Source: Nitrospira sp. (lineage in GTDB: Bacteria; Nitrospirota; Nitrospiria; Nitrospirales; Nitrospiraceae). Taken from it: DNA of 64,000 bases. Made by a program: the position numbers and the translations under genes. Below, in pieces: positions 1-64,000 of the stretch. Every line of letters starts with the position of its first letter. The first letter of the stretch is position 1. The DNA is taken from contig JAFEBI010000008.1 in the NCBI GenBank assembly GCA_018242725.1, forward strand, positions 1-64,000, in the 5' to 3' direction. The notes under the pieces were generated by a model. The model was not told the DNA's origin. It saw nothing but the letters and a program-made list of their open reading frames with translations, and made no database searches.

Positions 1-146
1 ACCCACGGAAAACCCGGAAGCACCGAAAAAAAGAGAGAGAAGGACTGCGCCACGCTGACCGTAAGCGTGGTCATCGGATTGAGGGATGGACGGCGTAATC
101 AACTCATCGGTAGAGCAGGAGTTTGATTGAACAGCATTCAGCATGA

Positions 147-731
147 TTATTCTTGAGGCGGTTCTTGCCCTTTCGGTTTCCAATTCCGTGTCAGGAATTG
201 CGCTTGAGCAATCTGAGCCGGTGTCATGTCACGCCCCAGTCGATTCCGCCATTTTGCGCCAGCTTCATGGCCATTGGCTGCTGCGAGATTATACCACAGG
301 TAGGCCTGGACGAGGTCTTTAGGAACGCCTCGTGCTTGTTCATAGTGGGTGGCAATGAGAAACATCGCGGCTCCATGTCCTTGGTCTGCGGCAAGACGGC
401 ACCACCGGAGCGCCTCTTGATAATCCTGCGGCATCCCCCGTCCGATGTCCGACAGTACGCAAAGCCGATAAAACGCTCCAATGTGCCGCTGAGTGGCCGC
501 CAAGCGATACCACCGTACGGCTTCTCGATGGTCTGCCGGACGAGCATTCTCATATCGTATACCGAGAGTGTATTGATCTTCGGCGCCCCCTTGTTCTGCA
601 ACCGACTGGAAGTCAGTGATTCGTGATGCGGTATCTCGCACATCAACATAGGGGGATTTGGGTGGATCGATGCATCCCTGTAGATTTCCGATAATGGCAA
701 TGACGAAGATGTAGCGCAACCCTGTGGTCAT
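147..731 (-). CDS. Sel1-repeat (TPR-like) lipoprotein
   Basis: A 194-residue protein built of SEL1-type helical repeats. Recurrent cores EAVRWYRLAA, EALRWCRLAADQGH and QAYLWYNLAAANGH are spaced about 36 residues apart and cover most of the chain. The start at 731 is preferred over an upstream ATG because it places a lipoprotein signal at the N-terminus (MTTGLRYIFVIAIIGNLQGC, lipid-modified Cys at position 20). Such proteins usually act as protein-protein interaction scaffolds in the envelope; no partner can be read from the context. It stands alone on the minus strand, divergent from the YqgE gene. The family call is firm and the specific role unknown. Confidence 0.8.
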   Translation of the reverse strand: MTTGLRYIFVIAIIGNLQGCIDPPKSPYVDVRDTASRITDFQSVAEQGGAEDQYTLGIRYENARPADHREAVRWYRLAATQRHIGAFYRLCVLSDIGRGMPQDYQEALRWCRLAADQGHGAAMFLIATHYEQARGVPKDLVQAYLWYNLAAANGHEAGAKWRNRLGRDMTPAQIAQAQFLTRNWKPKGQEPPQE

Positions 732-1114
732 ATGTAAGGTTCCTTTTATGCAATCCTCATAGCAGCGCACAACCGTTAACGGATCTTGTGGCAGATCAAT
801 ACGTCCTACTGTAGCATACGCGAATGGCAGGTTGGTGATCTAGAGGCCAGGTTCAATGTGAGCGATGTATGGGCCACAGCTATTCGGTTCATGGAGTCAA
901 TGAACTGTCTTCTTGTGTCCGATAGTTTTCTCTGCGGCAAAACAAATATGAGAAATCCTACTCTCCAATTGAGCTCGCCCGCTTCTATTACGTCCCTGTT
1001 TCTTTCCACACCTCGGTTGACACGCGATATCGAGAATCGTAGTCTTCTTTGGCGTCAAGCCGGAACTCCTAATGGCTATGACGTAGCATGTCTGTGTGTG
1101 TTTCTGCGAGCGCT
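732..1114. other. Intergenic region between divergent genes
   Basis: About 380 bases that must hold the promoters of the Sel1 lipoprotein and the YqgE gene. An open frame of about 110 codons crosses it on the plus strand but has no recognisable domain or ribosome-binding site, and I do not accept it as a gene. No clear repeat or RNA structure was seen. Confidence 0.5.
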
Positions 1115-1747
1115 ATGAGTTCTCACGTGAAACAGGTTATATGGGTTGTTCTGTTTCTGGGAACGATGCTGGCAATGCCATCACGCTCCGTCTTGGCCCA
1201 GCAGCAATTTATGCCCTTGTTGGTTCATAAAGGGGCGCTCTTGGTCGCAAGCCCCTCATTGGGCGATCCCAACTTCACTCACACCGTCCTGCTTATTGTT
1301 GAACATGGGCAAGGTGGGACCATCGGCCTCATTTTGAACCGCCCTACGGATGTACTGTTAGCAGAAGTGTTGCAGGATTTTCCGATGTTGAAGCAGACCA
1401 ACCACCGGTTATTTTGGGGAGGGCCGGTCGGGCGCACACAACTGGCATTGCTGTTCCGACTCCGGCAAATCTTGCCCGATGCGAGACACATTGCGAATGG
1501 GATTTATGTGGGCACACCGGCGGTTCTAGAACGCGTCATCGCCAGTCCCAAGCCGAACGAAGCATTCCGTGGCTTTGCGGGTCTTGCTGGATGGGCGCCG
1601 GGCCAACTCGAATCTGAGATGCGTCAAGGCTCATGGGGCGTGTTGCCATCCAGCACCTTCGATATCTTCAATAAAGATCCTGAGACGCTCTGGTCAGACA
1701 GCGTCAGTGTGCTCAAAGCTCCACGAACGATTTCCATTGAGCGATAG
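1115..1747 (+). CDS. YqgE/AlgH family protein with N-terminal export signal
   Basis: A 210-residue member of the YqgE/AlgH (UPF0301) family. Recognisable family blocks are GALLVASPSLGDPNF, the VLLIVEHGQGGTIGLILNRP stretch and the FWGGPVG motif. The usual family length is near 185 residues and the proteins are normally cytoplasmic. Here about 30 extra N-terminal residues form a hydrophobic segment (VIWVVLFLGTMLAMPSRSVLA) followed by a plausible AxA-type signal peptidase site before QQQF. The ATG at 1115 is chosen because it directly precedes this segment; an ATG nine codons upstream is also possible. The biochemical role of the family is unsettled, so only the family name is offered. Confidence 0.85.
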   Translation: MSSHVKQVIWVVLFLGTMLAMPSRSVLAQQQFMPLLVHKGALLVASPSLGDPNFTHTVLLIVEHGQGGTIGLILNRPTDVLLAEVLQDFPMLKQTNHRLFWGGPVGRTQLALLFRLRQILPDARHIANGIYVGTPAVLERVIASPKPNEAFRGFAGLAGWAPGQLESEMRQGSWGVLPSSTFDIFNKDPETLWSDSVSVLKAPRTISIER

Positions 1748-2237
1748 TTGAATAGACCGACCGTTCCGGAACAAATGAAAACATGGGAAGAACCAGAAAA
1801 CAGTCTCCAGGAGAGACGTGTTCGATAGTGAATGCGCTCCGGTCGGAGGCGGTGTAGTGTGACATTGTCCTTGTCCATTTCAGAGGAATGGGACAGCAGT
1901 GAACATCACTACGCGAATTGGCATTTTATTGGGACATATTGGGACGGTAGCTGTAGGGGGCAGAGTGCAACCAGGGGGCAAATCTGGCCACTCTCTACCG
2001 AACTACTGCTCCTGACGATCCCTTTCATGCCGATAGTAAGCAACGACCAGTGGATACCTTTTCCTTCGGGATCGTCAATGTGATGGGAGTTCACGTTGAA
2101 CAGGTTCCGCCACGGGCGGTATCTTTCCCCATCATGATCTGAAAGAAAGCCAGTGGCCTTGAAGTCCTTGCGCAGCAACCGAACGTCAGGACGACATGGG
2201 ATCGCTGAGCCTTGTCTCTGAGAAGGACACGTACGGA
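1748..2237. other. Intergenic region, possible decayed minus-strand reading frame
   Basis: Nearly 500 bases without an accepted gene. On the minus strand an open frame between about 1909 and 2190 gives moderately protein-like text (for example RYRPWRNLFNVNSHHIDDPE), but it has no start with a ribosome-binding site, no domain I recognise, and runs into the methyltransferase gene. It may be a remnant. Confidence 0.3.
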
Positions 2238-3404
2238 ATGGACGGAAGATCACGACGATTCTTTGCCCCTTGCCCACGAGGCTTGGAGGGGGTGCTGGAA
2301 CAGGAACTCCACGACCTCGGTGTGCCGGCCACATCCAGGACCGACGGCGGCGTCGGGTTCACGGCCCCCTGGTCGACAATGTATTGGGTCAATCTCAAGA
2401 GTCACATCGCCAGCCGTGTCCTCTGGGAAGTCGGCCACAATCCCTATCAAACGGAAGACGATGTCTATCGCGCGGCCTATGCGCTCCCCTGGCCAGACTG
2501 GTTTGCGCCCTCGCAGACGATCAAAGTCAAAGTGAGCGCGCGGCGCTGTCCGCTCCCGAGTCTGGATTTTCTCACCTTGCGGATCAAAGACGCCGTGTGC
2601 GACAAATTCGTCGCCATGCGCCAACGACGGCCCAGCGTCGACACGGAACGGCCGCACATCAAGTTGGATGCCTTTCTCGATCAGAGTACCCTCACCCTCT
2701 ACCTGGATACGTCCGGTGAGCCTCTCTTTAAACGTGGCTATCGGATCGCGTCGGTCGACGCGCCGTTGAGGGAAAATCTGGCAGCAGGTATCCTCCGGCT
2801 CGCCGGTTGGACGCCGAGCGACGTGCTGCTTGATCCCATGTGTGGAGGCGGGACCATCGCTCTCGAAGCCGCGCTGATGGCTCGCCGGATTCCGCCGGGG
2901 ATGGCCCGCCATTTTGCCTTCGAGCGGCTGCTGATTCACGATGACAAACTGTGGGGTCGTCTGCGCGAAGCGGCACTCGCCAAACGCCTCGCCGAAGTTC
3001 CCGCAGCGATCTATGCGTCGGATCATGATCCGGCTATGGTGAAAATTGCTCAGCGGGCGTTTCAAGGGGCGGGGGTCGTGGTCGATGTGGGGGTGAAGCA
3101 GAGCGACATTCTGGACCTGGAGGCTCCGGCGGAACAGGGCATCATGGTCATCAACCCGCCCTATGGTGTGCGCTTGAGTCGCCCCGATGAACTGGCGTCG
3201 CTCTACCCCAAGCTGGGGAATTGGCTGAAGCAGCGGTTCGCTGGATGGCGTGCCTATGTGTTGACAGGCGACGCCCGTGTGCCGAAACTCATCGGCCTCG
3301 CCCCGTCGAAACGCATTCCTCTCTTCAACGGCGACCTGGAATGCCGGCTGTATGAATTCGTTATCGTCCCAGGTGGTGCGCGAAGACGGCTGGGGATGCG
3401 GTAA
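2238..3404 (+). CDS. THUMP-domain class I RNA methyltransferase (RlmL N-terminal/TrmG10-like)
   Basis: A 388-residue SAM-dependent RNA methyltransferase of the RlmL/Trm14 type. The N-terminal 160 residues match a ferredoxin-like plus THUMP RNA-binding module (opening RFFAPCPRGLEGVLEQEL). The C-terminal half is a Rossmann methyltransferase with SAM motif DPMCGGGTIALEAAL from residue 199 and catalytic NPPYGVRL from residue 306. NPPY is typical of enzymes methylating exocyclic amines, here most likely N2 of guanine in 23S rRNA. The E. coli RlmL/K C-terminal second methyltransferase is absent. The ATG at 2238 is chosen; an ATG 14 codons upstream is also open. Monocistronic by context. Confidence 0.85.
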   Translation: MDGRSRRFFAPCPRGLEGVLEQELHDLGVPATSRTDGGVGFTAPWSTMYWVNLKSHIASRVLWEVGHNPYQTEDDVYRAAYALPWPDWFAPSQTIKVKVSARRCPLPSLDFLTLRIKDAVCDKFVAMRQRRPSVDTERPHIKLDAFLDQSTLTLYLDTSGEPLFKRGYRIASVDAPLRENLAAGILRLAGWTPSDVLLDPMCGGGTIALEAALMARRIPPGMARHFAFERLLIHDDKLWGRLREAALAKRLAEVPAAIYASDHDPAMVKIAQRAFQGAGVVVDVGVKQSDILDLEAPAEQGIMVINPPYGVRLSRPDELASLYPKLGNWLKQRFAGWRAYVLTGDARVPKLIGLAPSKRIPLFNGDLECRLYEFVIVPGGARRRLGMR

Positions 3405-3811
3405 GCCTCATTCGCCAGATGGCGTGCTGCAGTCACGCGATCGCTCCTCTGTTCGGATTGCTTGAGTTGACAACAACCGGCTGGCCTTCTCATGAGTAAC
3501 GGGCTTTCCGAGAAATGCCGGCGAAGTGGAGTGGGCGGCAGTCGAGAGGCCTGTCTGCTCCCTGGTCTATGAAGAACGCTCGCGCAATTCTCACCACGGT
3601 GTTTGAGTGTCAGTCAGCGCTGGTCGGGCCAGCCGGCGAGCCGCGAAGACGACGGGCGCCAGTAGGGACGGCATTGTCCCAATTCCAACGCTCGCCCCTT
3701 CCGAAATCCCATATGGTATAAGTCATACCGTCATGACTGCTGTCTTAGGAGCCCACAGTTATCAGGACGTTCGCTCGAACGACGGTTCATTCCAATGTGA
3801 GGCTCATCGTG
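3405..3811. other. Intergenic region
   Basis: About 400 bases between the methyltransferase and the CorA-like gene. Short plus-strand frames exist but none has a domain or good start. I see no terminator hairpin, repeat or RNA gene here; it presumably carries the promoter of the transporter gene. Confidence 0.4.
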
Positions 3812-5458
3812 ATGGCTGACGGATCAAAGATCGTTCGGCACTTCCGGCAAATCGTGCTCTGGCCGATGCAGCTTACGCCTATTCGTGAAGATGCGCCGAT
3901 TCAGAAGCATTGGGAACTCCTTCAGGCGACCAATCCGAACAATCCGTGGCGAGAGGTGCTGGACGAGTTTACGGGTGATCCTCGGCAGTTCCAGGAACGA
4001 CATTACAGCGAGTTTGTGACATTTCTGCCTTACGTCCAACGGTTTTTGTACGGCGAGGGGAAACGAACGAGCGCGGAAGTTCGTGAAGGGTCCGCGATCC
4101 GTGTCTTCCGGCGAAATGATATTGCGAAGGTGCGGATGATATTTCCTGGTCCGCATGAAGCTCCTGTGACCTTTGCGGTGGCTCATGTGGATTTATATTT
4201 TTTCTACGACATTGATGTGGCGATTCTGGTTGTCGAGATCTACGGCGATGATGTGCCGCTTGCGCAGGTGCAAAATTCGCTCTTTCGCTTCGGTCGATGC
4301 TATCCCACCTACTGGGAGCGTGACGGGCATGGCGGCCATTGTCCCAAGCATGTAGAGTGGCTTGCCTCGGATGGGACGGTGCTGGCCGTCTCCGACTATG
4401 ATCACCGTGAAAAATACCTCTCGTTTGTCTGTCAGCATCGGTCGTTGAGCCTTGCCTCCCACTGGGAGTTTCTGCTCGAACCGCTGGTGCTCCACCATTC
4501 GGAAAAAGTAGGTCCTATTCGGTATCGACAACTTGAATACCACCTGATGCCGGTGATGGCGTATCTCTCGCTCGACGAGCCGGGTGCCCTGACGCGGGGA
4601 GAGTTTGCGCGAGTAGGGTTGGCGGCGACACCGGGTAGCTCCGACACGTTACCGTTTTCAGTGCGCTATCTCCGTGACTTTGAGGAGCGGCATTGTTATG
4701 ACCGGTATTGGAATGAACAGGGGCCAGGTTCACCAGGCGCCCGTTTTATGTGCACGGGTCGGGTGTTTACGATGGTGGGTGAGGCCGGAGAACCGGCATT
4801 CGAAGATCGTAAGACAAATTTAGAACAATTCCGTCACGAATATTTTCTATTGTTTCTGATCCCGCATTTTCATAAGGCGGCCCTGTTGATGCTGACGAAT
4901 CGTCTGGTCGAGGCGATGCATCAGCTTGATCTCACCAAGTTGGACTCCGTCCGGCAGTTTCGCCGCGTGATTCGTCAAACGCTCGGCATCTTTCTCCGAT
5001 TTACCCATCGCTACTGGTCTCATCAGGTGTCGGATCATGGACAGGTCAAGGAACTGTATCGGATGGTCAGTGAGCACCTTGGTACCGGTCGACTCTACGA
5101 CGAACTCCGGTCGGAGCTGGAAGATATGAGCCAATATCTCGACAGCGATGCGCTCCGTCGCCAAGGCGAAACAATGGTTCGCCTGACGGTGGTGGCGACG
5201 GTCGGCTTGATCGGTGTGGCAACGACCGGGGTATTGGGGATGAACCTCTTCGACTTGGGTGCGGAACCGTCCACCAAGCGTATCTGGTATTTCGTCATTG
5301 TGCTGATTCCCGTCATCATCGTCACGCTCTATACGGTCCTGAAATCGAGGCGGCTTTCGGACTTTTTGGAAACCTTGGCCGAGGAGCATCGGTCATCACG
5401 GGACAAATTTGCTGCATTGCTGACGGTCTGGCGAAGCAAACAAGGACGGGATTCGTAG
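3812..5458 (+). CDS. CorA-like Mg2+/divalent cation transporter
   Basis: A 548-residue protein whose C-terminus has the CorA topology: two transmembrane helices (about residues 458-480 and 490-511) with the diagnostic pore motif GMN at residues 476-478 (TGVLGMNLFDLG). The large N-terminal region, about 450 residues, is longer than the cytoplasmic funnel domain of classical CorA (near 260). It ends in a long helical stretch leading into the first membrane helix, as expected for the stalk helix. Transport of Mg2+ or another divalent metal is inferred from the family. The ATG at 3812 is preferred over one five codons upstream. It is flanked by long gaps, so probably its own transcription unit. 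Confidence 0.8.
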   Translation: MADGSKIVRHFRQIVLWPMQLTPIREDAPIQKHWELLQATNPNNPWREVLDEFTGDPRQFQERHYSEFVTFLPYVQRFLYGEGKRTSAEVREGSAIRVFRRNDIAKVRMIFPGPHEAPVTFAVAHVDLYFFYDIDVAILVVEIYGDDVPLAQVQNSLFRFGRCYPTYWERDGHGGHCPKHVEWLASDGTVLAVSDYDHREKYLSFVCQHRSLSLASHWEFLLEPLVLHHSEKVGPIRYRQLEYHLMPVMAYLSLDEPGALTRGEFARVGLAATPGSSDTLPFSVRYLRDFEERHCYDRYWNEQGPGSPGARFMCTGRVFTMVGEAGEPAFEDRKTNLEQFRHEYFLLFLIPHFHKAALLMLTNRLVEAMHQLDLTKLDSVRQFRRVIRQTLGIFLRFTHRYWSHQVSDHGQVKELYRMVSEHLGTGRLYDELRSELEDMSQYLDSDALRRQGETMVRLTVVATVGLIGVATTGVLGMNLFDLGAEPSTKRIWYFVIVLIPVIIVTLYTVLKSRRLSDFLETLAEEHRSSRDKFAALLTVWRSKQGRDS

Positions 5459-5602
5459 TCAACCGGTACCCCCTCATCTCTGCAAGGCAGAGCTATCCTG
5501 GCCATACTTCATCACAGTGCTTATGGCATGAGACAACGTACGTTCTTCTGACCGTCTTTTCACTGAGCGCAGTGGGATCTTGATGGACCATTGCGTCGAA
5601 TC

Positions 5603-5631
5603 TTGACACAGCATCAACGACTCAGTAGGAT
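5603..5631 (+). promoter_or_regulatory. Sigma70-type promoter of the pyr operon
   Basis: TTGACA at 5603-5608, a 17-bp spacer and TAGGAT at 5626-5631 fit a vegetative promoter (perfect -35, 4/6 in the -10). A start near 5638 would begin the transcript almost exactly at the PyrR-binding hairpin. Confidence 0.65.
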
Positions 5632-5638
5632 AGCCCAG

Positions 5639-5670
5639 CCTTTAATGCTCATCCAGTGAGGTGAGCAAGG
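5639..5670 (+). promoter_or_regulatory. PyrR-binding anti-antiterminator hairpin
   Basis: The segment TCCAGTGAGGT at 5652-5662 matches the conserved PyrR RNA-binding loop (UCCNGNGAGGY) at every defined position. It sits between GCTC (5647-5650) and GAGC (5663-5666), extended by CCTT/AAGG, so a stem carries the loop. Its 3' part GTGAGCAAGG (5661-5670) can alternatively pair with CCTTCTCAC (5715-5723) of the downstream terminator, leaving one C bulged. That gives the mutually exclusive antiterminator expected of PyrR attenuation: PyrR plus UMP stabilises this hairpin and permits termination. The pyrR gene follows directly. Confidence 0.85.
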
Positions 5671-5714
5671 AGTTGATCATGTGTGGTGTTCCGACTCACG
5701 TTCGTTCCAGTCGA

Positions 5715-5746
5715 CCTTCTCACGCTCGGGGTGAGGAGGTTTTTTT
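5715..5746 (+). terminator. Rho-independent attenuator upstream of pyrR
   Basis: CCTTCTCAC (5715-5723) pairs with GTGAGGAGG (5731-5739) around a 7-nt loop, followed by seven T residues. It lies before the first gene of the operon and its 5' arm is shared with the antiterminator, so it is an attenuator and not an end-of-gene terminator. Confidence 0.85.
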
Positions 5747-5761
5747 ATGCCTGAAATGTGA

Positions 5762-6352
<591 letters not shown>

Positions 6353-6374
6353 TGGTCATGGAATGGAGGGTTCC

Positions 6375-7298
6375 ATGAGTGTGAAGCGCAAAGATCTGTT
6401 GAGTCTGGCCCCCTTGGCGGTCGATGAGATCACGCTCATCCTCGATACCGCCGATTCTTTTAAAGAAGTGACAGGGCGCGAAATCAAGAAAGTGCCGGCG
6501 CTGAGAGGGAAGACGGTGGTCAATCTCTTCTTCGAGCCAAGCACGAGGACGCGGACGTCCTTCGAATTGGCAGCCAAGCGGCTGAGCGCCGACGTGATCA
6601 ACTTCGCGCCCTCTTCCAGTAGTGTCGTAAAGGGGGAAACGTTGCTCGATACGGCGAGAAATATCGAAGCGATGCAGGCGGACATTATCGTCTTGCGTCA
6701 TTCCTCGGCCGGCGCCGCCGAAGCATTGGCTCAGGGAGTGAAGTCGTCGGTCATCAATGCAGGCGATGGGTGGCATGAGCATCCAACGCAAGCGTTGCTC
6801 GATCTGTATACGATTCGGCAACGAGGAATGAGTTTTCAAGGGTTGCGGGTGGCGATTGTCGGCGATGTGTCGCATAGTCGTGTTGCCCGTTCGAATATCT
6901 ACGCGCTCGTCAAACTCGGTGCTGAAGTCAGATTGGTGGGGCCTCCGACGATGATGCCATGGGGAGTCGAAAAGCTGGGGGTCAAAGTATACTCCGACAT
7001 GGATGAAGGTCTGCGCGACGTGCATGTCATCATGATGCTGCGGTTGCAATTGGAGCGGCAAGGGCGCGCGCAGTTTCCTTCAATCCGAGAATACTCGCGG
7101 CTCTACGGGCTCACCGCTGAGCGTGTGCGGCTGGCTGATTCCGGTGCCATCGTGATGCACCCAGGTCCTATCAATCGCGGTGTGGAGATCGCACCGGATG
7201 TGGCCGATAGTTTATCGTCGGTCATTTTGGATCAAGTGGCGAATGGGGTGGCGGTACGGATGGGGATTTTGTACCTCATGTCGGGAGCCAATTCATGA
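6375..7298 (+). CDS. pyrB: Aspartate carbamoyltransferase catalytic subunit
   Basis: A 307-residue ATCase catalytic chain forming N-carbamoyl-aspartate from carbamoyl phosphate and aspartate, the second step of UMP synthesis. The carbamoyl-phosphate motif STRTR is at residues 56-60, followed by [12 protein letters not shown] and the aspartate-side [12 protein letters not shown]. Length is typical. The ATG at 6375 has GGAGGG just upstream and is preferred over an in-frame ATG at 6363. No pyrI regulatory subunit is present, so allosteric control by that route is not expected; control is through the upstream PyrR attenuator. Confidence 0.96.
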
Positions 7299-7410
7299 AT
7301 CTGATGATTCGGTTGAGTGTGTACACGAGGGGGTGGAGCTTGAAGAGCGTCGGTGACGTGACAGATCATCAGAGACAGCAGATACCGCCACATTTTAGAA
7401 AGGGTTGATC

Positions 7411-8697
7411 GTGTCGATTTTGATTAAAGGTGGTCGAGTCATCGATCCAGGCCGGTTTGTCGGAATAGCCGATGTACTCATTGATGACGGGAAAATCACG
7501 GCGGTAGCTCCCCGGCTAGCAGCTCCCATCGGCAGCCGGACGATTCAGGCGGAAGGGAAACTGGTCCTGCCGGGGTTCGTCGATCTGCACGTGCATTTTC
7601 GGGAGCCGGGATTCGAGTATAAAGAAACCATTCTAAGCGGCAGCGCAGCGGCAGTGGCGGGAGGATTTACAACCGTGTGCTGCATGCCCAATACCAGTCC
7701 GGTGAACGACAATCAAGCCGTGACCGAGTTCATTCTGGAACGGGCTCGGCTGGCTGGTCTTGCGAATGTGTTGCCGATCGGCGCGATCACCAAAGGATCC
7801 GAAGGGAAGGAACTGGCCGAAATCGGTGACTTACGGCGCTCCGGTTGTGTGGCGATCTCGGATGATGGGAAGCCCGTGATGAACAGTTTGGTGATGCGGC
7901 GTGCGATGGAATATGCGTCGGCGTTTGACCTCACCGTCGTCGATCACTGCGAGGATATCCACCTCGCCGAAGGCGGTTGTATGAACGAGGGATTGATTTC
8001 CACCGAACTTGGATTGCCCGGTATTCCTGCGGCAGCCGAGGATGTGATGGTGGCGCGCAATCTGTCGCTGTCTGAGTTGACGGGGGCTCGCTTGCATCTT
8101 GCTCATATCAGCACCGCCGGATCGGCGCGAATGGTTCGGGAGGCAAAGGCCCGCGGAATTCGTGTGACAGCGGAAGCCTGTCCACACCATTTCACGCTGA
8201 CCGAAGAACTGGTGCGCGGGTACAATACACATGCCAAAATGAATCCGCCCTTGCGGACCTGGAGCGATGTGCAGGCGATCAAGGAAGGGTTGCGTGACGG
8301 GACGATTGATGTGATCGCAACGGATCATGCTCCCCATGCGACTCAGGAAAAACAGCAGGATTTTACTGAGGCTCCATTTGGAATCGTCGGATTGGAGACT
8401 GCGCTCTCGCTGACGTTGGGATTGGTGGAGGAAGGGGTCCTGTCGATCGAGCAAGCCGTTCAGAAGCTCACGTCTTCTCCGGCCGCTGCGTTCGGACTCA
8501 AAAAAGGCACATTGGAGGTAGGTGCGGATGCCGATGTCGTCGTCGTGGATCAGCATGGACAGTGGGAGGTCGATCCAACGAAATTTCGATCCAAGAGCCG
8601 AAACACACCGTTCGTCGGATGGAAAGTGAAAGGGCTGGTGCAGACTACGATCGTAGGCGGCCGTGTGGTATTCGAGGCTGGCCCCGTGGAGCAGTAG
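7411..8697 (+). CDS. pyrC: Dihydroorotase
   Basis: A 428-residue amidohydrolase that cyclises carbamoyl-aspartate to dihydroorotate. The metal-binding DLHVHFREPG (His60 and His62), VDHCED, LAHISTAGSARM and TDHAPH blocks are all intact, so this is an active-type class I dihydroorotase and not the degenerate PyrC-like subunit that some bacteria pair with ATCase. The start is read as GTG 7411 with AGAAAGGG ending seven bases upstream; TTG 7405 is also in frame. There is a 112-bp gap after pyrB with no visible terminator. Confidence 0.95.
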   Translation: MSILIKGGRVIDPGRFVGIADVLIDDGKITAVAPRLAAPIGSRTIQAEGKLVLPGFVDLHVHFREPGFEYKETILSGSAAAVAGGFTTVCCMPNTSPVNDNQAVTEFILERARLAGLANVLPIGAITKGSEGKELAEIGDLRRSGCVAISDDGKPVMNSLVMRRAMEYASAFDLTVVDHCEDIHLAEGGCMNEGLISTELGLPGIPAAAEDVMVARNLSLSELTGARLHLAHISTAGSARMVREAKARGIRVTAEACPHHFTLTEELVRGYNTHAKMNPPLRTWSDVQAIKEGLRDGTIDVIATDHAPHATQEKQQDFTEAPFGIVGLETALSLTLGLVEEGVLSIEQAVQKLTSSPAAAFGLKKGTLEVGADADVVVVDQHGQWEVDPTKFRSKSRNTPFVGWKVKGLVQTTIVGGRVVFEAGPVEQ

Positions 8698-8701
8698 TGC
8701 C

Positions 8702-9205
8702 GTGCGGCGGATGCGTTGGTGGGGGATGGTCTGTTGTCTCACGCTCGAAGGGGTCGCCCTCGCGGTGTGGGTCGGGGGGATGATTGTACTGAGCGGCGTG
8801 GTGATTCCAGCGGTATTCAACACGTTCGGAGGACAAGACTCCGGAGGGATGTTTTTGACCCGTGCGTTTGAAGGCTACCATCGGTTCGTTATCGGGGCCG
8901 GTGGCGTTCTCGCTGTAGCGTTGTTGGGCCGATGGTGGAGCGGTGAGTCTCGTGTGATGGTGAGTGTGAGCGAGATCATCGTGGTGACCATGATGGCGGT
9001 GATCGCGGGGTTCATCATTCTGGTGTTGCATCCCGAGGCAGCGGCACTTCAAGCGCAGGCATTTGCAGCAAAAGATGAAGGAGCCAAGAAAGCAGCGTTC
9101 GAGGTATTTTTCCGCGTGCTGTTACCGATTCGATCGTTGTACATGGTCAACTTGGTCTTGGGTCTCCTGCTTATGGGGATCAGAGCAAAACGCGTGATGG
9201 ACTAG
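8702..9205 (+). CDS. DUF4149-type integral membrane protein
   Basis: About 167 residues with four hydrophobic segments: a first near the N-terminus ([20 protein letters not shown] type), one around GVLAVALLG, one at [18 protein letters not shown] and a last near the C-terminus. The pattern and loop resemble DUF4149/TMEM205-like proteins, whose function is unknown. The frame starts four bases after the pyrC stop (GTG 8702, or ATG 8711) and ends 14 bases before carA, so it is embedded in the pyrimidine operon. Nothing in the sequence links it to pyrimidine chemistry. Confidence 0.7.
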
Positions 9206-9219
9206 GACAGAACATAATC

Positions 9220-10392
9220 GTGAAAAAGGCAGTATTGGCATTGGCGGACGGGACGGTGTTTGAAGGCCGTGCTCTTGGATGCGAAGGTGAAGCGGTCGGT
9301 GAAGTCGTGTTTAACACGGCCATGACCGGCTATCAGGAAGTACTGAGTGATCCGTCCTACAAGGGACAGATCATCACCATGACCTGTCCACAAATCGGGA
9401 ACTATGGTGTGACGCCGGAAGACATGGAATCGCGTCGAGCTTGGGCTGAAGGGTTTATCGTACATGAAGCGAGCCGATTGGTCAGTAATTGGCGAGGCAG
9501 GCAGACGCTTCACGAATCGTTGGTAGAGACTCAGGTTGTCGCCATTGAGGGGATCGATACAAGGGCGTTGACAAGGCATTTGCGCGAGCATGGGTCGCAA
9601 CAAGGTTGTATCACGCATCTTGATCTCGACCATGAACGAGCGATTGGGCGGGCCAGACAGGCACCCGGTATCGTCGGGCGAGATCTTGCCGCCGAAGTCA
9701 CCTGTACGCATCCCTATGATTGGACGACAGGGACCGGTGACTGGGCGCCATGGCCGAACGTTGACACAACAAGAAGGGGCGCGCGCTGGCGGGTTGTCGC
9801 CTATGATTTCGGCATCAAGCACAATATCCTGCGACGACTGGTTGATGTCGGGTGTGATGTGACCGTGGTCCCTGCCGCCACGACGGCCGAAGCCGTTGAG
9901 GCGCTGAAGCCTCACGGAATTTTTCTTTCAAACGGTCCGGGAGACCCGGAGGGTGTTCCGTATGCGGCGAAAGCGATGGGACAGCTGATTGGTCGCTATC
10001 CCATCTTTGGGATTTGCTTGGGGCATCAGATTCTTGGCCTCGCGTTCGGACTCAAGACCTACAAGCTGAAGTTCGGCCACCATGGAGCGAATCATCCCGT
10101 GATGGATCTTCGAACCAGAAAAGTTGAAATTACCTCACAGAACCATAATTTCGCCGTGCAGGCGCAACCGGTGCTTGTTGAGGTGCCAACGGTCTCGCCT
10201 GTGATCGAGACGCGATACGGGCGGATTGCCATCACTCATGTCAGTTTGAATGATTGCTCCGTTGAAGGCATGGCTTCTGTTGAGCATCCGGTCTTCTCAG
10301 TCCAATACCATCCGGAGGCAGCGCCGGGACCGCACGATGCTGCCTACTTGTTCGGTGAATTTGTGCGGCGTATGGAGAACCATTATGCGTAA
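9220..10392 (+). CDS. carA: Carbamoyl-phosphate synthase small (glutaminase) subunit
   Basis: A 390-residue CarA. The N-terminal half carries the small-subunit domain ([14 protein letters not shown] opening), the C-terminal half a class I glutamine amidotransferase: nucleophile Cys266 in [10 protein letters not shown] and the catalytic dyad His364-Pro-Glu366 in YHPEA. It hydrolyses glutamine and channels ammonia to CarB. The start is GTG 9220 with a weak purine-rich site upstream. Its stop overlaps the start of the SppA-like gene by eight bases, and carB is separated from it by two protease genes, an unusual split. Confidence 0.96.
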
Positions 10393-11335
10393 TTCTATTG
10401 TGGTGGGGGTGATCGGACTTCTGTTATCCGGCTGTACCTTCAATTTTCCGTTGTTCCCCGGCCCTGGACCGTTACAGGAAATGCAGGTCGACGGGAGCGG
10501 AAAGGCCAAGGTGCTGTTGATCGAGATATCTGGAATGATCAGCTCGCAGGAAAAAGACGGATTCCGGCCGACATCCAGCATGATTGCAAGCGTGAAAGAG
10601 CAACTGACCAGGGCCGCGAAGGATGAACAGATCAAGGCCGTCGTGTTGCGCATCAACTCGCCTGGAGGAACGGTCACGGCCTCGGATATCATTTATCACG
10701 AGTTGAAGACATTCAAAGCCAATCGTAAGGTTCCCATTGTTGCCTCCATCATGGATCTTGGGACCTCGGGTGGCTACTATATTGCAGCCGCTGCCGATCG
10801 GGTCATGGCGCATCCGTCATCCGTCACCGGGAGTATCGGTGTCATCATGCTCACGGTGAATGCCAAAGGGTTGCTCGAGAAAATCGGAGTCGATGCAACG
10901 GCTGTCACGTCAGGCCCTCGCAAGGATATGGGTTCGCCGTTTCGGACTATGACGACCGAAGAACGCGCCATCTTCCAAGAGCTGATCGATTCGTTTTATC
11001 AACGGTTCTTGACCATCGTGCAGGAGGGCCGTTCCAATTTGCAGATGGACCAGATCAAGAGGCTGGCTGATGGTCGTATCTATACAGGGGAGCAAGCGAA
11101 GGAGGCCGGCTTGGTCGATCAGATCGGCTATCTGGAAGATGCCATTGCGGTTGCGAAGAAACAAGCCGGCCTGACGGAGGCCCGTGTTGTGACGTACCAG
11201 CATCCAGGCGAGTATTCGAACAACGTCTATTCGAAGCTTGCGGTTCCGGGCGGACTCGCCGGCCTTGCGGATTTCGACCTTGCCGCATTGGTGCGTGGGG
11301 GAACTCCTCAGTTTATGTACCTGTGGATGCCTTAG
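10385..11335 (+). CDS. sppA: SppA-type signal peptide peptidase, lipoprotein
   Basis: A 316-residue S49-family serine protease that digests cleaved signal peptides at the inner membrane. The ATG at 10385 overlaps the carA stop and gives a lipoprotein signal ending LLLSGC (Cys17). The catalytic serine is Ser128 in [14 protein letters not shown], and Lys180 in SGPRKDMG is 52 residues later, the spacing of the Ser/Lys dyad of short (B. subtilis-type) Spp[12 protein letters not shown] forms the oxyanion region. Longer upstream reading in the same frame runs through carA and is not coding. Translational coupling to carA is likely. Confidence 0.92.
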
Positions 11336-11403
11336 TAGAAAGAAGGATACTGATGGTGTGGCTGGTGTTAGAATGAAGTGGGAACATGCGGTAGGGGCCG
11401 CCG

Positions 11404-12372
11404 ATGACACAGCTATTGAACCACGAGATCAACCGGTTGTCTTCTCTGCCCATCAGTCGACGAGGGCTGCTCTGTGCGGGTCTTCGTGGAGCGGTCGGGC
11501 TTTCCTGTCTGCTGTCGGCTGGGTCGATGGCAACCTTGGCTGCAGCAGTGAGCGGATGTGTCAGGGCTCCAGGGACCGCGCGGGATCAGTTTATTTATAT
11601 TTCCGAGGAAAAAGAAATGGCGATGGGGGTCGGTGCCTATCGGGAATTACTGCGAAACGCACCGGTAAGCGACGATCCTGAGTTGAATGAGTTGGTCAAC
11701 AGGGTGGGGAATCGAATTGCCGCCGTCGCCAATAAACCGGAATATCAATGGGAATTTGCGATCATTCGAGACGATCGCACGATCAACGCCTTCGCCCTTC
11801 CCGGTGGAAAGGTTGCGGTCTTCACGGGAATTTTGAAGATTACAAAGAACGAAAACGGCTTGGCCACCGTGATCGGTCACGAAGTGGCGCACGCCCTCCA
11901 ACGGCATGGCGCAGAACGGTATAGTCGGAGTATTCTGGAGACCATCGGTCAAGTCGGTGCGCTGGCTGCCGGAGCCGCGGCTGGTCGACCGGATGCAGCC
12001 ATCGCGGCGATGAGTGCCTATGGTGTCGGGGTGTCGTTACCATTCGGTCGGAAACAAGAATCAGAAGCCGACTACATCGGGCTCAAGCTGATGGCGCAGG
12101 CTGGGTACGATCCTCGAGAAGCGGTTCCGTTTTGGGAGCGAATGAGCGGATGTCCAAGGCAGATGATCGATAAAGTTTGTTTCCGATCCCAACACACGAT
12201 CCCTGAATTTTTATCCACACATCCATCTGATATCGCGCGTATCAATCAGATCGAAGCGTGGCTCCCTGAAGCCATGAAGCACTATCATGCCGTTCAGGAG
12301 AAGCAGGACCCAGTGCCGGCTCCCTATCACCCCCTCATTGGTCCAGAGCTTCCTCCGGTTAACCACGGTTAG
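11404..12372 (+). CDS. M48-family zinc metalloprotease, exported
   Basis: A 322-residue periplasmic/outer-membrane M48 peptidase related to LoiP/BepA. Zinc ligands are His159 and His163 in HEVAH and Glu221 in ESEADYIGL. The N-terminus contains SRRGLLCAGLRG (residues 18-29), which resembles a twin-arginine motif, followed by a hydrophobic stretch and a possible lipobox AVSGC (Cys52). It is therefore probably an exported lipoprotein; which route it uses is not certain. It lies between sppA and carB, ten bases ahead of carB, so two envelope proteases are co-transcribed with pyrimidine genes. Confidence 0.9.
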   Translation: MTQLLNHEINRLSSLPISRRGLLCAGLRGAVGLSCLLSAGSMATLAAAVSGCVRAPGTARDQFIYISEEKEMAMGVGAYRELLRNAPVSDDPELNELVNRVGNRIAAVANKPEYQWEFAIIRDDRTINAFALPGGKVAVFTGILKITKNENGLATVIGHEVAHALQRHGAERYSRSILETIGQVGALAAGAAAGRPDAAIAAMSAYGVGVSLPFGRKQESEADYIGLKLMAQAGYDPREAVPFWERMSGCPRQMIDKVCFRSQHTIPEFLSTHPSDIARINQIEAWLPEAMKHYHAVQEKQDPVPAPYHPLIGPELPPVNHG

Positions 12373-12381
12373 CAGACTACC

Positions 12382-15300
12382 ATGCCAAAACGAACGGATA
12401 TCCAATCAATTCTGATGATCGGATCAGGCCCAATCGTGATCGGGCAAGCCTGTGAATTCGATTACTCCGGTACGCAAGCCTGTAAAGCCCTCAAAGCCGA
12501 GGGCTATAAGGTCATTCTCATCAACAGTAATCCGGCCACGATCATGACCGATCCGGAGTTGGCCGATCGGACCTATGTGGAACCGATTACGTTGGAGGTG
12601 GTTGAAAAGGTCATCGACCGGGAACGTCCTGATGCCTTGCTGCCGACCATGGGAGGGCAAACGGCTCTCAATACCACGATGGGCTTGGTCAAACGAGGGG
12701 TGCTCGAGAAATATGGAGTGACTCTGGTGGGTGCGTCGGCGGACGCGATCCATACGGCAGAGGATCGAGAAGCGTTTAAGCTGGCCATGCAGCGGATCGG
12801 GCTTCGAGTGCCGAAGAGCGGGACGGCCCATACTCGGCAGGAGGCCGTCGCGATTGTGGAGACCGTCGGGTTTCCCGCGATCATTCGCCCTTCCTTCACC
12901 ATGGGGGGGACCGGTGGAAATATTGCCTACAATCGTGAAGAATTTGAGCGGTTGATCGAGTGGGCACTGGCCATGAGTCCCGTGAGTCAGGTCTTGATCG
13001 AGGAATCGGTGATCGGGTGGAAAGAGTACGAATTGGAGGTCATGCGCGACCTGAAAGACAATGTCGTCATCGTGTGTTCCATTGAAAACTTCGATCCGAT
13101 GGGGGTCCATACCGGGGACAGCATCACCGTGGCGCCGGCCATGACCTTAACCGATAAAGAATACCAACAGATGCGGGATGCGGCTCTACGCATCATTCGC
13201 GAGATCGGGGTCGACACGGGCGGATCGAATATTCAGTTCGGCATTAACCCGGCCAATGGTGAGATGGTCGTCATTGAAATGAATCCTCGGGTATCCCGAA
13301 GTTCGGCGTTGGCATCGAAGGCGACCGGATTTCCCATCGCGAAGATCGCCGCCAAGCTTGCCGTTGGATACACGCTGGATGAGATTACGAACGATATTAC
13401 CGGAGTGACAAAAGCATCCTTTGAGCCGGCCATCGATTATGTCGTGGTGAAGATTCCTCGATTTGCCTTTCAGAAGTTCAAAGGAGCCGATCCGACCTTG
13501 ACGACCCAAATGAAGTCGGTCGGTGAGGTGATGGCGATCGGCCGTACGTTTAAAGAGTCGTTGCAGAAGGCGATTCGCTCGTTGGAACTGGAGCTGAACG
13601 GGCTGGTTTCTCGGTTCGGTCTGGATCGCGGCATACCGACGGGTTTCAATCATTCGGAGGCCATCGAGAAGCTTGAGAGATTACTACGCACGCCGTTACC
13701 CGAGCGGCTGTGGTATCTGGCCGACGCCATGCGCCTGGGGTTGACCGACGAGGAATTGTTCGCAACGACGAAAGTCGATCCCTGGTTCTTAGACCAGGTG
13801 AGACAGCTGGTGGATTTTGAGCGGTCCCTTGTCGGTCATTCCGCCAACCCGGCCGAGTGTCTGAGCGGAGAACTCCTCTGGGAAGCCAAGGAACTCGGTT
13901 TTTCCGATGATCGCCTTGCGCACTTGTTGGGCTGTGACGTGGGGATGGTCGCGAAGGCCCGTATGGAAAATCGAGAACGAGGTGTGACCTATAAACGAGT
14001 CGATACCTGTGCCGCAGAGTTTGAGGCTCAAACTCCGTATCTCTATTCCACCTATGGGCACGAGTGCGAAGCGAGGCCGTCTGATCGAAAGAAGGTCGTC
14101 ATTCTTGGCGGGGGTCCCAATCGTATCGGGCAAGGGATCGAGTTTGACTACTGTTGTGTTCATGCGGCCATGGCGCTTCGGGAAGAAGCGATCGATACGA
14201 TCATGGTGAACTGCAATCCGGAAACCGTCAGCACGGATTACGATACCTCGGATCGCCTCTATTTTGAGCCGCTTACCCATGAGGATGTGCTGAATATCGT
14301 GCATCGAGAACAGCCGCTCGGCGTGGTATTGCAATTCGGAGGACAGACGCCCTTGAAGCTTGCACTCCCGCTCTCGAAGGCCGGTGTCAAGATTCTCGGC
14401 ACCAGTCCCGACGCTATCGATCTGGCGGAGGATCGTGAACGGTTCCGTGAACTGTTGAACAAGCTCGGCCTGCGTCAGGCGGAGAGTGGGACGGCTCGAT
14501 CCGTTGAGGAAGCGGTGCAGATCGCCGGGCAGATCAGTTACCCGGTCATGGTGCGTCCGTCGTACGTCTTGGGCGGGCGGTCCATGCAGATCGTCTATGA
14601 CGAAACCGGTTTATTGGAGTACATGCGGTCGGCGGTCAAGGCCTCGCCCAATCATCCAGTGCTGATCGATAAGTATCTCGCCGATGCGATCGAAGTCGAT
14701 GCCGATGCAATATCCGATGGGGACACCGTGGTGGTCGCAGGCATTATGGAGCATATTGAAGAAGCCGGGGTCCATTCGGGGGATTCAGCCTGCTCGCTTC
14801 CTCCCTACACCCTCGAGAAGGCTCTCGTCACCGAGATCGAGCGTCAGATGAGCATGTTGGCTAGAGAGTTAGGGGTGGTTGGGTTGATGAATGCCCAATT
14901 TGCCGTCAAGGGAGAGACGATTTATGTGTTAGAGGTCAATCCACGCGGATCCCGGACCGTTCCGTTCGTGAGTAAAGCGATCGGCGTTCCGCTCGCGAAG
15001 TTGGCAATGAAGGTGATGATGGGGCGAACGCTCAAGGAGCTTGGTCTGACACAAGTTCCGATGCCTGCGCATTTCTCCGTCAAAGAGGCGGTCTTCCCCT
15101 TCAATAAGTTTCCTGGGGTTGACGTGCTCCTTGGGCCGGAGATGAAATCGACCGGGGAGGTGATGGGCCTCGATGAAGATTTTGGCTGGGCCTTTGCCAA
15201 GTCCCAGGCCGGGGCCGGGGCCGTGTTGCCGACGTCCGGCACGGCGTTCATCAGCGTGAAGCCATCGGATCGTCCGGCCGCGCTCGAAGTGGGCAGGGCC

Positions 15301-15633
15301 TTGAGCCAACTGGGGATGCGGATTCAGGGAACGAGCGGAACCGCCGGCTATTTGCGCGAGCATGGACTTCCCGTGGAGGTCGTGAATAAAGTGGCCGAAG
15401 GCAGGCCGCACATCGTTGATCATATTAAGAACGGCTCGGTGGCCATTGTCGTCAATACGGTACGGACGGCCTCGGCGCATGTTGATTCGCTTGCCATCAG
15501 ACGAGAGGCACTCCATCGGGGGATCCCCTATTACACGACCATGCGAGGGGCCCATGCTGCGGCGATGGCGATCGAGGCAATCCTGAAAAAAGATCTATCG
15601 ATCCGGACATTGCAAGAGTATCATCAGGCCTAA
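12382..15633 (+). CDS. carB: Carbamoyl-phosphate synthase large subunit
   Basis: A full-length, 1083-residue CarB. Two homologous ATP-grasp halves are visible: the first opens [20 protein letters not shown] near residue 10, the second [19 protein letters not shown] near residue 572. Each has a VRPS/IRPSF nucleotide-binding block and an EMNPR/EVNPR metal-binding block. The last 140 residues form the MGS-like allosteric domain ([22 protein letters not shown] onward, in part). With CarA it makes carbamoyl phosphate from bicarbonate, glutamine-derived ammonia and 2 ATP. Last gene of the pyr transcription unit; a palindromic repeat follows. Confidence 0.97.
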
Positions 15634-15709
15634 CCAGCTGCAGAAGAACTCGGTTGATACCGATACGATAGCCGAAATGTTCTGTGCAGTGGGAATGCAA
15701 ACATGATGT

Positions 15710-15832
15710 CAGGATGCTCAAAAAGGCTGTCCAGCAAGGCCGCAGCAAGTGAAGAGACGAGGCATACGCCTCGGTACGTTGAGTCTCTGGGCCATGTGAG
15801 AACATCGCCGACGGCCTTTTTCAGCATCCTGC
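15710..15832 (-). repeat. Palindromic intergenic repeat, copy A (reverse orientation)
   Basis: About 123 bp bounded by an inverted repeat: CAGGATGCTCAAAAAGGC at the left and its near-complement GGCCTTTTTCAGCATCCTG at the right. Its reverse complement aligns along the whole length with copies at 28919, 31794 and 52179, sharing GTTCTC, CTCAACGTACC, TATGCCTCG and CTGCGGCC blocks. It lies between carB and greA and, with the T-rich arms, could also act as a transcription terminator. Confidence 0.85.
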
Positions 15833-15857
15833 TAACCAGTTGAGGAGCAACCGGAGC

Positions 15858-16334
15858 ATGCCGACACCAATCACCAAGAAAGGCTATGAAGCGTTACAGG
15901 CTGAACTGGTTCGTTTGCGCAAGGTCGAGCGTCCGAAGGTGATCGAGGCGATTGCGGAGGCGAGAGCACACGGCGATCTCAGTGAAAATGCCGAATACGA
16001 TGCCGCCAAAGAGCGTCAGGGTTTCATTGAGTCTCGGATCTCCGAACTGGAGGGGAAGATCGCTGACGCGCGCATCGTGGAGATCAACGGGCGCACCAGC
16101 GAGACCATTGTCTTTGGGGCGACGGTCTTGGTGGTTGAGCAGGAATCGCAATCCAAGAAACAGTATACGTTGGTCGGGCAAGATGAAGCGGATATGAAGT
16201 TCAACAAAATTTCCGTGCAGTCCCCCGTCGGGCGTGCCTTGATCGGCAAACGGGTCGGCGATTTTGTCGAGGTGAAGACACCGGTCAAGATGGTTGAATA
16301 CGAAGTCGTGGAGATCAAATTCGAGGAATGTTGA
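15858..16334 (+). CDS. greA: Transcription elongation factor GreA
   Basis: A 158-residue GreA of normal length. The N-terminal coiled coil (TKKGYEALQAELVRLRKVERP) carries the acidic tip region GDLSENAEYDAAKERQ, which delivers catalytic Mg2+ into backtracked RNA polymerase. The C-terminal FKBP-like domain ends in SPVGRALIGKRVGDFVEV. The ATG at 15858 has GGAG upstream and fits the family N-terminus (MPTPITKKG); an ATG six codons earlier is less likely. The next gene starts one base after its stop, so they form an operon. Confidence 0.96.
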   Translation: MPTPITKKGYEALQAELVRLRKVERPKVIEAIAEARAHGDLSENAEYDAAKERQGFIESRISELEGKIADARIVEINGRTSETIVFGATVLVVEQESQSKKQYTLVGQDEADMKFNKISVQSPVGRALIGKRVGDFVEVKTPVKMVEYEVVEIKFEEC

Positions 16335-16335
16335 C

Positions 16336-17133
16336 GTGCCGGAGGCACGCCCCCTCATCGCCTTGCTGACGGATTTTGGAGAACGCGACAGTTTCGTCGC
16401 CAGCATGAAAGGGGTGATCCTCTCGATCAATTCGTCCGCACGGCTTGTCGATCTCTCTCATCAGATCACCTCGCATCAGATTCAGGAAGCCGGGTATTTC
16501 CTGAAATCCTGTTATCGGTATTTCCCCGCAGGAACGATCTTTGTCGCTGTCGTCGATCCCGGAGTCGGGACCGAGCGTCGGGCGTTGCTCGTGTCGGCCA
16601 CTGGATTCTGGTTTGTCGGTCCGGATAACGGGCTCTTCACGGAAGTTTTGGAGCAGGAAGTCGACGCCAAGGTCTGGCAGATCAATAACCCACAGTATCG
16701 CTTGGAAACGGCCGGATCGACCTTTGATGGTCGAGATGTGTTTGCACCGGCTGCTGCCTGGTTGAGTAAAGGTGTCCCGCCGTCGTTTTTTGGGCCGACC
16801 GTCAACGACCCCATTCAGCGTTCGGTCGCGATCCCGGTCTGGCACGAGGATGTGCTGATCGGAAAGATCGCGTCTGTCGATCGATTCGGCAATCTCATTT
16901 CCAACATCACCGCGAGACAGATCCGTGAATTTCGAGCTGTGACGGGACAATCTGTGGAGATTCAAATCGGAACGTATATCATCAATGATTTGGTCGGCAG
17001 TTACAGCCAAGGCCATCGTCAGAATCCGTCCGCGCTGATCAATAGCGGCGGGAATTTGGAGATCTTTTTACAGGAGGATAGCGCGGCACGGTGTCTTCAG
17101 TTTGGCGTGGGTGAGGAAGTGCGTCTCTGCTGA
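16336..17133 (+). CDS. S-adenosyl-L-methionine hydroxide adenosyltransferase (DUF62)
   Basis: A 265-residue member of the SAM hydroxide adenosyltransferase family, which hydrolyses SAM to adenosine and methionine; relatives include fluorinase and chlorinase. Family blocks are LLTDFGERDSFVASMKGVI at the N-terminus, VVDPGVGTERR, GPDNGLF, and SVDRFGNLISNI in the C-terminal domain. The start is read as GTG 16336, one base past the greA stop, with GAGGAATG upstream, giving the family-typical length. The plain hydrolase is far commoner than the halogenase; no feature here suggests halogenation. Confidence 0.9.
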   Translation: MPEARPLIALLTDFGERDSFVASMKGVILSINSSARLVDLSHQITSHQIQEAGYFLKSCYRYFPAGTIFVAVVDPGVGTERRALLVSATGFWFVGPDNGLFTEVLEQEVDAKVWQINNPQYRLETAGSTFDGRDVFAPAAAWLSKGVPPSFFGPTVNDPIQRSVAIPVWHEDVLIGKIASVDRFGNLISNITARQIREFRAVTGQSVEIQIGTYIINDLVGSYSQGHRQNPSALINSGGNLEIFLQEDSAARCLQFGVGEEVRLC

Positions 17134-17239
17134 CTCAGCGTTGGCGCAACGCCTCGCTGATGCAGCAAGAAGTACTTCCCGACCACTGTTCTGTCGCTTC
17201 GTGGCGGGAGGCGGGCTTGTTGAAGTCCATCATCCTGAA

Positions 17240-17300
17240 GCTGTACTGCGTATAGGTGCCGGTCGCGAGGAGGATCTTTCTGGTGAGATTCAAAAGATTT
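17240..17300 (-). pseudogene. RHS-repeat fragment
   Basis: About 60 bp closely match 19258-19318 inside the larger RHS remnant. On the minus strand it reads a YD-repeat fragment like the LLATGTHTQY segment (here LLATGTYTQYS). It has no start or continuing frame and is a stranded piece of an RHS gene. Confidence 0.6.
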
Positions 17301-17347
17301 ATGATGCAGCGTGCATCACCTTCAGCAGCAACAACTGTCCCGTGACA

Positions 17348-17459
17348 TGATGCTCGCGGAGCTTGAAGCGTTTTTCCAACTGGCTCGGGACTTCAGGCAG
17401 CGGCAAGAGAGGTGGAACGCGAGCATGCACAAGACAAGATCCGCCACCGATTGGTTTCC
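17348..17459. repeat. 112-bp direct repeat, left copy
   Basis: Aligns without gaps to 18979-19090 with only about ten differences. The two copies flank the frameshifted gene at 17692-18806. In the right copy the segment joins directly onto the 3' end of the RHS remnant, suggesting that it derives from the tail region of an RHS element and was duplicated with it. Confidence 0.8.
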
Positions 17460-17691
17460 ACTGGGATCCCGGAAGTGCCCTCGCACGGCGATCGGAATTC
17501 TGTTATGGTTTTTGCCGATATCACGAGAGATGCACGATTCCATTTCCTGCTAGTCGCGAAAGAGATTGCAACTTTCCACGCGTTGAAGCCAGGAGGCGAT
17601 GCGAACTCAGTGGTGTGCAGGAATCGCCGGCCGACGATTCCTCAGATGGAAGATTGACTCCGTGAAGAAAGCCCGGAACATCACAAAAGGC

Positions 17692-18806
17692 ATGAAAATG
17701 ATCACAGCGGTGGAACTCACACATAAGCAGAATCGCATTCTCGGAGCGTGGCGCTGTTTTATGACCTGCCGCATCGTCACCTGCGCCGCCCTGAGCCTCT
17801 GGATCGGTGTGATATTCAACGGATCCATTCTTGAAGCAGCAACCCTCCCGACGGTCGATGAAATCCTACAAGAATTGCATATTTCAAGCAACGATAGGGA
17901 ACGCATTCGGCAGGGCGAGATTGTCGATTGGTCGGCGAGTGAAGGGTCGGAGCGGGAACTGGCGCTCGGCATGGCCTTCCTGGTGAAGGCCATGCCGGAA
18001 AATTTAGCAGAGATGTATCGAGAGGCTCTCGTACTGAAAGATGTTCCTGTGATCACGGCACACGGCCGAATCACGGGAGAAGGCACCATGCGGATTTCGT
18101 TGGAGTGAAGTTGCAGCCGAACCCGGGAAAGGAAGCCCAGCATTATCTGAATGTGAAACAGGGCGACACTCTGAATCTGGACGCCAAAGAGATGGCCGCG
18201 TTTCAAGCTCTCAAGTCGGCTGCCCAAAGTAGCGAGGTGCCGGTGAAAGAGGTCGAGACCCTTGTGCATCAGGGGCTGCTTGCCCGCTACCATGCCTATC
18301 GGAGAAAGGGGCTGTCGGGTATCGCGCCCTATGAGCGCGGTGGTGAGGACCAGCGAAATGCCGGCGATGAATTACTCCTGGCAACAAAAGAATTGACCAG
18401 CGTGGCCAAACATCTCCCGGCGTTTCATAAATTTTTGCTCAACTATCCGGACGGGCTTCCTAAAGAAGAAGTAAAGAACCTGAAAGAATTCTTCTACTGG
18501 CTCAACATTGACGTGTTTGGACGTCCGACCTACGTTCTGGTTCACCGCATGCTCTACCATATGGGCGATGCCGCACTTGCCGTCGAGCGTCAGTACTATG
18601 CGAGCCACGATTACAACAGTATGCTGCAAAGCATCGCCGCACTCCCAACCAAAGACGGCACGTTCTTGTTTTACATCGGCCGAGTCTCGACCGACCAAGT
18701 CGGAGGGTTCGGGAGCTCCTTGAAACATCCCATTTCCCGAGCAATTACCGCGCCCTATCTCAAGTCCATGTTTCGACAAATACAGACCAAAGCAGGGAAG
18801 CCCTAG
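17692..18806 (+). pseudogene. Secreted protein of unknown function, broken by a frameshift
   Basis: Two abutting frames, 17692-18108 and 18105-18806, read as one protein of about 370 residues. The first has a signal peptide (starting near 17761, MTCRIVTCAALSLWIG) and ends GEGTMRISLE. Read one base over before the stop, the sequence continues as ADFVGVKLQPN straight into the second frame, which has no signal of its own and continues ending near GFGSSLKHP. I recall a widespread uncharacterised family with this single-chain layout, so a one-base deletion near 18087-18092 is the simplest explanation. A GTGA overlap of two coupled genes, or a sequencing error, remains possible. Function unknown. 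Confidence 0.7.
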
Positions 18807-18978
18807 CAGACGAAGGACATAGGGAGTCAAATCTTGAACCGTGCATTGCTCTCACCAGCAATACCTGTCTCCCGACAGCGCGCAGGGACCTCACCGAGCT
18901 ACTGTACGCCACGTGGCTGGACCTGCCAACACGTTCGCAAAAAGTGGCTGTGCGTCACATCGACCGGAGGCCACGCCG

Positions 18979-19090
18979 TGATGTTCGCGGAGCTTGAAGC
19001 GTTTTCCCAATTGGCTCGGGACTTCAGGCAGCGGCAAGAGAGGTGGAACGCGAAGATGCACAAGACAAGATCCGACCCCAATTGGTTTCC
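18979..19090. repeat. 112-bp direct repeat, right copy
   Basis: Second copy of the segment at 17348-17459. It contains the shared core GCTCGGGACTTCAGGCAGCG and abuts the RHS remnant, whose minus-strand frame runs through it and stops at 19024. Confidence 0.8.
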
Positions 19091-20065
19091 TCCAGCAAGA
19101 TGTATTCCCCATCGTAGACGTACCGCTTCGTCTGGCCATTGGCGACTTTCTCAATTCTTCGGCCTAACCCATCGTACCGATACGTTGATGTAAACGCGGG
19201 GGTGGGATTCCCCGCCACGAAGTCTTCCACCTTGGTGAGTCTGTTCTCCGTGTCATACGTGTACTGCGTGTGGGTGCCCGTCGCGAGCAGGGTCTTGCGG
19301 GTCAGATTCCCATTGTCATTGTACTGGTAGCTATGGGTCGCATCCGCCGTGAGCTGATTCCCCGCGTTCGTCACATTCCCCGCCGTGGTCCGGTTGCCCA
19401 CCGCGTCATAGGCGAAACTCTGGGGCGTCTCCAACAACGGATGGCTCGCACTCGTCAGCCGATCGAGCGTGTCATATCCGAAGACCTGGGCACCTCTCCG
19501 ATCCGTGTGACTCTCCCGGTTGCCCACGCCATTGTAGGTGTAGGCCGCTTGGTTGATCGTGGGGCCGCTGGCCCCCAGTTGGTGCAGAATCTGTTGCACC
19601 TGCGAAGCGGGATCATAGGTGTACGTCGTCTGGGTCCCGTTCGGCAGCATCATCGCCGTCCGCAGCGAGAGGGCGTCGTAGGTGAAGGTCGCGAGACGGT
19701 TGAGCGGACCATGGATAGAAATATTCGTGTTCGTGTCATCCGCCAGTGTGAGGCGATTCCCGTTCTTGTTGTAGGTGTAGATGAGGGTCACGTTCGGTTG
19801 CTGGGACGAGCTCACGTGCTGGTGGTGAGCAGCCGATTGGCAAGATCGTAGGTCATCGTGAGCACGCTGTCGGGATCGGTGATGTTCGTCAAGTTCCCGA
19901 CCAGATGGTACTGATAGCTGGGGAGCTGATTCCCCGGGAGCGTCTTGTTCAACGACTGATTCTTGGCATCGTACTCGAAGGCCGTGATCTGATCGAGATG
20001 ATCCTTTGAGGTCGCCACGTTCCCGGCGATGTCGTGGATGAGGGTCGTGGTCCGATTGAACGGGA
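19080..20065 (-). pseudogene. RHS/YD-repeat protein remnant, truncated and frameshifted
   Basis: On the minus strand the sequence encodes tandem YD repeats: TYDLANRLLTTS, TYNKNGNRLTLADD, FTYDALSLRTAM, TYNGVGNRESHTD, FAYDAVGNRTT, TYDTENRLTKVE, YRYDGLGRRIEK. The first part (20065 to about 19812) and the second (19815 to 19080) lie in different frames, so there is a frameshift near 19812. There is no N-terminal region: the remnant begins directly at the 3' end of lhgO. The C-terminus also lacks the hypervariable toxin domain. Intact RHS proteins are large export-linked toxins, often polymorphic; this is a relic. Confidence 0.8.
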
Positions 20066-21265
20066 TCAACCTATTGCCTTGTCGATATGATCGCAGACGT
20101 AGCTCGCAAAGGGGAGTGAGCAGGTAAAGGCGGGAGAGACGGCGTTCAGCACGTGCATGGAACGATCGTCGCCTTCTAACACAAAATCCATTTCGAGTTT
20201 CTTTTTCGTGATATCGAGGAGCTGGGCTCGAATGCCGGGGCGCCCCCATTTTTGATAATTACGCTCGTCGACTCCCTCTGCAAGAACCGAGGCCAGTGAC
20301 ACCATCTTGCTCCGGGAATACTTGGTGATCTCCTCCAGCGCCAACCGTCTGAAGTCGAATCCCGCACCGGTCAACAGTCCGAGTCCTCGGCTTGCGACTT
20401 CAACGAGCTCGCCGAGCGCGAAATTCCCAAACCCTTCGTAGTTTTCCCGCCACATGGCCGGGATGGCGGTGGGGCCGATCTTGGCCTTCCCATCAGCCGT
20501 GATCGTGAAGTGAACACCAAGGAATGGGTTTCTGAGATCAGGAACAGGATAAATATTGGTGCGAATCGAACCTGGGGGTTCATCGGAGTACAGATAGAGC
20601 CCCTTGAACGGGAGGATGCGATACTTTTCAGAAAAGCCATAATCCATGGCAATTTTATCGGCGTAGAGGCCTGCGGCATTGACGACATAGCCGGCGGTAA
20701 TGCGGCCCTGGTTGGTTCGAACGGTTCCGTTGTCTCTGCCTCGATAGGCCGTGCCACACTGAATGTGAATGCCCTCACGAAGCGCATCGTGCTGCATCGC
20801 ATTGACGACATGGAGCGGGTTGACGGTCGATGTGTGGGGAGAGAACAGGGCCCGTTGATACGTTTTGACTCGAGGTTCGATCGATTTGGCTTCTGTGTCC
20901 GTGAGGGGTTGGAGCTCAATGCCGTTGATCTGGCCTCGGCGGAATAACTCATCGAGTGAGGGCAAATCCGCGGCATCTTTGGCCACCACCAGCTTCCCGC
21001 ATTTGTTGAGCGAGATCTGCTTCTCTTCACAGTAGGCGGTGAGTCGCTCATTCCCGAGGCGTGTGAATTTGGCCTTCAGGCTGTCGGGTGAATAGTAGAA
21101 ACCGGCATGGAGGACCCCACTGTTGCGACCGCTGGCATGGGCCCCACAGGAAGGCTCCTTTTCTATTAAGAGGATGCCGGCATCGCTGCGCCGTGCTCGG
21201 AGCTCGCGCGCGATACAGAGGCCGATGACTCCGCCGCCGATGATGAGAAAATCACAGGTCTTCAT
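20066..21265 (-). CDS. lhgO: L-2-hydroxyglutarate oxidase LhgO-type FAD-dependent oxidoreductase
   Basis: A 399-residue DAO-family flavoprotein. The N-terminal dinucleotide fold FLIIGGGVIGLCIARELR (residues 5-22) binds FAD, followed by the signature ASGRNSGVLHAGFYY that distinguishes L-2-hydroxyglutarate oxidases from other DAO members. It oxidises L-2-hydroxyglutarate to 2-oxoglutarate, passing electrons to the membrane quinone pool. Full length with intact C-terminal FAD region (VNAVSPAFTCSLPFASYV). It starts 15 bases after the bioA stop and is probably co-transcribed. Its 3' end abuts an RHS remnant. Confidence 0.9.
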   Translation of the reverse strand: MKTCDFLIIGGGVIGLCIARELRARRSDAGILLIEKEPSCGAHASGRNSGVLHAGFYYSPDSLKAKFTRLGNERLTAYCEEKQISLNKCGKLVVAKDAADLPSLDELFRRGQINGIELQPLTDTEAKSIEPRVKTYQRALFSPHTSTVNPLHVVNAMQHDALREGIHIQCGTAYRGRDNGTVRTNQGRITAGYVVNAAGLYADKIAMDYGFSEKYRILPFKGLYLYSDEPPGSIRTNIYPVPDLRNPFLGVHFTITADGKAKIGPTAIPAMWRENYEGFGNFALGELVEVASRGLGLLTGAGFDFRRLALEEITKYSRSKMVSLASVLAEGVDERNYQKWGRPGIRAQLLDITKKKLEMDFVLEGDDRSMHVLNAVSPAFTCSLPFASYVCDHIDKAIG

Positions 21266-21280
21266 AGAGGATATGTCATG

Positions 21281-22681
21281 CTACCGGTTGTTGGTCGTAC
21301 CGTGGATTGGCGATGCATCTCTCTGCAGAGTCTCTATGGATTGCTTGAGAATTTCCACCGTTTTCTTCAATTCATCGTTGGAGATCGCGAGCGGTGGGAT
21401 GAGTACGAGGACATTCCCGATCGGTCTCAAGATCAATCCTTTCGATCGGGCGATGGCGGCCACGCGGTGGCCGGCCTTGGCGCTGAGTGGGTAGGGGGCT
21501 TTGCTCCGTTTGTCCATGACCAATTCAACGCCTGCCATGAGTCCCCGCTGGCGAATGTCGCCGACCTGAGGGATTACCGCGAGCGGCGCCAGGAGCCGGC
21601 TGAAGAGTTTGATTGTTGAAGCGAGTCGAGCGAGCGTCCGTTCATGGCGAAACACCTTAAGATTGGCGAGCGCCACCGAACAGCCCAGCGGATTGCCGGT
21701 AAAACTGTGGCCATGGAAGAAGGTTTTGAACTCGTCGTAGCTGCCGAGAAAACCTTGATAGATCTCATCCGTCGTCAGGGTTGCCGCCAGCGGCATGTAC
21801 CCGCCGGTGAGCCCTTTACTGATGGCCATGAGATCCGGCGTGACGCCTTCGTGCTCACAGGCGAACATCTTGCCTGTCCGTCCAAAGCCTGTCGCGACTT
21901 CGTCGGCGATCAGAAGAACCTTGAATCGTGTACAGAGTTCACGGACTCGTTTCAAGTAGCCGGGTGGCTGGGGAATCATGCCGGCGGCAGCTTGCATGAG
22001 TGGTTCAAGAATCACACCGGCCAACTCTCGGTGACGACGTTTGATGATAGCCTCAATGGGATCAATGCAAGCCATACCACAAGACGGATATGCGAGCTTA
22101 AGCGGGCAGCGGTAGCAATGGGGTGGTTCTGCCTCCACTGTCGGGAACAGGAGCGGTTTAAACCGGGCATGGAACAGGTCGATATTGCCGACGCTCACGG
22201 CTCCGATGGTATCGCCATGGTAGGCGAGTTTCAGATGAAGGAATGTATTTTTTGGGCCGGCTTTGGGATGGCGCTGTTGCCAGTACTGGACGGCCATCTT
22301 CAGGGCAATCTCCACTGCGGTTGAACCGTTATCCGAATAGAAGACACGGGTGAGCCCCTTGGGAGCGATGCGGATCAACTCACGGGCGAGCTCAATCGCC
22401 GGCGGGTTCGAGAGCCCAAGAAACGTCGAGTGGGCAATCTTATCGAGCTGCTTCTTGATGGCGCGATCAAGGATCGGGTGGCGGTGGCCATGCAGATTGA
22501 CCCATATCGAGGAGGTTCCATCAAGGTATTTCTTGCCCTCCGTATCGATCAGGTAGGAGCCTTTTCCCCGCTCGATAATGAGCGGGTCTTCCTGCTCCCA
22601 TTCCTGCATCTGGGTAAACGGATGCCAGAGATAGCGGCGGTCCCAATCTCTGAGCTGCTGCGTCGAAGGTGGTCGAGTCAT
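21281..22681 (-). CDS. bioA: Adenosylmethionine-8-amino-7-oxononanoate aminotransferase
   Basis: A 466-residue PLP-dependent class III aminotransferase making 7,8-diaminononanoate in biotin synthesis. [10 protein letters not shown] near the N-terminus and [18 protein letters not shown] are BioA-specific blocks. The PLP contacts Asp260-Glu261 ([13 protein letters not shown]) and Lys289 (ISKGLTGG) are present. The ATG at 22681 is chosen because BioA proteins start just before [12 protein letters not shown]; a longer frame reaches 22816 without support. No other biotin gene is in the window, and the partner downstream is lhgO. Confidence 0.93.
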
Positions 22682-22809
22682 ACGGATATGGACGTCATTC
22701 GTCGATCGTGTGATGGGAGAAGGGTGGTCATCGATAGCCAGCTGACAGATGCCGATCAACGAAGCAAGGGCCTCGGGGCGGCGCGTGATTATAAGTGGGG
22801 GTGATCGCT

Positions 22810-22838
22810 TTGACAACCCAAGAGGCAGTTACTATAAT
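22810..22838 (+). promoter_or_regulatory. Perfect-consensus sigma70 promoter for lepA
   Basis: TTGACA (22810-22815), a 17-bp spacer and TATAAT (22833-22838) match the vegetative consensus in every position. A start near 22845 leaves a leader of about 23 bases before lepA. The upstream half overlaps the region immediately before bioA on the other strand. Confidence 0.85.
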
Positions 22839-22867
22839 GAACCGATTTTTTACCAATGAGTTAGGAT

Positions 22868-24667
22868 TTGCAAAGTCTTATACGCAACTTTTCCATAATC
22901 GCTCATATCGATCACGGCAAATCAACCCTCGCTGACCGGTTCCTCGAAGCTACTGGCGCAGTCACTGCCAGAGAGGCCAAAGATCAGATCCTCGATGCCA
23001 TGGACCTTGAACGGGAACGTGGCATTACGATCAAGGCCCACGCAGTGGCGATCCGGTATAAGGCCAAGGACGGGAAGACCTATGCGTTGCATTTGATCGA
23101 TACGCCGGGGCACGTCGACTTTACCTATGAGGTCTCGCGGAGCCTTGCAGCCTGTGAAGGGGCTCTTCTGCTGGTTGATGCCACACAAGGCGTGCAGGCC
23201 CAGACGATTGCCAACGTGAATCTGGCGATGGCGAACAACCTGACCATTATCCCGGTGATCAATAAGATCGATCTGGCGAGCGCGGACGTCGATGGGACCA
23301 AACAGTCGATCTCGGAGGTCTTGCAGCTTGAAGCCGACGATGCCTTGCCCATCAGCGCCAAAGAAGGCAAAGGTGTGCCGGAGGTCTTGGAGGCAGTCAT
23401 TGCGCGAGTGCCGCCTCCGTCTGGAGATCCACAGGCCCCTCTCAAGGCGCTGATTTTCGATTCATGGTTCGATAACTATCAGGGTGTGATTGTGCTGACA
23501 CGAGTGGTGGATGGAGCGATTCGACCCGGCATGAAAATCAAAGTCATGTCGAACGATCGCACATTCGAGGTGATGGAAGTCGGGCACTTTGCCCCCAAGC
23601 GTACGAAGAAGACGGAGCTGCTGACCGGCGAGGTGGGATATCTCTGTGCCAATATGCGTGAAGTGGCGGACGTTAAAATCGGGGATACGCTCACGGATGC
23701 CGTGTCGCCTACGCGCGAGCCGTTTCCAGGATATAAAGAGGTCAAGCCGTTGGTGTTCTGCGGGCTCTATCCCACGGATACGGCCCGATATGAAGATTTG
23801 CGGGACGCGTTGGTCAAGCTCCGGCTGAACGATTCCTCCTTTGCCTACGAACCGGAAACGTCCTTGGCCTTGGGGTTTGGATTTCGCTGCGGGTTTCTTG
23901 GCCTGCTGCACATGGAGATTATTCAGGAACGGCTTGAGCGTGAGTATAATCTGACGCTTCTCACCACGGCTCCCACCGTCGTGTATCGGGTGATGACGAC
24001 CAAAGGTGAGGTGTTGGAAGTCATGAATCCCTCACAGCTCCCTGCACCCAGCAGCATCGAGTCTTTCGAAGAGCCGTTCATTCTCGCGTCGGTCATCACG
24101 CCGGAACGCTATATGGGCGCCATTCTCCAGCTTTGCCAAGAGCGGCGCGGGATTCAGCGCAGTCTGCAATTTCTCGATCCCACGCGCGTGATGATCAGTT
24201 ACGAACTGCCGCTCAATGAGGTCATTCTTGATTTTTACGATAAACTCAAGTCGCGCACGCAAGGCTATGCGTCGCTGGACTACGAGCTGATCGGCTATCG
24301 GGAATCAGATCTTGTTAAAATCGACATCTTGTTGAACGGTGAAACGGTCGACGCCTTGTCTTTTATCACGCATAAAGATCGGTCGGTGCAACGCGGCCGT
24401 CAACTTGCTGAGAAAATGAAGGAATTAATCCCCCGGCAGATGTATGAGATCGCCATTCAGGCAGCCATCGGGAGCAAGATCATCGCCCGTGAAACGATCG
24501 GGGCTATGAAGAAGAACGTGTTGGCCAAATGCTACGGCGGTGATATCACGCGAAAACGGAAGTTGCTGGAGAAACAAAAGGAAGGGAAGAAACGCATGAA
24601 AGCGGTCGGCAGTGTCGAAGTTCCACAGGAAGCCTTCCTGGCGATTCTGAAGGTCGGCGACGAATGA
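22868..24667 (+). CDS. lepA: Elongation factor 4 (LepA)
   Basis: A 599-residue translational GTPase that acts on stalled or misassembled ribosomes. The G1 loop AHIDHGKST lies at residues 12-20, G3 DTPGHVDF and G4 NKIDLA follow, and the LepA-specific C-terminal domain ([20 protein letters not shown]) is complete. The start is TTG 22868: an upstream in-frame ATG at 22856 runs into a stop after two codons, so the unusual initiator is forced. First gene of a long forward run. Its stop overlaps lepB by four bases (ATGA). Confidence 0.96.
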
Positions 24668-25434
24668 GTCCCGATTCCAATCCGCGCAATGCGGACAAGT
24701 TGTCCGGCGGGTCCAGGTCCGGTGAGCCAGCCTCGATGACCGGCGCCAAGGTTGCCGACAGCGCCGACCAGGCTGGACGCAAGTCCATCGTTCGAGAGTA
24801 TGCGGAAGCCATCATCGTCGCGATGTTGCTGGCGTTCGCCATCCGTGTGTTCGTCGTGCAGGCCTTCAAGATTCCGTCAGGGTCCATGATTCCAACCCTG
24901 CTGATCGGAGATCATATTTTGGTCAGCAAGCTGTCCTATGGCCTGCAGTGGCCGACGGACTGCAAGCTGCAATGGAATTTTCCACCGGTCAATTGTTATA
25001 CGTCCACCACCGTCGTCACGTTCGGCAAGCCGCAACGCGGCGATATCATCGTCTTTCGGTTTCCCGAGGATGAAGAGAAGGATTTTATCAAGCGCATCGT
25101 AGGATTGCCTGGAGACACCGTTCAGTTAAAGAACAAAGTTGTCCTGGTGAACGGTCAGCCGCTTGATGACAAAAACTTCACCCAACGCATTGATCCCGGT
25201 ATCATCGACGGGACGGTCAACCCTCGCGATAATTTTGGCCCAGTGACGGTTCCGGAGGACTCGTATTTCGTCATGGGCGACAATCGCGACCAAAGCCTGG
25301 ACAGTCGGTTTTGGGGGTACGTTCGCGAGGAGAAAATCCGCGGCAAAGCGTTCCGTATCTATTGGTCCTGGAATGGACAGGGAAATTGGACGGAGTGGGT
25401 TCGGTGGGAACGATTCGCCAAAGCCATTCAGTAA
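24664..25434 (+). CDS. lepB: Signal peptidase I
   Basis: A 256-residue inner-membrane leader peptidase. One transmembrane helix at about residues 47-66 precedes the catalytic Ser74 ([11 protein letters not shown]); general base Lys143 lies in [11 protein letters not shown] and the structural box [14 protein letters not shown] is intact. A Ser/Gly-rich 40-residue cytoplasmic N-tail precedes the helix. Only one membrane anchor is predicted. Coupled to lepA by an ATGA overlap, the common lepA-lepB arrangement. Confidence 0.96.
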
Positions 25435-26474
25435 AAAAAAGCGGGGGCGTCGTTCTTCCCAAGAAGGAGTCACAGGGGAAGACGGAATCTCCCTCATCCA
25501 CGGTACTCCGCGAGTATCTGCATCGGTTTCCGCAAGCCTCCGTCCTCGTGATCGGCGATTTGATTCTTGACCATTATGTGATGGGACGGGTGAGCCGGAT
25601 CTCTCCTGAGGCACCGGTTCCGGTCGTTCATGTCGAATCGGAGTCGATCCGATTGGGTGGGGCAGCCAACGTCTACAGTAATATTGTGGCGCTGGGAGGA
25701 AAGGCCTATCTCTGCGGGGTGATCGGAGCGGATGAGAGCGGGAAGCGGTTGCTCAAGGAGCTCGGAAACACCAAGGCGAGCCTGGGTGGCGTCGTGACCG
25801 ATCGTGAGCGACCGACGACCAGGAAGAGTCGGGTCATCGCGCACAATCAGCAGATCGTTCGCTACGACATCGAAGGCCGAACCGAGTTGAGGGCATCGCT
25901 GCGACGGAAGATCGTCCGGTTTGTCGAGTCCAAATTCCGGGAGCTGTCCTGTATCGTGATCTCGGACTATGCCAAAGGCGTCGTGTCGGCGACGTTGATG
26001 GCGGAGATCACGCGTCTGGCGGCCTTGCGCAGGGTGCCGGTTATCGTCGATCCGAAGGTGGAGCACTTTAATTTCTATAAAGGCGTGACGGTCATGACGC
26101 CGAATCACCTGGAGGCGACGCAAGCGTCGGGGATGCATGGGGACGACAATCAAACGATCAACGAAGCCGGAGCCATGATCCGCCAGCGACTTGGTTGTCA
26201 GTCCGTTCTGATCACACGGGGTGAGAAGGGCATGAGTCTGTATGAAGGGGATGGTCGATCATGGCATCTTCCGACGAAGGCTCGGCAAGTCTATGATGTC
26301 ACCGGCGCGGGAGATACGGTCATCGGGACGCTGGCGCTGGCCCTTGCGGCGGGAGCCGACATCAAGACCGGAGCCATGATGGCTAATTATGCGGCCGGGA
26401 TCGTGGTCGGAATGGTAGGGACGGCGACGGTGTCACCGACGCAGTTGTCTGAGGCCTTTGGAGATGATGACTAA
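25404..26474 (+). CDS. hldA: D-glycero-beta-D-manno-heptose-7-phosphate kinase (HldE N-terminal/RfaE1 type)
   Basis: A PfkB-family sugar kinase of about 355 residues. SVLVIGDLILDHYVMGRVSRISPEAP is the RfaE1 opening (shown in part: LVIGDLILDHYVMGRV), RLGGAANVYSNI binds the sugar, and DVTGAGDTVIGT is the ATP/anion-hole motif with the catalytic Asp. It phosphorylates heptose-7-phosphate at C1 for LPS inner core. No cytidylyltransferase domain is fused, so a separate HldC-like enzyme is required. The start is uncertain: no ATG fits, and GTG 25404 within the end of lepB is the best guess. Confidence 0.82.
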   Translation: MGTIRQSHSVKKSGGVVLPKKESQGKTESPSSTVLREYLHRFPQASVLVIGDLILDHYVMGRVSRISPEAPVPVVHVESESIRLGGAANVYSNIVALGGKAYLCGVIGADESGKRLLKELGNTKASLGGVVTDRERPTTRKSRVIAHNQQIVRYDIEGRTELRASLRRKIVRFVESKFRELSCIVISDYAKGVVSATLMAEITRLAALRRVPVIVDPKVEHFNFYKGVTVMTPNHLEATQASGMHGDDNQTINEAGAMIRQRLGCQSVLITRGEKGMSLYEGDGRSWHLPTKARQVYDVTGAGDTVIGTLALALAAGADIKTGAMMANYAAGIVVGMVGTATVSPTQLSEAFGDDD

Positions 26475-27267
26475 AGCTTCGCGAACCGTGACGGTGGTGA
26501 TTCCCGCCCGATACGGCTCATCCCGATTTCCCGGGAAGCCGCTGGTCGAGCTGAACGGCAAGCCGATGATTCAACATGTGTACGAGCAGGCGGCGGCCTG
26601 TCGTGCCGTGTCGGAGGTGCTCGTTGCGACCGACGATGAGCGTATCAAACAGGCGGTCGAGCGGTTTGGGGGGCGTGTCATCGTGGTCACCGGCGAGTAT
26701 CGGACGGGAACGGATCGGGTAGCGGCTGTGGCTCGCATGTTCGCAGGGGATTGTTTCGTGGACTTGCAAGGGGATGAGATTCCCTTATCGCCTGAGTTGT
26801 TAACCGATCTTATCGAGCCGTTTTTGGAGAGTGGTGTGGGGATGGGCACATTGAAGCGAGTGATCGATTCGACGGACGATCTGCTCAATCCTGCCGTGGT
26901 GAAAGTCGTGACGGATACGAAAGGAGATGCGCTCTATTTTTCACGCGCTCCGATTCCGTTGGTTCGTGACGACCCCAAGCCGCAAGTCGTGGGAGGGCTC
27001 CATTATATTCATCTTGGACTGTACATCTATACGAAAGACACGTTGTTTCGGTTGGCCTCCCTCCCGACCAGTCGCATCGAGAACGCTGAAAAGCTTGAGC
27101 AACTTCGTGCGCTCGACCATGGCATTCGCATCCGGGTGTGGGAAACCAAGCATGCCTCATTGAGGGTGGATCGTCCGGAAGACGTGCCTTCTGTTGCGGA
27201 ACGACTTCAGGAGTATCTTGCGGTCAAGCGTGAGCTGAAGAGCAGCGGGATGTTCTTTAAAGGATGA
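26464..27267 (+). CDS. kdsB: 3-deoxy-manno-octulosonate cytidylyltransferase
   Basis: A 267-residue CMP-Kdo synthetase that activates Kdo with CTP. VVIPARYGSSRFPGKPL is the nucleotide-binding N-terminal motif, EVLVATDD and FVDLQGDEIP contact CTP and metal, and YFSRAPIP, RIENAEKLEQLR and LRVDRPEDV complete the family. Two consecutive ATG codons (26464, 26467) are possible starts; both overlap the hldA stop. The downstream neighbour pyrG makes the CTP it uses. Confidence 0.95.
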   Translation: MMTKASRTVTVVIPARYGSSRFPGKPLVELNGKPMIQHVYEQAAACRAVSEVLVATDDERIKQAVERFGGRVIVVTGEYRTGTDRVAAVARMFAGDCFVDLQGDEIPLSPELLTDLIEPFLESGVGMGTLKRVIDSTDDLLNPAVVKVVTDTKGDALYFSRAPIPLVRDDPKPQVVGGLHYIHLGLYIYTKDTLFRLASLPTSRIENAEKLEQLRALDHGIRIRVWETKHASLRVDRPEDVPSVAERLQEYLAVKRELKSSGMFFKG

Positions 27268-27316
27268 GGTGCCTCGCGGGGATCGGTCGATCTGACGTCC
27301 TGAAGAGAGGGGAACC

Positions 27317-28918
27317 ATGAATAAATTTATCTTTGTGACCGGTGGAGTGGTTTCATCGCTTGGAAAAGGACTGGCATCGGCTTCCATTGGAAATCTTCTC
27401 GAAAGCCGAGGGTTGAAGATCACCTTTCTCAAGCTGGATCCCTACATCAATGTCGATCCCGGGACGATGAACCCCTACCAGCACGGGGAGGTCTTCGTCA
27501 CGGACGATGGCGCCGAGACAGATCTTGATCTGGGACATTATGAGCGATTCACCTCGCTCTCACTGACCAAAGAAAGTAATTACACGACGGGTCGGATCTA
27601 TCATTCGGTCATCACTAAGGAACGACGGGGGGACTATCTTGGTGGAACGGTTCAGGTCGTGCCGCATGTGACGGATGAGATTAAACAGGCGATCATGCGG
27701 ATCTCCAAGGGCGTGGATGTCGCCATCATCGAAATCGGAGGGACGGTCGGAGATATTGAAAGTCTCCCGTTTCTTGAAGCCATTCGACAGATGCCGTACG
27801 ACGTCGGGCGAGACAATGTGCTGTATGTTCACCTGACCTTGGTGCCCTACATCGGCGCGGCCGGTGAACTGAAGACCAAGCCGACGCAACACTCGGTCAA
27901 CAAGCTTCGGGAAATCGGCATTCAACCCAATATCCTTTTATGCCGAACCGACCGGTATATTCCCCCGGAGCTCAAGGGCAAGATCGCGATGTTTTGTAAC
28001 GTGGATAAGGATGCGGTCATCACGGCCAAAGATGTCGAGACGATCTACGAAGTGCCGATCGTATTCCGTAAAGAAGGGTTGGACGAATTGATCGTCCGTC
28101 AGCTGCATCTCGAAACCGGCCAGCCGAATCTTCGCGAGTGGGACGCGATGGTGCAGAAGATCAAACGGCCGAAGCATGAAATCTCCATTGCGTTGGTCGG
28201 CAAGTACGTGGGGCTAAAGGAGTGTTACAAGAGCCTGGGGGAAGCGCTGATTCACGGCGGAATCGACCATGAAACGAAGGTCAATATCAACTGGATCGAA
28301 TCCGAAGATATCGAGCGGCAAGGGACGGAGCGAATTCTTCGTGAGGCGGACGGGATTTTGATCCCCGGCGGATTTGGGACGAGAGGGATAGAGGGAAAAG
28401 TCACCACCATCAGGTACGCGCGGGAGCGTCAGGTGCCGTTCCTCGGTCTGTGTTTAGGGATGCAATGTGCCGCGATTGAGTTTGCGCGCAATGTGGCAGG
28501 ATTGACAGGGGCCAACAGTGCCGAGTTCGATGAGCAGTCGCCTCATCCGGTGATTCATCTCATGCCGGATCAGCAGGGCGTCAGCGACAAAGGCGGAACG
28601 ATGCGGCTCGGATCCTATCTCTGTAAGTTAGGAGAGGGGACGTTGGCCCAGAAAATGTACGGCGTGAATGAGGTTCGTGAACGCCATCGCCATCGCTACG
28701 AGTTCAACAATGCCTATCGCGAGCGGTTGGGCGCGAAGGGACTGGTCTTGAGCGGCCTCTCGCCGGATGGGCGATTGGTCGAAATCCTGGAACTGAAGGA
28801 TCATCCCTGGTTCTTGGGAACCCAGTTTCATCCTGAGTATGGCTCGCGTCCGCATCGGCCACATCCGTTATTCAGCGGGTTTGTGGGAGCGGCGCTCCGT
28901 AAAAAACTGGGCCACTAG
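27317..28918 (+). CDS. pyrG: CTP synthase
   Basis: A 533-residue CTP synthase converting UTP to CTP with ATP and glutamine. The N-terminal synthetase domain begins [20 protein letters not shown] (P-loop) and contains [20 protein letters not shown]. The glutaminase domain has the nucleophile Cys in LGLCLGMQ and the dyad in FHPEYGSRP. Placed between kdsB and kdsA, it couples CTP supply to Kdo activation; it also completes the pyrimidine pathway begun at 5795. A palindromic repeat begins at its stop codon. Confidence 0.97.
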
Positions 28919-29043
28919 CAGGATGTTGAAAAAGTCCGCCAGCTTTGTTCTCGCGTCGCTCAGAGGCTCAACATACCGCTCAGGGTATGCCTCGCCTTTT
29001 CCCTTGCTGCGGCCGCGCCGGACAGCCTTTTTGACCATCCTGC
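28919..29043 (+). repeat. Palindromic intergenic repeat, copy B
   Basis: About 125 bp, immediately after the pyrG stop. Ends CAGGATGTTGAAAAAG and CTTTTTGACCATCCTG are inverted repeats with few mismatches; the interior carries GTTCTCGCGTCGCTCAG, CTCAACATACC and GGTATGCCTCG. Homologous to copies at 15710, 31794 and 52179. Confidence 0.85.
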
Positions 29044-29131
29044 AAACTGCTAGGATTCAGTTTGAGATGTGTATTTACTCTGTCGCGAAGGCCGAACGGA
29101 ATCATTTTTCAATTATCTGCTGGATGTAACT

Positions 29132-29959
29132 ATGGCGCAGCTTGTCGATATTGGTTCATTTAAGGTCGGGCAAGGGCAGCCACCGTTTCTGATTGCGGGA
29201 CCTTGTGTGATCGAGAGCGAGCAGCTTGTGATGGATACGGCGGGGCGAATCGCCGAACTGACGAAGGCGTTGGGAATCCCCTACGTCTTCAAGTCGTCAT
29301 TCGATAAGGCGAACCGAACATCGATCCATTCATTCCGAGGCCCAGGCTTAGAAAAAGGGTTGGCGGTATTGAAGCGCGTGAGAGAGAAGTTGGGACTGCC
29401 CGTGTTGACCGACGTGCATACGGAAGAGCAGGCGACGGAAGCGGGGAAGGTCGTGGATGTTCTGCAGATTCCGGCGTTTCTTTGTCGGCAGACGGATCTC
29501 TTGATCGCGGCGGCCAAAACGGGCAAAGTCGTCAACGTGAAAAAAGGCCAATTTCTCTCGCCGACCGAAATGGGAAATGCCGTCAAGAAAATCGAAGAGT
29601 GCGGGAGCCAGCGGATCGTGCTGACCGAACGAGGATCGTCCTTCGGCTACAACAATCTCGTCGTGGATATGCGGTCCTTCCCTATCATGAGGAAGTTCGG
29701 GTATCCTGTCGTCTTCGATGCCACTCACAGCGTACAGTTACCGGGCGGGGGCGGGACGAAGTCGAGTGGCCAGCGTGAATTTGTGGAGCCATTGGCTTGT
29801 GCCGCCGCCGGTGCGGGGGTCGATGGATTCTTTATGGAAGTCCATCCAAACCCTGATGAGGCGCTGTCTGACGGGCCTAATATGGTACCGTTGCATCAAT
29901 TAAAGTCCTTGCTTGAACGGGTCCTGCGCATATGCGACGCGGCAAAGCCAAGAGGCTGA
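29132..29959 (+). CDS. kdsA: 3-deoxy-8-phosphooctulonate synthase
   Basis: A 275-residue Kdo-8-P synthase condensing arabinose-5-phosphate with PEP. Motifs: [11 protein letters not shown] near the N-terminus, [29 protein letters not shown], and [17 protein letters not shown]. The ATG at 29132 is chosen because it matches the family start (MAQLVDIG); 21 earlier codons in frame are unlikely. CFDATHSVQ-type metal-site variation was not examined in depth, so metal dependence is not assigned. Its 3' end overlaps the kdsD frame by 28 bases. Confidence 0.95.
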
Positions 29960-31050
29960 AACCAGTTGCGCGACGCAGTCAGTCGACGGGCCGAACGCCG
30001 GTCAGCCAAGGATCGAAGGCTTCGACGAAGCGGAGAAAGACCACTACCGTGACGCAGTCCGGCCGAGAATCAAAAGCCGCGAAGATGAGCGAAATCATTG
30101 CCGATGGTCGACGTGTACTTGAAATAGAGGCTCGGGCGATCGAGGCATTGATCGCCCGGCTGGATGAACGGTTCGTCAAGGCTGTGGACATCCTGGTCCG
30201 CTGCAAAGGGAAGGTGGTCGTATCGGGAATGGGCAAGTCAGGTCAGGTCGGGCAAAAAATTGCCGCGACACTCGCTAGCACCGGCACCTCTTCGTTCTTC
30301 CTGCATCCCGCTGAGGGCGTGCACGGAGATCTCGGCATGTTAGCCAGACGGGATGCGCTGGTTACGATCTCCAATAGCGGTGAGACCCAGGAGTTGCTTC
30401 AATTACTCCCGTTTGTCAAACGTCTGGGCGTTCCGGTGATCGCGTTGACGGGGCGGATGAATTCGACTCTCGCAAAAAATGCCGATGTTGCGCTCGATGT
30501 TTCGGTAAAGGAAGAGGCCTGCCCCATGGGGTTGGCTCCGACTGCGAGCACGACGGCGACATTGGCGCTGGGTGATGCACTGGCCGTAGCCTTGCTGCAG
30601 AAACGAGAATTCAAGGCAGAAGACTTTGCCCGGTTCCATCCGGGGGGCAGCCTGGGGCGGCGCCTGCTGGTCAAAGTGAGAGATCTCATGCACGCTGATC
30701 CGGAAATCCCAATGGTTCAAGGCACCGTCGGAGGCATGGCGGCCATGCTGGAAATGACGGCGAAAAAACTTGGAATGACGACGGTCGTCGATCAAGACGG
30801 AGCCTTGCTCGGTGTCATTACCGACGGCGACGTGCGACGGTTTATTCAGCGCGGGACGGACTTGGTGAATTCGACGGCAAAAGAATTGGCCACAGCCAAT
30901 CCCAAATCTATTGGGCCTGATGAATTGGCGGCGAAAGCCGTGGAGATGATGGAGCGGTTTTCCATCACAACTCTGGTCGTGACGGAAGACGGGCGCACTA
31001 TTCAAGGTGTCGTGCATTTGCATGATCTCTTAAAGAATGGGATTGTGTAG
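29932..31050 (+). CDS. kdsD: Arabinose-5-phosphate isomerase (KdsD/KpsF/GutQ)
   Basis: Isomerises ribulose-5-phosphate to arabinose-5-phosphate, the KdsA substrate. An SIS domain ([24 protein letters not shown], in part; [22 protein letters not shown]) is followed by two CBS domains (from about [12 protein letters not shown] to the end), the standard layout. The N-terminus has about 50 very basic residues ([19 protein letters not shown]) that most homologues lack, so the true start may be ATG 30085 ([10 protein letters not shown]), giving 321 residues. Genes kdsB, kdsA and kdsD are clustered here but no kdsC phosphatase is seen. Confidence 0.93.
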
Positions 31051-31195
31051 CGCGAACGAGATATGTCGGCTACGCTCGGTTTCAAGTTTCAGGTTTCAGG
31101 TTTCTTGTTTGTGGTTATCTGGTGGGAATTACGCGGATTCAGGAAACGAGAAACCCATCACTCGCAACTGAAGTCGCATCGATGAAGGCAACGAT

Positions 31196-31792
31196 ATGAA
31201 CCGTGTTCTGGAAATATGGCGTGACATCGGGCAGGACTCGCTCAATCTGCCGAATTTTCTGACGCTGCTCCGCATTCTCTTGATCCCGGTGTTCATCATT
31301 CTCTTCGTGAACCCGACCCCCGATCAATCGTTGGCAGCGGCCGTTGTCTTCACGGTCGCAGCGGTGACGGATATGCTGGATGGCTATATCGCGCGGCGAA
31401 CCGGTCAGGTGACCAAGCTCGGCAAGTTGCTGGATCCCATTGCGGACAAGCTCTTGGTCTTGTCGGCGCTTATTCTATTGATGAATGTGGACCGGGTCAG
31501 TGCGCTGGTTGCGCTATTGATCATCGGCCGAGAGGTCGCGGTGACGGGAATCCGTGCAATTGCTGCGGGGGAAGGGATGATCATTCCGGCGGAGACGACC
31601 GGCAAGTACAAGATGGCGCTCCAAGTCATCGCCATCATTCTTCTGATCCTGGAAGGGACAGGGCTTGCAGAACTCGGCAATATGCACTTAGCCGGCACGG
31701 TCACCTTGTATTTGTCCTTGGTGCTCGGATACCTCTCCGGCGGTCAATATGTGTGGAGTTTTTGGAAGCAGGTTGTGGCTAAAGGGCTGTAA
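31196..31792 (+). CDS. pgsA: CDP-diacylglycerol-glycerol-3-phosphate 3-phosphatidyltransferase
   Basis: A 198-residue membrane enzyme making phosphatidylglycerol phosphate. The CDP-alcohol phosphotransferase motif DGYIARRTGQVTKLGKLLDP, continuing IAD, contains all DG-AR-G-D-D residues. NLPNFLTLLRILLIPVFIIL at the start and several later hydrophobic helices fit the family's polytopic fold. The short preceding gap (31051-31195) has an imperfect inverted repeat of GGTTTCTTGTTT but no gene. A palindromic repeat follows its stop. Confidence 0.94.
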   Translation: MNRVLEIWRDIGQDSLNLPNFLTLLRILLIPVFIILFVNPTPDQSLAAAVVFTVAAVTDMLDGYIARRTGQVTKLGKLLDPIADKLLVLSALILLMNVDRVSALVALLIIGREVAVTGIRAIAAGEGMIIPAETTGKYKMALQVIAIILLILEGTGLAELGNMHLAGTVTLYLSLVLGYLSGGQYVWSFWKQVVAKGL

Positions 31793-31793
31793 T

Positions 31794-31960
31794 CAGGATG
31801 TTGAAACTAGTCCCCAGCTTTGTTCTCGCATCGTTCCGGCCCTCAACATACTCCTCGGGAGAGAGCTGCTTTAGCTGCTCGGGGTGGGGTGGGTGAGAAA
31901 GTTTATGCCTCGGCTCTTCACTCGCTGCGGCCTCGCTGGATGTCTCGTTTGAACATCCTG
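31794..31960 (+). repeat. Palindromic intergenic repeat, copy C (with internal insertion)
   Basis: Ends CAGGATGTTGAAA and TTTGAACATCCTG are inverted repeats. The interior matches copies A, B and D, except for about 45 extra bases near 31860-31905 that contain a short direct repeat (AGCTGCTTTAGCTGCT). It starts two bases after the pgsA stop. Confidence 0.8.
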
Positions 31961-31998
31961 TAGTACGTTGGACCGGCCGCGATTATTCTCTCCTTGAT

Positions 31999-32892
31999 AT
32001 GCTCTGTCACTCAGGTAGATCCGAGATGGGTTCGAGACGCCCGGTTGGTCATCAACCGTGGCTTCAACAACGTGTCGTTGTCTGTGCCAGTCTCTTCTTG
32101 CTGATTACAGCCTGTACTGAGAACACGACGCCTCCCCAGCGCGAAGCATTTGTGTATCCGAAAGGGGATGTGCAGTGCCCAGCAGAAGCTAGACCAGGAC
32201 TAGCTGGTGCAATCGATGGAAAAACATCAGCGGATGGCATTCGGTATATGGTGCGCACACCATTAAACTATGATGGTACGTTTGCTCACCCCTTGTTGAT
32301 GGTCTATGCTCCGGCGGGAATGAGCCGCTGGTCGTCGGAACGGCTCACAGGTCTCACGACTGAAGCGACCAGAGCTGGATTTGTGGTGGTCTATGCCGAT
32401 CACAAACAGTTGAATATTCCGACTGTCGAGCAGCTTGGAGCGATTCCTGGCCTGGTTGCGAAGGAATGGTGTATCGACGAGAAGCGAATCTTTGCGACAG
32501 GCCATTCTGACGGAGGGACGGCTTCATTGGCGCTGGCTGTGCTCGAAAAGACGAAGAGGATTCCGGCTGCCATCGCACCGAGCGCGGCGGGATGGACGGG
32601 AAAAGATCTCGAAGAGTTCCAATGTCGTGATTCCATTCCGGCCATGATCATGCACGGCAAGAACGACGCGTTGTTCCCTGGATGGGGCGCGCAGACCTCA
32701 GCCTGGTGGGCGAAGTGTAATGGCTGTGATGCTACGAAGGTGAAAACCGTAGAGGGTGGTTGTCGTGTCTATCAAGGCTGTGCCTCAGGTGGTGCAACGG
32801 TCTACTGCGAAGGAGCTGGCAGCCACCGTGACTGGCCGAATCTGAATAGGGTGATGCTGGAGTTTTTTACACACCCGGAGAAGTTTTTATGA
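31999..32892 (+). CDS. Polyhydroxybutyrate depolymerase/LpqC-like esterase, lipoprotein
   Basis: A 297-residue alpha/beta hydrolase. The nucleophile elbow GHSDGG (within FATGHSDGGTASLALAV) matches the PHB depolymerase/feruloyl esterase (LpqC) family; MIMHGKNDALFP supplies the likely acid loop and AGSHRDWP the likely histidine. The N-terminus ends in a lipobox, FLLITAC, after a basic region, so it is probably an envelope lipoprotein. The start could be ATG 31999 or ATG 32026. The substrate cannot be told from sequence; an ester in the periplasm or outside the cell is the general expectation. Confidence 0.75.
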   Translation: MLCHSGRSEMGSRRPVGHQPWLQQRVVVCASLFLLITACTENTTPPQREAFVYPKGDVQCPAEARPGLAGAIDGKTSADGIRYMVRTPLNYDGTFAHPLLMVYAPAGMSRWSSERLTGLTTEATRAGFVVVYADHKQLNIPTVEQLGAIPGLVAKEWCIDEKRIFATGHSDGGTASLALAVLEKTKRIPAAIAPSAAGWTGKDLEEFQCRDSIPAMIMHGKNDALFPGWGAQTSAWWAKCNGCDATKVKTVEGGCRVYQGCASGGATVYCEGAGSHRDWPNLNRVMLEFFTHPEKFL

Positions 32893-32922
32893 TGGTCGGA
32901 AGCGATCGAGAAGGCGAATAGC

Positions 32923-33528
32923 ATGGAACAACTGGGACTCATTGTAGGACTTGCGGTCTTCGGATATCTGCTGGGCGGAGTGCCGTTTGGCGTGGTCATT
33001 TCCAAGGCCATGGGGTTGCCCGATCCGCGCACGGTCGGCAGCAAAAACGTCGGGTTTACGAACGTATTGCGTGTCTCCGGCAAGCCTGCCGGTATCCTGA
33101 CGTTGATCGGCGATATGGGCAAAGGCTGGGTGATGGGGTTTGCGGCAATGCACCAGTTGCAAGACGAATGGGCGATTCTCCTGGTCGCGCTGGCTCCCTT
33201 TCTCGGGCATGTGTTTTCACCGTTTCTGGGATTCAAGGGGGGGAAGGGCGTGGCCACGGCACTTGGCTCAGTCCTGGGTGTGTCGCCCCTAGTTGGGCTC
33301 TTGCTGCTGCTGGCTTGGATTGCGGCTGTCGCGATCTGGCGCTATTCGTCAGGCGGCGCACTGACGGCTTTTGGACTCTTTCCCGTCATGGCTGCGTTGA
33401 TCCACCCATCAATAGAGTTCATGCTCTTCTCCCTCGCCGTGAGTGGACTCATTGCGATCAAGCACAAGGGGAATATTGAACGGTTGCGGAATGGGACGGA
33501 GAGTAAGATAGGGGAGAAAAAAGGGTAG
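32923..33528 (+). CDS. plsY: Acyl-phosphate glycerol-3-phosphate acyltransferase
   Basis: A 201-residue polytopic inner-membrane acyltransferase using acyl-phosphate to acylate glycerol-3-phosphate, the first step of phospholipid synthesis. PlsY signatures: YLLGGVPFGVVISKAMGLPD with the SxNxGFTNVLR block (SKNVGFTNVLRVSGKP) and HVFSPFLGFKGGKGVATALG. About five membrane segments. It lies 30 bases after the esterase and forms a lipid-related group with pgsA. Confidence 0.95.
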   Translation: MEQLGLIVGLAVFGYLLGGVPFGVVISKAMGLPDPRTVGSKNVGFTNVLRVSGKPAGILTLIGDMGKGWVMGFAAMHQLQDEWAILLVALAPFLGHVFSPFLGFKGGKGVATALGSVLGVSPLVGLLLLLAWIAAVAIWRYSSGGALTAFGLFPVMAALIHPSIEFMLFSLAVSGLIAIKHKGNIERLRNGTESKIGEKKG

Positions 33529-33909
33529 GGGATTGGTCAACTATCCTTCTTGCTCGCGGAACGCGTGCCCTCCGAAGGGCCTCGTTCCATGCGCGCAGTG
33601 AACGACAGCCGACCACTCCCCTTCTTACTTGGAAGGAGAATAAGAACTGGCAGCGCGGCTGATCCTCTGTGCTCGCCCACCGCGCACACAAGCCCCATCA
33701 GATTTCTATCAGATCAGGCGGTGCTCGGTGGATGCGCGCACGTAAGGATCCAGCCGCACTGCCCTCAGGGAGAGTGGATAAAGAAGAAGTCTGCCCATAC
33801 GCGCAATTTTGGATTCAACCAGGCCGCCCTCGTGAGAGGGGGAGGTAGGGAGGGTTAGAAAGACGGTCGGTGAATATATAGCTCTTGGCCAATCAGTTTC
33901 ATCGAGCAG
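33529..33909. other. Intergenic region
   Basis: About 380 bases between plsY and a minus-strand accessory gene. Only short frames without domains occur. No terminator with a clear T-run, repeat copy or RNA gene was recognised. Confidence 0.4.
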
Positions 33910-34887
33910 TTAGTTAGTAGCATTCGGCTTCTGTACTTGAGCTTTAGAAAGCAAGAACAACAAATAGTCGATTGTTCCAAGTAGTTGCATTACACGTTCC
34001 TTCGTGTAGGTCTCTACGAGGCGATGCATAACTTCATTTCGAACCAGTCCGGAATAGCCGCGGAAGAAAAGATGAGTGGCATCCTGTACGTCCTTTTCTG
34101 AGCTGAACTTGATTAAGTACGGGTCTCGGGTCATTGTTGCGCTAAACAATTCTGCCCCAGAGGCCTTCCCTGTAAATCCACTCAGTTCCCGTACACGGTC
34201 TTCGAGCACTACGCTCATTTCTCTGATGACAGTGTCATACTGCTGGGGATTGTTCGCAACCTCGATCGCGGTGAGGAGCGGAAGACATCGTTTTCGAAGA
34301 ACGGGATCAACAATTGGGACATCGGCATGAGTGGTAGAAGTAGGGAGTGCGAGTTCCATTCGCGGTTCAGACTTGATTCTTGTGCTATCGGTGGCCTCAA
34401 GTAGTTCCAGCAGGACCTCAGCGGGCCTAAGGCCACCCAGTTTCCCCATTTCACCCATGTTCTGGAGTTGTTCAATGCGGACGTCAAAGCTTTGGAGGAC
34501 GCTTCGGGGAACAATCTTTGCCTCAGTCAAGAATGTGCGCTTTTGTGTCTCGATAATATATGCAAGATACAGGACACCAGCTTTCAGGTATCGGAGTGAA
34601 CCGAAAGTAACACCATTGACAGTAATCGAGTCCCGTGGAGAGTCTTTCGTACCATCAAGTCGTTCCTTACCCCACTCCACCATATTGCGAATGCGGGCTA
34701 CTTCCTCATCGTATGGGGGAGACTCCAGACCAAGAAGCTGAATGGCGTTTCGATGCTTCTCAAGTTCGCTAAGTAGGGCGTTCAGCCCCTTCTGAAAATC
34801 AGCATACACGTCAACAAAAAACCATGGACTACCCGCAACTTTCTCGTCAGGTGGTTGCTCAACGCCGTCCCATGGATTTGGTGACAT
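33910..34887 (-). CDS. HEPN/Ymh-like (TIGR02391-type) protein
   Basis: A 325-residue soluble protein. The C-terminal 120 residues resemble the Hypoth_Ymh/TIGR02391 module, ending with a helix bearing GLVRNEVMHRLVE. R-N-E-V-M-H fits the R-X4-6-H motif of HEPN ribonucleases and their relatives. The N-terminal 200 residues are helical and unrecognised. HEPN proteins often function in phage defence or toxin-antitoxin systems, but some are structural; no partner gene is adjacent. The ATG at 34887 is preferred to one 12 codons upstream. The gene sits in a gene-poor islet with a BrnT-type toxin nearby, suggesting acquired DNA. Confidence 0.55.
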   Translation of the reverse strand: MSPNPWDGVEQPPDEKVAGSPWFFVDVYADFQKGLNALLSELEKHRNAIQLLGLESPPYDEEVARIRNMVEWGKERLDGTKDSPRDSITVNGVTFGSLRYLKAGVLYLAYIIETQKRTFLTEAKIVPRSVLQSFDVRIEQLQNMGEMGKLGGLRPAEVLLELLEATDSTRIKSEPRMELALPTSTTHADVPIVDPVLRKRCLPLLTAIEVANNPQQYDTVIREMSVVLEDRVRELSGFTGKASGAELFSATMTRDPYLIKFSSEKDVQDATHLFFRGYSGLVRNEVMHRLVETYTKERVMQLLGTIDYLLFLLSKAQVQKPNATN

Positions 34888-35395
34888 GATGCACTCAGTC
34901 TTGTGTAAGCCACTGCCTAGCATGACCTGTGGGGCTTAGGTGCCTTTAGTGATGTCAGTTCCATCAAAGTATCAGCCTCGCAGTCCTGGACCTGTGACTA
35001 TGTCGCTCGCGACATGTCTTAGCATGCAAATTGACCTTCCCCCGATTTCATCACATTCCTCCTTATACAGGTGTCTCTGAAATCGAGGGAAGGTCAGAGA
35101 TGTTCGCTGAGAAAGAGCTGCAGACCGACTTCTGCATGGGCGCCAAACCGATATTGTGTCTTGTCGAGGCCGTGAGGGCTTTCAATATTGGTGAAGTACC
35201 ACCTGGCTCCGCCGAATTCTCATCATCAATCCACGCCTCCGTGTAAGATTACTGTATCGTCTACAGCCATAATTTTTATGACGTGTGTGACGCTTCTACG
35301 TAAACGCTGGACGGAAGAATCCTGCAGTGGGGTGGTGAGGTTGATCAGGGCGGTGCTTCGGTACGATGAGAGCGAAAACTACCGGACGACGATAC
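34888..35395. other. Gene-poor stretch of the accessory islet
   Basis: About 500 bases with no acceptable gene. It contains an 18-bp inverted repeat (listed separately) and small frames of uncertain meaning. The region looks degraded. Confidence 0.4.
35033..35095. repeat. 18-bp inverted repeat with 27-bp loop
   Basis: GACCTTCCCCCGATTTCA at 35033-35050 pairs with TGAAATCGAGGGAAGGTC at 35078-35095, with only one G-T position. There is no T-run. It could be a regulatory hairpin or the scar of a mobile element. Confidence 0.75.
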
Positions 35396-35569
35396 CTACT
35401 TGAGACGAATAGCCTGGTTGAGAAAGGCACGTACGTCAGCGATGTTGCCTCTGGTCACGGTGTCACGAATGGCTGGGAAATGAGCAGGTTCGAACTTGTC
35501 TTTCAATTTCTCAAGATAAGGAAGTACCTTGAAATGCTTGTAGTCCTGAACAAGGAGAACATCGATCGG
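35396..35569 (-). pseudogene. C-terminal remnant of an unrecognised protein
   Basis: A minus-strand frame closed by a stop at 35396-35398 gives convincing protein text (VLLVQDYKHFKVLPYLEKL, AHFPAIRDTVTRGNIADVR). It has no start codon: an in-frame TAG at 35570-35572 precedes it. Upstream of that stop the same frame continues with IEQKHESHIWLTRSP, so a nonsense mutation in a once-longer gene is plausible. The family was not recognised. Confidence 0.4.
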
Positions 35570-35686
35570 CTATGGCAGGGGATGGGAGTCGGATCGGGGT
35601 GAGCGGGTGAGCCAGATGTGACTTTCGTGCTTCTGCTCAATTACTTTTCCAAGGATTGTCCGGTTCGTGCGCTCACCGTGTATCCA

Positions 35687-35947
35687 TTAAGCGGCGGTGC
35701 GTTTGCGGACCGTCCGGCTTGAGCGAGTACGTAGCCTCGAGGATTGTGCTACTTTGAGGAGAGAGCGCAATGCATCGTTCACTGCTTGCGAATCGTGGAA
35801 GGCTTTGGCGACATCAGGCTCAAGGACGACGACATTCGCTCCCTCACTTATAAGGCGTCGATAATATTTCCCCCGAACGGCCTTCGAATAGTCGAAGTCG
35901 TATTCGGGGCGGAGGTCATCGCTGGAAACTTCGCGTTTACGTTTCAT
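35687..35947 (-). CDS. BrnA-like antitoxin
   Basis: An 86-residue basic protein (DLRPEYDFDYSKAVRGKYYRR in part; TRSSRTVRKRTAA tail). The position immediately after a BrnT toxin gene, with an 11-base overlap, and the small size argue for the antitoxin of the pair. The DLRPEYDFDYSK block followed by Gly-Lys-Tyr is a common feature of short antitoxins paired with BrnT-like toxins. No clear ribbon-helix-helix domain could be traced, so the DNA-binding role is inferred from the pairing. Confidence 0.6.
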   Translation of the reverse strand: MKRKREVSSDDLRPEYDFDYSKAVRGKYYRRLISEGANVVVLEPDVAKAFHDSQAVNDALRSLLKVAQSSRLRTRSSRTVRKRTAA

Positions 35948-36206
35948 GTCGCTTCCTCTCGTATCGGGTCGCCGGTCGTGCGCTGATAATTCGTACGGCC
36001 CTGCCGCGTTCAGTATGTGAAACGACTAATAGCTTTCCGTCTGTGGAATGGCCGACTGTGATAAACCTCTGTTCCCCGACGGAGTGATTGGGGTCATCGA
36101 AGGTGGCCGACAAAGCATCATAGAATACAGTAGTGGCTTCGTCAAAGGACACCCCATGTTTCCGATGGTTCCGCTTGGCCTTTTCACGATCCCACTCAAA
36201 TCGCAT
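35937..36206 (-). CDS. brnT: BrnT family ribonuclease toxin
   Basis: An 89-residue BrnT protein. FEWDREKAKRNHRKHGVSF at the N-terminus, an ALSATFDDPNHS centre and the RFITVGHSTDGKLLVVSHTE strand pair with C-terminal RIISARPATRYERKRHE match the RelE-fold BrnT toxins, which cleave RNA and inhibit translation. Length is standard. It precedes and overlaps the antitoxin gene, the usual toxin-first order of brnTA, and is expected to be autorepressed by the complex. Confidence 0.85.
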   Translation of the reverse strand: MRFEWDREKAKRNHRKHGVSFDEATTVFYDALSATFDDPNHSVGEQRFITVGHSTDGKLLVVSHTERGRAVRIISARPATRYERKRHET

Positions 36207-36444
36207 TCAGCCGTTCCACATCAGGAGGCACTACTTGGTGGCTACCATCGAGTATATTGACCGGCATAATAGCTTAGCAGCTTACACGGGCCGAGACCTG
36301 TGCAGGATTCTTGCGCAGGTTCCATTACTTGTCAACGCGGTCCGATATAATACGGCGAATCCATGAAGCCGTTTTCATTGACTCTCTTCTACCCCCTTCA
36401 TATAATGCGGCTCGTTTTCGGTTTGCCTTATCCACCCGACACTT

Positions 36445-36816
36445 ATGCGATCGCGCTTCAACGAAAATGTAATCGAAAAGCTGGCCAAAGTGCGAGCTGG
36501 GATTTGCCATGCTTTTGCCTTGCAACCTGAGAATCAGCCGCTCGCCATAGAAGATGTCCAATTACTGGAACGCATTGCCGAGGTGATCGTGAAGCGTCGG
36601 ATGGCGGCGCCGGCGACGATGTTCTTGGAATCCATGGGGCCGATGAATTTTCTAGGAAGCCAGGCGCTTCATTTTCTGACTCCCATCCTTGACTGCGCCT
36701 TCAATACCAAGGAAGTCGAACAGGTCGCGCGATTGCTCGAACGCCGCGATACGGTGACTCGTCTCATCGCCATCATTGAAACCAAGTCTGCTCCACAGGG
36801 AGCAACGGCTCAATGA
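36445..36816 (+). CDS. Small helical protein of unknown function linked to MutL
   Basis: A 123-residue soluble protein, largely helical, without signal peptide or membrane segment. The middle has LLERIAEVIVKRRMAAPATM and the motif GPMNFLGSQALHFLTPI. I do not recognise a named family. Its stop overlaps the start of the MutL-like gene by four bases (ATGA), so the two are co-translated and probably act together. First gene of the cluster that runs to 44820. The start is the only ATG at the head of the frame. Confidence 0.75.
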   Translation: MRSRFNENVIEKLAKVRAGICHAFALQPENQPLAIEDVQLLERIAEVIVKRRMAAPATMFLESMGPMNFLGSQALHFLTPILDCAFNTKEVEQVARLLERRDTVTRLIAIIETKSAPQGATAQ

Positions 36817-38648
36817 CGGCTTCTGTTTCCACTTCTCCAAAGATCGATCACCCCCTCAACGTCATTGTCGCTACAGACTGTGGCAGTACCACAACCAAGG
36901 CGATTCTCATTGAGAAAGTCGGGGACACCTATCGACAGACCTATCGTGGTGAAGCACCGACGACCGTCGAGGCTCCGTTCGAAGACGTGACGCGTGGGGT
37001 CCTGAATGCCATCGCAGAAATAGAGGAGCTGTCAGGCCGTAAGATTTTGGATGGTGATCAGATCATCACACCTTGCCGAGATGACAAGACGGGTGTCGAT
37101 ATCTATATCTCCACCAGCAGTGCGGGGGGCGGCCTGCAGATGATGGTGACCGGTGTCGTGCAGAACATGACGGGCGAAAGCGCGCAACGGGCTGCCCTGG
37201 GGGCTGGGGCGATCGTCATTGATGTATTGGCGGCGAATGATGGCCGATTGCCGCATGAAAAGATTGAGCGCATCCGTTCCCTGAGACCGGACATGATCCT
37301 GATGGCGGGCGGAACAGACGGAGGTGCGGTAAACCACGTGGTAGAGATGGCCGAGTATGTGGCAGCAGCGGAACCACGGCCACGGTTCGGTGTGACCTAT
37401 AAGTTGCCGTTGATCTATGCCGGGAACAAGGAAGCACAACCGCAAGTCAAAAAGATTCTTCAAGAGAAATCCGCGCTCGTCGTGACGGATAACATTCGAC
37501 CAGTGCTCGAGCGAGAGAATCTCGCGCCGGCGCGAAACAAGATCCATGACCTATTTCTCGAACATGTCATGCAGCAGGCGCCCGGATACAAGAAGCTGAT
37601 CGAGATGGCCGGTGCGCCGATCATGCCCACGCCCGCGGCGGTCGGCCTCATTATGGAAGCGATTGCGAAACGGGAACATCTGAACCTGATCGGGGTGGAT
37701 ATCGGGGGAGCCACGACCGACGTGTTTTCCGTATTCGACGGAGTATTCAATCGAACGGTCAGTGCCAATCTCGGTATGTCGTACAGCGTGTCGAACGTCC
37801 TGGCTGAAGCGGGACTCGCCAATATCATGAGATGGGTGCCGTTCACGATCGATGAACAGACCCTGCGCAATCGAATTAAGAACAAGATGATCCGTCCGAC
37901 GACCATCCCGCAAACTCTTGATGAGTTGCAGATCGAACAGGCGATCGCGCGTGAAGCCTTGCGTCTGGCCTTGATTCATCACAAGTCACTGGCCACGGGA
38001 TTAAAAGGTGTGCAGCAGGAACGAACGATCTCTGATGTGTTTGAACAACAAGCCTCCGGCAAATCCCTGATCGATATGCTGAAGCTGGATTTGATCGTCG
38101 GTAGCGGCGGGATTCTCTCTCATGCGCCACGCCGGATCCAATCGATGCTGATGATGGTCGATGCCTACGAACCGATGGGCTGTACAAGACTGTCGGTCGA
38201 CAGCATCTTCATGATGCCGCACCTCGGGGTGTTGTCGACGATCAACGAACAGGCTGCCACTGATGTGTTCGTGCGAGATTGCATGATCTATCTCGGGACT
38301 TGTGTGGCGCCGGTCGGACAGGGGAAAGACGGCGAGGTCTGTGCCGACGTTGAGGCGACGTGGCCTGACGGGAAGATCACCAAGGAACAACTGAGGTTCG
38401 GCGAGCTGAAGTTGTTTCCATTGGACTCTGAGCAGAAGGCCACGATCAAAGTTCAGCCTGCCAAAGGTGTCAGTATGGGTGCCGGAGCAGGTGTGACTGT
38501 GACCAAAGAGGTCCATGGTGGCGTCGTGGGGCTCTTGCTCGATGGCCGGGGACGGCCACTGAAACTGCCGGCTGAGCAACAGGCTCGTGTGGCAGCTCTG
38601 AATAGATGGTTCAACTCTGTTGAGTTATACCCGACGACTCAGTCGTGA
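36813..38648 (+). CDS. MutL/GlmL-family actin-like ATPase
   Basis: A 611-residue member of the glutamate mutase-associated MutL family (ASKHA fold). The phosphate-1 loop is VIVATDCGSTTTKAILIEKV near residues 17-36 (shown in part: ATDCGSTTTKAILIE), and a second nucleotide motif is IGVDIGGATTDVFSVFDG near residue 294. MutL proteins are encoded beside adenosylcobalamin-dependent mutases and are thought to act as reactivation chaperones, but no mutase subunit is present here. It is followed by membrane proteins instead, so the ATPase probably serves another complex. Length and motifs are intact. Confidence 0.85.
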   Translation: MTASVSTSPKIDHPLNVIVATDCGSTTTKAILIEKVGDTYRQTYRGEAPTTVEAPFEDVTRGVLNAIAEIEELSGRKILDGDQIITPCRDDKTGVDIYISTSSAGGGLQMMVTGVVQNMTGESAQRAALGAGAIVIDVLAANDGRLPHEKIERIRSLRPDMILMAGGTDGGAVNHVVEMAEYVAAAEPRPRFGVTYKLPLIYAGNKEAQPQVKKILQEKSALVVTDNIRPVLERENLAPARNKIHDLFLEHVMQQAPGYKKLIEMAGAPIMPTPAAVGLIMEAIAKREHLNLIGVDIGGATTDVFSVFDGVFNRTVSANLGMSYSVSNVLAEAGLANIMRWVPFTIDEQTLRNRIKNKMIRPTTIPQTLDELQIEQAIAREALRLALIHHKSLATGLKGVQQERTISDVFEQQASGKSLIDMLKLDLIVGSGGILSHAPRRIQSMLMMVDAYEPMGCTRLSVDSIFMMPHLGVLSTINEQAATDVFVRDCMIYLGTCVAPVGQGKDGEVCADVEATWPDGKITKEQLRFGELKLFPLDSEQKATIKVQPAKGVSMGAGAGVTVTKEVHGGVVGLLLDGRGRPLKLPAEQQARVAALNRWFNSVELYPTTQS

Positions 38649-38732
38649 GGACCGAGGGCTGAGGACTCAGGTGCTAAGAAAAGAAGCATTTACACAGTCT
38701 ACAGTCTTCGATACTCAGTCCTGGTGAATAAA

Positions 38733-39857
38733 ATGGCGCACTCCTATACACCCGGCTTGACAGTCACTGACCGCACGGTGATCCACCGTCGCCGCATGCT
38801 GCCGCTCCCAGGGAAAGTGTTGGTGGCCGTCGGTGATCGAGTCCGGTCTGATCAGGTGGTGGCCAGAGCCGAGTTGCCAGGGAAAGTCTTCCCGATCAAC
38901 CTCGCCAATCAGCTCAGCGTCACTCCTGGTGAGATGAAAGGATATCTGACCAAACGCGAAGGTGATGTCGTCACGAAGGACGAAATCCTGGCGGAGAATC
39001 AACCGCTGATCAAATGGTTCAAGACGGAAATTCGCTCGCCGGTCTCCGGCACGATCGAATCAATCTCATCCGTCACGGGGCAGGTCTTGTTACGTGAGCC
39101 GCCGCGAGTACTGGAGTTGCTCGCCTATGTGGATGGCATGATCACCGAGACGATTCCTGAACAGGGTGTCGTGGTGGAGACAACCTGTAGCTTGGTCCAA
39201 GGTATTTTCGGTATCGGTGGGGAGACATCCGGTGACATCGTGATGACGGTAACAGCTCCGGACGAACCATTGACGCCGACTCATCTCACATCCGCCATGA
39301 AAGGGAAGGTGGTGGTGGGAGGCTCGTTTCTTTCAGCCGAGACGATGAAGCATGCCAAGGTTATCGGTGTGGCCGGTGTGGTGATCGGTGGGATTCACGA
39401 CGAAGACCTCCGTGCGTTATTGGGCTATGACCTGGGTGTGGCCATCACGGGAACCGAGCAGGTGGGGTTTACGTTGATCCTGACCGAGGGGTTTGGGACC
39501 ATTCCGATGGCCGCTAACACGTTCAAGCTCCTCTCAGCTCATGCAGGTAAGAAAGCATCGATCTCGGGGGCCACACAGATCAGGGCCGGTGTCATTCGTC
39601 CGGAGATCATTGTTCCACAGGGAGAAGCACAGGCCAAGACAACGAGCCGATCACAACGGGAGGGCATCAGCCTTGGTGATCCCGTTCGGATCATTCGTGA
39701 TCCGATGTTTGGGCGAATCGGTGAAGTGTCGGCGCTCCCGTCTGAGCTGACCAAGATTGCCACGGAGAGTGAGGTGCGCGTCTTGGAGGTCACATTTGCT
39801 GACGGAAAGACCGTCGTAATTCCACGAACGAATATCGAAGTGATTGAAGGAGCGTGA
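38733..39857 (+). CDS. Barrel-sandwich (biotinyl/lipoyl-like) and KOW-domain protein
   Basis: About 374 residues, soluble. The N-terminal 120 residues resemble a lipoyl/RnfC-type barrel-sandwich: LPLPGKVLVAVGDRVRSDQV and SPVSGTIESISSVTGQVLL; no biotinylated or lipoylated Lys signature is obvious. The C-terminal 60 residues look like a KOW/SH3-type beta-barrel (GDPVRIIRDPMFGRIGEV, then FADGKTVVIPRTNIEVIE). The middle has Gly-rich repeats of unknown fold. Starts at ATG 38733 or GTG 38724. It lies between the MutL-like and DUF6754 genes. A scaffold role in the membrane complex is a guess. Confidence 0.6.
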   Translation: MAHSYTPGLTVTDRTVIHRRRMLPLPGKVLVAVGDRVRSDQVVARAELPGKVFPINLANQLSVTPGEMKGYLTKREGDVVTKDEILAENQPLIKWFKTEIRSPVSGTIESISSVTGQVLLREPPRVLELLAYVDGMITETIPEQGVVVETTCSLVQGIFGIGGETSGDIVMTVTAPDEPLTPTHLTSAMKGKVVVGGSFLSAETMKHAKVIGVAGVVIGGIHDEDLRALLGYDLGVAITGTEQVGFTLILTEGFGTIPMAANTFKLLSAHAGKKASISGATQIRAGVIRPEIIVPQGEAQAKTTSRSQREGISLGDPVRIIRDPMFGRIGEVSALPSELTKIATESEVRVLEVTFADGKTVVIPRTNIEVIEGA

Positions 39858-39867
39858 GGAGTGAGAG

Positions 39868-41148
39868 GTGAGGCCTGAAGCGTATCTCGTGAAGCGCTCG
39901 TATGCGCAGTCAAACTGTGCCGTACTCTTCGCGATGGCGTGTCTGGCGAGCCTCGTGGCGTCCCAGACGTTGGCACAGCCATTGATCGCTGCTCCACAAG
40001 ATGTGCGGGTGTTCGATACCCCAAACGATGGAGGGGAGAGTCTCACGGTACAGTGGGCTCCTGCACCGTGGGATGGACCCGATGTCCGCTATCAGGTCTT
40101 GATCGGCGATGCCGCCGCATCTGACCCGGCCACCTTCAAGGTTGTCGCAGAGTTTCCGGCTAACACGAAGTACGTCAAGGATACGAAAACCGCCTGGTGG
40201 ACCAGGACTGCGGAGAAAACGTGGCATCAGGCGACCATCAAGAGTGCGAAGAGCCTGGAGCTCAAGGATGATCAGCCCTATGCCGTCACCGTGGCCAGCA
40301 TGCAGAATGATCAGCGCCTCTTCAGTGCGGTCCAGATCGCGACGCCGGCGGCCAACTGGTTTAACTGGAACCAGCTCAATAATTTGATCATCGGACTGTC
40401 ATTCGGCGGGCTGGTGTTCTTTGCGATCGGTTATGCCAAGCGACACGAGATTTTTCTGCGCCGAATTCCGGGGTTGGATGCCGTTGATGAAGCCATTGGT
40501 CGCGCCACGGAGCTGGGCAAGCCGATTCTCTATCTCACCGGGGCCCATGATCTGCATGATCCTTCGACGATCGCCGCGGCGGTCATTCTCGGGAAGGTGG
40601 CGAAACGGGCGGCGCTCTATGAAACGGAACTGATGGTGCCTCATCGCGAGCCGATCACAATGGCGGTCTGCCAAGAGATTACGAAACAGGCGTACTTGGA
40701 AGCCGGGAAGCCGGATCTCTTCAAGGAGGACGCGAACTTTTTTATCACGGCAGATCAGTTCAGCTACACGGCGGCGGTGGACGGCATCATGTTGCGCAAA
40801 AAGCCCGCGGCGAATTTTTTCATGGGCCATTATTTTGCCGAATCGCTGCTCTTGACGGAAACAGGAGCCAGTACCGGGGCCATTCAGATCGCCGGGACCG
40901 ATGCGGATCACCAATTGCCCTTCTTCGTGACGACCTGCGACTACACCCTGATCGGTGAGGAGCTCTACGCAGCCAGCGCCTACCTCTCCAAGGAGTCGGT
41001 CCAGATCGGAACATTGCGTGGGCAGGACATCGGGAAGGCCGTGATTCTGGCTGCGCTGGCTATGGGAACCGTCTTGGCGACAGTCGGAGTCGTCACCGGC
41101 GCACAATGGCCGCAGTTCTTTCTCGATCTCATGAGGGACCTGAAATGA
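39868..41148 (+). CDS. Fibronectin-type/DUF6754 membrane protein
   Basis: A 426-residue exported membrane protein. A signal peptide (about residues 12-37, ending SQTLAQP) is followed by a beta-sandwich like a fibronectin III domain (VRVFDTPNDGGESLTVQWAP), one transmembrane helix (NLIIGLSFGGLVFFAIGYA) and a cytoplasmic DUF6754 domain with GLDAVDEAIGRATELGKPIL, YLTGAHDLHD and PFFVTTCDYTLIGEEL. A second hydrophobic segment near the C-terminus (AVILAALAMGTVLATVGVV) brings the end back to the membrane. No enzymatic motif was found. Its stop overlaps the next gene start (ATGA). Confidence 0.7.
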   Translation: MRPEAYLVKRSYAQSNCAVLFAMACLASLVASQTLAQPLIAAPQDVRVFDTPNDGGESLTVQWAPAPWDGPDVRYQVLIGDAAASDPATFKVVAEFPANTKYVKDTKTAWWTRTAEKTWHQATIKSAKSLELKDDQPYAVTVASMQNDQRLFSAVQIATPAANWFNWNQLNNLIIGLSFGGLVFFAIGYAKRHEIFLRRIPGLDAVDEAIGRATELGKPILYLTGAHDLHDPSTIAAAVILGKVAKRAALYETELMVPHREPITMAVCQEITKQAYLEAGKPDLFKEDANFFITADQFSYTAAVDGIMLRKKPAANFFMGHYFAESLLLTETGASTGAIQIAGTDADHQLPFFVTTCDYTLIGEELYAASAYLSKESVQIGTLRGQDIGKAVILAALAMGTVLATVGVVTGAQWPQFFLDLMRDLK

Positions 41149-41795
41149 TCTTTTTGCGCCGACAACTTCCTCTCCTCATTACCCTGGTCACAGGTTTGTT
41201 GTTTGCCGCGCAGTACTATGTGCCGCATCCGGCGTCGGAACAGATGCTCACGTCCGCCACAAAGTGGATGCAGATCGTCGGTGGGTTTGCGTTGATCTTG
41301 GGAGTGACCAGTCTGTTTCATCAACATGCGGTCAAGATCAAACGCCAGGAAGCAGGCTGGGGGTACAGCCTTGTCCTCTATGTCGGCATGCTCGGCACAA
41401 TCGCGGTCGGGCTCTGGGCCAATGGGAAAGAAAGTATCGACGGCACGATGACTGCCTTCGGCTGGGTCTATAACTTCATGATGGTACCGTTGCAAGGCAC
41501 GATGTTCGCCATCTTGGCATTTTTCATTGCCTCGGCGGCCTATCGCTCGTTCAGGGCGAGAAGTCGCGAAGCGGCGGTCCTCTTGGTAGCGGCCGTGATC
41601 GTGATGATGGGACGGGTGCCGCTGGGTGAGTATCTGGTTCCTCTGAGCGGCGACGTATCTTCATGGATTTTAAACGTACTCAACTCGTCCGTGCGTCGAG
41701 CCATTCTGATCGGAGTCAGCCTTGGGGCTATCGCCCTGTCGTTCAAGATCATCTTCGGCGTGGAACGGTCGTATCTGGGTGGGAGTAAGGAGTGA
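41145..41795 (+). CDS. Polytopic membrane protein of the MutL cluster
   Basis: A 216-residue protein with about six transmembrane helices (LLITLVTGLLFAAQYYV; MQIVGGFALILGVTSLF; YSLVLYVGMLGTIAVGLWA; NFMMVPLQGTMFAILAFFIA; AAVLLVAAVIVMMG; AILIGVSLGAIALSFKIIFG). The start at 41145 overlaps the previous stop. Short basic loops sit between helices, with no metal-binding or enzyme motif. Family not recognised. Confidence 0.75.
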   Translation: MIFLRRQLPLLITLVTGLLFAAQYYVPHPASEQMLTSATKWMQIVGGFALILGVTSLFHQHAVKIKRQEAGWGYSLVLYVGMLGTIAVGLWANGKESIDGTMTAFGWVYNFMMVPLQGTMFAILAFFIASAAYRSFRARSREAAVLLVAAVIVMMGRVPLGEYLVPLSGDVSSWILNVLNSSVRRAILIGVSLGAIALSFKIIFGVERSYLGGSKE

Positions 41796-41814
41796 AGGGT
41801 GAGGTGTTGTGGGT

Positions 41815-42657
41815 ATGACGTTCTCGGATCGCATGCTCAAGATCGATCGGCGGATCATCTTCTTGATGATCGGTCTCTGCACCCTCTTGCCGTTGCTCTA
41901 TCCGGTCGGGTTACCGATCAAGATTTCGCCGGAAGTGCGCGGTGTGTATGACCACATTGAGTCGTTACCGGAAGGGTCGGTGTTCCTCCTCTCGATCGAT
42001 TTTGACCCGGCCTCGAAGCCGGAGCTGTATCCCCAAGCGATTTCACTGCTCCGACACGCGTTCAGGAAAAATCTTCGCGTGATGACGATGACCTTGTGGG
42101 TATCCGGCACCGGGATGGCTGACCAGATCGTGACGCAGGTCGCCAAAGAGATGGGAAAAGAATACGGAAAGGACTACGCTTTTCTCGGCTGGAGTCCCGG
42201 CGGGCAGGCTGTGATCATCAATATGGGGCAGGATCTCTACTCGGCCTTCCCCAGCGACTATGGCGGAAAACCGACAAAGGGGTTGCCCGTGTTGGAGGGC
42301 GTGCGCAATTTGAAAGATGTGACGTACATGGTCAGTCTTGGAGCAGGACGACCGGGGGTGGAAGAGTGGTACGTCTTTGGAAAAGATAAATACAAATTTG
42401 AAATGGGTGGTGGTTGTACGGGCGTCATGGCGCCTGGACTCTATCCATTGCTCCGGAGCGGGCAGATCAACGGCCTGATCGGCGGTCTCCGTGGGGCGGC
42501 GGAATACGAAAGCTTGATCGGTCAAAAAGGCAAGGCGGTAGCCGGCATGGATGCACAGTCGGCGACGCATGTGGCGATCATTGTCCTGGTCATCATGTGC
42601 AACCTGATCTATTTTTCGCAGCGGCGGGCCTTACGGGCTCAGGGGCAGCTCGGGTAG
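41815..42657 (+). CDS. Bitopic membrane protein of the MutL cluster
   Basis: A 280-residue protein anchored by an N-terminal helix (IIFLMIGLCTLLPLLYPVG) and a C-terminal helix (VAIIVLVIMCNLIYF). The extracytoplasmic domain between them carries SVFLLSIDFDPASKPELYPQ, MTMTLWVSGTGMADQI and LGAGRPGVEEWYVFG. No catalytic signature was recognised. ATG 41815 is chosen over GTG 41809. Twenty bases after the previous gene. Confidence 0.7.
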   Translation: MTFSDRMLKIDRRIIFLMIGLCTLLPLLYPVGLPIKISPEVRGVYDHIESLPEGSVFLLSIDFDPASKPELYPQAISLLRHAFRKNLRVMTMTLWVSGTGMADQIVTQVAKEMGKEYGKDYAFLGWSPGGQAVIINMGQDLYSAFPSDYGGKPTKGLPVLEGVRNLKDVTYMVSLGAGRPGVEEWYVFGKDKYKFEMGGGCTGVMAPGLYPLLRSGQINGLIGGLRGAAEYESLIGQKGKAVAGMDAQSATHVAIIVLVIMCNLIYFSQRRALRAQGQLG

Positions 42658-42673
42658 CAGGTAGGAGATAGGG

Positions 42674-43423
42674 ATGGATGCCACAATATTTGGAGCCTGG
42701 GTTGCAACAGGGTTGACGCTCCTTATCTTTTCCTTTCTCTATAAGGACACCCCATTCTTTAAATTCGCCGAACATCTCTACGTCGGGGTCTCGATCGGGT
42801 ATACGATCGTGAAGACCTACGACACCGTGATTCTGCACCTCATCATCAAACCGATTGTCGAGAACGGAGAGTTCGCGCTCCTCATTCCCGTGGCGATCGG
42901 GATGCTCATGCTGACTCGCTATGTGCCGAAGGCGGCTTGGATGTCCCGCTATGCCTTTGCGTTTATCGTGGGGATGGGGTCAGGTTTGGCGATTCCGAGA
43001 ACGATCTCATCGTTCATCTTGAAGCAAATCGAGGATACCGTGCGTCCGCTCTTGTCGATCGCGGGACCGGATGGGCTCACCTTTTCGATGAATCTGCTCA
43101 ATCCGGCCAGTAACATCAATGCCGTCATTATCTTGCTCGGGGTCAGCTCGGTGCTCTTCTATTTCTTCTTTTCCATCGAGCATAGCGGAACGGGAAAAGC
43201 GGTGGCGCGAACCGGCATCATGTTCCTGATGATCTCCTTCGGCGCCGGGTTCGGGTATACGGTGATGGCCCGCATGTCGCTCTTGATCGGTCGATTGAGT
43301 GATCTCATCGAGTTTTCAGACGCCTCCTATGGGCGGCCGACGATCTGGTTGGTGGTTGCCGTCGCGGCTGCGTTGGTTCTTCTCAGTCGTCGGTCTAGCG
43401 CCGGTTCACAGGAAAAACAATAG
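42674..43423 (+). CDS. Polytopic membrane protein of the MutL cluster
   Basis: A 249-residue protein with six or seven transmembrane helices, including WVATGLTLLIFSFLY, ALLIPVAIGMLMLTRYV, YAFAFIVGMGSGLAI, AVIILLGVSSVLFYFFF, GIMFLMISFGAGFGYTVMA and TIWLVVAVAAALVLLS. A conserved-looking loop YDTVILHLIIKP follows the first helix. Family unknown. Last membrane component before the Memo-like gene, from which it is separated by 161 bases. Confidence 0.75.
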   Translation: MDATIFGAWVATGLTLLIFSFLYKDTPFFKFAEHLYVGVSIGYTIVKTYDTVILHLIIKPIVENGEFALLIPVAIGMLMLTRYVPKAAWMSRYAFAFIVGMGSGLAIPRTISSFILKQIEDTVRPLLSIAGPDGLTFSMNLLNPASNINAVIILLGVSSVLFYFFFSIEHSGTGKAVARTGIMFLMISFGAGFGYTVMARMSLLIGRLSDLIEFSDASYGRPTIWLVVAVAAALVLLSRRSSAGSQEKQ

Positions 43424-43584
43424 GTCTTTTTAGCCTATCTGGTCTTTCTGGTGAGTCGGCTTTGCCGATGTTAGGCTCTTGACGAAATGGACCATAGTCC
43501 AGATACACTGTGTCGGCGAGATTGGATTGATTTGTTTTCTCAACAGGCCAGGCGGGCCGCATAGACGAGATCGACCTCATCATC

Positions 43585-44820
43585 ATGACAACCAGTTCAA
43601 CGAGAGACTTCGTCCAATACCCGGTCTTAAGAAATCTACAGTTCTCGCCCATCAAGCAGGGGGAGGATCAGTTGATCGTGCTGTGGGACCCAAGTGGGCT
43701 GAGTAAAGAAAAACTGGTGCTGCCGCTCAACTTCTTTTTTATCGTCCAGCATTTTGATGGAGCGCATTCCATCCAGGATATCGGTGGATTGTACTTGAAA
43801 CGGTTCGGCGAGTTTCTGCTTCCGAGCAAAATTGAGCAGTTGGTCGCGGATCTCGATGAAAAGCTCTTTTTGGAAGGTCCAAGGACTGAGACCGCACGGC
43901 AACAAGCTCGGGCTGAGTATCGACAACGGCCGTTCCGTCCCGCGATGTTTGCCGGACGAAGTTATGAAGCGGATGGCGCCAAGCTGCGAAAGCAGATCGA
44001 CGGATTCTTTACCTCAAGTGAGGGGCCTGATTTTAAGCCGTCTGAGAATAAAGGGAAGTTGATCAAAGGGCTCGTGGTGCCCACTTACGATCTCAAACAA
44101 GCAGGACCGGTCTATGCGTGGGGGTACAAAGAACTCCAAGAAAGTCAGCAGCCGGACGTCTATGTGATCATCGGCACCGCCCATGCCGGTCTCGAGCATG
44201 TGTTTGCCGTGACGGACAAGGATTTTGAAACGCCGCTCGGTCTCATTCCAACGGATCGACAGATTGTGACGCGGCTCAAGGCGTTGGTGCCGGAATGTGT
44301 CGACGAAGAGATCGCGCACCAGTCTGAACATGCGATTGAATTCCAGCTGCCGTTTCTCCAAATGAGTATCAACAAGCCCTTCGCGATTGTTCCAATCCTC
44401 TCCTCGTTTTCAGCATCCAGCTTGAAGGATGCAACCGTTCAACACTCCGTGGAGCAATTTCTCACGGCTCTCCGGGATGTCATTACCGAGTCTGGAAAGA
44501 CAGTCTGTGTGGTTGCGGCCGGAGAGTTGGCCCATCTGGGCCTGCGCTATGGCGATACGGCGCCACCCACAGATTTTTCGTTCCATCGTTCCATGCAACG
44601 GGACTTGGAGATGCTGAAGTACGCGGAGGAACTGAAGCCGGCGGAATTCGCGGCGTATATCCAGAGAGAAAACGATCAGCGTCGCATCTCCGGGTTCTCG
44701 CCGATCTACGGTCTCTTGCGATTGATCCAAGCGGAAAAGGGCCAGGTTCTCCGCTATGATCGGGGGATTACAGATCAATACAACTCTACCGTGACCTATG
44801 CCAGCCTGGCGTTCTTCTAG
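43585..44820 (+). CDS. Memo-like (AmmeMemoRadiSam system protein B-type) protein, divergent
   Basis: A 411-residue protein. The C-terminal 300 residues match the Memo/AMMECR-B dioxygenase-like fold: RPAMFAGRSYEADGAKLRKQ, IIGTAHAGLEHVFAV and HQSEHAIEFQLPFLQ. The usual first metal-ligand motif P-H-A-G-Y is replaced by PTYDLKQAG, so one histidine is lost while later ones remain; metal chemistry may be altered. About 120 N-terminal residues are an additional domain of unknown fold. It lies at the end of the MutL-type cluster; whether it is in the same transcript is uncertain because of the gap. Confidence 0.7.
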   Translation: MTTSSTRDFVQYPVLRNLQFSPIKQGEDQLIVLWDPSGLSKEKLVLPLNFFFIVQHFDGAHSIQDIGGLYLKRFGEFLLPSKIEQLVADLDEKLFLEGPRTETARQQARAEYRQRPFRPAMFAGRSYEADGAKLRKQIDGFFTSSEGPDFKPSENKGKLIKGLVVPTYDLKQAGPVYAWGYKELQESQQPDVYVIIGTAHAGLEHVFAVTDKDFETPLGLIPTDRQIVTRLKALVPECVDEEIAHQSEHAIEFQLPFLQMSINKPFAIVPILSSFSASSLKDATVQHSVEQFLTALRDVITESGKTVCVVAAGELAHLGLRYGDTAPPTDFSFHRSMQRDLEMLKYAEELKPAEFAAYIQRENDQRRISGFSPIYGLLRLIQAEKGQVLRYDRGITDQYNSTVTYASLAFF

Positions 44821-45009
44821 ATCTGTCCAGTCACCCTGTTCGATTAGCCAGGTCCCGGAAGCAACAGCTTGCTGTAGGTCTTCTATTCACGATGACGATA
44901 CGCAAACTCATGAATCCAATGACGATCAATCTCCTCGCCTCTGGTTTGGCTAAATACTGTCCTCAGAAATATGAAAATAAACCACCATATGCAGCTTGGT
45001 GCTGCAATA

Positions 45010-45077
45010 TGCCCCATCACGCCCCAACTCCTAAAATGGTGACGTCCAAAGAGTTGGACAGTGTAAGGCATTGATTT
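45010..45077 (+). promoter_or_regulatory. Conserved upstream block with palindrome, copy 1
   Basis: This 68-base block aligns without gaps to 54302-54369 (shared TG-CCCATCA-GCCCCAA, TGGACAG, TAA and TTGATTT). It contains the inverted repeat GTCCAA (45044-45049)/TTGGAC (45054-45059). From its first base to the GG of the -24 element is 218 bases, exactly the same as at the second oxidase gene. It behaves as an activator site (enhancer) of a sigma54-type promoter. Confidence 0.65.
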
Positions 45078-45227
45078 GTCTAGATCCCTCCAAATCAATC
45101 TCGGAATTCATGTCCCATTCTTAAGATCGGATTCTTGAGACCCTCTGCACAAGCTGTGTAGCTGCAGTTCGAATAAGTTCTCCTCATACCTGCATCTTTC
45201 TAATTTTCTTGCATGTTTCCGTGACCA

Positions 45228-45241
45228 GGCATGGTCCTTGC
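45228..45241 (+). promoter_or_regulatory. Sigma54-like -24/-12 promoter of oxidase gene 1
   Basis: GGCATGGTCCTTGC has GG and GC separated by 10 bases and the TTGC of the -12 element; overall 3 mismatches to TGGCACGNNNNTTGCW. It is weaker than its counterpart at 54520. The start would fall near 45253, about 200 bases before the oxidase start. Confidence 0.55.
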
Positions 45242-45268
45242 GGTAGCTGAGTTTCGCCGGATAAGGGT

Positions 45269-45334
45269 CTGGTGGTTTTGCCGGCTTCTGATTGGTTCCT
45301 TCTCAAGAAGGTCAACCCAAATCACCAGCTCTTC
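45269..45334 (+). promoter_or_regulatory. Structured 5' leader, copy 1
   Basis: CTGGTG (45269-45274) pairs with CACCAG (45323-45328), enclosing a hairpin CCTTC-TCAA-GAAGG (45298-45311) with a GGTT/AACC extension. It aligns with the leader at 54550-54630, sharing the hairpin, a CCGGC block and the 3' end TCACCAGCTCTTC. Confidence 0.55.
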
Positions 45335-45453
45335 CTCAACTGGAGATTATGAGGGGCAGAGTGACTCCTATTTTTAGGGGCCGGTATGACGGTCGGACGT
45401 AGGATCGAAAGTGTTTGATGCGGTCACATTTCAAGAGAAAGGGAGGCCGAGTT

Positions 45454-48400
45454 ATGAAGTCTAGTTCTTTTCAACAGAGTAGGAGGCTGAGGAGTGCCGG
45501 CGTAAAGCAGCTACTCCTCAGCTTGGTGTTAACGAGTGGGCTTGCCATAACACCGATGGCGTGGGCTGCGGAGCAGCATGGGCACCAGGGCAGCGCGGAG
45601 CAGGCGTCTGCGAAAAAAGTGATTTATCGTGAGGGCGGGTCAGTCCTTCACGACCGCATGATGGACGAAATCAAGCGGCAGCAGGAATTCATCGGAAAGA
45701 AGGGCGGGTACGACACCGGCGCCAACGGCCACATGATGCAACAGGGCGTATTGTTGGTAGCGGATGATCCGGACAAAGTTTCGGTCACCAACGGACAGCG
45801 GTGTCCGGCGAATGCACCCGTCAAGGACTACCATGTCACCGCGATCAACATTGAAATCACTCTGAGCCGGTTTCTTGATTACTTCCCCGGGTACATGTAC
45901 GTCCTGAATGAAAATCTGGACAAAGTGCGAGCCGAGGAGACGGCGAACAAGGAAGCGCGGGAAAAAGAAAATGATCCCGGCGCCGTCTCGAACGGGTTAC
46001 AGGGCGATGCGATTCAACCACTCGTTATTCGGGCGAATCAGGGTGACTGCCTTAAAGTGACGCTCCATAACAAGATCACTGATGAGCCGACCAACCTCGT
46101 GATCAATGGTTCGTCGATGGTGGTCTCAACGACCGGAAAGCCGGCGACTCCGTCGAACCCGGATACGACCGTGGCGACGGGGAAAGAACAGAGTTTTGAA
46201 TGGTATATCAAGCCGGATACGCAAGAGGGCGCACGGTTTCTCCGATCGCATGCCTCACGCGAACAGTTCAATCTCGGCTTGATCGGCATGTTGGTTGTCG
46301 AGCCACGCGGCTCACGCTATTTGAGCCCGTTCGATGGAAAGCCGATGGCCAGTGGCTGGGAAGCCATGATTGAAGATCCGAATGGAGCGGACTTCCGCGA
46401 ATTCGCGATCTTCTATCATGAGGCAGGCGATGAGGCCTTCCGGATTTTGAATAAGAAGGGCGAGATGTTGCCGCAGCGCGATCCTCATACCGACTCATAT
46501 CGGCCGGGAGCGCGTCTATTGAACTATCGCAGCGAGCCGCACGGAACCCGTATCGAACTCCAGGCACATATGGGGTTCTATGGCGATGAGTCCATGGCAT
46601 ACGGGTCCTATACATTCGGCGACCCTGCCACAACCATTCCCCGCTCCTACATGGGCGATCCGGCCAAGTTCCGGATGGCCGGTGGGTCAGAGATCGTGCA
46701 CTCACACCACCTCCATGGTGGGTCCATCCGATGGGCGCGTCAGCCGGGGAACAGCAACCTGGACTTTGCCGCTTCCAGCAATGGTCCGGTGAAGTTTCCG
46801 CTCATCAGCGACACCTCGGATCGCCTCGATGTCCAGTCCATTGGGCCGACGGAGATCTACGATCAAGTGATCGAGGGCGGTTCGGGAGGATTGCAGGCGT
46901 TGGCGGGCGAGTTCGTGTTCCACTGCCACATCCCGCAGCATTATGTCACGGGTATGTGGGGATTCTGGCGGGTGTACAACACGCTGCAGGCGCCTGGCTC
47001 TCAGACCGACGTGATGAAACCGTTGGTTGAATTGCCGGACCGTGCCGGCCGTATGAGGACCGGTATTTCGAGCGACAAGCTTGTTGGTCAAATGGTCGAT
47101 TGGTACGGCGGCAAGAAATTTGAGATCACCAAAGACAGGTCTGATTGGAAAGCCAATCCGGCAAAGGTCTCCATCAAGGATTGGGTTGAGATGCAGGTGC
47201 CGCCGCAGGGCAAACCAGGGCACAAGAGCACGGAGAAGGAGCAGACCCTGGCCTATGATTCAACGGTCAATGATTGGGCCTGGGACGGATCTAAGGCCCT
47301 CTCGGAACCTGAAACGACCTACGAATGGGTGAACTATAAGTCGGCAACTCCGGGCAAGCGGCAGGAAATTCTCTTCGACCCTCGGAGCGGAAAACTTTCG
47401 TGGCCGTGGCTGCGGCCGCATCTCGGCAGGCGAGTACCATTCTCGCCGAGCCACAGCGGCGCACCCTGGTTGGAGCCGATTCATCGGCGCGACGATGGCA
47501 GCAATTCGACTGAGCCGGCCAAGCCGGGCGAGCAGGGCCCCTGGAGCCTCTGTCCGGAAGGAGCGCCGGTCAAGAAGTTCAACATCCACGCCATCACTTT
47601 GCCGATTACCTTGAAGGGAGCGACGGCCAAAACGCCGGCGATCGTCGATCCGGGTGGCTTGCTCTATGTCTTGCATGAAGAGGAAGCCGAGGTTCGAAAG
47701 AATCGAGCGAAGCAGTTTCCGCTGGTCATTCGCGGAAACGTGCAGGACTGCATTGACGTGGTCTATAAAAGCGAGCTGAAGGATGATACGCGGCAAGGGT
47801 TCTCCAGCAAGACGAACCTGCATCCGCACATGTTCCAGTTCGATACGCAAGCTTCCGATGGACCTATCATCGGATTTTCGTATGAGATGTCACTCCGTCC
47901 GTTCACGATTTTGAAGGACGAGCACCCGGGGAAAGGCATGCCGGTCCCGATGAACACCACGATCGAGGCCGATGCCGCCAAGGGGGCGACCAGCATCAAG
48001 GTCAAAGATGCGTCAAAGTTCCACGTCAAGACGGAGCTGGGCGTGGGGATGGATGAAGTGAATGGATTCGAGTCGGCCCGTATCAGCAAGATCGACGGCA
48101 ATACGATCACTTTCGAGCGGCCGTTGCTGCATGCTCATAAGAAGGGTGAGATTGCCTCGGTCGAGTGGATCCGCGAGCGCTGGTATGTGGACGCCGATTT
48201 CGGCACCACGTTCTGGCATGACCATGTGTATGGTCTCGATTCGTGGGGGCACGGGCAGTATGCCTCATTCATCACGGAGCCGCCGCGATCGACCTATCAC
48301 GATCCAGTGACGGGGAAGGAAATCAGGAGCGGGCCCGTCGCGGACATTCACACGACCGAACCGGTGTCCGCCCATATCAAGGGGTCTTTCCGTGAGATCG

Positions 48401-50217
48401 TGACACATGTCATGGATTCTAACCCACGGGCGGCGGAATTGATTACGGCCGACAATCCACAGGCGAGGGTCGGTGCGATATCTGTGGATGGGACGCCCTC
48501 AGCGGTCTATCCGGCGAAATTGAACCTCTCGCCGATGAAGTTCTTGAACGGCGGCGAAGCCACGACCGGTGGCGGGTACAACATGCGGATCGAGCCCTTG
48601 TCTGTCCGCTTGGCAAACAACCCTGATCCGTCTCAGTTGTTCAGCAGCCGGATTCACGGAGATCCGGATACGCTGATGTTGCGGGCTTATCTGGGCGATC
48701 CAGTGGTGGTCAGGCTGCTTGAAACATCGGCCAACGAAGTGCATTCGTGGCACATCAGCGGTCATTGGTTCCCGATGGAGCGGTATAGCAAGAACTCCAT
48801 CCCGCGCAGCTCGCTGCACGTGGTGATCGGGGAACGGTACGATGCGGCCATTCCGGCCGCCGGCGGGCCGCAGCAGATGGCTGGCGACTACCTGTACTAC
48901 AGTGGTCGGGCGTCGCACTTCGTCGAAGGCAGCTGGGGAATTGTCCGAGTCCTGGATAAGGCGGATGCGACACTCAAACCGCTCCCAGGGCGCAGCGAGA
49001 TTCCGCAGTCGGCCAAGTCGGTCTGTCCGGCTGATGCACCAGTGAAGAGCTTCAACGTCTCGGCCATCGACAAGGCGATCCGCTACAACAAAGGGACGCC
49101 AGGGACGATGGAAGTCGACCTGGAGCGTAAAATGGTACTCGGGAACGAAAGCGGGAAGATGTATGTGCTCGAAGGCGAAAAGACTAAAGTCGCGTCGGGC
49201 AACCTTGAGCCGAGCCCGTTGACGCTGCACGTCAACGTCGGTGACTGTATCAAGGTCAATCTGAAGAACGAGATGGCCAAGGAGCGAGCCGGGTTCCACG
49301 TGGATAACCTCGCGTATGATCCGAAGGAGTCCATGGGGATCAACGCTGGCAACAATCCTGGCGATCAGACAGTTGCGCCGGGCCAGAGTAAAACCTATAC
49401 GTTCTACGCTCATCCGGAGTTCGGGGAGAACTCGGCTCTGATTCAGGACTGGGGGAACGTGATCGAGAATCCGCGCAACGGACTCTTCGGCGCCGTCATC
49501 ATCGGGCCGAAAGGATCGCAGTATCGGGATCCGGCGACCGGCGAGGATTTGGCCCAGAAGAGCTCGTGGAGGGCGGATGTGATCGTCGATCGGACTGTGT
49601 CAGGAAACGAAAAGCGGCAGAACTACCGCTCTTTCGCGCTCCTGTTCCAGGACGAAGACAATATCACCGGTACGAGCTTCATGCCGTATATCCAAAAGGT
49701 GGCCGGCGTGACGGCGGTGAACTATCGGTCGGAGCCGACCGATTACCGTACCGAGAAAGGCTGCGCCTACAGTGAAGTGTTTGCCTGTGTGAAGACGGGT
49801 GACCAGCCGGTGACGCCGACGATCGCGGCTCACGTCGGAGATCCGGTTGTCATTCATGTGTTGGGCGCATTCAGTGAACAGGTTCAGTTGTTCAGCGTCT
49901 CCGGCCATGAGTGGAAACATGAGCCGTACATCAACGGAGCGGACCTCGTGAGCACCATGGAGTTCGGCGGGTCCGAGGTCTTCAATGCCTGGTTAAACGG
50001 TGGAGCCGGTGGGCCCAACGGGATTCCCGGCGACTATCTCTGGCTCAACCAGCGTCCGGGCTACCTCGACGCCGGACATTGGGGAATGCTGAAGGTGCTG
50101 GACCGTGACAACCGTGCAATCCTTCCGCTGAGCGGCAAAGTCCCGGCTACACAACATGCCGAGGGTAAGTCCTCAGCAAAATCCCTCCCGGTGTCTATGA
50201 AGGCGAAGGCCAAGTAG
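45454..50217 (+). CDS. Giant exported multicopper oxidase, MofA/OmpB-like (paralogue 1)
   Basis: A 1587-residue secreted oxidase. A signal peptide (about residues 10-34, ending WAAE) is followed by three modules opening with C-P-x2-A-P-V-K at Cys117, Cys700 and Cys1191, each long enough for two cupredoxin domains. Copper motifs: H416-S-H-H419-L-H421, the full HCH-x3-H-x4-M site at His490-Cys491-His492, His496, Met501, then H790-P-H792 and F-W-H922-D-H924. The trinuclear motifs 3-4 therefore precede motifs 1-2. Size and layout resemble MofA and OmpB, linked to Mn or Fe oxidation; substrate is not proven. Start ATG 45454 has GGGAGG upstream. Confidence 0.88.
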   Translation: MKSSSFQQSRRLRSAGVKQLLLSLVLTSGLAITPMAWAAEQHGHQGSAEQASAKKVIYREGGSVLHDRMMDEIKRQQEFIGKKGGYDTGANGHMMQQGVLLVADDPDKVSVTNGQRCPANAPVKDYHVTAINIEITLSRFLDYFPGYMYVLNENLDKVRAEETANKEAREKENDPGAVSNGLQGDAIQPLVIRANQGDCLKVTLHNKITDEPTNLVINGSSMVVSTTGKPATPSNPDTTVATGKEQSFEWYIKPDTQEGARFLRSHASREQFNLGLIGMLVVEPRGSRYLSPFDGKPMASGWEAMIEDPNGADFREFAIFYHEAGDEAFRILNKKGEMLPQRDPHTDSYRPGARLLNYRSEPHGTRIELQAHMGFYGDESMAYGSYTFGDPATTIPRSYMGDPAKFRMAGGSEIVHSHHLHGGSIRWARQPGNSNLDFAASSNGPVKFPLISDTSDRLDVQSIGPTEIYDQVIEGGSGGLQALAGEFVFHCHIPQHYVTGMWGFWRVYNTLQAPGSQTDVMKPLVELPDRAGRMRTGISSDKLVGQMVDWYGGKKFEITKDRSDWKANPAKVSIKDWVEMQVPPQGKPGHKSTEKEQTLAYDSTVNDWAWDGSKALSEPETTYEWVNYKSATPGKRQEILFDPRSGKLSWPWLRPHLGRRVPFSPSHSGAPWLEPIHRRDDGSNSTEPAKPGEQGPWSLCPEGAPVKKFNIHAITLPITLKGATAKTPAIVDPGGLLYVLHEEEAEVRKNRAKQFPLVIRGNVQDCIDVVYKSELKDDTRQGFSSKTNLHPHMFQFDTQASDGPIIGFSYEMSLRPFTILKDEHPGKGMPVPMNTTIEADAAKGATSIKVKDASKFHVKTELGVGMDEVNGFESARISKIDGNTITFERPLLHAHKKGEIASVEWIRERWYVDADFGTTFWHDHVYGLDSWGHGQYASFITEPPRSTYHDPVTGKEIRSGPVADIHTTEPVSAHIKGSFREIVTHVMDSNPRAAELITADNPQARVGAISVDGTPSAVYPAKLNLSPMKFLNGGEATTGGGYNMRIEPLSVRLANNPDPSQLFSSRIHGDPDTLMLRAYLGDPVVVRLLETSANEVHSWHISGHWFPMERYSKNSIPRSSLHVVIGERYDAAIPAAGGPQQMAGDYLYYSGRASHFVEGSWGIVRVLDKADATLKPLPGRSEIPQSAKSVCPADAPVKSFNVSAIDKAIRYNKGTPGTMEVDLERKMVLGNESGKMYVLEGEKTKVASGNLEPSPLTLHVNVGDCIKVNLKNEMAKERAGFHVDNLAYDPKESMGINAGNNPGDQTVAPGQSKTYTFYAHPEFGENSALIQDWGNVIENPRNGLFGAVIIGPKGSQYRDPATGEDLAQKSSWRADVIVDRTVSGNEKRQNYRSFALLFQDEDNITGTSFMPYIQKVAGVTAVNYRSEPTDYRTEKGCAYSEVFACVKTGDQPVTPTIAAHVGDPVVIHVLGAFSEQVQLFSVSGHEWKHEPYINGADLVSTMEFGGSEVFNAWLNGGAGGPNGIPGDYLWLNQRPGYLDAGHWGMLKVLDRDNRAILPLSGKVPATQHAEGKSSAKSLPVSMKAKAK

Positions 50218-50242
50218 AAGACCGGCGTGGAGGCGTAAGAGG

Positions 50243-50284
50243 CGGGGGAATTCGGCTCGTGAGAGCGGGATTCCCCCGTTCGTT
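50243..50284 (+). terminator. Terminator after oxidase gene 1
   Basis: CGGGGGAAT (50243-50251) pairs with ATTCCCCCG (50270-50278), followed by TTCGTTT. A nine-base GC-rich stem with a broken T-run, 25 bases past the stop; the next gene begins 55 bases later. Confidence 0.75.
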
Positions 50285-50338
50285 TGCCGTCGAGAAACGA
50301 TGGCTTGAACCCAGCTCAGTCATACGGTACAAGAACTG

Positions 50339-50950
50339 ATGGACGTGCGAGTATTGCCTGGATCGGTTGTCTTGTTCTTAGTCGGGCTTCTGTCGATGGC
50401 TATCGGCAGTCTTCCGGAGTCGGCCGCCGCGCTTGATTTTTCCAGTGACCGGATCGTCAAGCGAGGGAAGTCCGTGGTGATGGCGCATGTCAACGCCAAG
50501 GACGATCGCTGGCGATTTGAGTTTTCCATCCCTCAGCGAGGAGCCAGTGTGATCATTGTCCGAGTGGATCGTGGCACGGCCTGGCTGATCTTGTCCAAGC
50601 GGCGGCTGTATGTGGAAGAGCCGATCACGAATGATTATCGGTTAGAGGTGAGCGAGAAAATGTCCGGTGAAATCTCACGCGAGTTTGTGGGAGATGAAAT
50701 GCTCAACGGGTATCCGACGGAGCTGTTCGATGTCACAGTTGCAGAAGAAGGGGAAACTCGGCAATACTATCGGTGGGTGACCAAGGTTCAGCGGTTTCCG
50801 ATGAAGACCGTGAGCAAGCAGGGGGACTGGTCGGAAGAGTTTCGCCGGTTGGTCTTTACCGAACAGTCACGATTCTTGTTTGAGCTACCGCAGCGGTTGG
50901 ACCCAGCCAATCCACCCGCGAACATGGAACCGACATCGAACAATGAGTGA
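50339..50950 (+). CDS. Exported protein of DUF4412/LolA-like type
   Basis: A 203-residue protein with a signal peptide (SVVLFLVGLLSMAIG, cleaved near AAALDF). The body is beta-rich with alternating strands (DRWRFEFSIPQRGASVIIVR; WLILSKRRLYVEEP; YPTELFDVTVAEEGETRQYY), resembling DUF4412 or LolA-type periplasmic hydrophobic-pocket proteins. No metal ligands stand out. It lies between oxidase 1 and a cupredoxin gene, and the cupredoxin begins 16 bases after its stop. A role as envelope carrier or folding partner is only a guess. Confidence 0.65.
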   Translation: MDVRVLPGSVVLFLVGLLSMAIGSLPESAAALDFSSDRIVKRGKSVVMAHVNAKDDRWRFEFSIPQRGASVIIVRVDRGTAWLILSKRRLYVEEPITNDYRLEVSEKMSGEISREFVGDEMLNGYPTELFDVTVAEEGETRQYYRWVTKVQRFPMKTVSKQGDWSEEFRRLVFTEQSRFLFELPQRLDPANPPANMEPTSNNE

Positions 50951-50966
50951 ATCAGGAGGGAGTGTG

Positions 50967-51752
50967 ATGAAACGAATCATCGTAGGAGGGCTCTGTCTCG
51001 CGATGTGTGCGCACATGAGCGTAGCGGTCGGCCTCCACACGGATGCCTGGGCGTACGAGTCGGGGATCGTGACCAATGGAGGGGCCGTGCAGGGGAAGGT
51101 GACGTTCTCAGGCACTGTGCCGGATCCCAAGATCTTCGAGCTGCGGCGCTATTACGACCGTGAATATTGCGCGACTCTTTCAGACGGCAAGGGGCATCGC
51201 CTGCTCAAGGAAGTCAACGTGGGGCCGGAGGGCGGACTCAGGGATGTGGTAGTGGTCATCGAGGGCATCGAGAAAGGCAAGCCCTTTGCCGTCACCGATG
51301 CGGAAGTCGAAGCCAGTCTGTGCCAGTTCCTCCCCTTCGTCACCGTCGTGAGCGACAAACGCAAAGTCTCAGTGTTTAATCGGGACCCGGTGTCCCATGA
51401 TATTCAAGGCTATGCGTACGATCAATCCGGAGTGGACATTGTCCTCCACCGGCCGGCGCTCCATGTGAGCGGGACCACCGATGTCGTGCAGCTCGTCAAA
51501 GGACGGAAAGTCTTTACCATGCAGTGCGGCATGCACCCCTACATGCAAAACTGGGGCTATGCTATTGATAATCCCTATTATGCCGTGACGGGACCCACTG
51601 GAGCATTCACCATCGGGGACCTTCCGGCCGGAACGTACCACCTCAAGGTATGGCATCCGACCTTGGGGACCCACGAGCGGGAGATCACCGTGAAGTCCAA
51701 TGAAACCGTCACGCTGGACCTGGCGTTCGACACTACCCAGGCGGCGAAATAA
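50967..51752 (+). CDS. Amicyanin-like cupredoxin with C-terminal carboxypeptidase-regulatory domain (paralogue 1)
   Basis: A 261-residue exported protein (signal peptide IVGGLCLAMCAHMSVAVG, ending near TDAWAY). The cupredoxin ligands are His144 (VSHDIQ) and the C-terminal loop Cys187-x2-His190-x2-Met193 (MQCGMHPYM), the spacing of amicyanin. The last 60 residues (PTGAFTIGDLPAGTYHLKVW) form a CarboxypepD_reg-like beta domain. An N-terminal GGAVQGKVTFSGTVP motif resembles the same fold. It would be a one-electron carrier for the neighbouring oxidase. ATG 50967 has AGGAGGG upstream. Paralogue of the proteins at 60016 and 63731. Confidence 0.8.
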   Translation: MKRIIVGGLCLAMCAHMSVAVGLHTDAWAYESGIVTNGGAVQGKVTFSGTVPDPKIFELRRYYDREYCATLSDGKGHRLLKEVNVGPEGGLRDVVVVIEGIEKGKPFAVTDAEVEASLCQFLPFVTVVSDKRKVSVFNRDPVSHDIQGYAYDQSGVDIVLHRPALHVSGTTDVVQLVKGRKVFTMQCGMHPYMQNWGYAIDNPYYAVTGPTGAFTIGDLPAGTYHLKVWHPTLGTHEREITVKSNETVTLDLAFDTTQAAK

Positions 51753-52178
51753 ATGAGAGCGCAACCGATCAGAGTCACGGGCCTTGGGGTTGGCATCCTC
51801 GCGCTGGCTCTCGTGATAGGGAGTGAGCTGGCGTGGGCGGGCGCGATCCCGGCGATTCAGGAGCAGGGTAGGGCCATGGTCCGGGACGCAGAAGAGATGG
51901 TGATGCATGGCGGTATGGGAGACGGGCATGCGATCCTGCATCACTGCGCCGAAGTAGCGAAACAAGCTCAGGCTATCCTCAAGGCCTTACCGGCTACGGA
52001 TGACCATGGCAAAGAAGCCGTTCCGCACTTGCAGGATGCGATTAAGCATTGCGCGCGAGTGGCTGAGATGGGAGATAAGGTTGATCCAGGTGCCAGCTTG
52101 AATCCCGCCGTGAAGGCCAGGGCTGCAGTGAAGGAGGCGATGAAACATCTTATGGCTATGAAAGGCGGCGGCGCGTAG
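51753..52178 (+). CDS. SmbP-like small His-rich metal-binding protein
   Basis: A 141-residue exported protein (signal peptide GLGVGILALALVIGSELAWA). The mature part is helical, rich in His (HAILHHCAEVAK; DDHGKEAVPHLQDAIKHCA) with regular spacing like the SmbP protein of Nitrosomonas europaea, a small periplasmic copper-binding protein. It starts at the base after the cupredoxin stop, so they are co-transcribed. A metal-buffering role in the oxidase operon is a reasonable inference. Two Cys residues are additional possible ligands. Confidence 0.6.
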   Translation: MRAQPIRVTGLGVGILALALVIGSELAWAGAIPAIQEQGRAMVRDAEEMVMHGGMGDGHAILHHCAEVAKQAQAILKALPATDDHGKEAVPHLQDAIKHCARVAEMGDKVDPGASLNPAVKARAAVKEAMKHLMAMKGGGA

Positions 52179-52300
52179 CAGACGTTGAAAAAGACCGTCG
52201 GCTGTGTTCTCGCGTCACTCAGCCCCTCGACGTACCCCAGAGGGTACGCCTCGGCCCTTCGCTAGCTGCGGCCTTGCCGGACAGTCTTTTTGAACGTCTA
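52179..52300 (+). repeat. Palindromic intergenic repeat, copy D
   Basis: About 122 bp in the gap between convergent units. Ends CAGACGTTGAAAAAGAC and GTCTTTTTGAACGTCT are inverted repeats; the outer bases differ from copies A-C (GACG in place of GGATG) but both arms have changed together, keeping the pairing. Interior blocks GTTCTCGCGTCACTCAG and GGGTACGCCTCGG match the other copies. Confidence 0.85.
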
Positions 52301-52316
52301 CTTTCAGCTCACTTCA

Positions 52317-52955
52317 TTATCGGGAAAGCTCGGAGTTCGGCGCCAGGGGACTCACCGCATTTTGATCTCGCCCAGGCTGGTATGTCTCCAGCATTTTCCT
52401 TATTGTTGGCATGATTTGGTCTTCAGCTGAACGAGGAGCTTTGACTCGTATCCCTCGTCCTTCGTTTCGGCCCAACGAAAAGATGTGGTGTTCAATGATC
52501 TCACCCTGTTTATTGTCGGTGTACGTAAAGATAAGCTCTTTCCCGGGGAATCCTGCCAATGTTTTCTCCTGATCTGGTTGCCATCGGAGGGTAATCTGTT
52601 TCTTGCCATAGAGGTCTGTGATAATACGATGGTGTGCTGAGGCGAACTCTTCGAGTGTTTGCCTGCCCTCCGGGGTGTTCCCGCTGACCACATTCATATG
52701 GCCGGACACCGCCACGAGACTCTGTTCAATAGGAGGGTACAGGATCACGCCGACTCCGTCCGGCATAGGATTGCCGAGGCGCCAATCATCCGGATAGCGA
52801 ATAGAGAAACCGAATCGGACGTTGGTGTAGAGTTTCCAGCCTGCTTGGGTGGTATTCTCAATAGCACCGGCAGGAGCGGATGAAAGGCTTGGAACAAGAC
52901 ACAGCACAAGCACTGATACCACAACACAGCGTCGAATCATGAATGTCCTCATAAG
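52317..52955 (-). CDS. Exported PsbP/DUF1795-like protein
   Basis: A 212-residue protein with a signal peptide (VVVSVLVLCLVPSLSSAPAGA). The mature part opens WKLYTNVRFGFSIRYPDDW, a phrase typical of the PsbP/DUF1795 fold, and continues with alternating strands and one long C-terminal helix. No catalytic residues stand out. It follows the SUMF1-fold gene by 16 bases on the same strand. Role in the oxidase region unknown. Start ATG 52955 is chosen because the signal peptide starts there. Confidence 0.7.
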   Translation of the reverse strand, partial: LMRTFMIRRCVVVSVLVLCLVPSLSSAPAGAIENTTQAGWKLYTNVRFGFSIRYPDDWRLGNPMPDGVGVILYPPIEQSLVAVSGHMNVVSGNTPEGRQTLEEFASAHHRIITDLYGKKQITLRWQPDQEKTLAGFPGKELIFTYTDNKQGEIIEHHIFSLGRNEGRGIRVKAPRSAEDQIMPTIRKMLETYQPGRDQNAVSPLAPNSELSR

Positions 52956-52971
52956 GCGGCCCGTTTCTTCT

Positions 52972-53850
52972 TCACTCGCGGATTGATTTAGCACAACGAA
53001 ATCCGATGGTCGCCGCACGCTGCTCAGGCGAGGCACCGCTTCTGGTCGCGGTTCGCAGCAACGTCGGGGCACTTTTCCAGGACCCTCCCCGGACGACTTT
53101 ATAACGGCCCTGTTTCACTCCATGTGGGTTACGATCAGGCATGGTGACATAGTAGTCGATCCCAAACCAATCCTCGACCCACTCGGCGGCATTGCCTGCC
53201 ATATGATGCAGGCCATAAGGGCTTCGTCCCTCTTCTCCGCTCTCGACCGAGGCTACGATAGGGATTTCATGTACATGGTACTGTCCGAACATGGCTAAGC
53301 CTGGGGCGGGAGATTTTGGGCCCCAAGGAAAGAGGTTGCCCTTATCGCCACGGGCGGCTTTTTCCCATTCTGCTTCACTCGGAAGACGTTTGCCCTGCGT
53401 GCGGCAAAAGTCGGAGGCCTCAGTCCAGGTGACATAAAGTGCGGGCCAATGTGCCAATGTCTCGGGTAGTACTGCGTGTACGCTCGTCATATGGTCGATC
53501 AACTTGCGGACTTCATAAGGGACAGGGTGTCGCTGTTGTCGAAGCCAATGGACATATTCGGCGAGACTCACTTCGTCCCGGTCAATCTCATATTGACTCA
53601 ACCACACATGGCGCTGTGGCTGTTCTGTGTCATCGTAGGGAGATTCAAGACTGAAAGAGGTCTGGGACATCCGGGGAGTTCCCATGATAAACGCCCCTTC
53701 TGTGATCAGCATCATGGGCGATCTGTGGGCAAGTGCAGCGACACGTTCAGCAGGCGAAATCTCCTGCGCCTCGTTGGGCATCGGGTTCAAGAAGATGACG
53801 GTGAGTATCACAAGAGGATAGAGGCTGAGAGAATCGAGAGAAGGTCTCAT
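52972..53850 (-). CDS. SUMF1/FGE-fold exported protein (NirV-like), copy 1
   Basis: A 292-residue protein with a signal peptide (YPLVILTVIFLNPMPNEA). Motifs of the formylglycine-generating-enzyme fold: EGAFIMGT, DEVSLAEYVHWL, GKRLPSEAEWEKAARGDKG, NAAEWVEDWF, RGGSWKS and IGFRCAKS. The cysteine pair that marks true FGE after RGGS(W/F) is absent, so sulfatase activation is unlikely. Similar proteins (NirV) sit beside copper nitrite reductase genes. It is transcribed divergently from oxidase gene 2 and could share that promoter region. Confidence 0.85.
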   Translation of the reverse strand: MRPSLDSLSLYPLVILTVIFLNPMPNEAQEISPAERVAALAHRSPMMLITEGAFIMGTPRMSQTSFSLESPYDDTEQPQRHVWLSQYEIDRDEVSLAEYVHWLRQQRHPVPYEVRKLIDHMTSVHAVLPETLAHWPALYVTWTEASDFCRTQGKRLPSEAEWEKAARGDKGNLFPWGPKSPAPGLAMFGQYHVHEIPIVASVESGEEGRSPYGLHHMAGNAAEWVEDWFGIDYYVTMPDRNPHGVKQGRYKVVRGGSWKSAPTLLRTATRSGASPEQRAATIGFRCAKSIRE

Positions 53851-54301
53851 GGCTTCCTATACGAGAATAGAGTCCAGGAGTTCATGACCTGAGAGTATCG
53901 TGTTCTTGGGCTATGTGTCGGTAAAGGGTCTCTCACGTCAGGCCACGCTCTATGTTTGTGGTGAAATGTGCAGCCAGTTCTGCTTCGTGGGTGATTCACA
54001 TGGGACATGTGTCCAACTACCTTGAGCGCCATTTCCGTACGATCGGTACAGTCTAACTGATCCATCATCGTGATTATGACGTCCTTTAGATACAGTTTAT
54101 TGGGTCGGATCCTTTGAGACATGCTTGCACATTCGACAGGATGCGCAAGCTTTGCACCATGTAAGATTGTGCTGGTCCGTTGATACAACCATGACGTCGT
54201 TAGTTTCCTGTCCTGGCAGGCTGTTCATCGTTTGCGCACGCAGGCTATTTTTCTGTGAAGTGCAACTGTGGGCTCGGATTGTCGACGCGTCATATCTCCA
54301 T
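53851..54301. other. Divergent regulatory region, upstream part
   Basis: About 450 bases without a convincing gene. It holds the palindrome GGACATGTGTCC near 54004-54015, whose TGTCC half-site recurs in the oxidase upstream blocks. A minus-strand frame of 113 codons at 53847-54188 has no domain or start signal and is not accepted. Confidence 0.5.
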
Positions 54302-54369
54302 TGTCCCATCATGCCCCAATTTCAAGCACAATGCTGTCTAATCAGATGGACAGCCTAACTATTTGATTT
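54302..54369 (+). promoter_or_regulatory. Conserved upstream block with palindrome, copy 2
   Basis: Ungapped match to 45010-45077. It carries the larger inverted repeat GCTGTC/GACAGC around GTCTAATCAGATGGAC (54336-54351). Start-to--24 spacing is 218 bases, as in copy 1, although the intervening sequence is not conserved. Confidence 0.7.
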
Positions 54370-54519
54370 TCAGCAATAGAAGCAGGTGAATATCATATGT
54401 TTTAAAATTTGAATGGAGAGATTCATACAGTGAAGTGAGTGCTCGTTACCAGAAAAGTATTTTCTAACGTCCTGTTAGAACAGCAGAACTTTCGTTGAGT
54501 ACTTGAATTACTTTGAATC

Positions 54520-54533
54520 GGCACAGCATTTGC
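54520..54533 (+). promoter_or_regulatory. Sigma54-like -24/-12 promoter of oxidase gene 2
   Basis: GGCACAGCATTTGC carries GGCAC, a 10-base gap between GG and GC, and TTGC: a strong match to TGGCACGNNNNTTGCW. Predicted start near 54545, immediately before the structured leader. Confidence 0.7.
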
Positions 54534-54549
54534 GTAGTAAATCAAACTG

Positions 54550-54630
54550 CTGGTGAAGGTATGGGTGATTTTGGACCGGCCTCCGAATGACCCATATCCT
54601 TCGCAAGAAGGAACCCTTCACCAGCTCTTC
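54550..54630 (+). promoter_or_regulatory. Structured 5' leader, copy 2
   Basis: CTGGTGAAGG (54550-54559) pairs perfectly with CCTTCACCAG (54615-54624); TATGGGT (54560-54566) pairs with ACCCATA (54590-54596); and CCTTC-GCAA-GAAGG (54598-54611) forms a GNRA-capped hairpin. The result is a branched structure just downstream of the promoter, related to the leader at 45269. Confidence 0.6.
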
Positions 54631-54933
54631 TAGACTAAACCACGCGGTAGAGATGCCAGCATGAATGTAGAGAGCTGGCTCTGCATAGTCCACACGTGCT
54701 CCTCTGTCCACTGTTCCGTTCTCGTGAGCTTCTAATACTGAAAAGTTTTCTTTTCACTGGTTAACTATTGACATTTATATTTCAGAGAACCAATATGTGC
54801 CACTTAGAGAGGTGTGTACCACATTATGGTGCTGTGTGATTGCGAATCTGTAACGGTGTTGATGTGTCGGTTCGTGTGTTTCGTATAACTATCTGTCCAA
54901 ACTGAGGCAGATTTAAGCGAGGGGAGGCCACTT
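54631..54933. other. Remaining untranslated leader of oxidase gene 2
   Basis: About 300 bases of AT-richer sequence before the start codon. No gene. TGTCC half-sites occur near 54705 and 54893; a GGGGAGG ribosome site lies at 54920-54926. Confidence 0.5.
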
Positions 54934-57900
54934 ATGCGGGATTTTGCTTTTAGTATTATTAGGAGGCGGAGGAGATCCGGTATCGCACGGATGATGCAAT
55001 CCGTGTTGTTAACTGGCAGTCTGTTGTTCGCTCCTATGTTGTTTGCGGCGGAATCGGGTGATGGTCAGCATGGCGGACATGCAACTCCGGTGGCGATGCC
55101 GGGCTGGGCTCAGCAGCTGAAGGGGCAGACGGTGGTTGAGAGTGCCATTGAGGGGCACGCTGACAGTGCCCAAAAGATGGAGATGCAGCATCACCGTCTG
55201 ATGGAGAAACTGGAAGGGCAGGTTCAGCAGGATGCGAAGGCCCAGCAGACCTCCGGCGGATTCAACGGTATGTCGATGATGCACCAGTATATGGGGCAGG
55301 ATGGAAGCAGCTTCCTCCTCATGACGGATTCCGGGAAGGGTGAGCCCGTGTTGAACTCGGGTGGGACGTGCCCTGCCGGCGTGCCGGTGAAACAGTTCGA
55401 TGTGTCGATGATCAACATCGAGATCACCTTGAACCGTTGGCTCGACTTCTATCCGGGCTACATGTACGTGTTGACGGAGGATCTTCCCAAGGCTCGTGCC
55501 GAGGAGACAAAAAACAAAGAGGCTCGGGAGAAGGATGGATATGATACAGGTGCTGTCTCCACCGGATTGCAAGGCGATGTGATTCAGCCACTTGTCATGC
55601 GCGCAAATCCTGGAGATTGCGTGAAGATGACTTTGCGCAATCAGATGGAAGGTGAGGATGGGAGTCTGTTTATTCAGGCGTCCAGTATGGTCGTGAGCTC
55701 GACCGGCAAGCCAGCGACCACCACAAACCCTGAATCTATTGTGGCCCCAGGCAAGACGCAAGAATTTGAATGGTATCTTCATCCTCAGATGCAGGAAGGA
55801 GTACGTCAGTTCCATTCCTTCAGTCATGACCGTGAGCTGACGGTGTTAGGCCTCTTCGGGGCGTTCGTTGTAGAGCCGAAGGGCTCGAAGTATGTCGAGG
55901 CCTTGGGAAGCGGAGGGCCCGCTCCTGAGGTGAAGAGTGGATGGCAGGTCAATATTGATAACGGGTCAGGACCTGATTTTCGTGAGTTTGTGCTTTTCTA
56001 TCATGAAGTCGGGGACGAAGCGTTCCGTCCGTTGAATAAGAAGGGTGACTTCCTGCCTCAGCGTGATCCGCTGACAGATGCCTATCGTCCGGGTGGCCGT
56101 GGGATTAACTATCGCAGTGAGCCGTTCGGGATCGATCAGATGCATCTTCAGCACGAGTACTTCGGGTTTGAAGATGAATCGATGGGATATAGCTCTTATA
56201 CGTTCGGTGATACACCGACCACGATCGCCCGTGGCTATTTGGGCGATCCTGTGAAGTGGCGAATTGTTCATGGTGGATCCGAAGTGTTCCACTCGCACCA
56301 TCCTCATAGCGGAACGATTCGGTGGCAACGAAGCCCGGGCACTGAACCGAACAATCTTTGGGCCATGGGCTCGGATGGACCAGTAAAGTATCCGATCGTA
56401 CGAACCAAGTCCGATCGTGTGGACGTGGAAGTGGTCGGTCCATCGGAAGCATTGGATCTTGAACCCGAATGCGGTGGTGGTGGCTGTCAGCATCTGGCTG
56501 GCGAATTCCTGTATCACTGCCATGTCGCGCACCATTATGTGGCAGGGATGTGGGGCTATGGGCGGTTCTATAACACCCTTCAAGTGGGTGCGGCTCATAC
56601 GGACAGCATGCCTGACCTCCGGGAACTACCGGATCGTCAGGGTCGGATGAAACTCGGTGTTTCTTCAGACAAGCTGATCGGGACCACGGTCGATTGGTTT
56701 GGAAAGACGTTCAAGATCGTCGATAAGGGTCAGAAGACCAATTGGAAGTCCAATCCGGTGGTCGTAAACGTCAAGGATTGGGTGGAGATGTTCGTCCCAG
56801 CACAAGGTAGGCCAGGTCATACCGACGATGAGAAGGGGCAGATCCTTTCCTACGACTCAACGGTATGGGATTGGAAGTGGGATGGGAATATCGCGCGCGG
56901 AGAGCGTGAAAGTACCGCGCAGAATCCAAAGTACGCGTGGGCGGCCAAGTGGGATGACAGCACCAGGCCTGCCATTCTGTTTGACCCAACAACAGGCAAG
57001 ATGGCTTGGCCGTTGTTCAAACCGCACTTCGGAAAGCGTGTGCCGTTCTCGGCCAACCATAGCGGTGCGCCTTGGTTGGAGCCGATCCACCAGGACGAAA
57101 ATGGTGAACGGACGTCCGAACCGGCAAAGCCGGGAGAGCAGGGACGGTGGAGTCTCTGTCCGGATAACGCCAATCGTAAGCACTACAATATTCACTTCGT
57201 TCGTATGCCGATCACTCTGGCCAAGAAGCAGGGGAAAGAGCCGGCCATGGTCGACAAGGACGGCTTGATCTATGTGCTTCATGAAGAAGAGCGTTTGACC
57301 AGGGCGAATGACGATATGAAGCTCCCTGCGGTCATTCGCGCCAACGTCTATGACTGTGTGGACGTGCTTCTGACGAGCGAGTGGGATGACGACGACTACA
57401 CGAATTTTCAGTCGTCCAAGATCAATATCCACCCGCATTTCTTCCAGTTCGACACAGGGAACTCTGATGGCGTGATCTCAGGATTTGAATATGAGATGTC
57501 GGTTCGGCCGTTCACCATGTGGGGGAAGAAGACCAAGCATGGGTTGCCGGCGCCGATGGTCGCCAAGCTTGAAGGCGCGGTAAAAGCAGGAGCGAAGTCA
57601 TTCAAGATCAAGATGGCTCCAGGCGCCACGCCTTTCCATGTCAACACCGAAGTTATGGTCGGCATGGATTGTTTGGAGAAGGGCAACGATCCGACGGCCT
57701 CATTGCCACGGGACAAGAGCTGTCAGGAAATTGTCCGGATTAAGGAGATCAAGGGTAATCAGGTTACCTTCTTTAAACCGCTGAAACACAATCACCCAGC
57801 TGGCGATCTGGTGTCGCCGGAGTTTGTCCGTTATCGGTGGTGGGTGGATGTGGATATGGGAACCGTGTTCTGGCATGACCACGCCTTTGGTGCGACAACC

Positions 57901-59883
57901 TGGCCCCATGGCGGGTTCGGCGTGACGATCGTGGAACCGTTCGGCTCCACGTATCATGATCCGAAGAACGGCAAGTTGGTCTACAGTGGTCCGATCGCGG
58001 ATATCCATAGCAATGAACCGATCGGAGCTGGCGTCAGCGGCAGTTTCCGTGAATTGATGGTATCGATCCATGACACGGTGCCACATACGGTCAACGTTAT
58101 CGAAGCGGGTAATCCTCCTGGCCAACCGATAGAAGTGGCGTTGGAAGCCGGGAAAACCGTGTCGTTCCAGATGCCGGAGAAAATCCTGAACGCTCCGAAT
58201 AAGTACATAAACGGCGGAACGCATACGACCGGCAGCGGCTTCAATTTCCGCGCGGCTCCGTTTGCGCAGCGTCTGTCCAATAATCCGGACACGTCAAAGC
58301 TGTTCAGCAGCGCGATCCATGGAGATCCTGGTACGCCATTGATTCGTGCGTATACAGGCGACACATTAGTAGTTCGCCTGTTGCATCAGCTCATGAATGA
58401 ATCTCACGTCTGGACGATCTCCGGCCATACCTTCCTTACGGAACGGTATGCGGCGGATGCCAATCGGAAGAACTCGATTCACATCGGGATCGCCGAGCGG
58501 TACGATTTGGTCACAAAAGCCGGTGGTTTCCAGGGTATGCCTGGTGACTACATTCACTTCAACGGACGAAGCTCACACTTTGCGGAAGGTGGATGGGGGA
58601 TCTTGCGGGTCCTGGACAAACAGGTTCCCGACTTGATGCCGCTGCCGAGGGGAACCAATCCTCAAGGCATTCCTGCCACGCCGAGTTCGGTGTGTCCGGC
58701 TGATGCCCCGGTGAAGAACTTCAGCGTGGTGGCGTTGGATCGCCCGATGAAGCTCAATCCGAAGGCGCCGGATACGATTGAAGTGGATTTTGAGCGGAAG
58801 ATCGAAATGACCATGCCGGAAGGCAAGATCTTCGCGCTGGAGGGAGAAGCAACGAGGGTGTCCAGTGGTGCGACGCCGCATCCGTTGACACTCCGCGCGA
58901 ACTTGGGCGACTGTATTAAGGTCAATTTGACCAATAAAATGAAGGCAAGTCGGGCGTCGTTCTTTGCGCCTGGTCTGGCCTTTGATCCAAAAGACAGTCA
59001 GGGGCTGAACGTCGGCAACAATGGCGGCGATCAGACCGTCGGGCCCGGTGAGAAGCGTCAGTACACCTACTATGCCCATCCGTCCAATAAGGAGACAACC
59101 TCCTTGGTGTGGGACGGTGGCAATATCATTGTAAACCCACGAAACGGGTTGTATGGAGCAATCATCATCGGTCCGCGTGGGTCTCAGTACCGTGACCCTG
59201 TGAGCGGTGCGGACGTATCAGAGAAAAACTCCTGGCGGGCGGACGTGATCGTGGATACGACGCTGCCGGAGAATGTCGGGAAACGGAACTACCGAGACGT
59301 GGCCCTCTTCTTCCAAGACGAGGACAACATCATCGGAACGTCATTCATGCCCTATGTGCAGAACGTAGCGGGGTTGACGTCAGTGAACTACCGCGCCGAA
59401 CCGTACAAGTTCCGTGAGGATCAGGGGTGTTCGCTCGGAAAGATCTTCCAACCTTGTGTGGTCGATAAACCGGAAGATCCTGCGACGCCGCTGATCGAGG
59501 CGCACGCGGGCGATGCGGTCAGGATTCACGTGATCGGCGCCAATAGTGAACAAAACGGAATGTTCGGAGTCGAAGGCCATGAGTGGCCGATCGAGCCGTA
59601 CATGCCGGGTGCCGACATGATCAGTGTGGTGGAGTATGCCGGCTCTGAGACCCTTGATGTCTTCCTTCGTGGCGGTGCGGGTGGTCCGTATCGTCAAGTC
59701 GGTGACTTCGTGTGGTCGAATCAGCGGCTGCCTTACACGCAGTCAGGTCAGTGGGGGTATCTCCGGGTATTGCCGGCTGGTGATACACGGATTCAACCAC
59801 TCGGTGCTGGCGGAGCAGCGGTCAAGCGGGCTGAAATGGCACCGCAGCCTAAGGCTCAGGCTATTCCGGCCGCGATGAAATAG
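54934..59883 (+). CDS. Giant exported multicopper oxidase, MofA/OmpB-like (paralogue 2)
   Basis: A 1649-residue paralogue of the protein at 45454, similar along its length. Signal peptide near residues 20-40 (SVLLTGSLLFAPMLFAAE) after a very basic IIRRRRRSG stretch. Three C-P-x2-A-P-V-K-type modules start at Cys146, Cys742 (here CPDNANRK) and Cys1254. Copper motifs: H453-S-H-H456-P-H458, H528-C529-H530 with the HCH-x3-H-x4-M form, H833-P-H835, F-W-H981-D-H983. The HSWHISGH segment of paralogue 1 reads HVWTISGH here, losing one histidine. Probably secreted or outer-surface; substrate unproven. Confidence 0.88.
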   Translation: MRDFAFSIIRRRRRSGIARMMQSVLLTGSLLFAPMLFAAESGDGQHGGHATPVAMPGWAQQLKGQTVVESAIEGHADSAQKMEMQHHRLMEKLEGQVQQDAKAQQTSGGFNGMSMMHQYMGQDGSSFLLMTDSGKGEPVLNSGGTCPAGVPVKQFDVSMINIEITLNRWLDFYPGYMYVLTEDLPKARAEETKNKEAREKDGYDTGAVSTGLQGDVIQPLVMRANPGDCVKMTLRNQMEGEDGSLFIQASSMVVSSTGKPATTTNPESIVAPGKTQEFEWYLHPQMQEGVRQFHSFSHDRELTVLGLFGAFVVEPKGSKYVEALGSGGPAPEVKSGWQVNIDNGSGPDFREFVLFYHEVGDEAFRPLNKKGDFLPQRDPLTDAYRPGGRGINYRSEPFGIDQMHLQHEYFGFEDESMGYSSYTFGDTPTTIARGYLGDPVKWRIVHGGSEVFHSHHPHSGTIRWQRSPGTEPNNLWAMGSDGPVKYPIVRTKSDRVDVEVVGPSEALDLEPECGGGGCQHLAGEFLYHCHVAHHYVAGMWGYGRFYNTLQVGAAHTDSMPDLRELPDRQGRMKLGVSSDKLIGTTVDWFGKTFKIVDKGQKTNWKSNPVVVNVKDWVEMFVPAQGRPGHTDDEKGQILSYDSTVWDWKWDGNIARGERESTAQNPKYAWAAKWDDSTRPAILFDPTTGKMAWPLFKPHFGKRVPFSANHSGAPWLEPIHQDENGERTSEPAKPGEQGRWSLCPDNANRKHYNIHFVRMPITLAKKQGKEPAMVDKDGLIYVLHEEERLTRANDDMKLPAVIRANVYDCVDVLLTSEWDDDDYTNFQSSKINIHPHFFQFDTGNSDGVISGFEYEMSVRPFTMWGKKTKHGLPAPMVAKLEGAVKAGAKSFKIKMAPGATPFHVNTEVMVGMDCLEKGNDPTASLPRDKSCQEIVRIKEIKGNQVTFFKPLKHNHPAGDLVSPEFVRYRWWVDVDMGTVFWHDHAFGATTWPHGGFGVTIVEPFGSTYHDPKNGKLVYSGPIADIHSNEPIGAGVSGSFRELMVSIHDTVPHTVNVIEAGNPPGQPIEVALEAGKTVSFQMPEKILNAPNKYINGGTHTTGSGFNFRAAPFAQRLSNNPDTSKLFSSAIHGDPGTPLIRAYTGDTLVVRLLHQLMNESHVWTISGHTFLTERYAADANRKNSIHIGIAERYDLVTKAGGFQGMPGDYIHFNGRSSHFAEGGWGILRVLDKQVPDLMPLPRGTNPQGIPATPSSVCPADAPVKNFSVVALDRPMKLNPKAPDTIEVDFERKIEMTMPEGKIFALEGEATRVSSGATPHPLTLRANLGDCIKVNLTNKMKASRASFFAPGLAFDPKDSQGLNVGNNGGDQTVGPGEKRQYTYYAHPSNKETTSLVWDGGNIIVNPRNGLYGAIIIGPRGSQYRDPVSGADVSEKNSWRADVIVDTTLPENVGKRNYRDVALFFQDEDNIIGTSFMPYVQNVAGLTSVNYRAEPYKFREDQGCSLGKIFQPCVVDKPEDPATPLIEAHAGDAVRIHVIGANSEQNGMFGVEGHEWPIEPYMPGADMISVVEYAGSETLDVFLRGGAGGPYRQVGDFVWSNQRLPYTQSGQWGYLRVLPAGDTRIQPLGAGGAAVKRAEMAPQPKAQAIPAAMK

Positions 59884-59907
59884 CGGAGCCGAGATAGCAT
59901 CGTATCT

Positions 59908-59952
59908 GTGGGGGAGTCGCCTGTTTCATGCGACTCCCCCACGTGCGTTTTT
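59908..59952 (+). terminator. Strong terminator after oxidase gene 2
   Basis: GTGGGGGAGTCGC (59908-59920) pairs perfectly with GCGACTCCCCCAC (59930-59942) around a 9-nt loop, followed by GTGCGTTTTT. The cupredoxin gene starts 64 bases later, without a clear promoter between. Confidence 0.9.
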
Positions 59953-60015
59953 GACGGCAGTTCCTCTATCTAGTGCGGAAGACAAGAGAGTGATCGATTG
60001 AATTAAGGAGTAAGT

Positions 60016-60954
60016 ATGAACCTTATAGCAATCAGTCGATGGATCATCGGGTCCGCAATACTGGCGGTGAGTGGTCATGCTTTGGCGTATGAAGAGTTTG
60101 CGGTGTCAAACGGCGGCACCATTAATGGTATCGTCCAGCTTGAGGGGCAGGTTCCGAAGCCGAAAGGGTATAACCTCACGACGTTGCCTGATCCCTTTTA
60201 TTGTGGCCGTATTTCCGATGGACAAGGGTGGCGAATTTTGCAACCGTTCCATGTGGGGTCGGCCGGAGAGTTTCGAGACGTGGTGGTGTATCTTGAAGGG
60301 GTCGAGAAAGGAAAACCCTTCGAAGAAGGCACTAATCCTCAGATTGAGGCAAAAGACTGCCTATTTCTCCCTTTCACGATGGTGGTGCGTGATGATCAAT
60401 CGGTAACGGTCACCAATATGGATCCCGTCATGCACGATATTCAGGCCTATGAAACGTCACATCTAGGGGCACGGGTGTTGTTCAATGTGCCCCTGCCGAT
60501 GAATCCAGCGCATCCTCGTAACTTCAAGGATCGGAGTGATGCCGCGATGTATCACAAACATATGGCCGGTGCCCCGACGAAGCAGTTGGTGAACCTCAGC
60601 AAAGGGCGGCGGATCTTCGTCATGCAGTGTGGGTTTCATGCCTATATGGAGAGTTGGGGCGTAGCGGTCTCCAATCCATACTTCGCGAAGACGGACGAGC
60701 AGGGACGGTTCGTCATTACCGATGTTCCACCTGGGACGTACAAGTTGGTTGTCTGGCATCCCTACATTCGGACGGTGAATGAGCAGACCGTCACGGTGAA
60801 GCCGAAAGAAACTGAGGAGACAACCATCGTCGTGCAAGCTCCGACCGGACGTCTGTACGCCAACGAGGTGTTGGAGCACGATTATGTTCGTTATAATGTG
60901 ACGGACGAAGCTCAGAAAGAAATCGACCCAATGATTCAAAAACAGAAGCGGTGA
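60016..60954 (+). CDS. Amicyanin-like cupredoxin with carboxypeptidase-regulatory domain (paralogue 2)
   Basis: A 312-residue exported protein (signal peptide RWIIGSAILAVSGHALAY). Type 1 copper ligands His140 (VMHDIQ) and Cys205-x2-His208-x2-Met211 (MQCGFHAYM) match those of the protein at 50967. A 50-residue insertion between the ligands carries NPAHPRNF and MYHKHMAGAP, adding further His and Met. The C-terminal FVITDVPPGTYKLVVWHPY is the CarboxypepD_reg-like part. ATG 60016 has TAAGGAG upstream. It follows oxidase 2 across the terminator, and overlaps the next frame by four bases. Confidence 0.8.
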   Translation: MNLIAISRWIIGSAILAVSGHALAYEEFAVSNGGTINGIVQLEGQVPKPKGYNLTTLPDPFYCGRISDGQGWRILQPFHVGSAGEFRDVVVYLEGVEKGKPFEEGTNPQIEAKDCLFLPFTMVVRDDQSVTVTNMDPVMHDIQAYETSHLGARVLFNVPLPMNPAHPRNFKDRSDAAMYHKHMAGAPTKQLVNLSKGRRIFVMQCGFHAYMESWGVAVSNPYFAKTDEQGRFVITDVPPGTYKLVVWHPYIRTVNEQTVTVKPKETEETTIVVQAPTGRLYANEVLEHDYVRYNVTDEAQKEIDPMIQKQKR

Positions 60955-61007
60955 GGGAAGGCCGGATCAATGCAGGTGAAGAAGCCGTGCCATCACATGG
61001 TGGTCTC

Positions 61008-61934
61008 ATGCGATACGGTTGGATGATCGTCTTGTGTAGTCTATTGTGGCTGAGCGCTGTCTCGGCCATGGCTGATCATGAGAGCTCCAAGCAGCCGTCG
61101 TTGTGGTCCCCACGTGATGAAGCAGAGCGGTTAGGGGCGATGGAGGTGCCTGGAGGAATGGTGTCGGTGCCGGCAGGATCGTTTCTCATGGGGAGTGATC
61201 CTCGAAAAGATCGTGCTGCCGGTCCTCAAGAACAACCACAGCACCAGGTCTATCTCGATGTGTTCATGATCGACCGGTTTGAGGTGTCAAATGTGGAGTA
61301 TCTCAGATTCGTGCTCGCGACAGGAGCGGATTGGCCAAAGTTCTGGCGTGAGAGTCCATTTCCGGAGAAGGCTGCACTCCATCCTGTGATCAACGTGAGT
61401 TGGTACGAAGCCGATGCCTTTTGTCGATGGGTCGGTAAACGGCTTCCCACCGAAGCCGAATGGGAGAAAGCGGCACGTGGGGAAGATGGCCGGATTTTTC
61501 CTTGGGGGAACGAACCGGCTGGTTGGATCAAGAGCAATATCGCCCATCCCGGGTCGAAGCGAGGATTCAAGTACCCTCCACTCGCCAATATCAATCGCTA
61601 CGACAAGGGCGCCAGCCCATACGGAGTTTATCAGATGGCGGGCAATGTCAGTGAATGGGTATCGGATTGGTTTGATCCCGAGTACTATCGGCAGGGGCAT
61701 GATAAGAATCCGTCAGGGCCAGCAAGCGGAGTGCTCAAGGTTTTTCGCGGCGGGTCGTGGAATGAAGATCCGGAAGTTGCCCGCTCCGCCGGCCGCAATG
61801 GCAATTCACCAGATCGAGAAAGTTATTTGACGGGGTTTCGCTGTGCGAAGTCAGGAGATGATGGTGGAAAGGCTGAAGCATTGAATCGTGGCCGAGATGG
61901 TACTGTGCCGACGGTGATGCGGTTTTCAGAGTGA
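61008..61934 (+). CDS. SUMF1/FGE-fold exported protein, copy 2
   Basis: A 308-residue protein with a signal peptide (WMIVLCSLLWLSAVSAMA). Fold motifs: GGMVSVPAGSFLMGSDPRKD, DRFEVSNVEYLRFV, GKRLPTEAEWEKAARGEDGR, NVSEWVSDWF, FRGGSWNEDP and TGFRCAKSG. The FGE active-site cysteines are missing. ATG 61008 is chosen for the signal peptide; a GTG at 60951 that overlaps the cupredoxin stop is also possible and would make the genes coupled. Second in the operon behind oxidase 2. Confidence 0.85.
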   Translation: MRYGWMIVLCSLLWLSAVSAMADHESSKQPSLWSPRDEAERLGAMEVPGGMVSVPAGSFLMGSDPRKDRAAGPQEQPQHQVYLDVFMIDRFEVSNVEYLRFVLATGADWPKFWRESPFPEKAALHPVINVSWYEADAFCRWVGKRLPTEAEWEKAARGEDGRIFPWGNEPAGWIKSNIAHPGSKRGFKYPPLANINRYDKGASPYGVYQMAGNVSEWVSDWFDPEYYRQGHDKNPSGPASGVLKVFRGGSWNEDPEVARSAGRNGNSPDRESYLTGFRCAKSGDDGGKAEALNRGRDGTVPTVMRFSE

Positions 61935-61986
61935 GGGGTGCTAGGGTGGTGGGTGTCGACTCGTTAAGGGATAGGAGACCTTCAAT

Positions 61987-62970
61987 ATGAGAGAAGTTCA
62001 TAGGAAAGTGTGGCGTGAGGCTGGCCGGATCATCCTCATGGTCAGTGCCATCACGGTTATGGCTCACGTCGCATGGGGGTTGGATACACAAGACATTACG
62101 GTGGAATGGACGGAATCCGGGAAAAAGTTGGCCACGGAACGTGTGACCAACTGGAAGACAAAAGGGGAATTGATTTTGGTGCCCGCTGGAGAGTTCCTGA
62201 TGGGCAGCGACAAGAAGACGGATCGACTGGCGTATCGGGGCGAGATCCCGCAACGGCGCGTCTATCTCGATGCCTTTGAAATCGATAAATACGAAGTCAC
62301 AAATCTTGAGTACCTGAAATTCATTCTCGCGACCGGGCGTAATCCCCAGTTGGATTGGCGTTATGATGGTGGGAACTTCCAGGAATCAATGACGCACCAT
62401 CCGGTCATGCACGTGACGTGGCATGACGCTGACACATATTGCAAATGGGCGGGCCGACGGTTGCCGACCGAGGCGGAATGGGAGAAGGCGGCGCGGGGCG
62501 AAGATGGACGAACGAATCCCTGGGGAAACCAATCTGCGGGCTTGAGCCGAGCAAACTTCGGGAGGACGGGGCTTTCGGGACCCGTGCGGGATCGGCCCGA
62601 GCGGTTGCTGATGTACCCGCCGATCATCTCCGTGGACAAGTATGAAAACTCCGTGAGCCCTTACGGACTCTATCAAACGATGGGGAATGTGGCCGAGTGG
62701 GTATCCGATTGGTATAGCCAGGATTATTACAAAACGGCGCCGGATCGAAATCCGCGGGGACCGGAAACCGGAACTCAAAAGGCCTTTCGTGGCGGTGGCT
62801 GGATGGATAGTACTACCACGATGAGGGTGGCCATGAGGAACGGGACAGATCCGAACACCAAAATCAATTGGCTGGGGTTCCGTTGTGCGAAGTCGGTGAC
62901 CGAGGATCAGTCATCGCTTAAGACGTCTCGCGCACAACATGCGGTCCCATCTGTGGAGGCAGAGCGATGA
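61987..62970 (+). CDS. SUMF1/FGE-fold exported protein, copy 3
   Basis: A 327-residue protein with an N-terminal hydrophobic export segment (IILMVSAITVMAHVAWG). Motifs: LILVPAGEFLMGSDKKTD, DKYEVTNLEYLKFILATG, GRRLPTEAEWEKAARGEDGR, NVAEWVSDWY, FRGGGWMDS and LGFRCAKS. As in the other copies, no FGE cysteine pair follows RGGx. Closely related to the copy at 61008, so a tandem duplication. It starts 52 bases after that gene. Confidence 0.85.
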   Translation: MREVHRKVWREAGRIILMVSAITVMAHVAWGLDTQDITVEWTESGKKLATERVTNWKTKGELILVPAGEFLMGSDKKTDRLAYRGEIPQRRVYLDAFEIDKYEVTNLEYLKFILATGRNPQLDWRYDGGNFQESMTHHPVMHVTWHDADTYCKWAGRRLPTEAEWEKAARGEDGRTNPWGNQSAGLSRANFGRTGLSGPVRDRPERLLMYPPIISVDKYENSVSPYGLYQTMGNVAEWVSDWYSQDYYKTAPDRNPRGPETGTQKAFRGGGWMDSTTTMRVAMRNGTDPNTKINWLGFRCAKSVTEDQSSLKTSRAQHAVPSVEAER

Positions 62971-63033
62971 ACCGTGGCACTGTGAGACCTTGTCGCGCGC
63001 TGATTCACTGAGCCGATCAGACGAGGAGCGTAT

Positions 63034-63693
63034 ATGTTTATCACCGGGTTTCCTTCCTACATGACTCGTGCCGGGCTCTCCGATCTTCGGCTTGGGGCGT
63101 TCTTGTTCGTTGTTATGGTTGTAGCGAGTTTTCCCCAGTTGAGTGACGCAGCGCCGGGAGGAAAAACAGAAGTGCTGCCCATCCAGAAAGCTGCCCCTGC
63201 TGCAGTGGTCATTGAGGCGGCCGGTACTGAGCCAGAATTGAGACGCCAGATGAGGACAAAGAATGGTGTGGCGGAGTTGGAAAGCGGAGCGGTTCGGTTT
63301 TCGCTCGCACCAACGGGAAGCTATGGGTTCATTGCCCCGAAACAGCTTGGGTTGGCGCTGGTGACACAGAGTCCGGATTTGCTGTTGGAACGGGTGTCCA
63401 CTTCATCCGGATCCTACGAGATTCATAAGCTCGGCGACGGGAGTGGGCTTCTGGTCGGGTTTGTGGGAAATGAAGTCGTGACTCAGATTAAGCCGAGCGA
63501 ACGACTGAAAAGCGTACGAATTGTGCTGTATTCGAATCCGTTCAGCAAGGCGACGACGATCGCCGCAGTTCCGTTAACGAAACTCATGGTCGACCAAATG
63601 CCGCGTCGGATTGAGCCCAAGCAAGCGGACGGCGCTGTCTTGTTGGAAATGGATTTACAGGGTACGGCAAATCGTAAAGCTCCCAGTCAATAG
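63034..63693 (+). CDS. Exported protein of unknown function
   Basis: A 219-residue protein with an N-terminal export segment (GAFLFVVMVVASFPQLSDAA). The mature part begins with a low-complexity Ala-rich region (IQKAAPAAVVIEAAG) and continues as alternating hydrophobic strands (GFIAPKQLGLALV; YEIHKLGDGSGLLVGFVGN; VRIVLYSNPFSKATTIAAV). No family or metal ligand was recognised. It sits between SUMF1-fold copy 3 and a third cupredoxin gene in the same orientation. Confidence 0.65.
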   Translation: MFITGFPSYMTRAGLSDLRLGAFLFVVMVVASFPQLSDAAPGGKTEVLPIQKAAPAAVVIEAAGTEPELRRQMRTKNGVAELESGAVRFSLAPTGSYGFIAPKQLGLALVTQSPDLLLERVSTSSGSYEIHKLGDGSGLLVGFVGNEVVTQIKPSERLKSVRIVLYSNPFSKATTIAAVPLTKLMVDQMPRRIEPKQADGAVLLEMDLQGTANRKAPSQ

Positions 63694-63730
63694 GCGGTGT
63701 CATTGTGGATGCTGAAAGAATGGTGCGTCC

Positions 63731-64000
63731 GTGAACGGTTTATTGCACAGCTGTCGTCTTGGAGTCGTAGTCGTCGTCGCTCTGCTGCTGCCGGTGGCCG
63801 TGGCGGCTTATGAGGTCATTGATGTTGAGCACGGCGGGACGATTGAAGGCATGGTGAGCTTAAGCGGCGAACTGCCGGAACCGAAGGGTTTCAATCTGAT
63901 CACGTTTCCTGATCCTGTCTATTGTGGCCGGATTTCAAATGGGCGCGGGTGGAGATTGTTGTATGATTTTGTCGTCGATTCTCGACGAGGATTGAAGGAT
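63731..64000 (+). CDS. Third cupredoxin/carboxypeptidase-regulatory paralogue, cut by window end
   Basis: The first 90 codons, running off the window in frame. A signal peptide (LGVVVVVALLLPVAVAAY) is followed by EHGGTIEGMVSLSGELPEPK and DPVYCGRISNGRGWRLL, aligning directly with residues of the protein at 60016 (GGTIN, FYCGRISDGQGWRIL). The copper-ligand part lies beyond the window. The start is read as GTG 63731. Confidence 0.75.
   Translation, partial: MNGLLHSCRLGVVVVVALLLPVAVAAYEVIDVEHGGTIEGMVSLSGELPEPKGFNLITFPDPVYCGRISNGRGWRLLYDFVVDSRRGLKD

Follow-up and report, generated by a model that had tools for sequence, protein, structure and literature searches.

A conserved leader reading frame in a predicted PyrR-type attenuator of Nitrospira and related bacteria

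Results

The pyr locus

The window, which is the whole stretch of 64,000 nucleotides analysed here, carries a pyrimidine biosynthesis operon on its forward strand. The gene order is pyrR (5795-6352, ATG at 5795, assigned by profile matches), pyrB (aspartate carbamoyltransferase, 6363-7298), pyrC (dihydroorotase, 7405-8697), an unassigned frame, carA (9220-10392), sppA, an M48-peptidase-like gene and carB (12382-15633, named only by reading its translated sequence). Between carA and carB, the pair sppA and M48-peptidase-like gene covers 10250-12372; the latter gene matches the BepA model below its cut-off. The neighbour upstream of the pyr promoter is a CorA-like gene (3797-5455; a weak match, far below cut-off). 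The pyrR product scores over the cut-off for four of the five NCBIfam PyrR models, matches solved PyrR chains in the PDB such as 1non and 1a3c (best E 2.1e-66) and is 96% identical to the closest named PyrR that we found, and it is encoded in the same operon as its candidate RNA site.

That site lies in the leader, also on the forward strand. A sigma-70-type promoter, TTGACA (5603-5608) followed after 17 nt by TAGGAT (5626-5631), is the sole promoter-like site found in 5300-6100, where 0.4 are expected, and predicts a transcript start near 5638. A putative PyrR-binding hairpin (the anti-antiterminator, 5639-5670) follows immediately, with a CCU/AGG lower stem, an internal bulge on its 5' side and a perfect upper stem of 8 bp at 5646-5667; its loop consensus, UCCAGUGAGGU, can be read in the sequence at 5652-5662. 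An intrinsic terminator (5713-5746; stem 5713-5741, seven T at 5740-5746) stands between this hairpin and the pyr genes. The promoter, the loop with its full consensus and the terminator with seven T had all been claimed in a preliminary description of this DNA, and all are present. It had also proposed an antiterminator pairing between 5661-5670, on the 3' side of the PyrR hairpin, and 5715-5723, which is also the 5' arm of the terminator; these candidate arms do pair strongly, as GUGAG-[C]-AAGG with CCUUCUCAC (duplex -12.3 kcal/mol).

The Rfam model of the PyrR element, RF00515, aligns end to end with 5635-5749, scoring 47.9 bits (E 5.9e-6). A default Rfam scan of the window returned no match because this score is under the curated gathering score of 54. 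Searched against the whole genome, with nine of 82 first-look candidates scored, RF00515 gave a single match, the one in the window, and no second PyrR site. The parts are not rare taken singly: the genome has 76 matches to the bare 11-mer loop motif and 57 to the reversed pattern, and 0.9 terminator-like sites are expected per 800 bases. We nevertheless reject a chance motif, given the full-length RF00515 match, the occurrence of the element throughout the phylum and the conserved spacing of promoter and hairpin. By its sequence, this is a PyrR-type attenuator, placed as the preliminary description had it.

Distribution of the element

The preliminary description proposed a covariance search of other Nitrospirota and presented PyrR attenuation as best known in Firmicutes. 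Of 395 Nitrospirota genomes searched in this way, 273 have an RF00515 match at E <= 0.001, and 55, several of them of the same genus, exceed the cut-off. The table holds 53 other genomes of the genus to which the window belongs, and 52 of these have a match (counted by eye); among the 14 controls matches were obtained in B. subtilis, L. lactis and Thermus composti. Starting instead from the PyrR protein, we examined 76 named loci, of which 67 carry the strict loop motif in the 450 nt preceding pyrR. One of the remaining nine has just 32 nt of upstream sequence, and the other eight carry a variant hairpin on reading, three of these being Methylomirabilota by title. In the Methylomirabilota leaders (L112, L113, L114) a C replaces the first U of the loop motif, and the leader frame begins LKIP or MKIP (by eye). 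The element is therefore ordinary for the phylum Nitrospirota, and the attenuator in the window, while of the PyrR type, is no isolated curiosity. Among the titles listed by literature searches for PyrR with Nitrospira or its phylum, which covered open-licence papers only, none dealt with this switch, and 'Nitrospir' is absent from the main text of two surveys, PMC3766115 (211 pyrR motifs) and PMC2965389.

The position of the element in the transcript is conserved as well. A promoter-like pair stands upstream of the hairpin foot in all Nitrospirales-like leaders (68 of 68), with a gap of 2-14 nt that is exactly 7 nt in most of them, where shuffled sequences lead one to expect 0.1. These leaders are the window and 67 named loci, two of which (L091, L103) are recorded under another phylum; seven other parsed loci were set aside. 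Because the pair precedes the foot in every one of them, the transcript, whose start is a predicted one, very probably has the hairpin at its 5' end. The earlier claim of a loop at the very 5' end is thus borne out as a prediction, and the layout is, on the same predictive footing, a conserved design in Nitrospirales. In the wider phylum a promoter-like pair precedes the hairpin in 58 of 120 leaders.

A reading frame that starts at the hairpin foot

What the preliminary description missed is a leader reading frame of 39 codons and a TGA (5679-5798), which crosses the terminator. Its putative Shine-Dalgarno sequence, AAGGAG (5667-5672), is also the 3' foot of the PyrR hairpin, and is followed by TTGATC and then by the ATG at 5679, a spacing of 6 nt. 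The hairpin foot needs AAGG in any case, and the Rfam consensus includes it, so only the fuller Shine-Dalgarno extension and the start codon argue for translation.

We scored this start signal by a rule that asks for a start codon 4-10 nt past a Shine-Dalgarno-like word at or just behind the hairpin foot. The rule was devised after looking at a first set of leaders and left unchanged for a second. With one leader per genus, 60 of the 68 leaders in the first set have such a start, against 15.3 expected (sd 3.2) when the linker is shuffled; with one per family the count is 21 of 26 (5.0 expected, sd 1.8), and among the named loci, which are closely related, 74 of 75 (17.7 expected). For the second set the count is 36 of 43 (8.7 expected, sd 2.5). 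Parsing lost 12 of 89 loci in the first set, as well as two of the 77 named ones (L084, L099), and six of 49 in the second, where three of the 43 remaining leaders repeat a genus. Several leaders scored as frameless have a start just outside the rule (a spacing of 11-12, or perhaps a CTG), and a few scored as having a frame look weak (family f34, with a TTG start). In ten leaders from four Nitrospirota families (L027, L120, L126, L137, L143, L164, L166, L193, L201 and L221; f17, f33, f36 and f37), the start codon lies inside a palindrome, GCAGC-(A/G)TG-N-GCTGC; this palindrome directly follows AGGAGG and might cover the ribosome site with a second fold.

All 96 leader frames of the two sets (60 and 36) either are open to the 5' arm of the terminator or end at most 9 nt from it. 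When a frame is counted as open if it reaches to within 12 nt of that arm, the leader frame qualifies in 60 of 60 leaders of the first set and the other two frames in 43 and 38 of 60; in the second set the figures are 36 of 36 for the leader frame and 31 and 32 of 36 for the others. The contrast between frames is clear for the first set but weak for the second, and the location of the stop is a stronger test of translation than the open frame.

In the window, the TGA at 5796-5798 overlaps the pyrR ATG at 5795 as ATGA. Across 87 leaders, with three repeat-genus leaders of the second set treated as separate labels, the first stop past the terminator 5' arm falls within 8 nt of a candidate pyrR ATG in 46 for the leader frame and in 12 and 15 for the other frames; the overlap is exactly ATGA in 17, against 2 and 5. 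With the window left out, discordant leaders stand at 41:8 and 39:9 (p 2e-6 and 1.5e-5), and taken by family the leader frame is higher in 17, lower in 4 and tied in 6 (p 0.007). The window and the other members of its family have ATGA in 10 of 14 cases, and the cultivated N. moscoviensis (L061) too has a leader frame that meets pyrR in an ATGA. A stop at a pyrR ATG is scarce in families f2 (1 of 6 genera), f16 (0 of 3), f21 (1 of 5) and f33 (2 of 8).

By the scorer used, the pyrR ATG at 5795 in the window has no Shine-Dalgarno sequence of its own. Among Nitrospirales-like loci, which are related and not independent, one precedes a candidate pyrR start in 10 of the 41 (of 70) that could be anchored, and one precedes pyrB in 54 of 70. 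Phylum-wide, some Shine-Dalgarno sequence precedes pyrR in 39 of 65 genera, so coupling between leader and pyrR is not the rule everywhere.

The encoded peptide is not conserved. Changes at codon positions 1, 2 and 3 number 24, 27 and 23 (23 pairs, each leader used once), and leader peptides share little between families, as is expected if the act of translation counts and not its product. To judge from these comparisons, the selected trait seems to be the loading of a ribosome at the hairpin foot and its passage as far as the terminator and, in roughly half of the leaders, on to pyrR.

Folding and covariation of the candidate antiterminator

Folding of 5638-5723 favours the PyrR hairpin. In structures sampled from truncated transcripts of the window, this hairpin is kept in at least 70%; the antiterminator pairing reaches 0.75 of the samples when any form of it is counted, and at most 0.30 when only forms exclusive of the PyrR hairpin are. 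The same sampling of 73 leaders from Nitrospirota and Methylomirabilota gave a median of 0.49 for the antiterminator, which was at 0.5 or above in 35 of the 73 and below 0.1 in 27, and a median minimum of 0.94 for the PyrR hairpin. For comparison we sampled five Bacillota leaders; they come from L177, L179 and L181, the three records out of eight in which RF00515 has a match. In three B. velezensis leaders and one of Lactobacillus, the antiterminator is at 0.99-1.00 and the hairpin at 0-0.01; in a Paenibacillus leader the antiterminator reaches 1.00, yet the hairpin keeps 0.89.

Across 69 leaders of the phylum, the hairpin arm and the terminator arm pair at -8.8 kcal/mol, against -6.3 kcal/mol with the terminator arm shuffled (p 4e-12). 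Over the same 69 leaders there is no phylum-wide covariation of the whole antiterminator pairing (own versus swapped arms 0.518, p 0.82), although the upper part of the antiterminator arm taken alone gives 0.583 (p 0.029); for the two arms of the PyrR hairpin, own arms beat swapped ones in 0.912 of comparisons on average (p 6e-13). Within 71 Nitrospirales-like leaders, own antiterminator arms beat swapped ones at 0.61 (p 1.4e-4, kinship not removed) and hairpin arms at 0.71.

We also considered whether a leader frame and a strong RNA antiterminator are mutually exclusive. In the first set a strong antiterminator was found in 8 of 60 leaders with a frame and in 4 of 8 without (p 0.028, at one of four thresholds tried), and in the second set in 11 of 36 with a frame and 1 of 7 without (p 0.65). 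The idea was dropped because the second set failed to confirm it.

Discussion

Sequence comparison establishes the element, its conservation, the start signal, the open frame and the overlap of stop and start, and we consider it reasonably probable that the leader is a PyrR-controlled transcription attenuator in which the ribosome does, or helps to do, the antitermination. We infer that PyrR and UMP bind at the hairpin, that the leader frame is translated and that its translation affects termination. Transcription would begin with the foot of the PyrR hairpin. When UMP is abundant, PyrR would hold the hairpin, whose foot contains the AAGGAG of the leader frame; no ribosome would load, the terminator would fold and transcription would stop before pyrR. 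When UMP is scarce, PyrR would leave and a ribosome would start at AUG 5679, following RNA polymerase into the 5' arm of the terminator, which could then not fold. Ending at the UGA that overlaps the pyrR AUG, the ribosome could restart on pyrR, and PyrR would in this manner shut off both transcription of the operon and its own translation.

The same leader could be a classical attenuator of the Bacillus type, in which 5661-5670 and 5715-5723 form an RNA antiterminator unless PyrR-UMP holds the hairpin, and the leader frame, if translated, only brings ribosomes to pyrR. The strength of that pairing in the window, its frequency among the window samples when every form is counted and the full-length match to RF00515 all speak for this scheme, as do the phylum-wide advantage over shuffled terminator arms, the preference for own arms within Nitrospirales and the slight one in the upper arm part. 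It is harder to reconcile with the lack of phylum-wide covariation of the whole pairing, with the more than two dozen leaders where the antiterminator hardly appears, and with a PyrR hairpin that stays folded on its own in most leaders, unlike in four of the five from Bacillota; even so, all the leader frames found extend as far as the terminator. We regard this scheme as possible but rather unlikely. The antiterminator pairing of the preliminary description stands as a strong pairing, but an RNA-only antiterminator of the Bacillus type is probably not the whole switch. Complementarity of the arms beyond shuffles and the preference for own arms in Nitrospirales keep the RNA antiterminator in standing as a contributor: it may contribute in Nitrospira, but it is not a phylum-wide necessity.

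That PyrR is mainly a translational repressor, as in Mycobacterium, blocking the leader ribosome site and through coupling pyrR, with the terminator as a polarity device only, appears improbable to us. A Shine-Dalgarno sequence in the hairpin foot, the ATGA overlap and the missing Shine-Dalgarno sequence before pyrR in the window speak for such repression, and in two Actinomycetota leaders the hairpin appears to lie immediately upstream of pyrR (by motif and eye; RF00515 does not match them). A hairpin with a T tract nonetheless lies between the PyrR hairpin and pyrR in all 195 parsed loci (152 and 43), which is not a count in its own right because the parser demanded one. Blocking the leader ribosome site alone would also not reach pyrB, since pyrB mostly has its own Shine-Dalgarno sequence, and the one covered by the hairpin here is that of the leader frame, its end lying 123 nt upstream of the ATG at 5795. 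Least probable, and hardly to be credited, is attenuation by a leader peptide in which particular codons or the nascent chain sense a metabolite. A leader reading frame does exist, but its peptides differ between families and its substitutions show no excess at third positions, so a codon- or peptide-specific leader is not supported.

Whether ribosome-mediated antitermination extends to Nitrospirota as a whole and to the three Methylomirabilota loci is, in our judgement, an evenly balanced question. If it does, PyrR would switch the loading of ribosomes on the leader frame, and one RNA-binding event would govern termination and, by the overlap of stop and start, the translation of PyrR itself, as a hybrid of the Bacillus and Mycobacterium arrangements in which the RNA-only antiterminator plays a lesser part or none.

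Textbooks present PyrR as a protein that works purely through the folding of an RNA. In the textbook scheme, as outlined in part of a review (PMC7430163), PyrR-UMP stabilises the anti-antiterminator and GMP or GTP opposes it. The leader resembles RF00515 and the Bacillus subtilis pyr operon in its loop consensus, its hairpin with a bulge on the 5' side, its terminator and the first place of pyrR in the operon. It differs in that the three B. velezensis leaders lack a start codon at the hairpin foot (by eye) and their antiterminator displaces the hairpin, whereas most Nitrospirota leaders examined have a leader frame.

Other known systems come closer in one respect or another. For the pyr leader of Thermus ZO5, Van de Casteele et al. 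reportedly proposed in 1997 that PyrR and a translating ribosome, not an RNA antiterminator, prevent the terminator. The arrangement that this proposal is said to call for, a leader frame with its ribosome site in the PyrR hairpin and codons reaching the terminator, is what we find; the likeness is one of description, that proposal reportedly concerning one leader, whereas here the frame is present in 96 of 111 leaders and in many overlaps pyrR. In Mycobacterium smegmatis, Fields and Switzer are said to have described in 2007 translational repression by PyrR, with the PyrR hairpin covering the Shine-Dalgarno sequence; there the hairpin reportedly controls pyrR directly, while here a leader frame and a terminator intervene. 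In the pyrBI leader of E. coli (pyrL), a ribosome on the leader frame that runs into the terminator prevents termination. The ribosome entering the terminator is shared, but pyrBI responds to UTP through pausing of RNA polymerase and does so without a PyrR hairpin. Literature searches on PyrR together with leader peptides, translating ribosomes or coupled translation returned no such paper among the open-licence titles listed. Our comparisons add support for the leader frame across many genera; the mechanism is possibly shared with Thermus and makes no new class.

If ribosome-mediated antitermination holds throughout the phylum, PyrR attenuation, translational repression by PyrR and the classical leader-peptide attenuators would be versions of a single scheme, and their evolutionary order could be put to the test. 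For Nitrospira, the leader would offer a concrete and mutable control point of pyrimidine synthesis.

Two leaders of other bacteria bear mention. In the pyrR leader of Paenibacillus cellulosilyticus (L179:1292-1474), a GTG 4 nt past AAGG opens a frame of 60 codons. This frame passes through the terminator and has its stop just upstream of pyrR, so some Bacillota may also possess a leader frame. In Acetoanaerobium noterae (L180, near 2056), a PyrR-type loop, recognised by its motif only and not matched by RF00515, is located downstream of pyrR, a short distance ahead of an AAGGAGG-ATG start.
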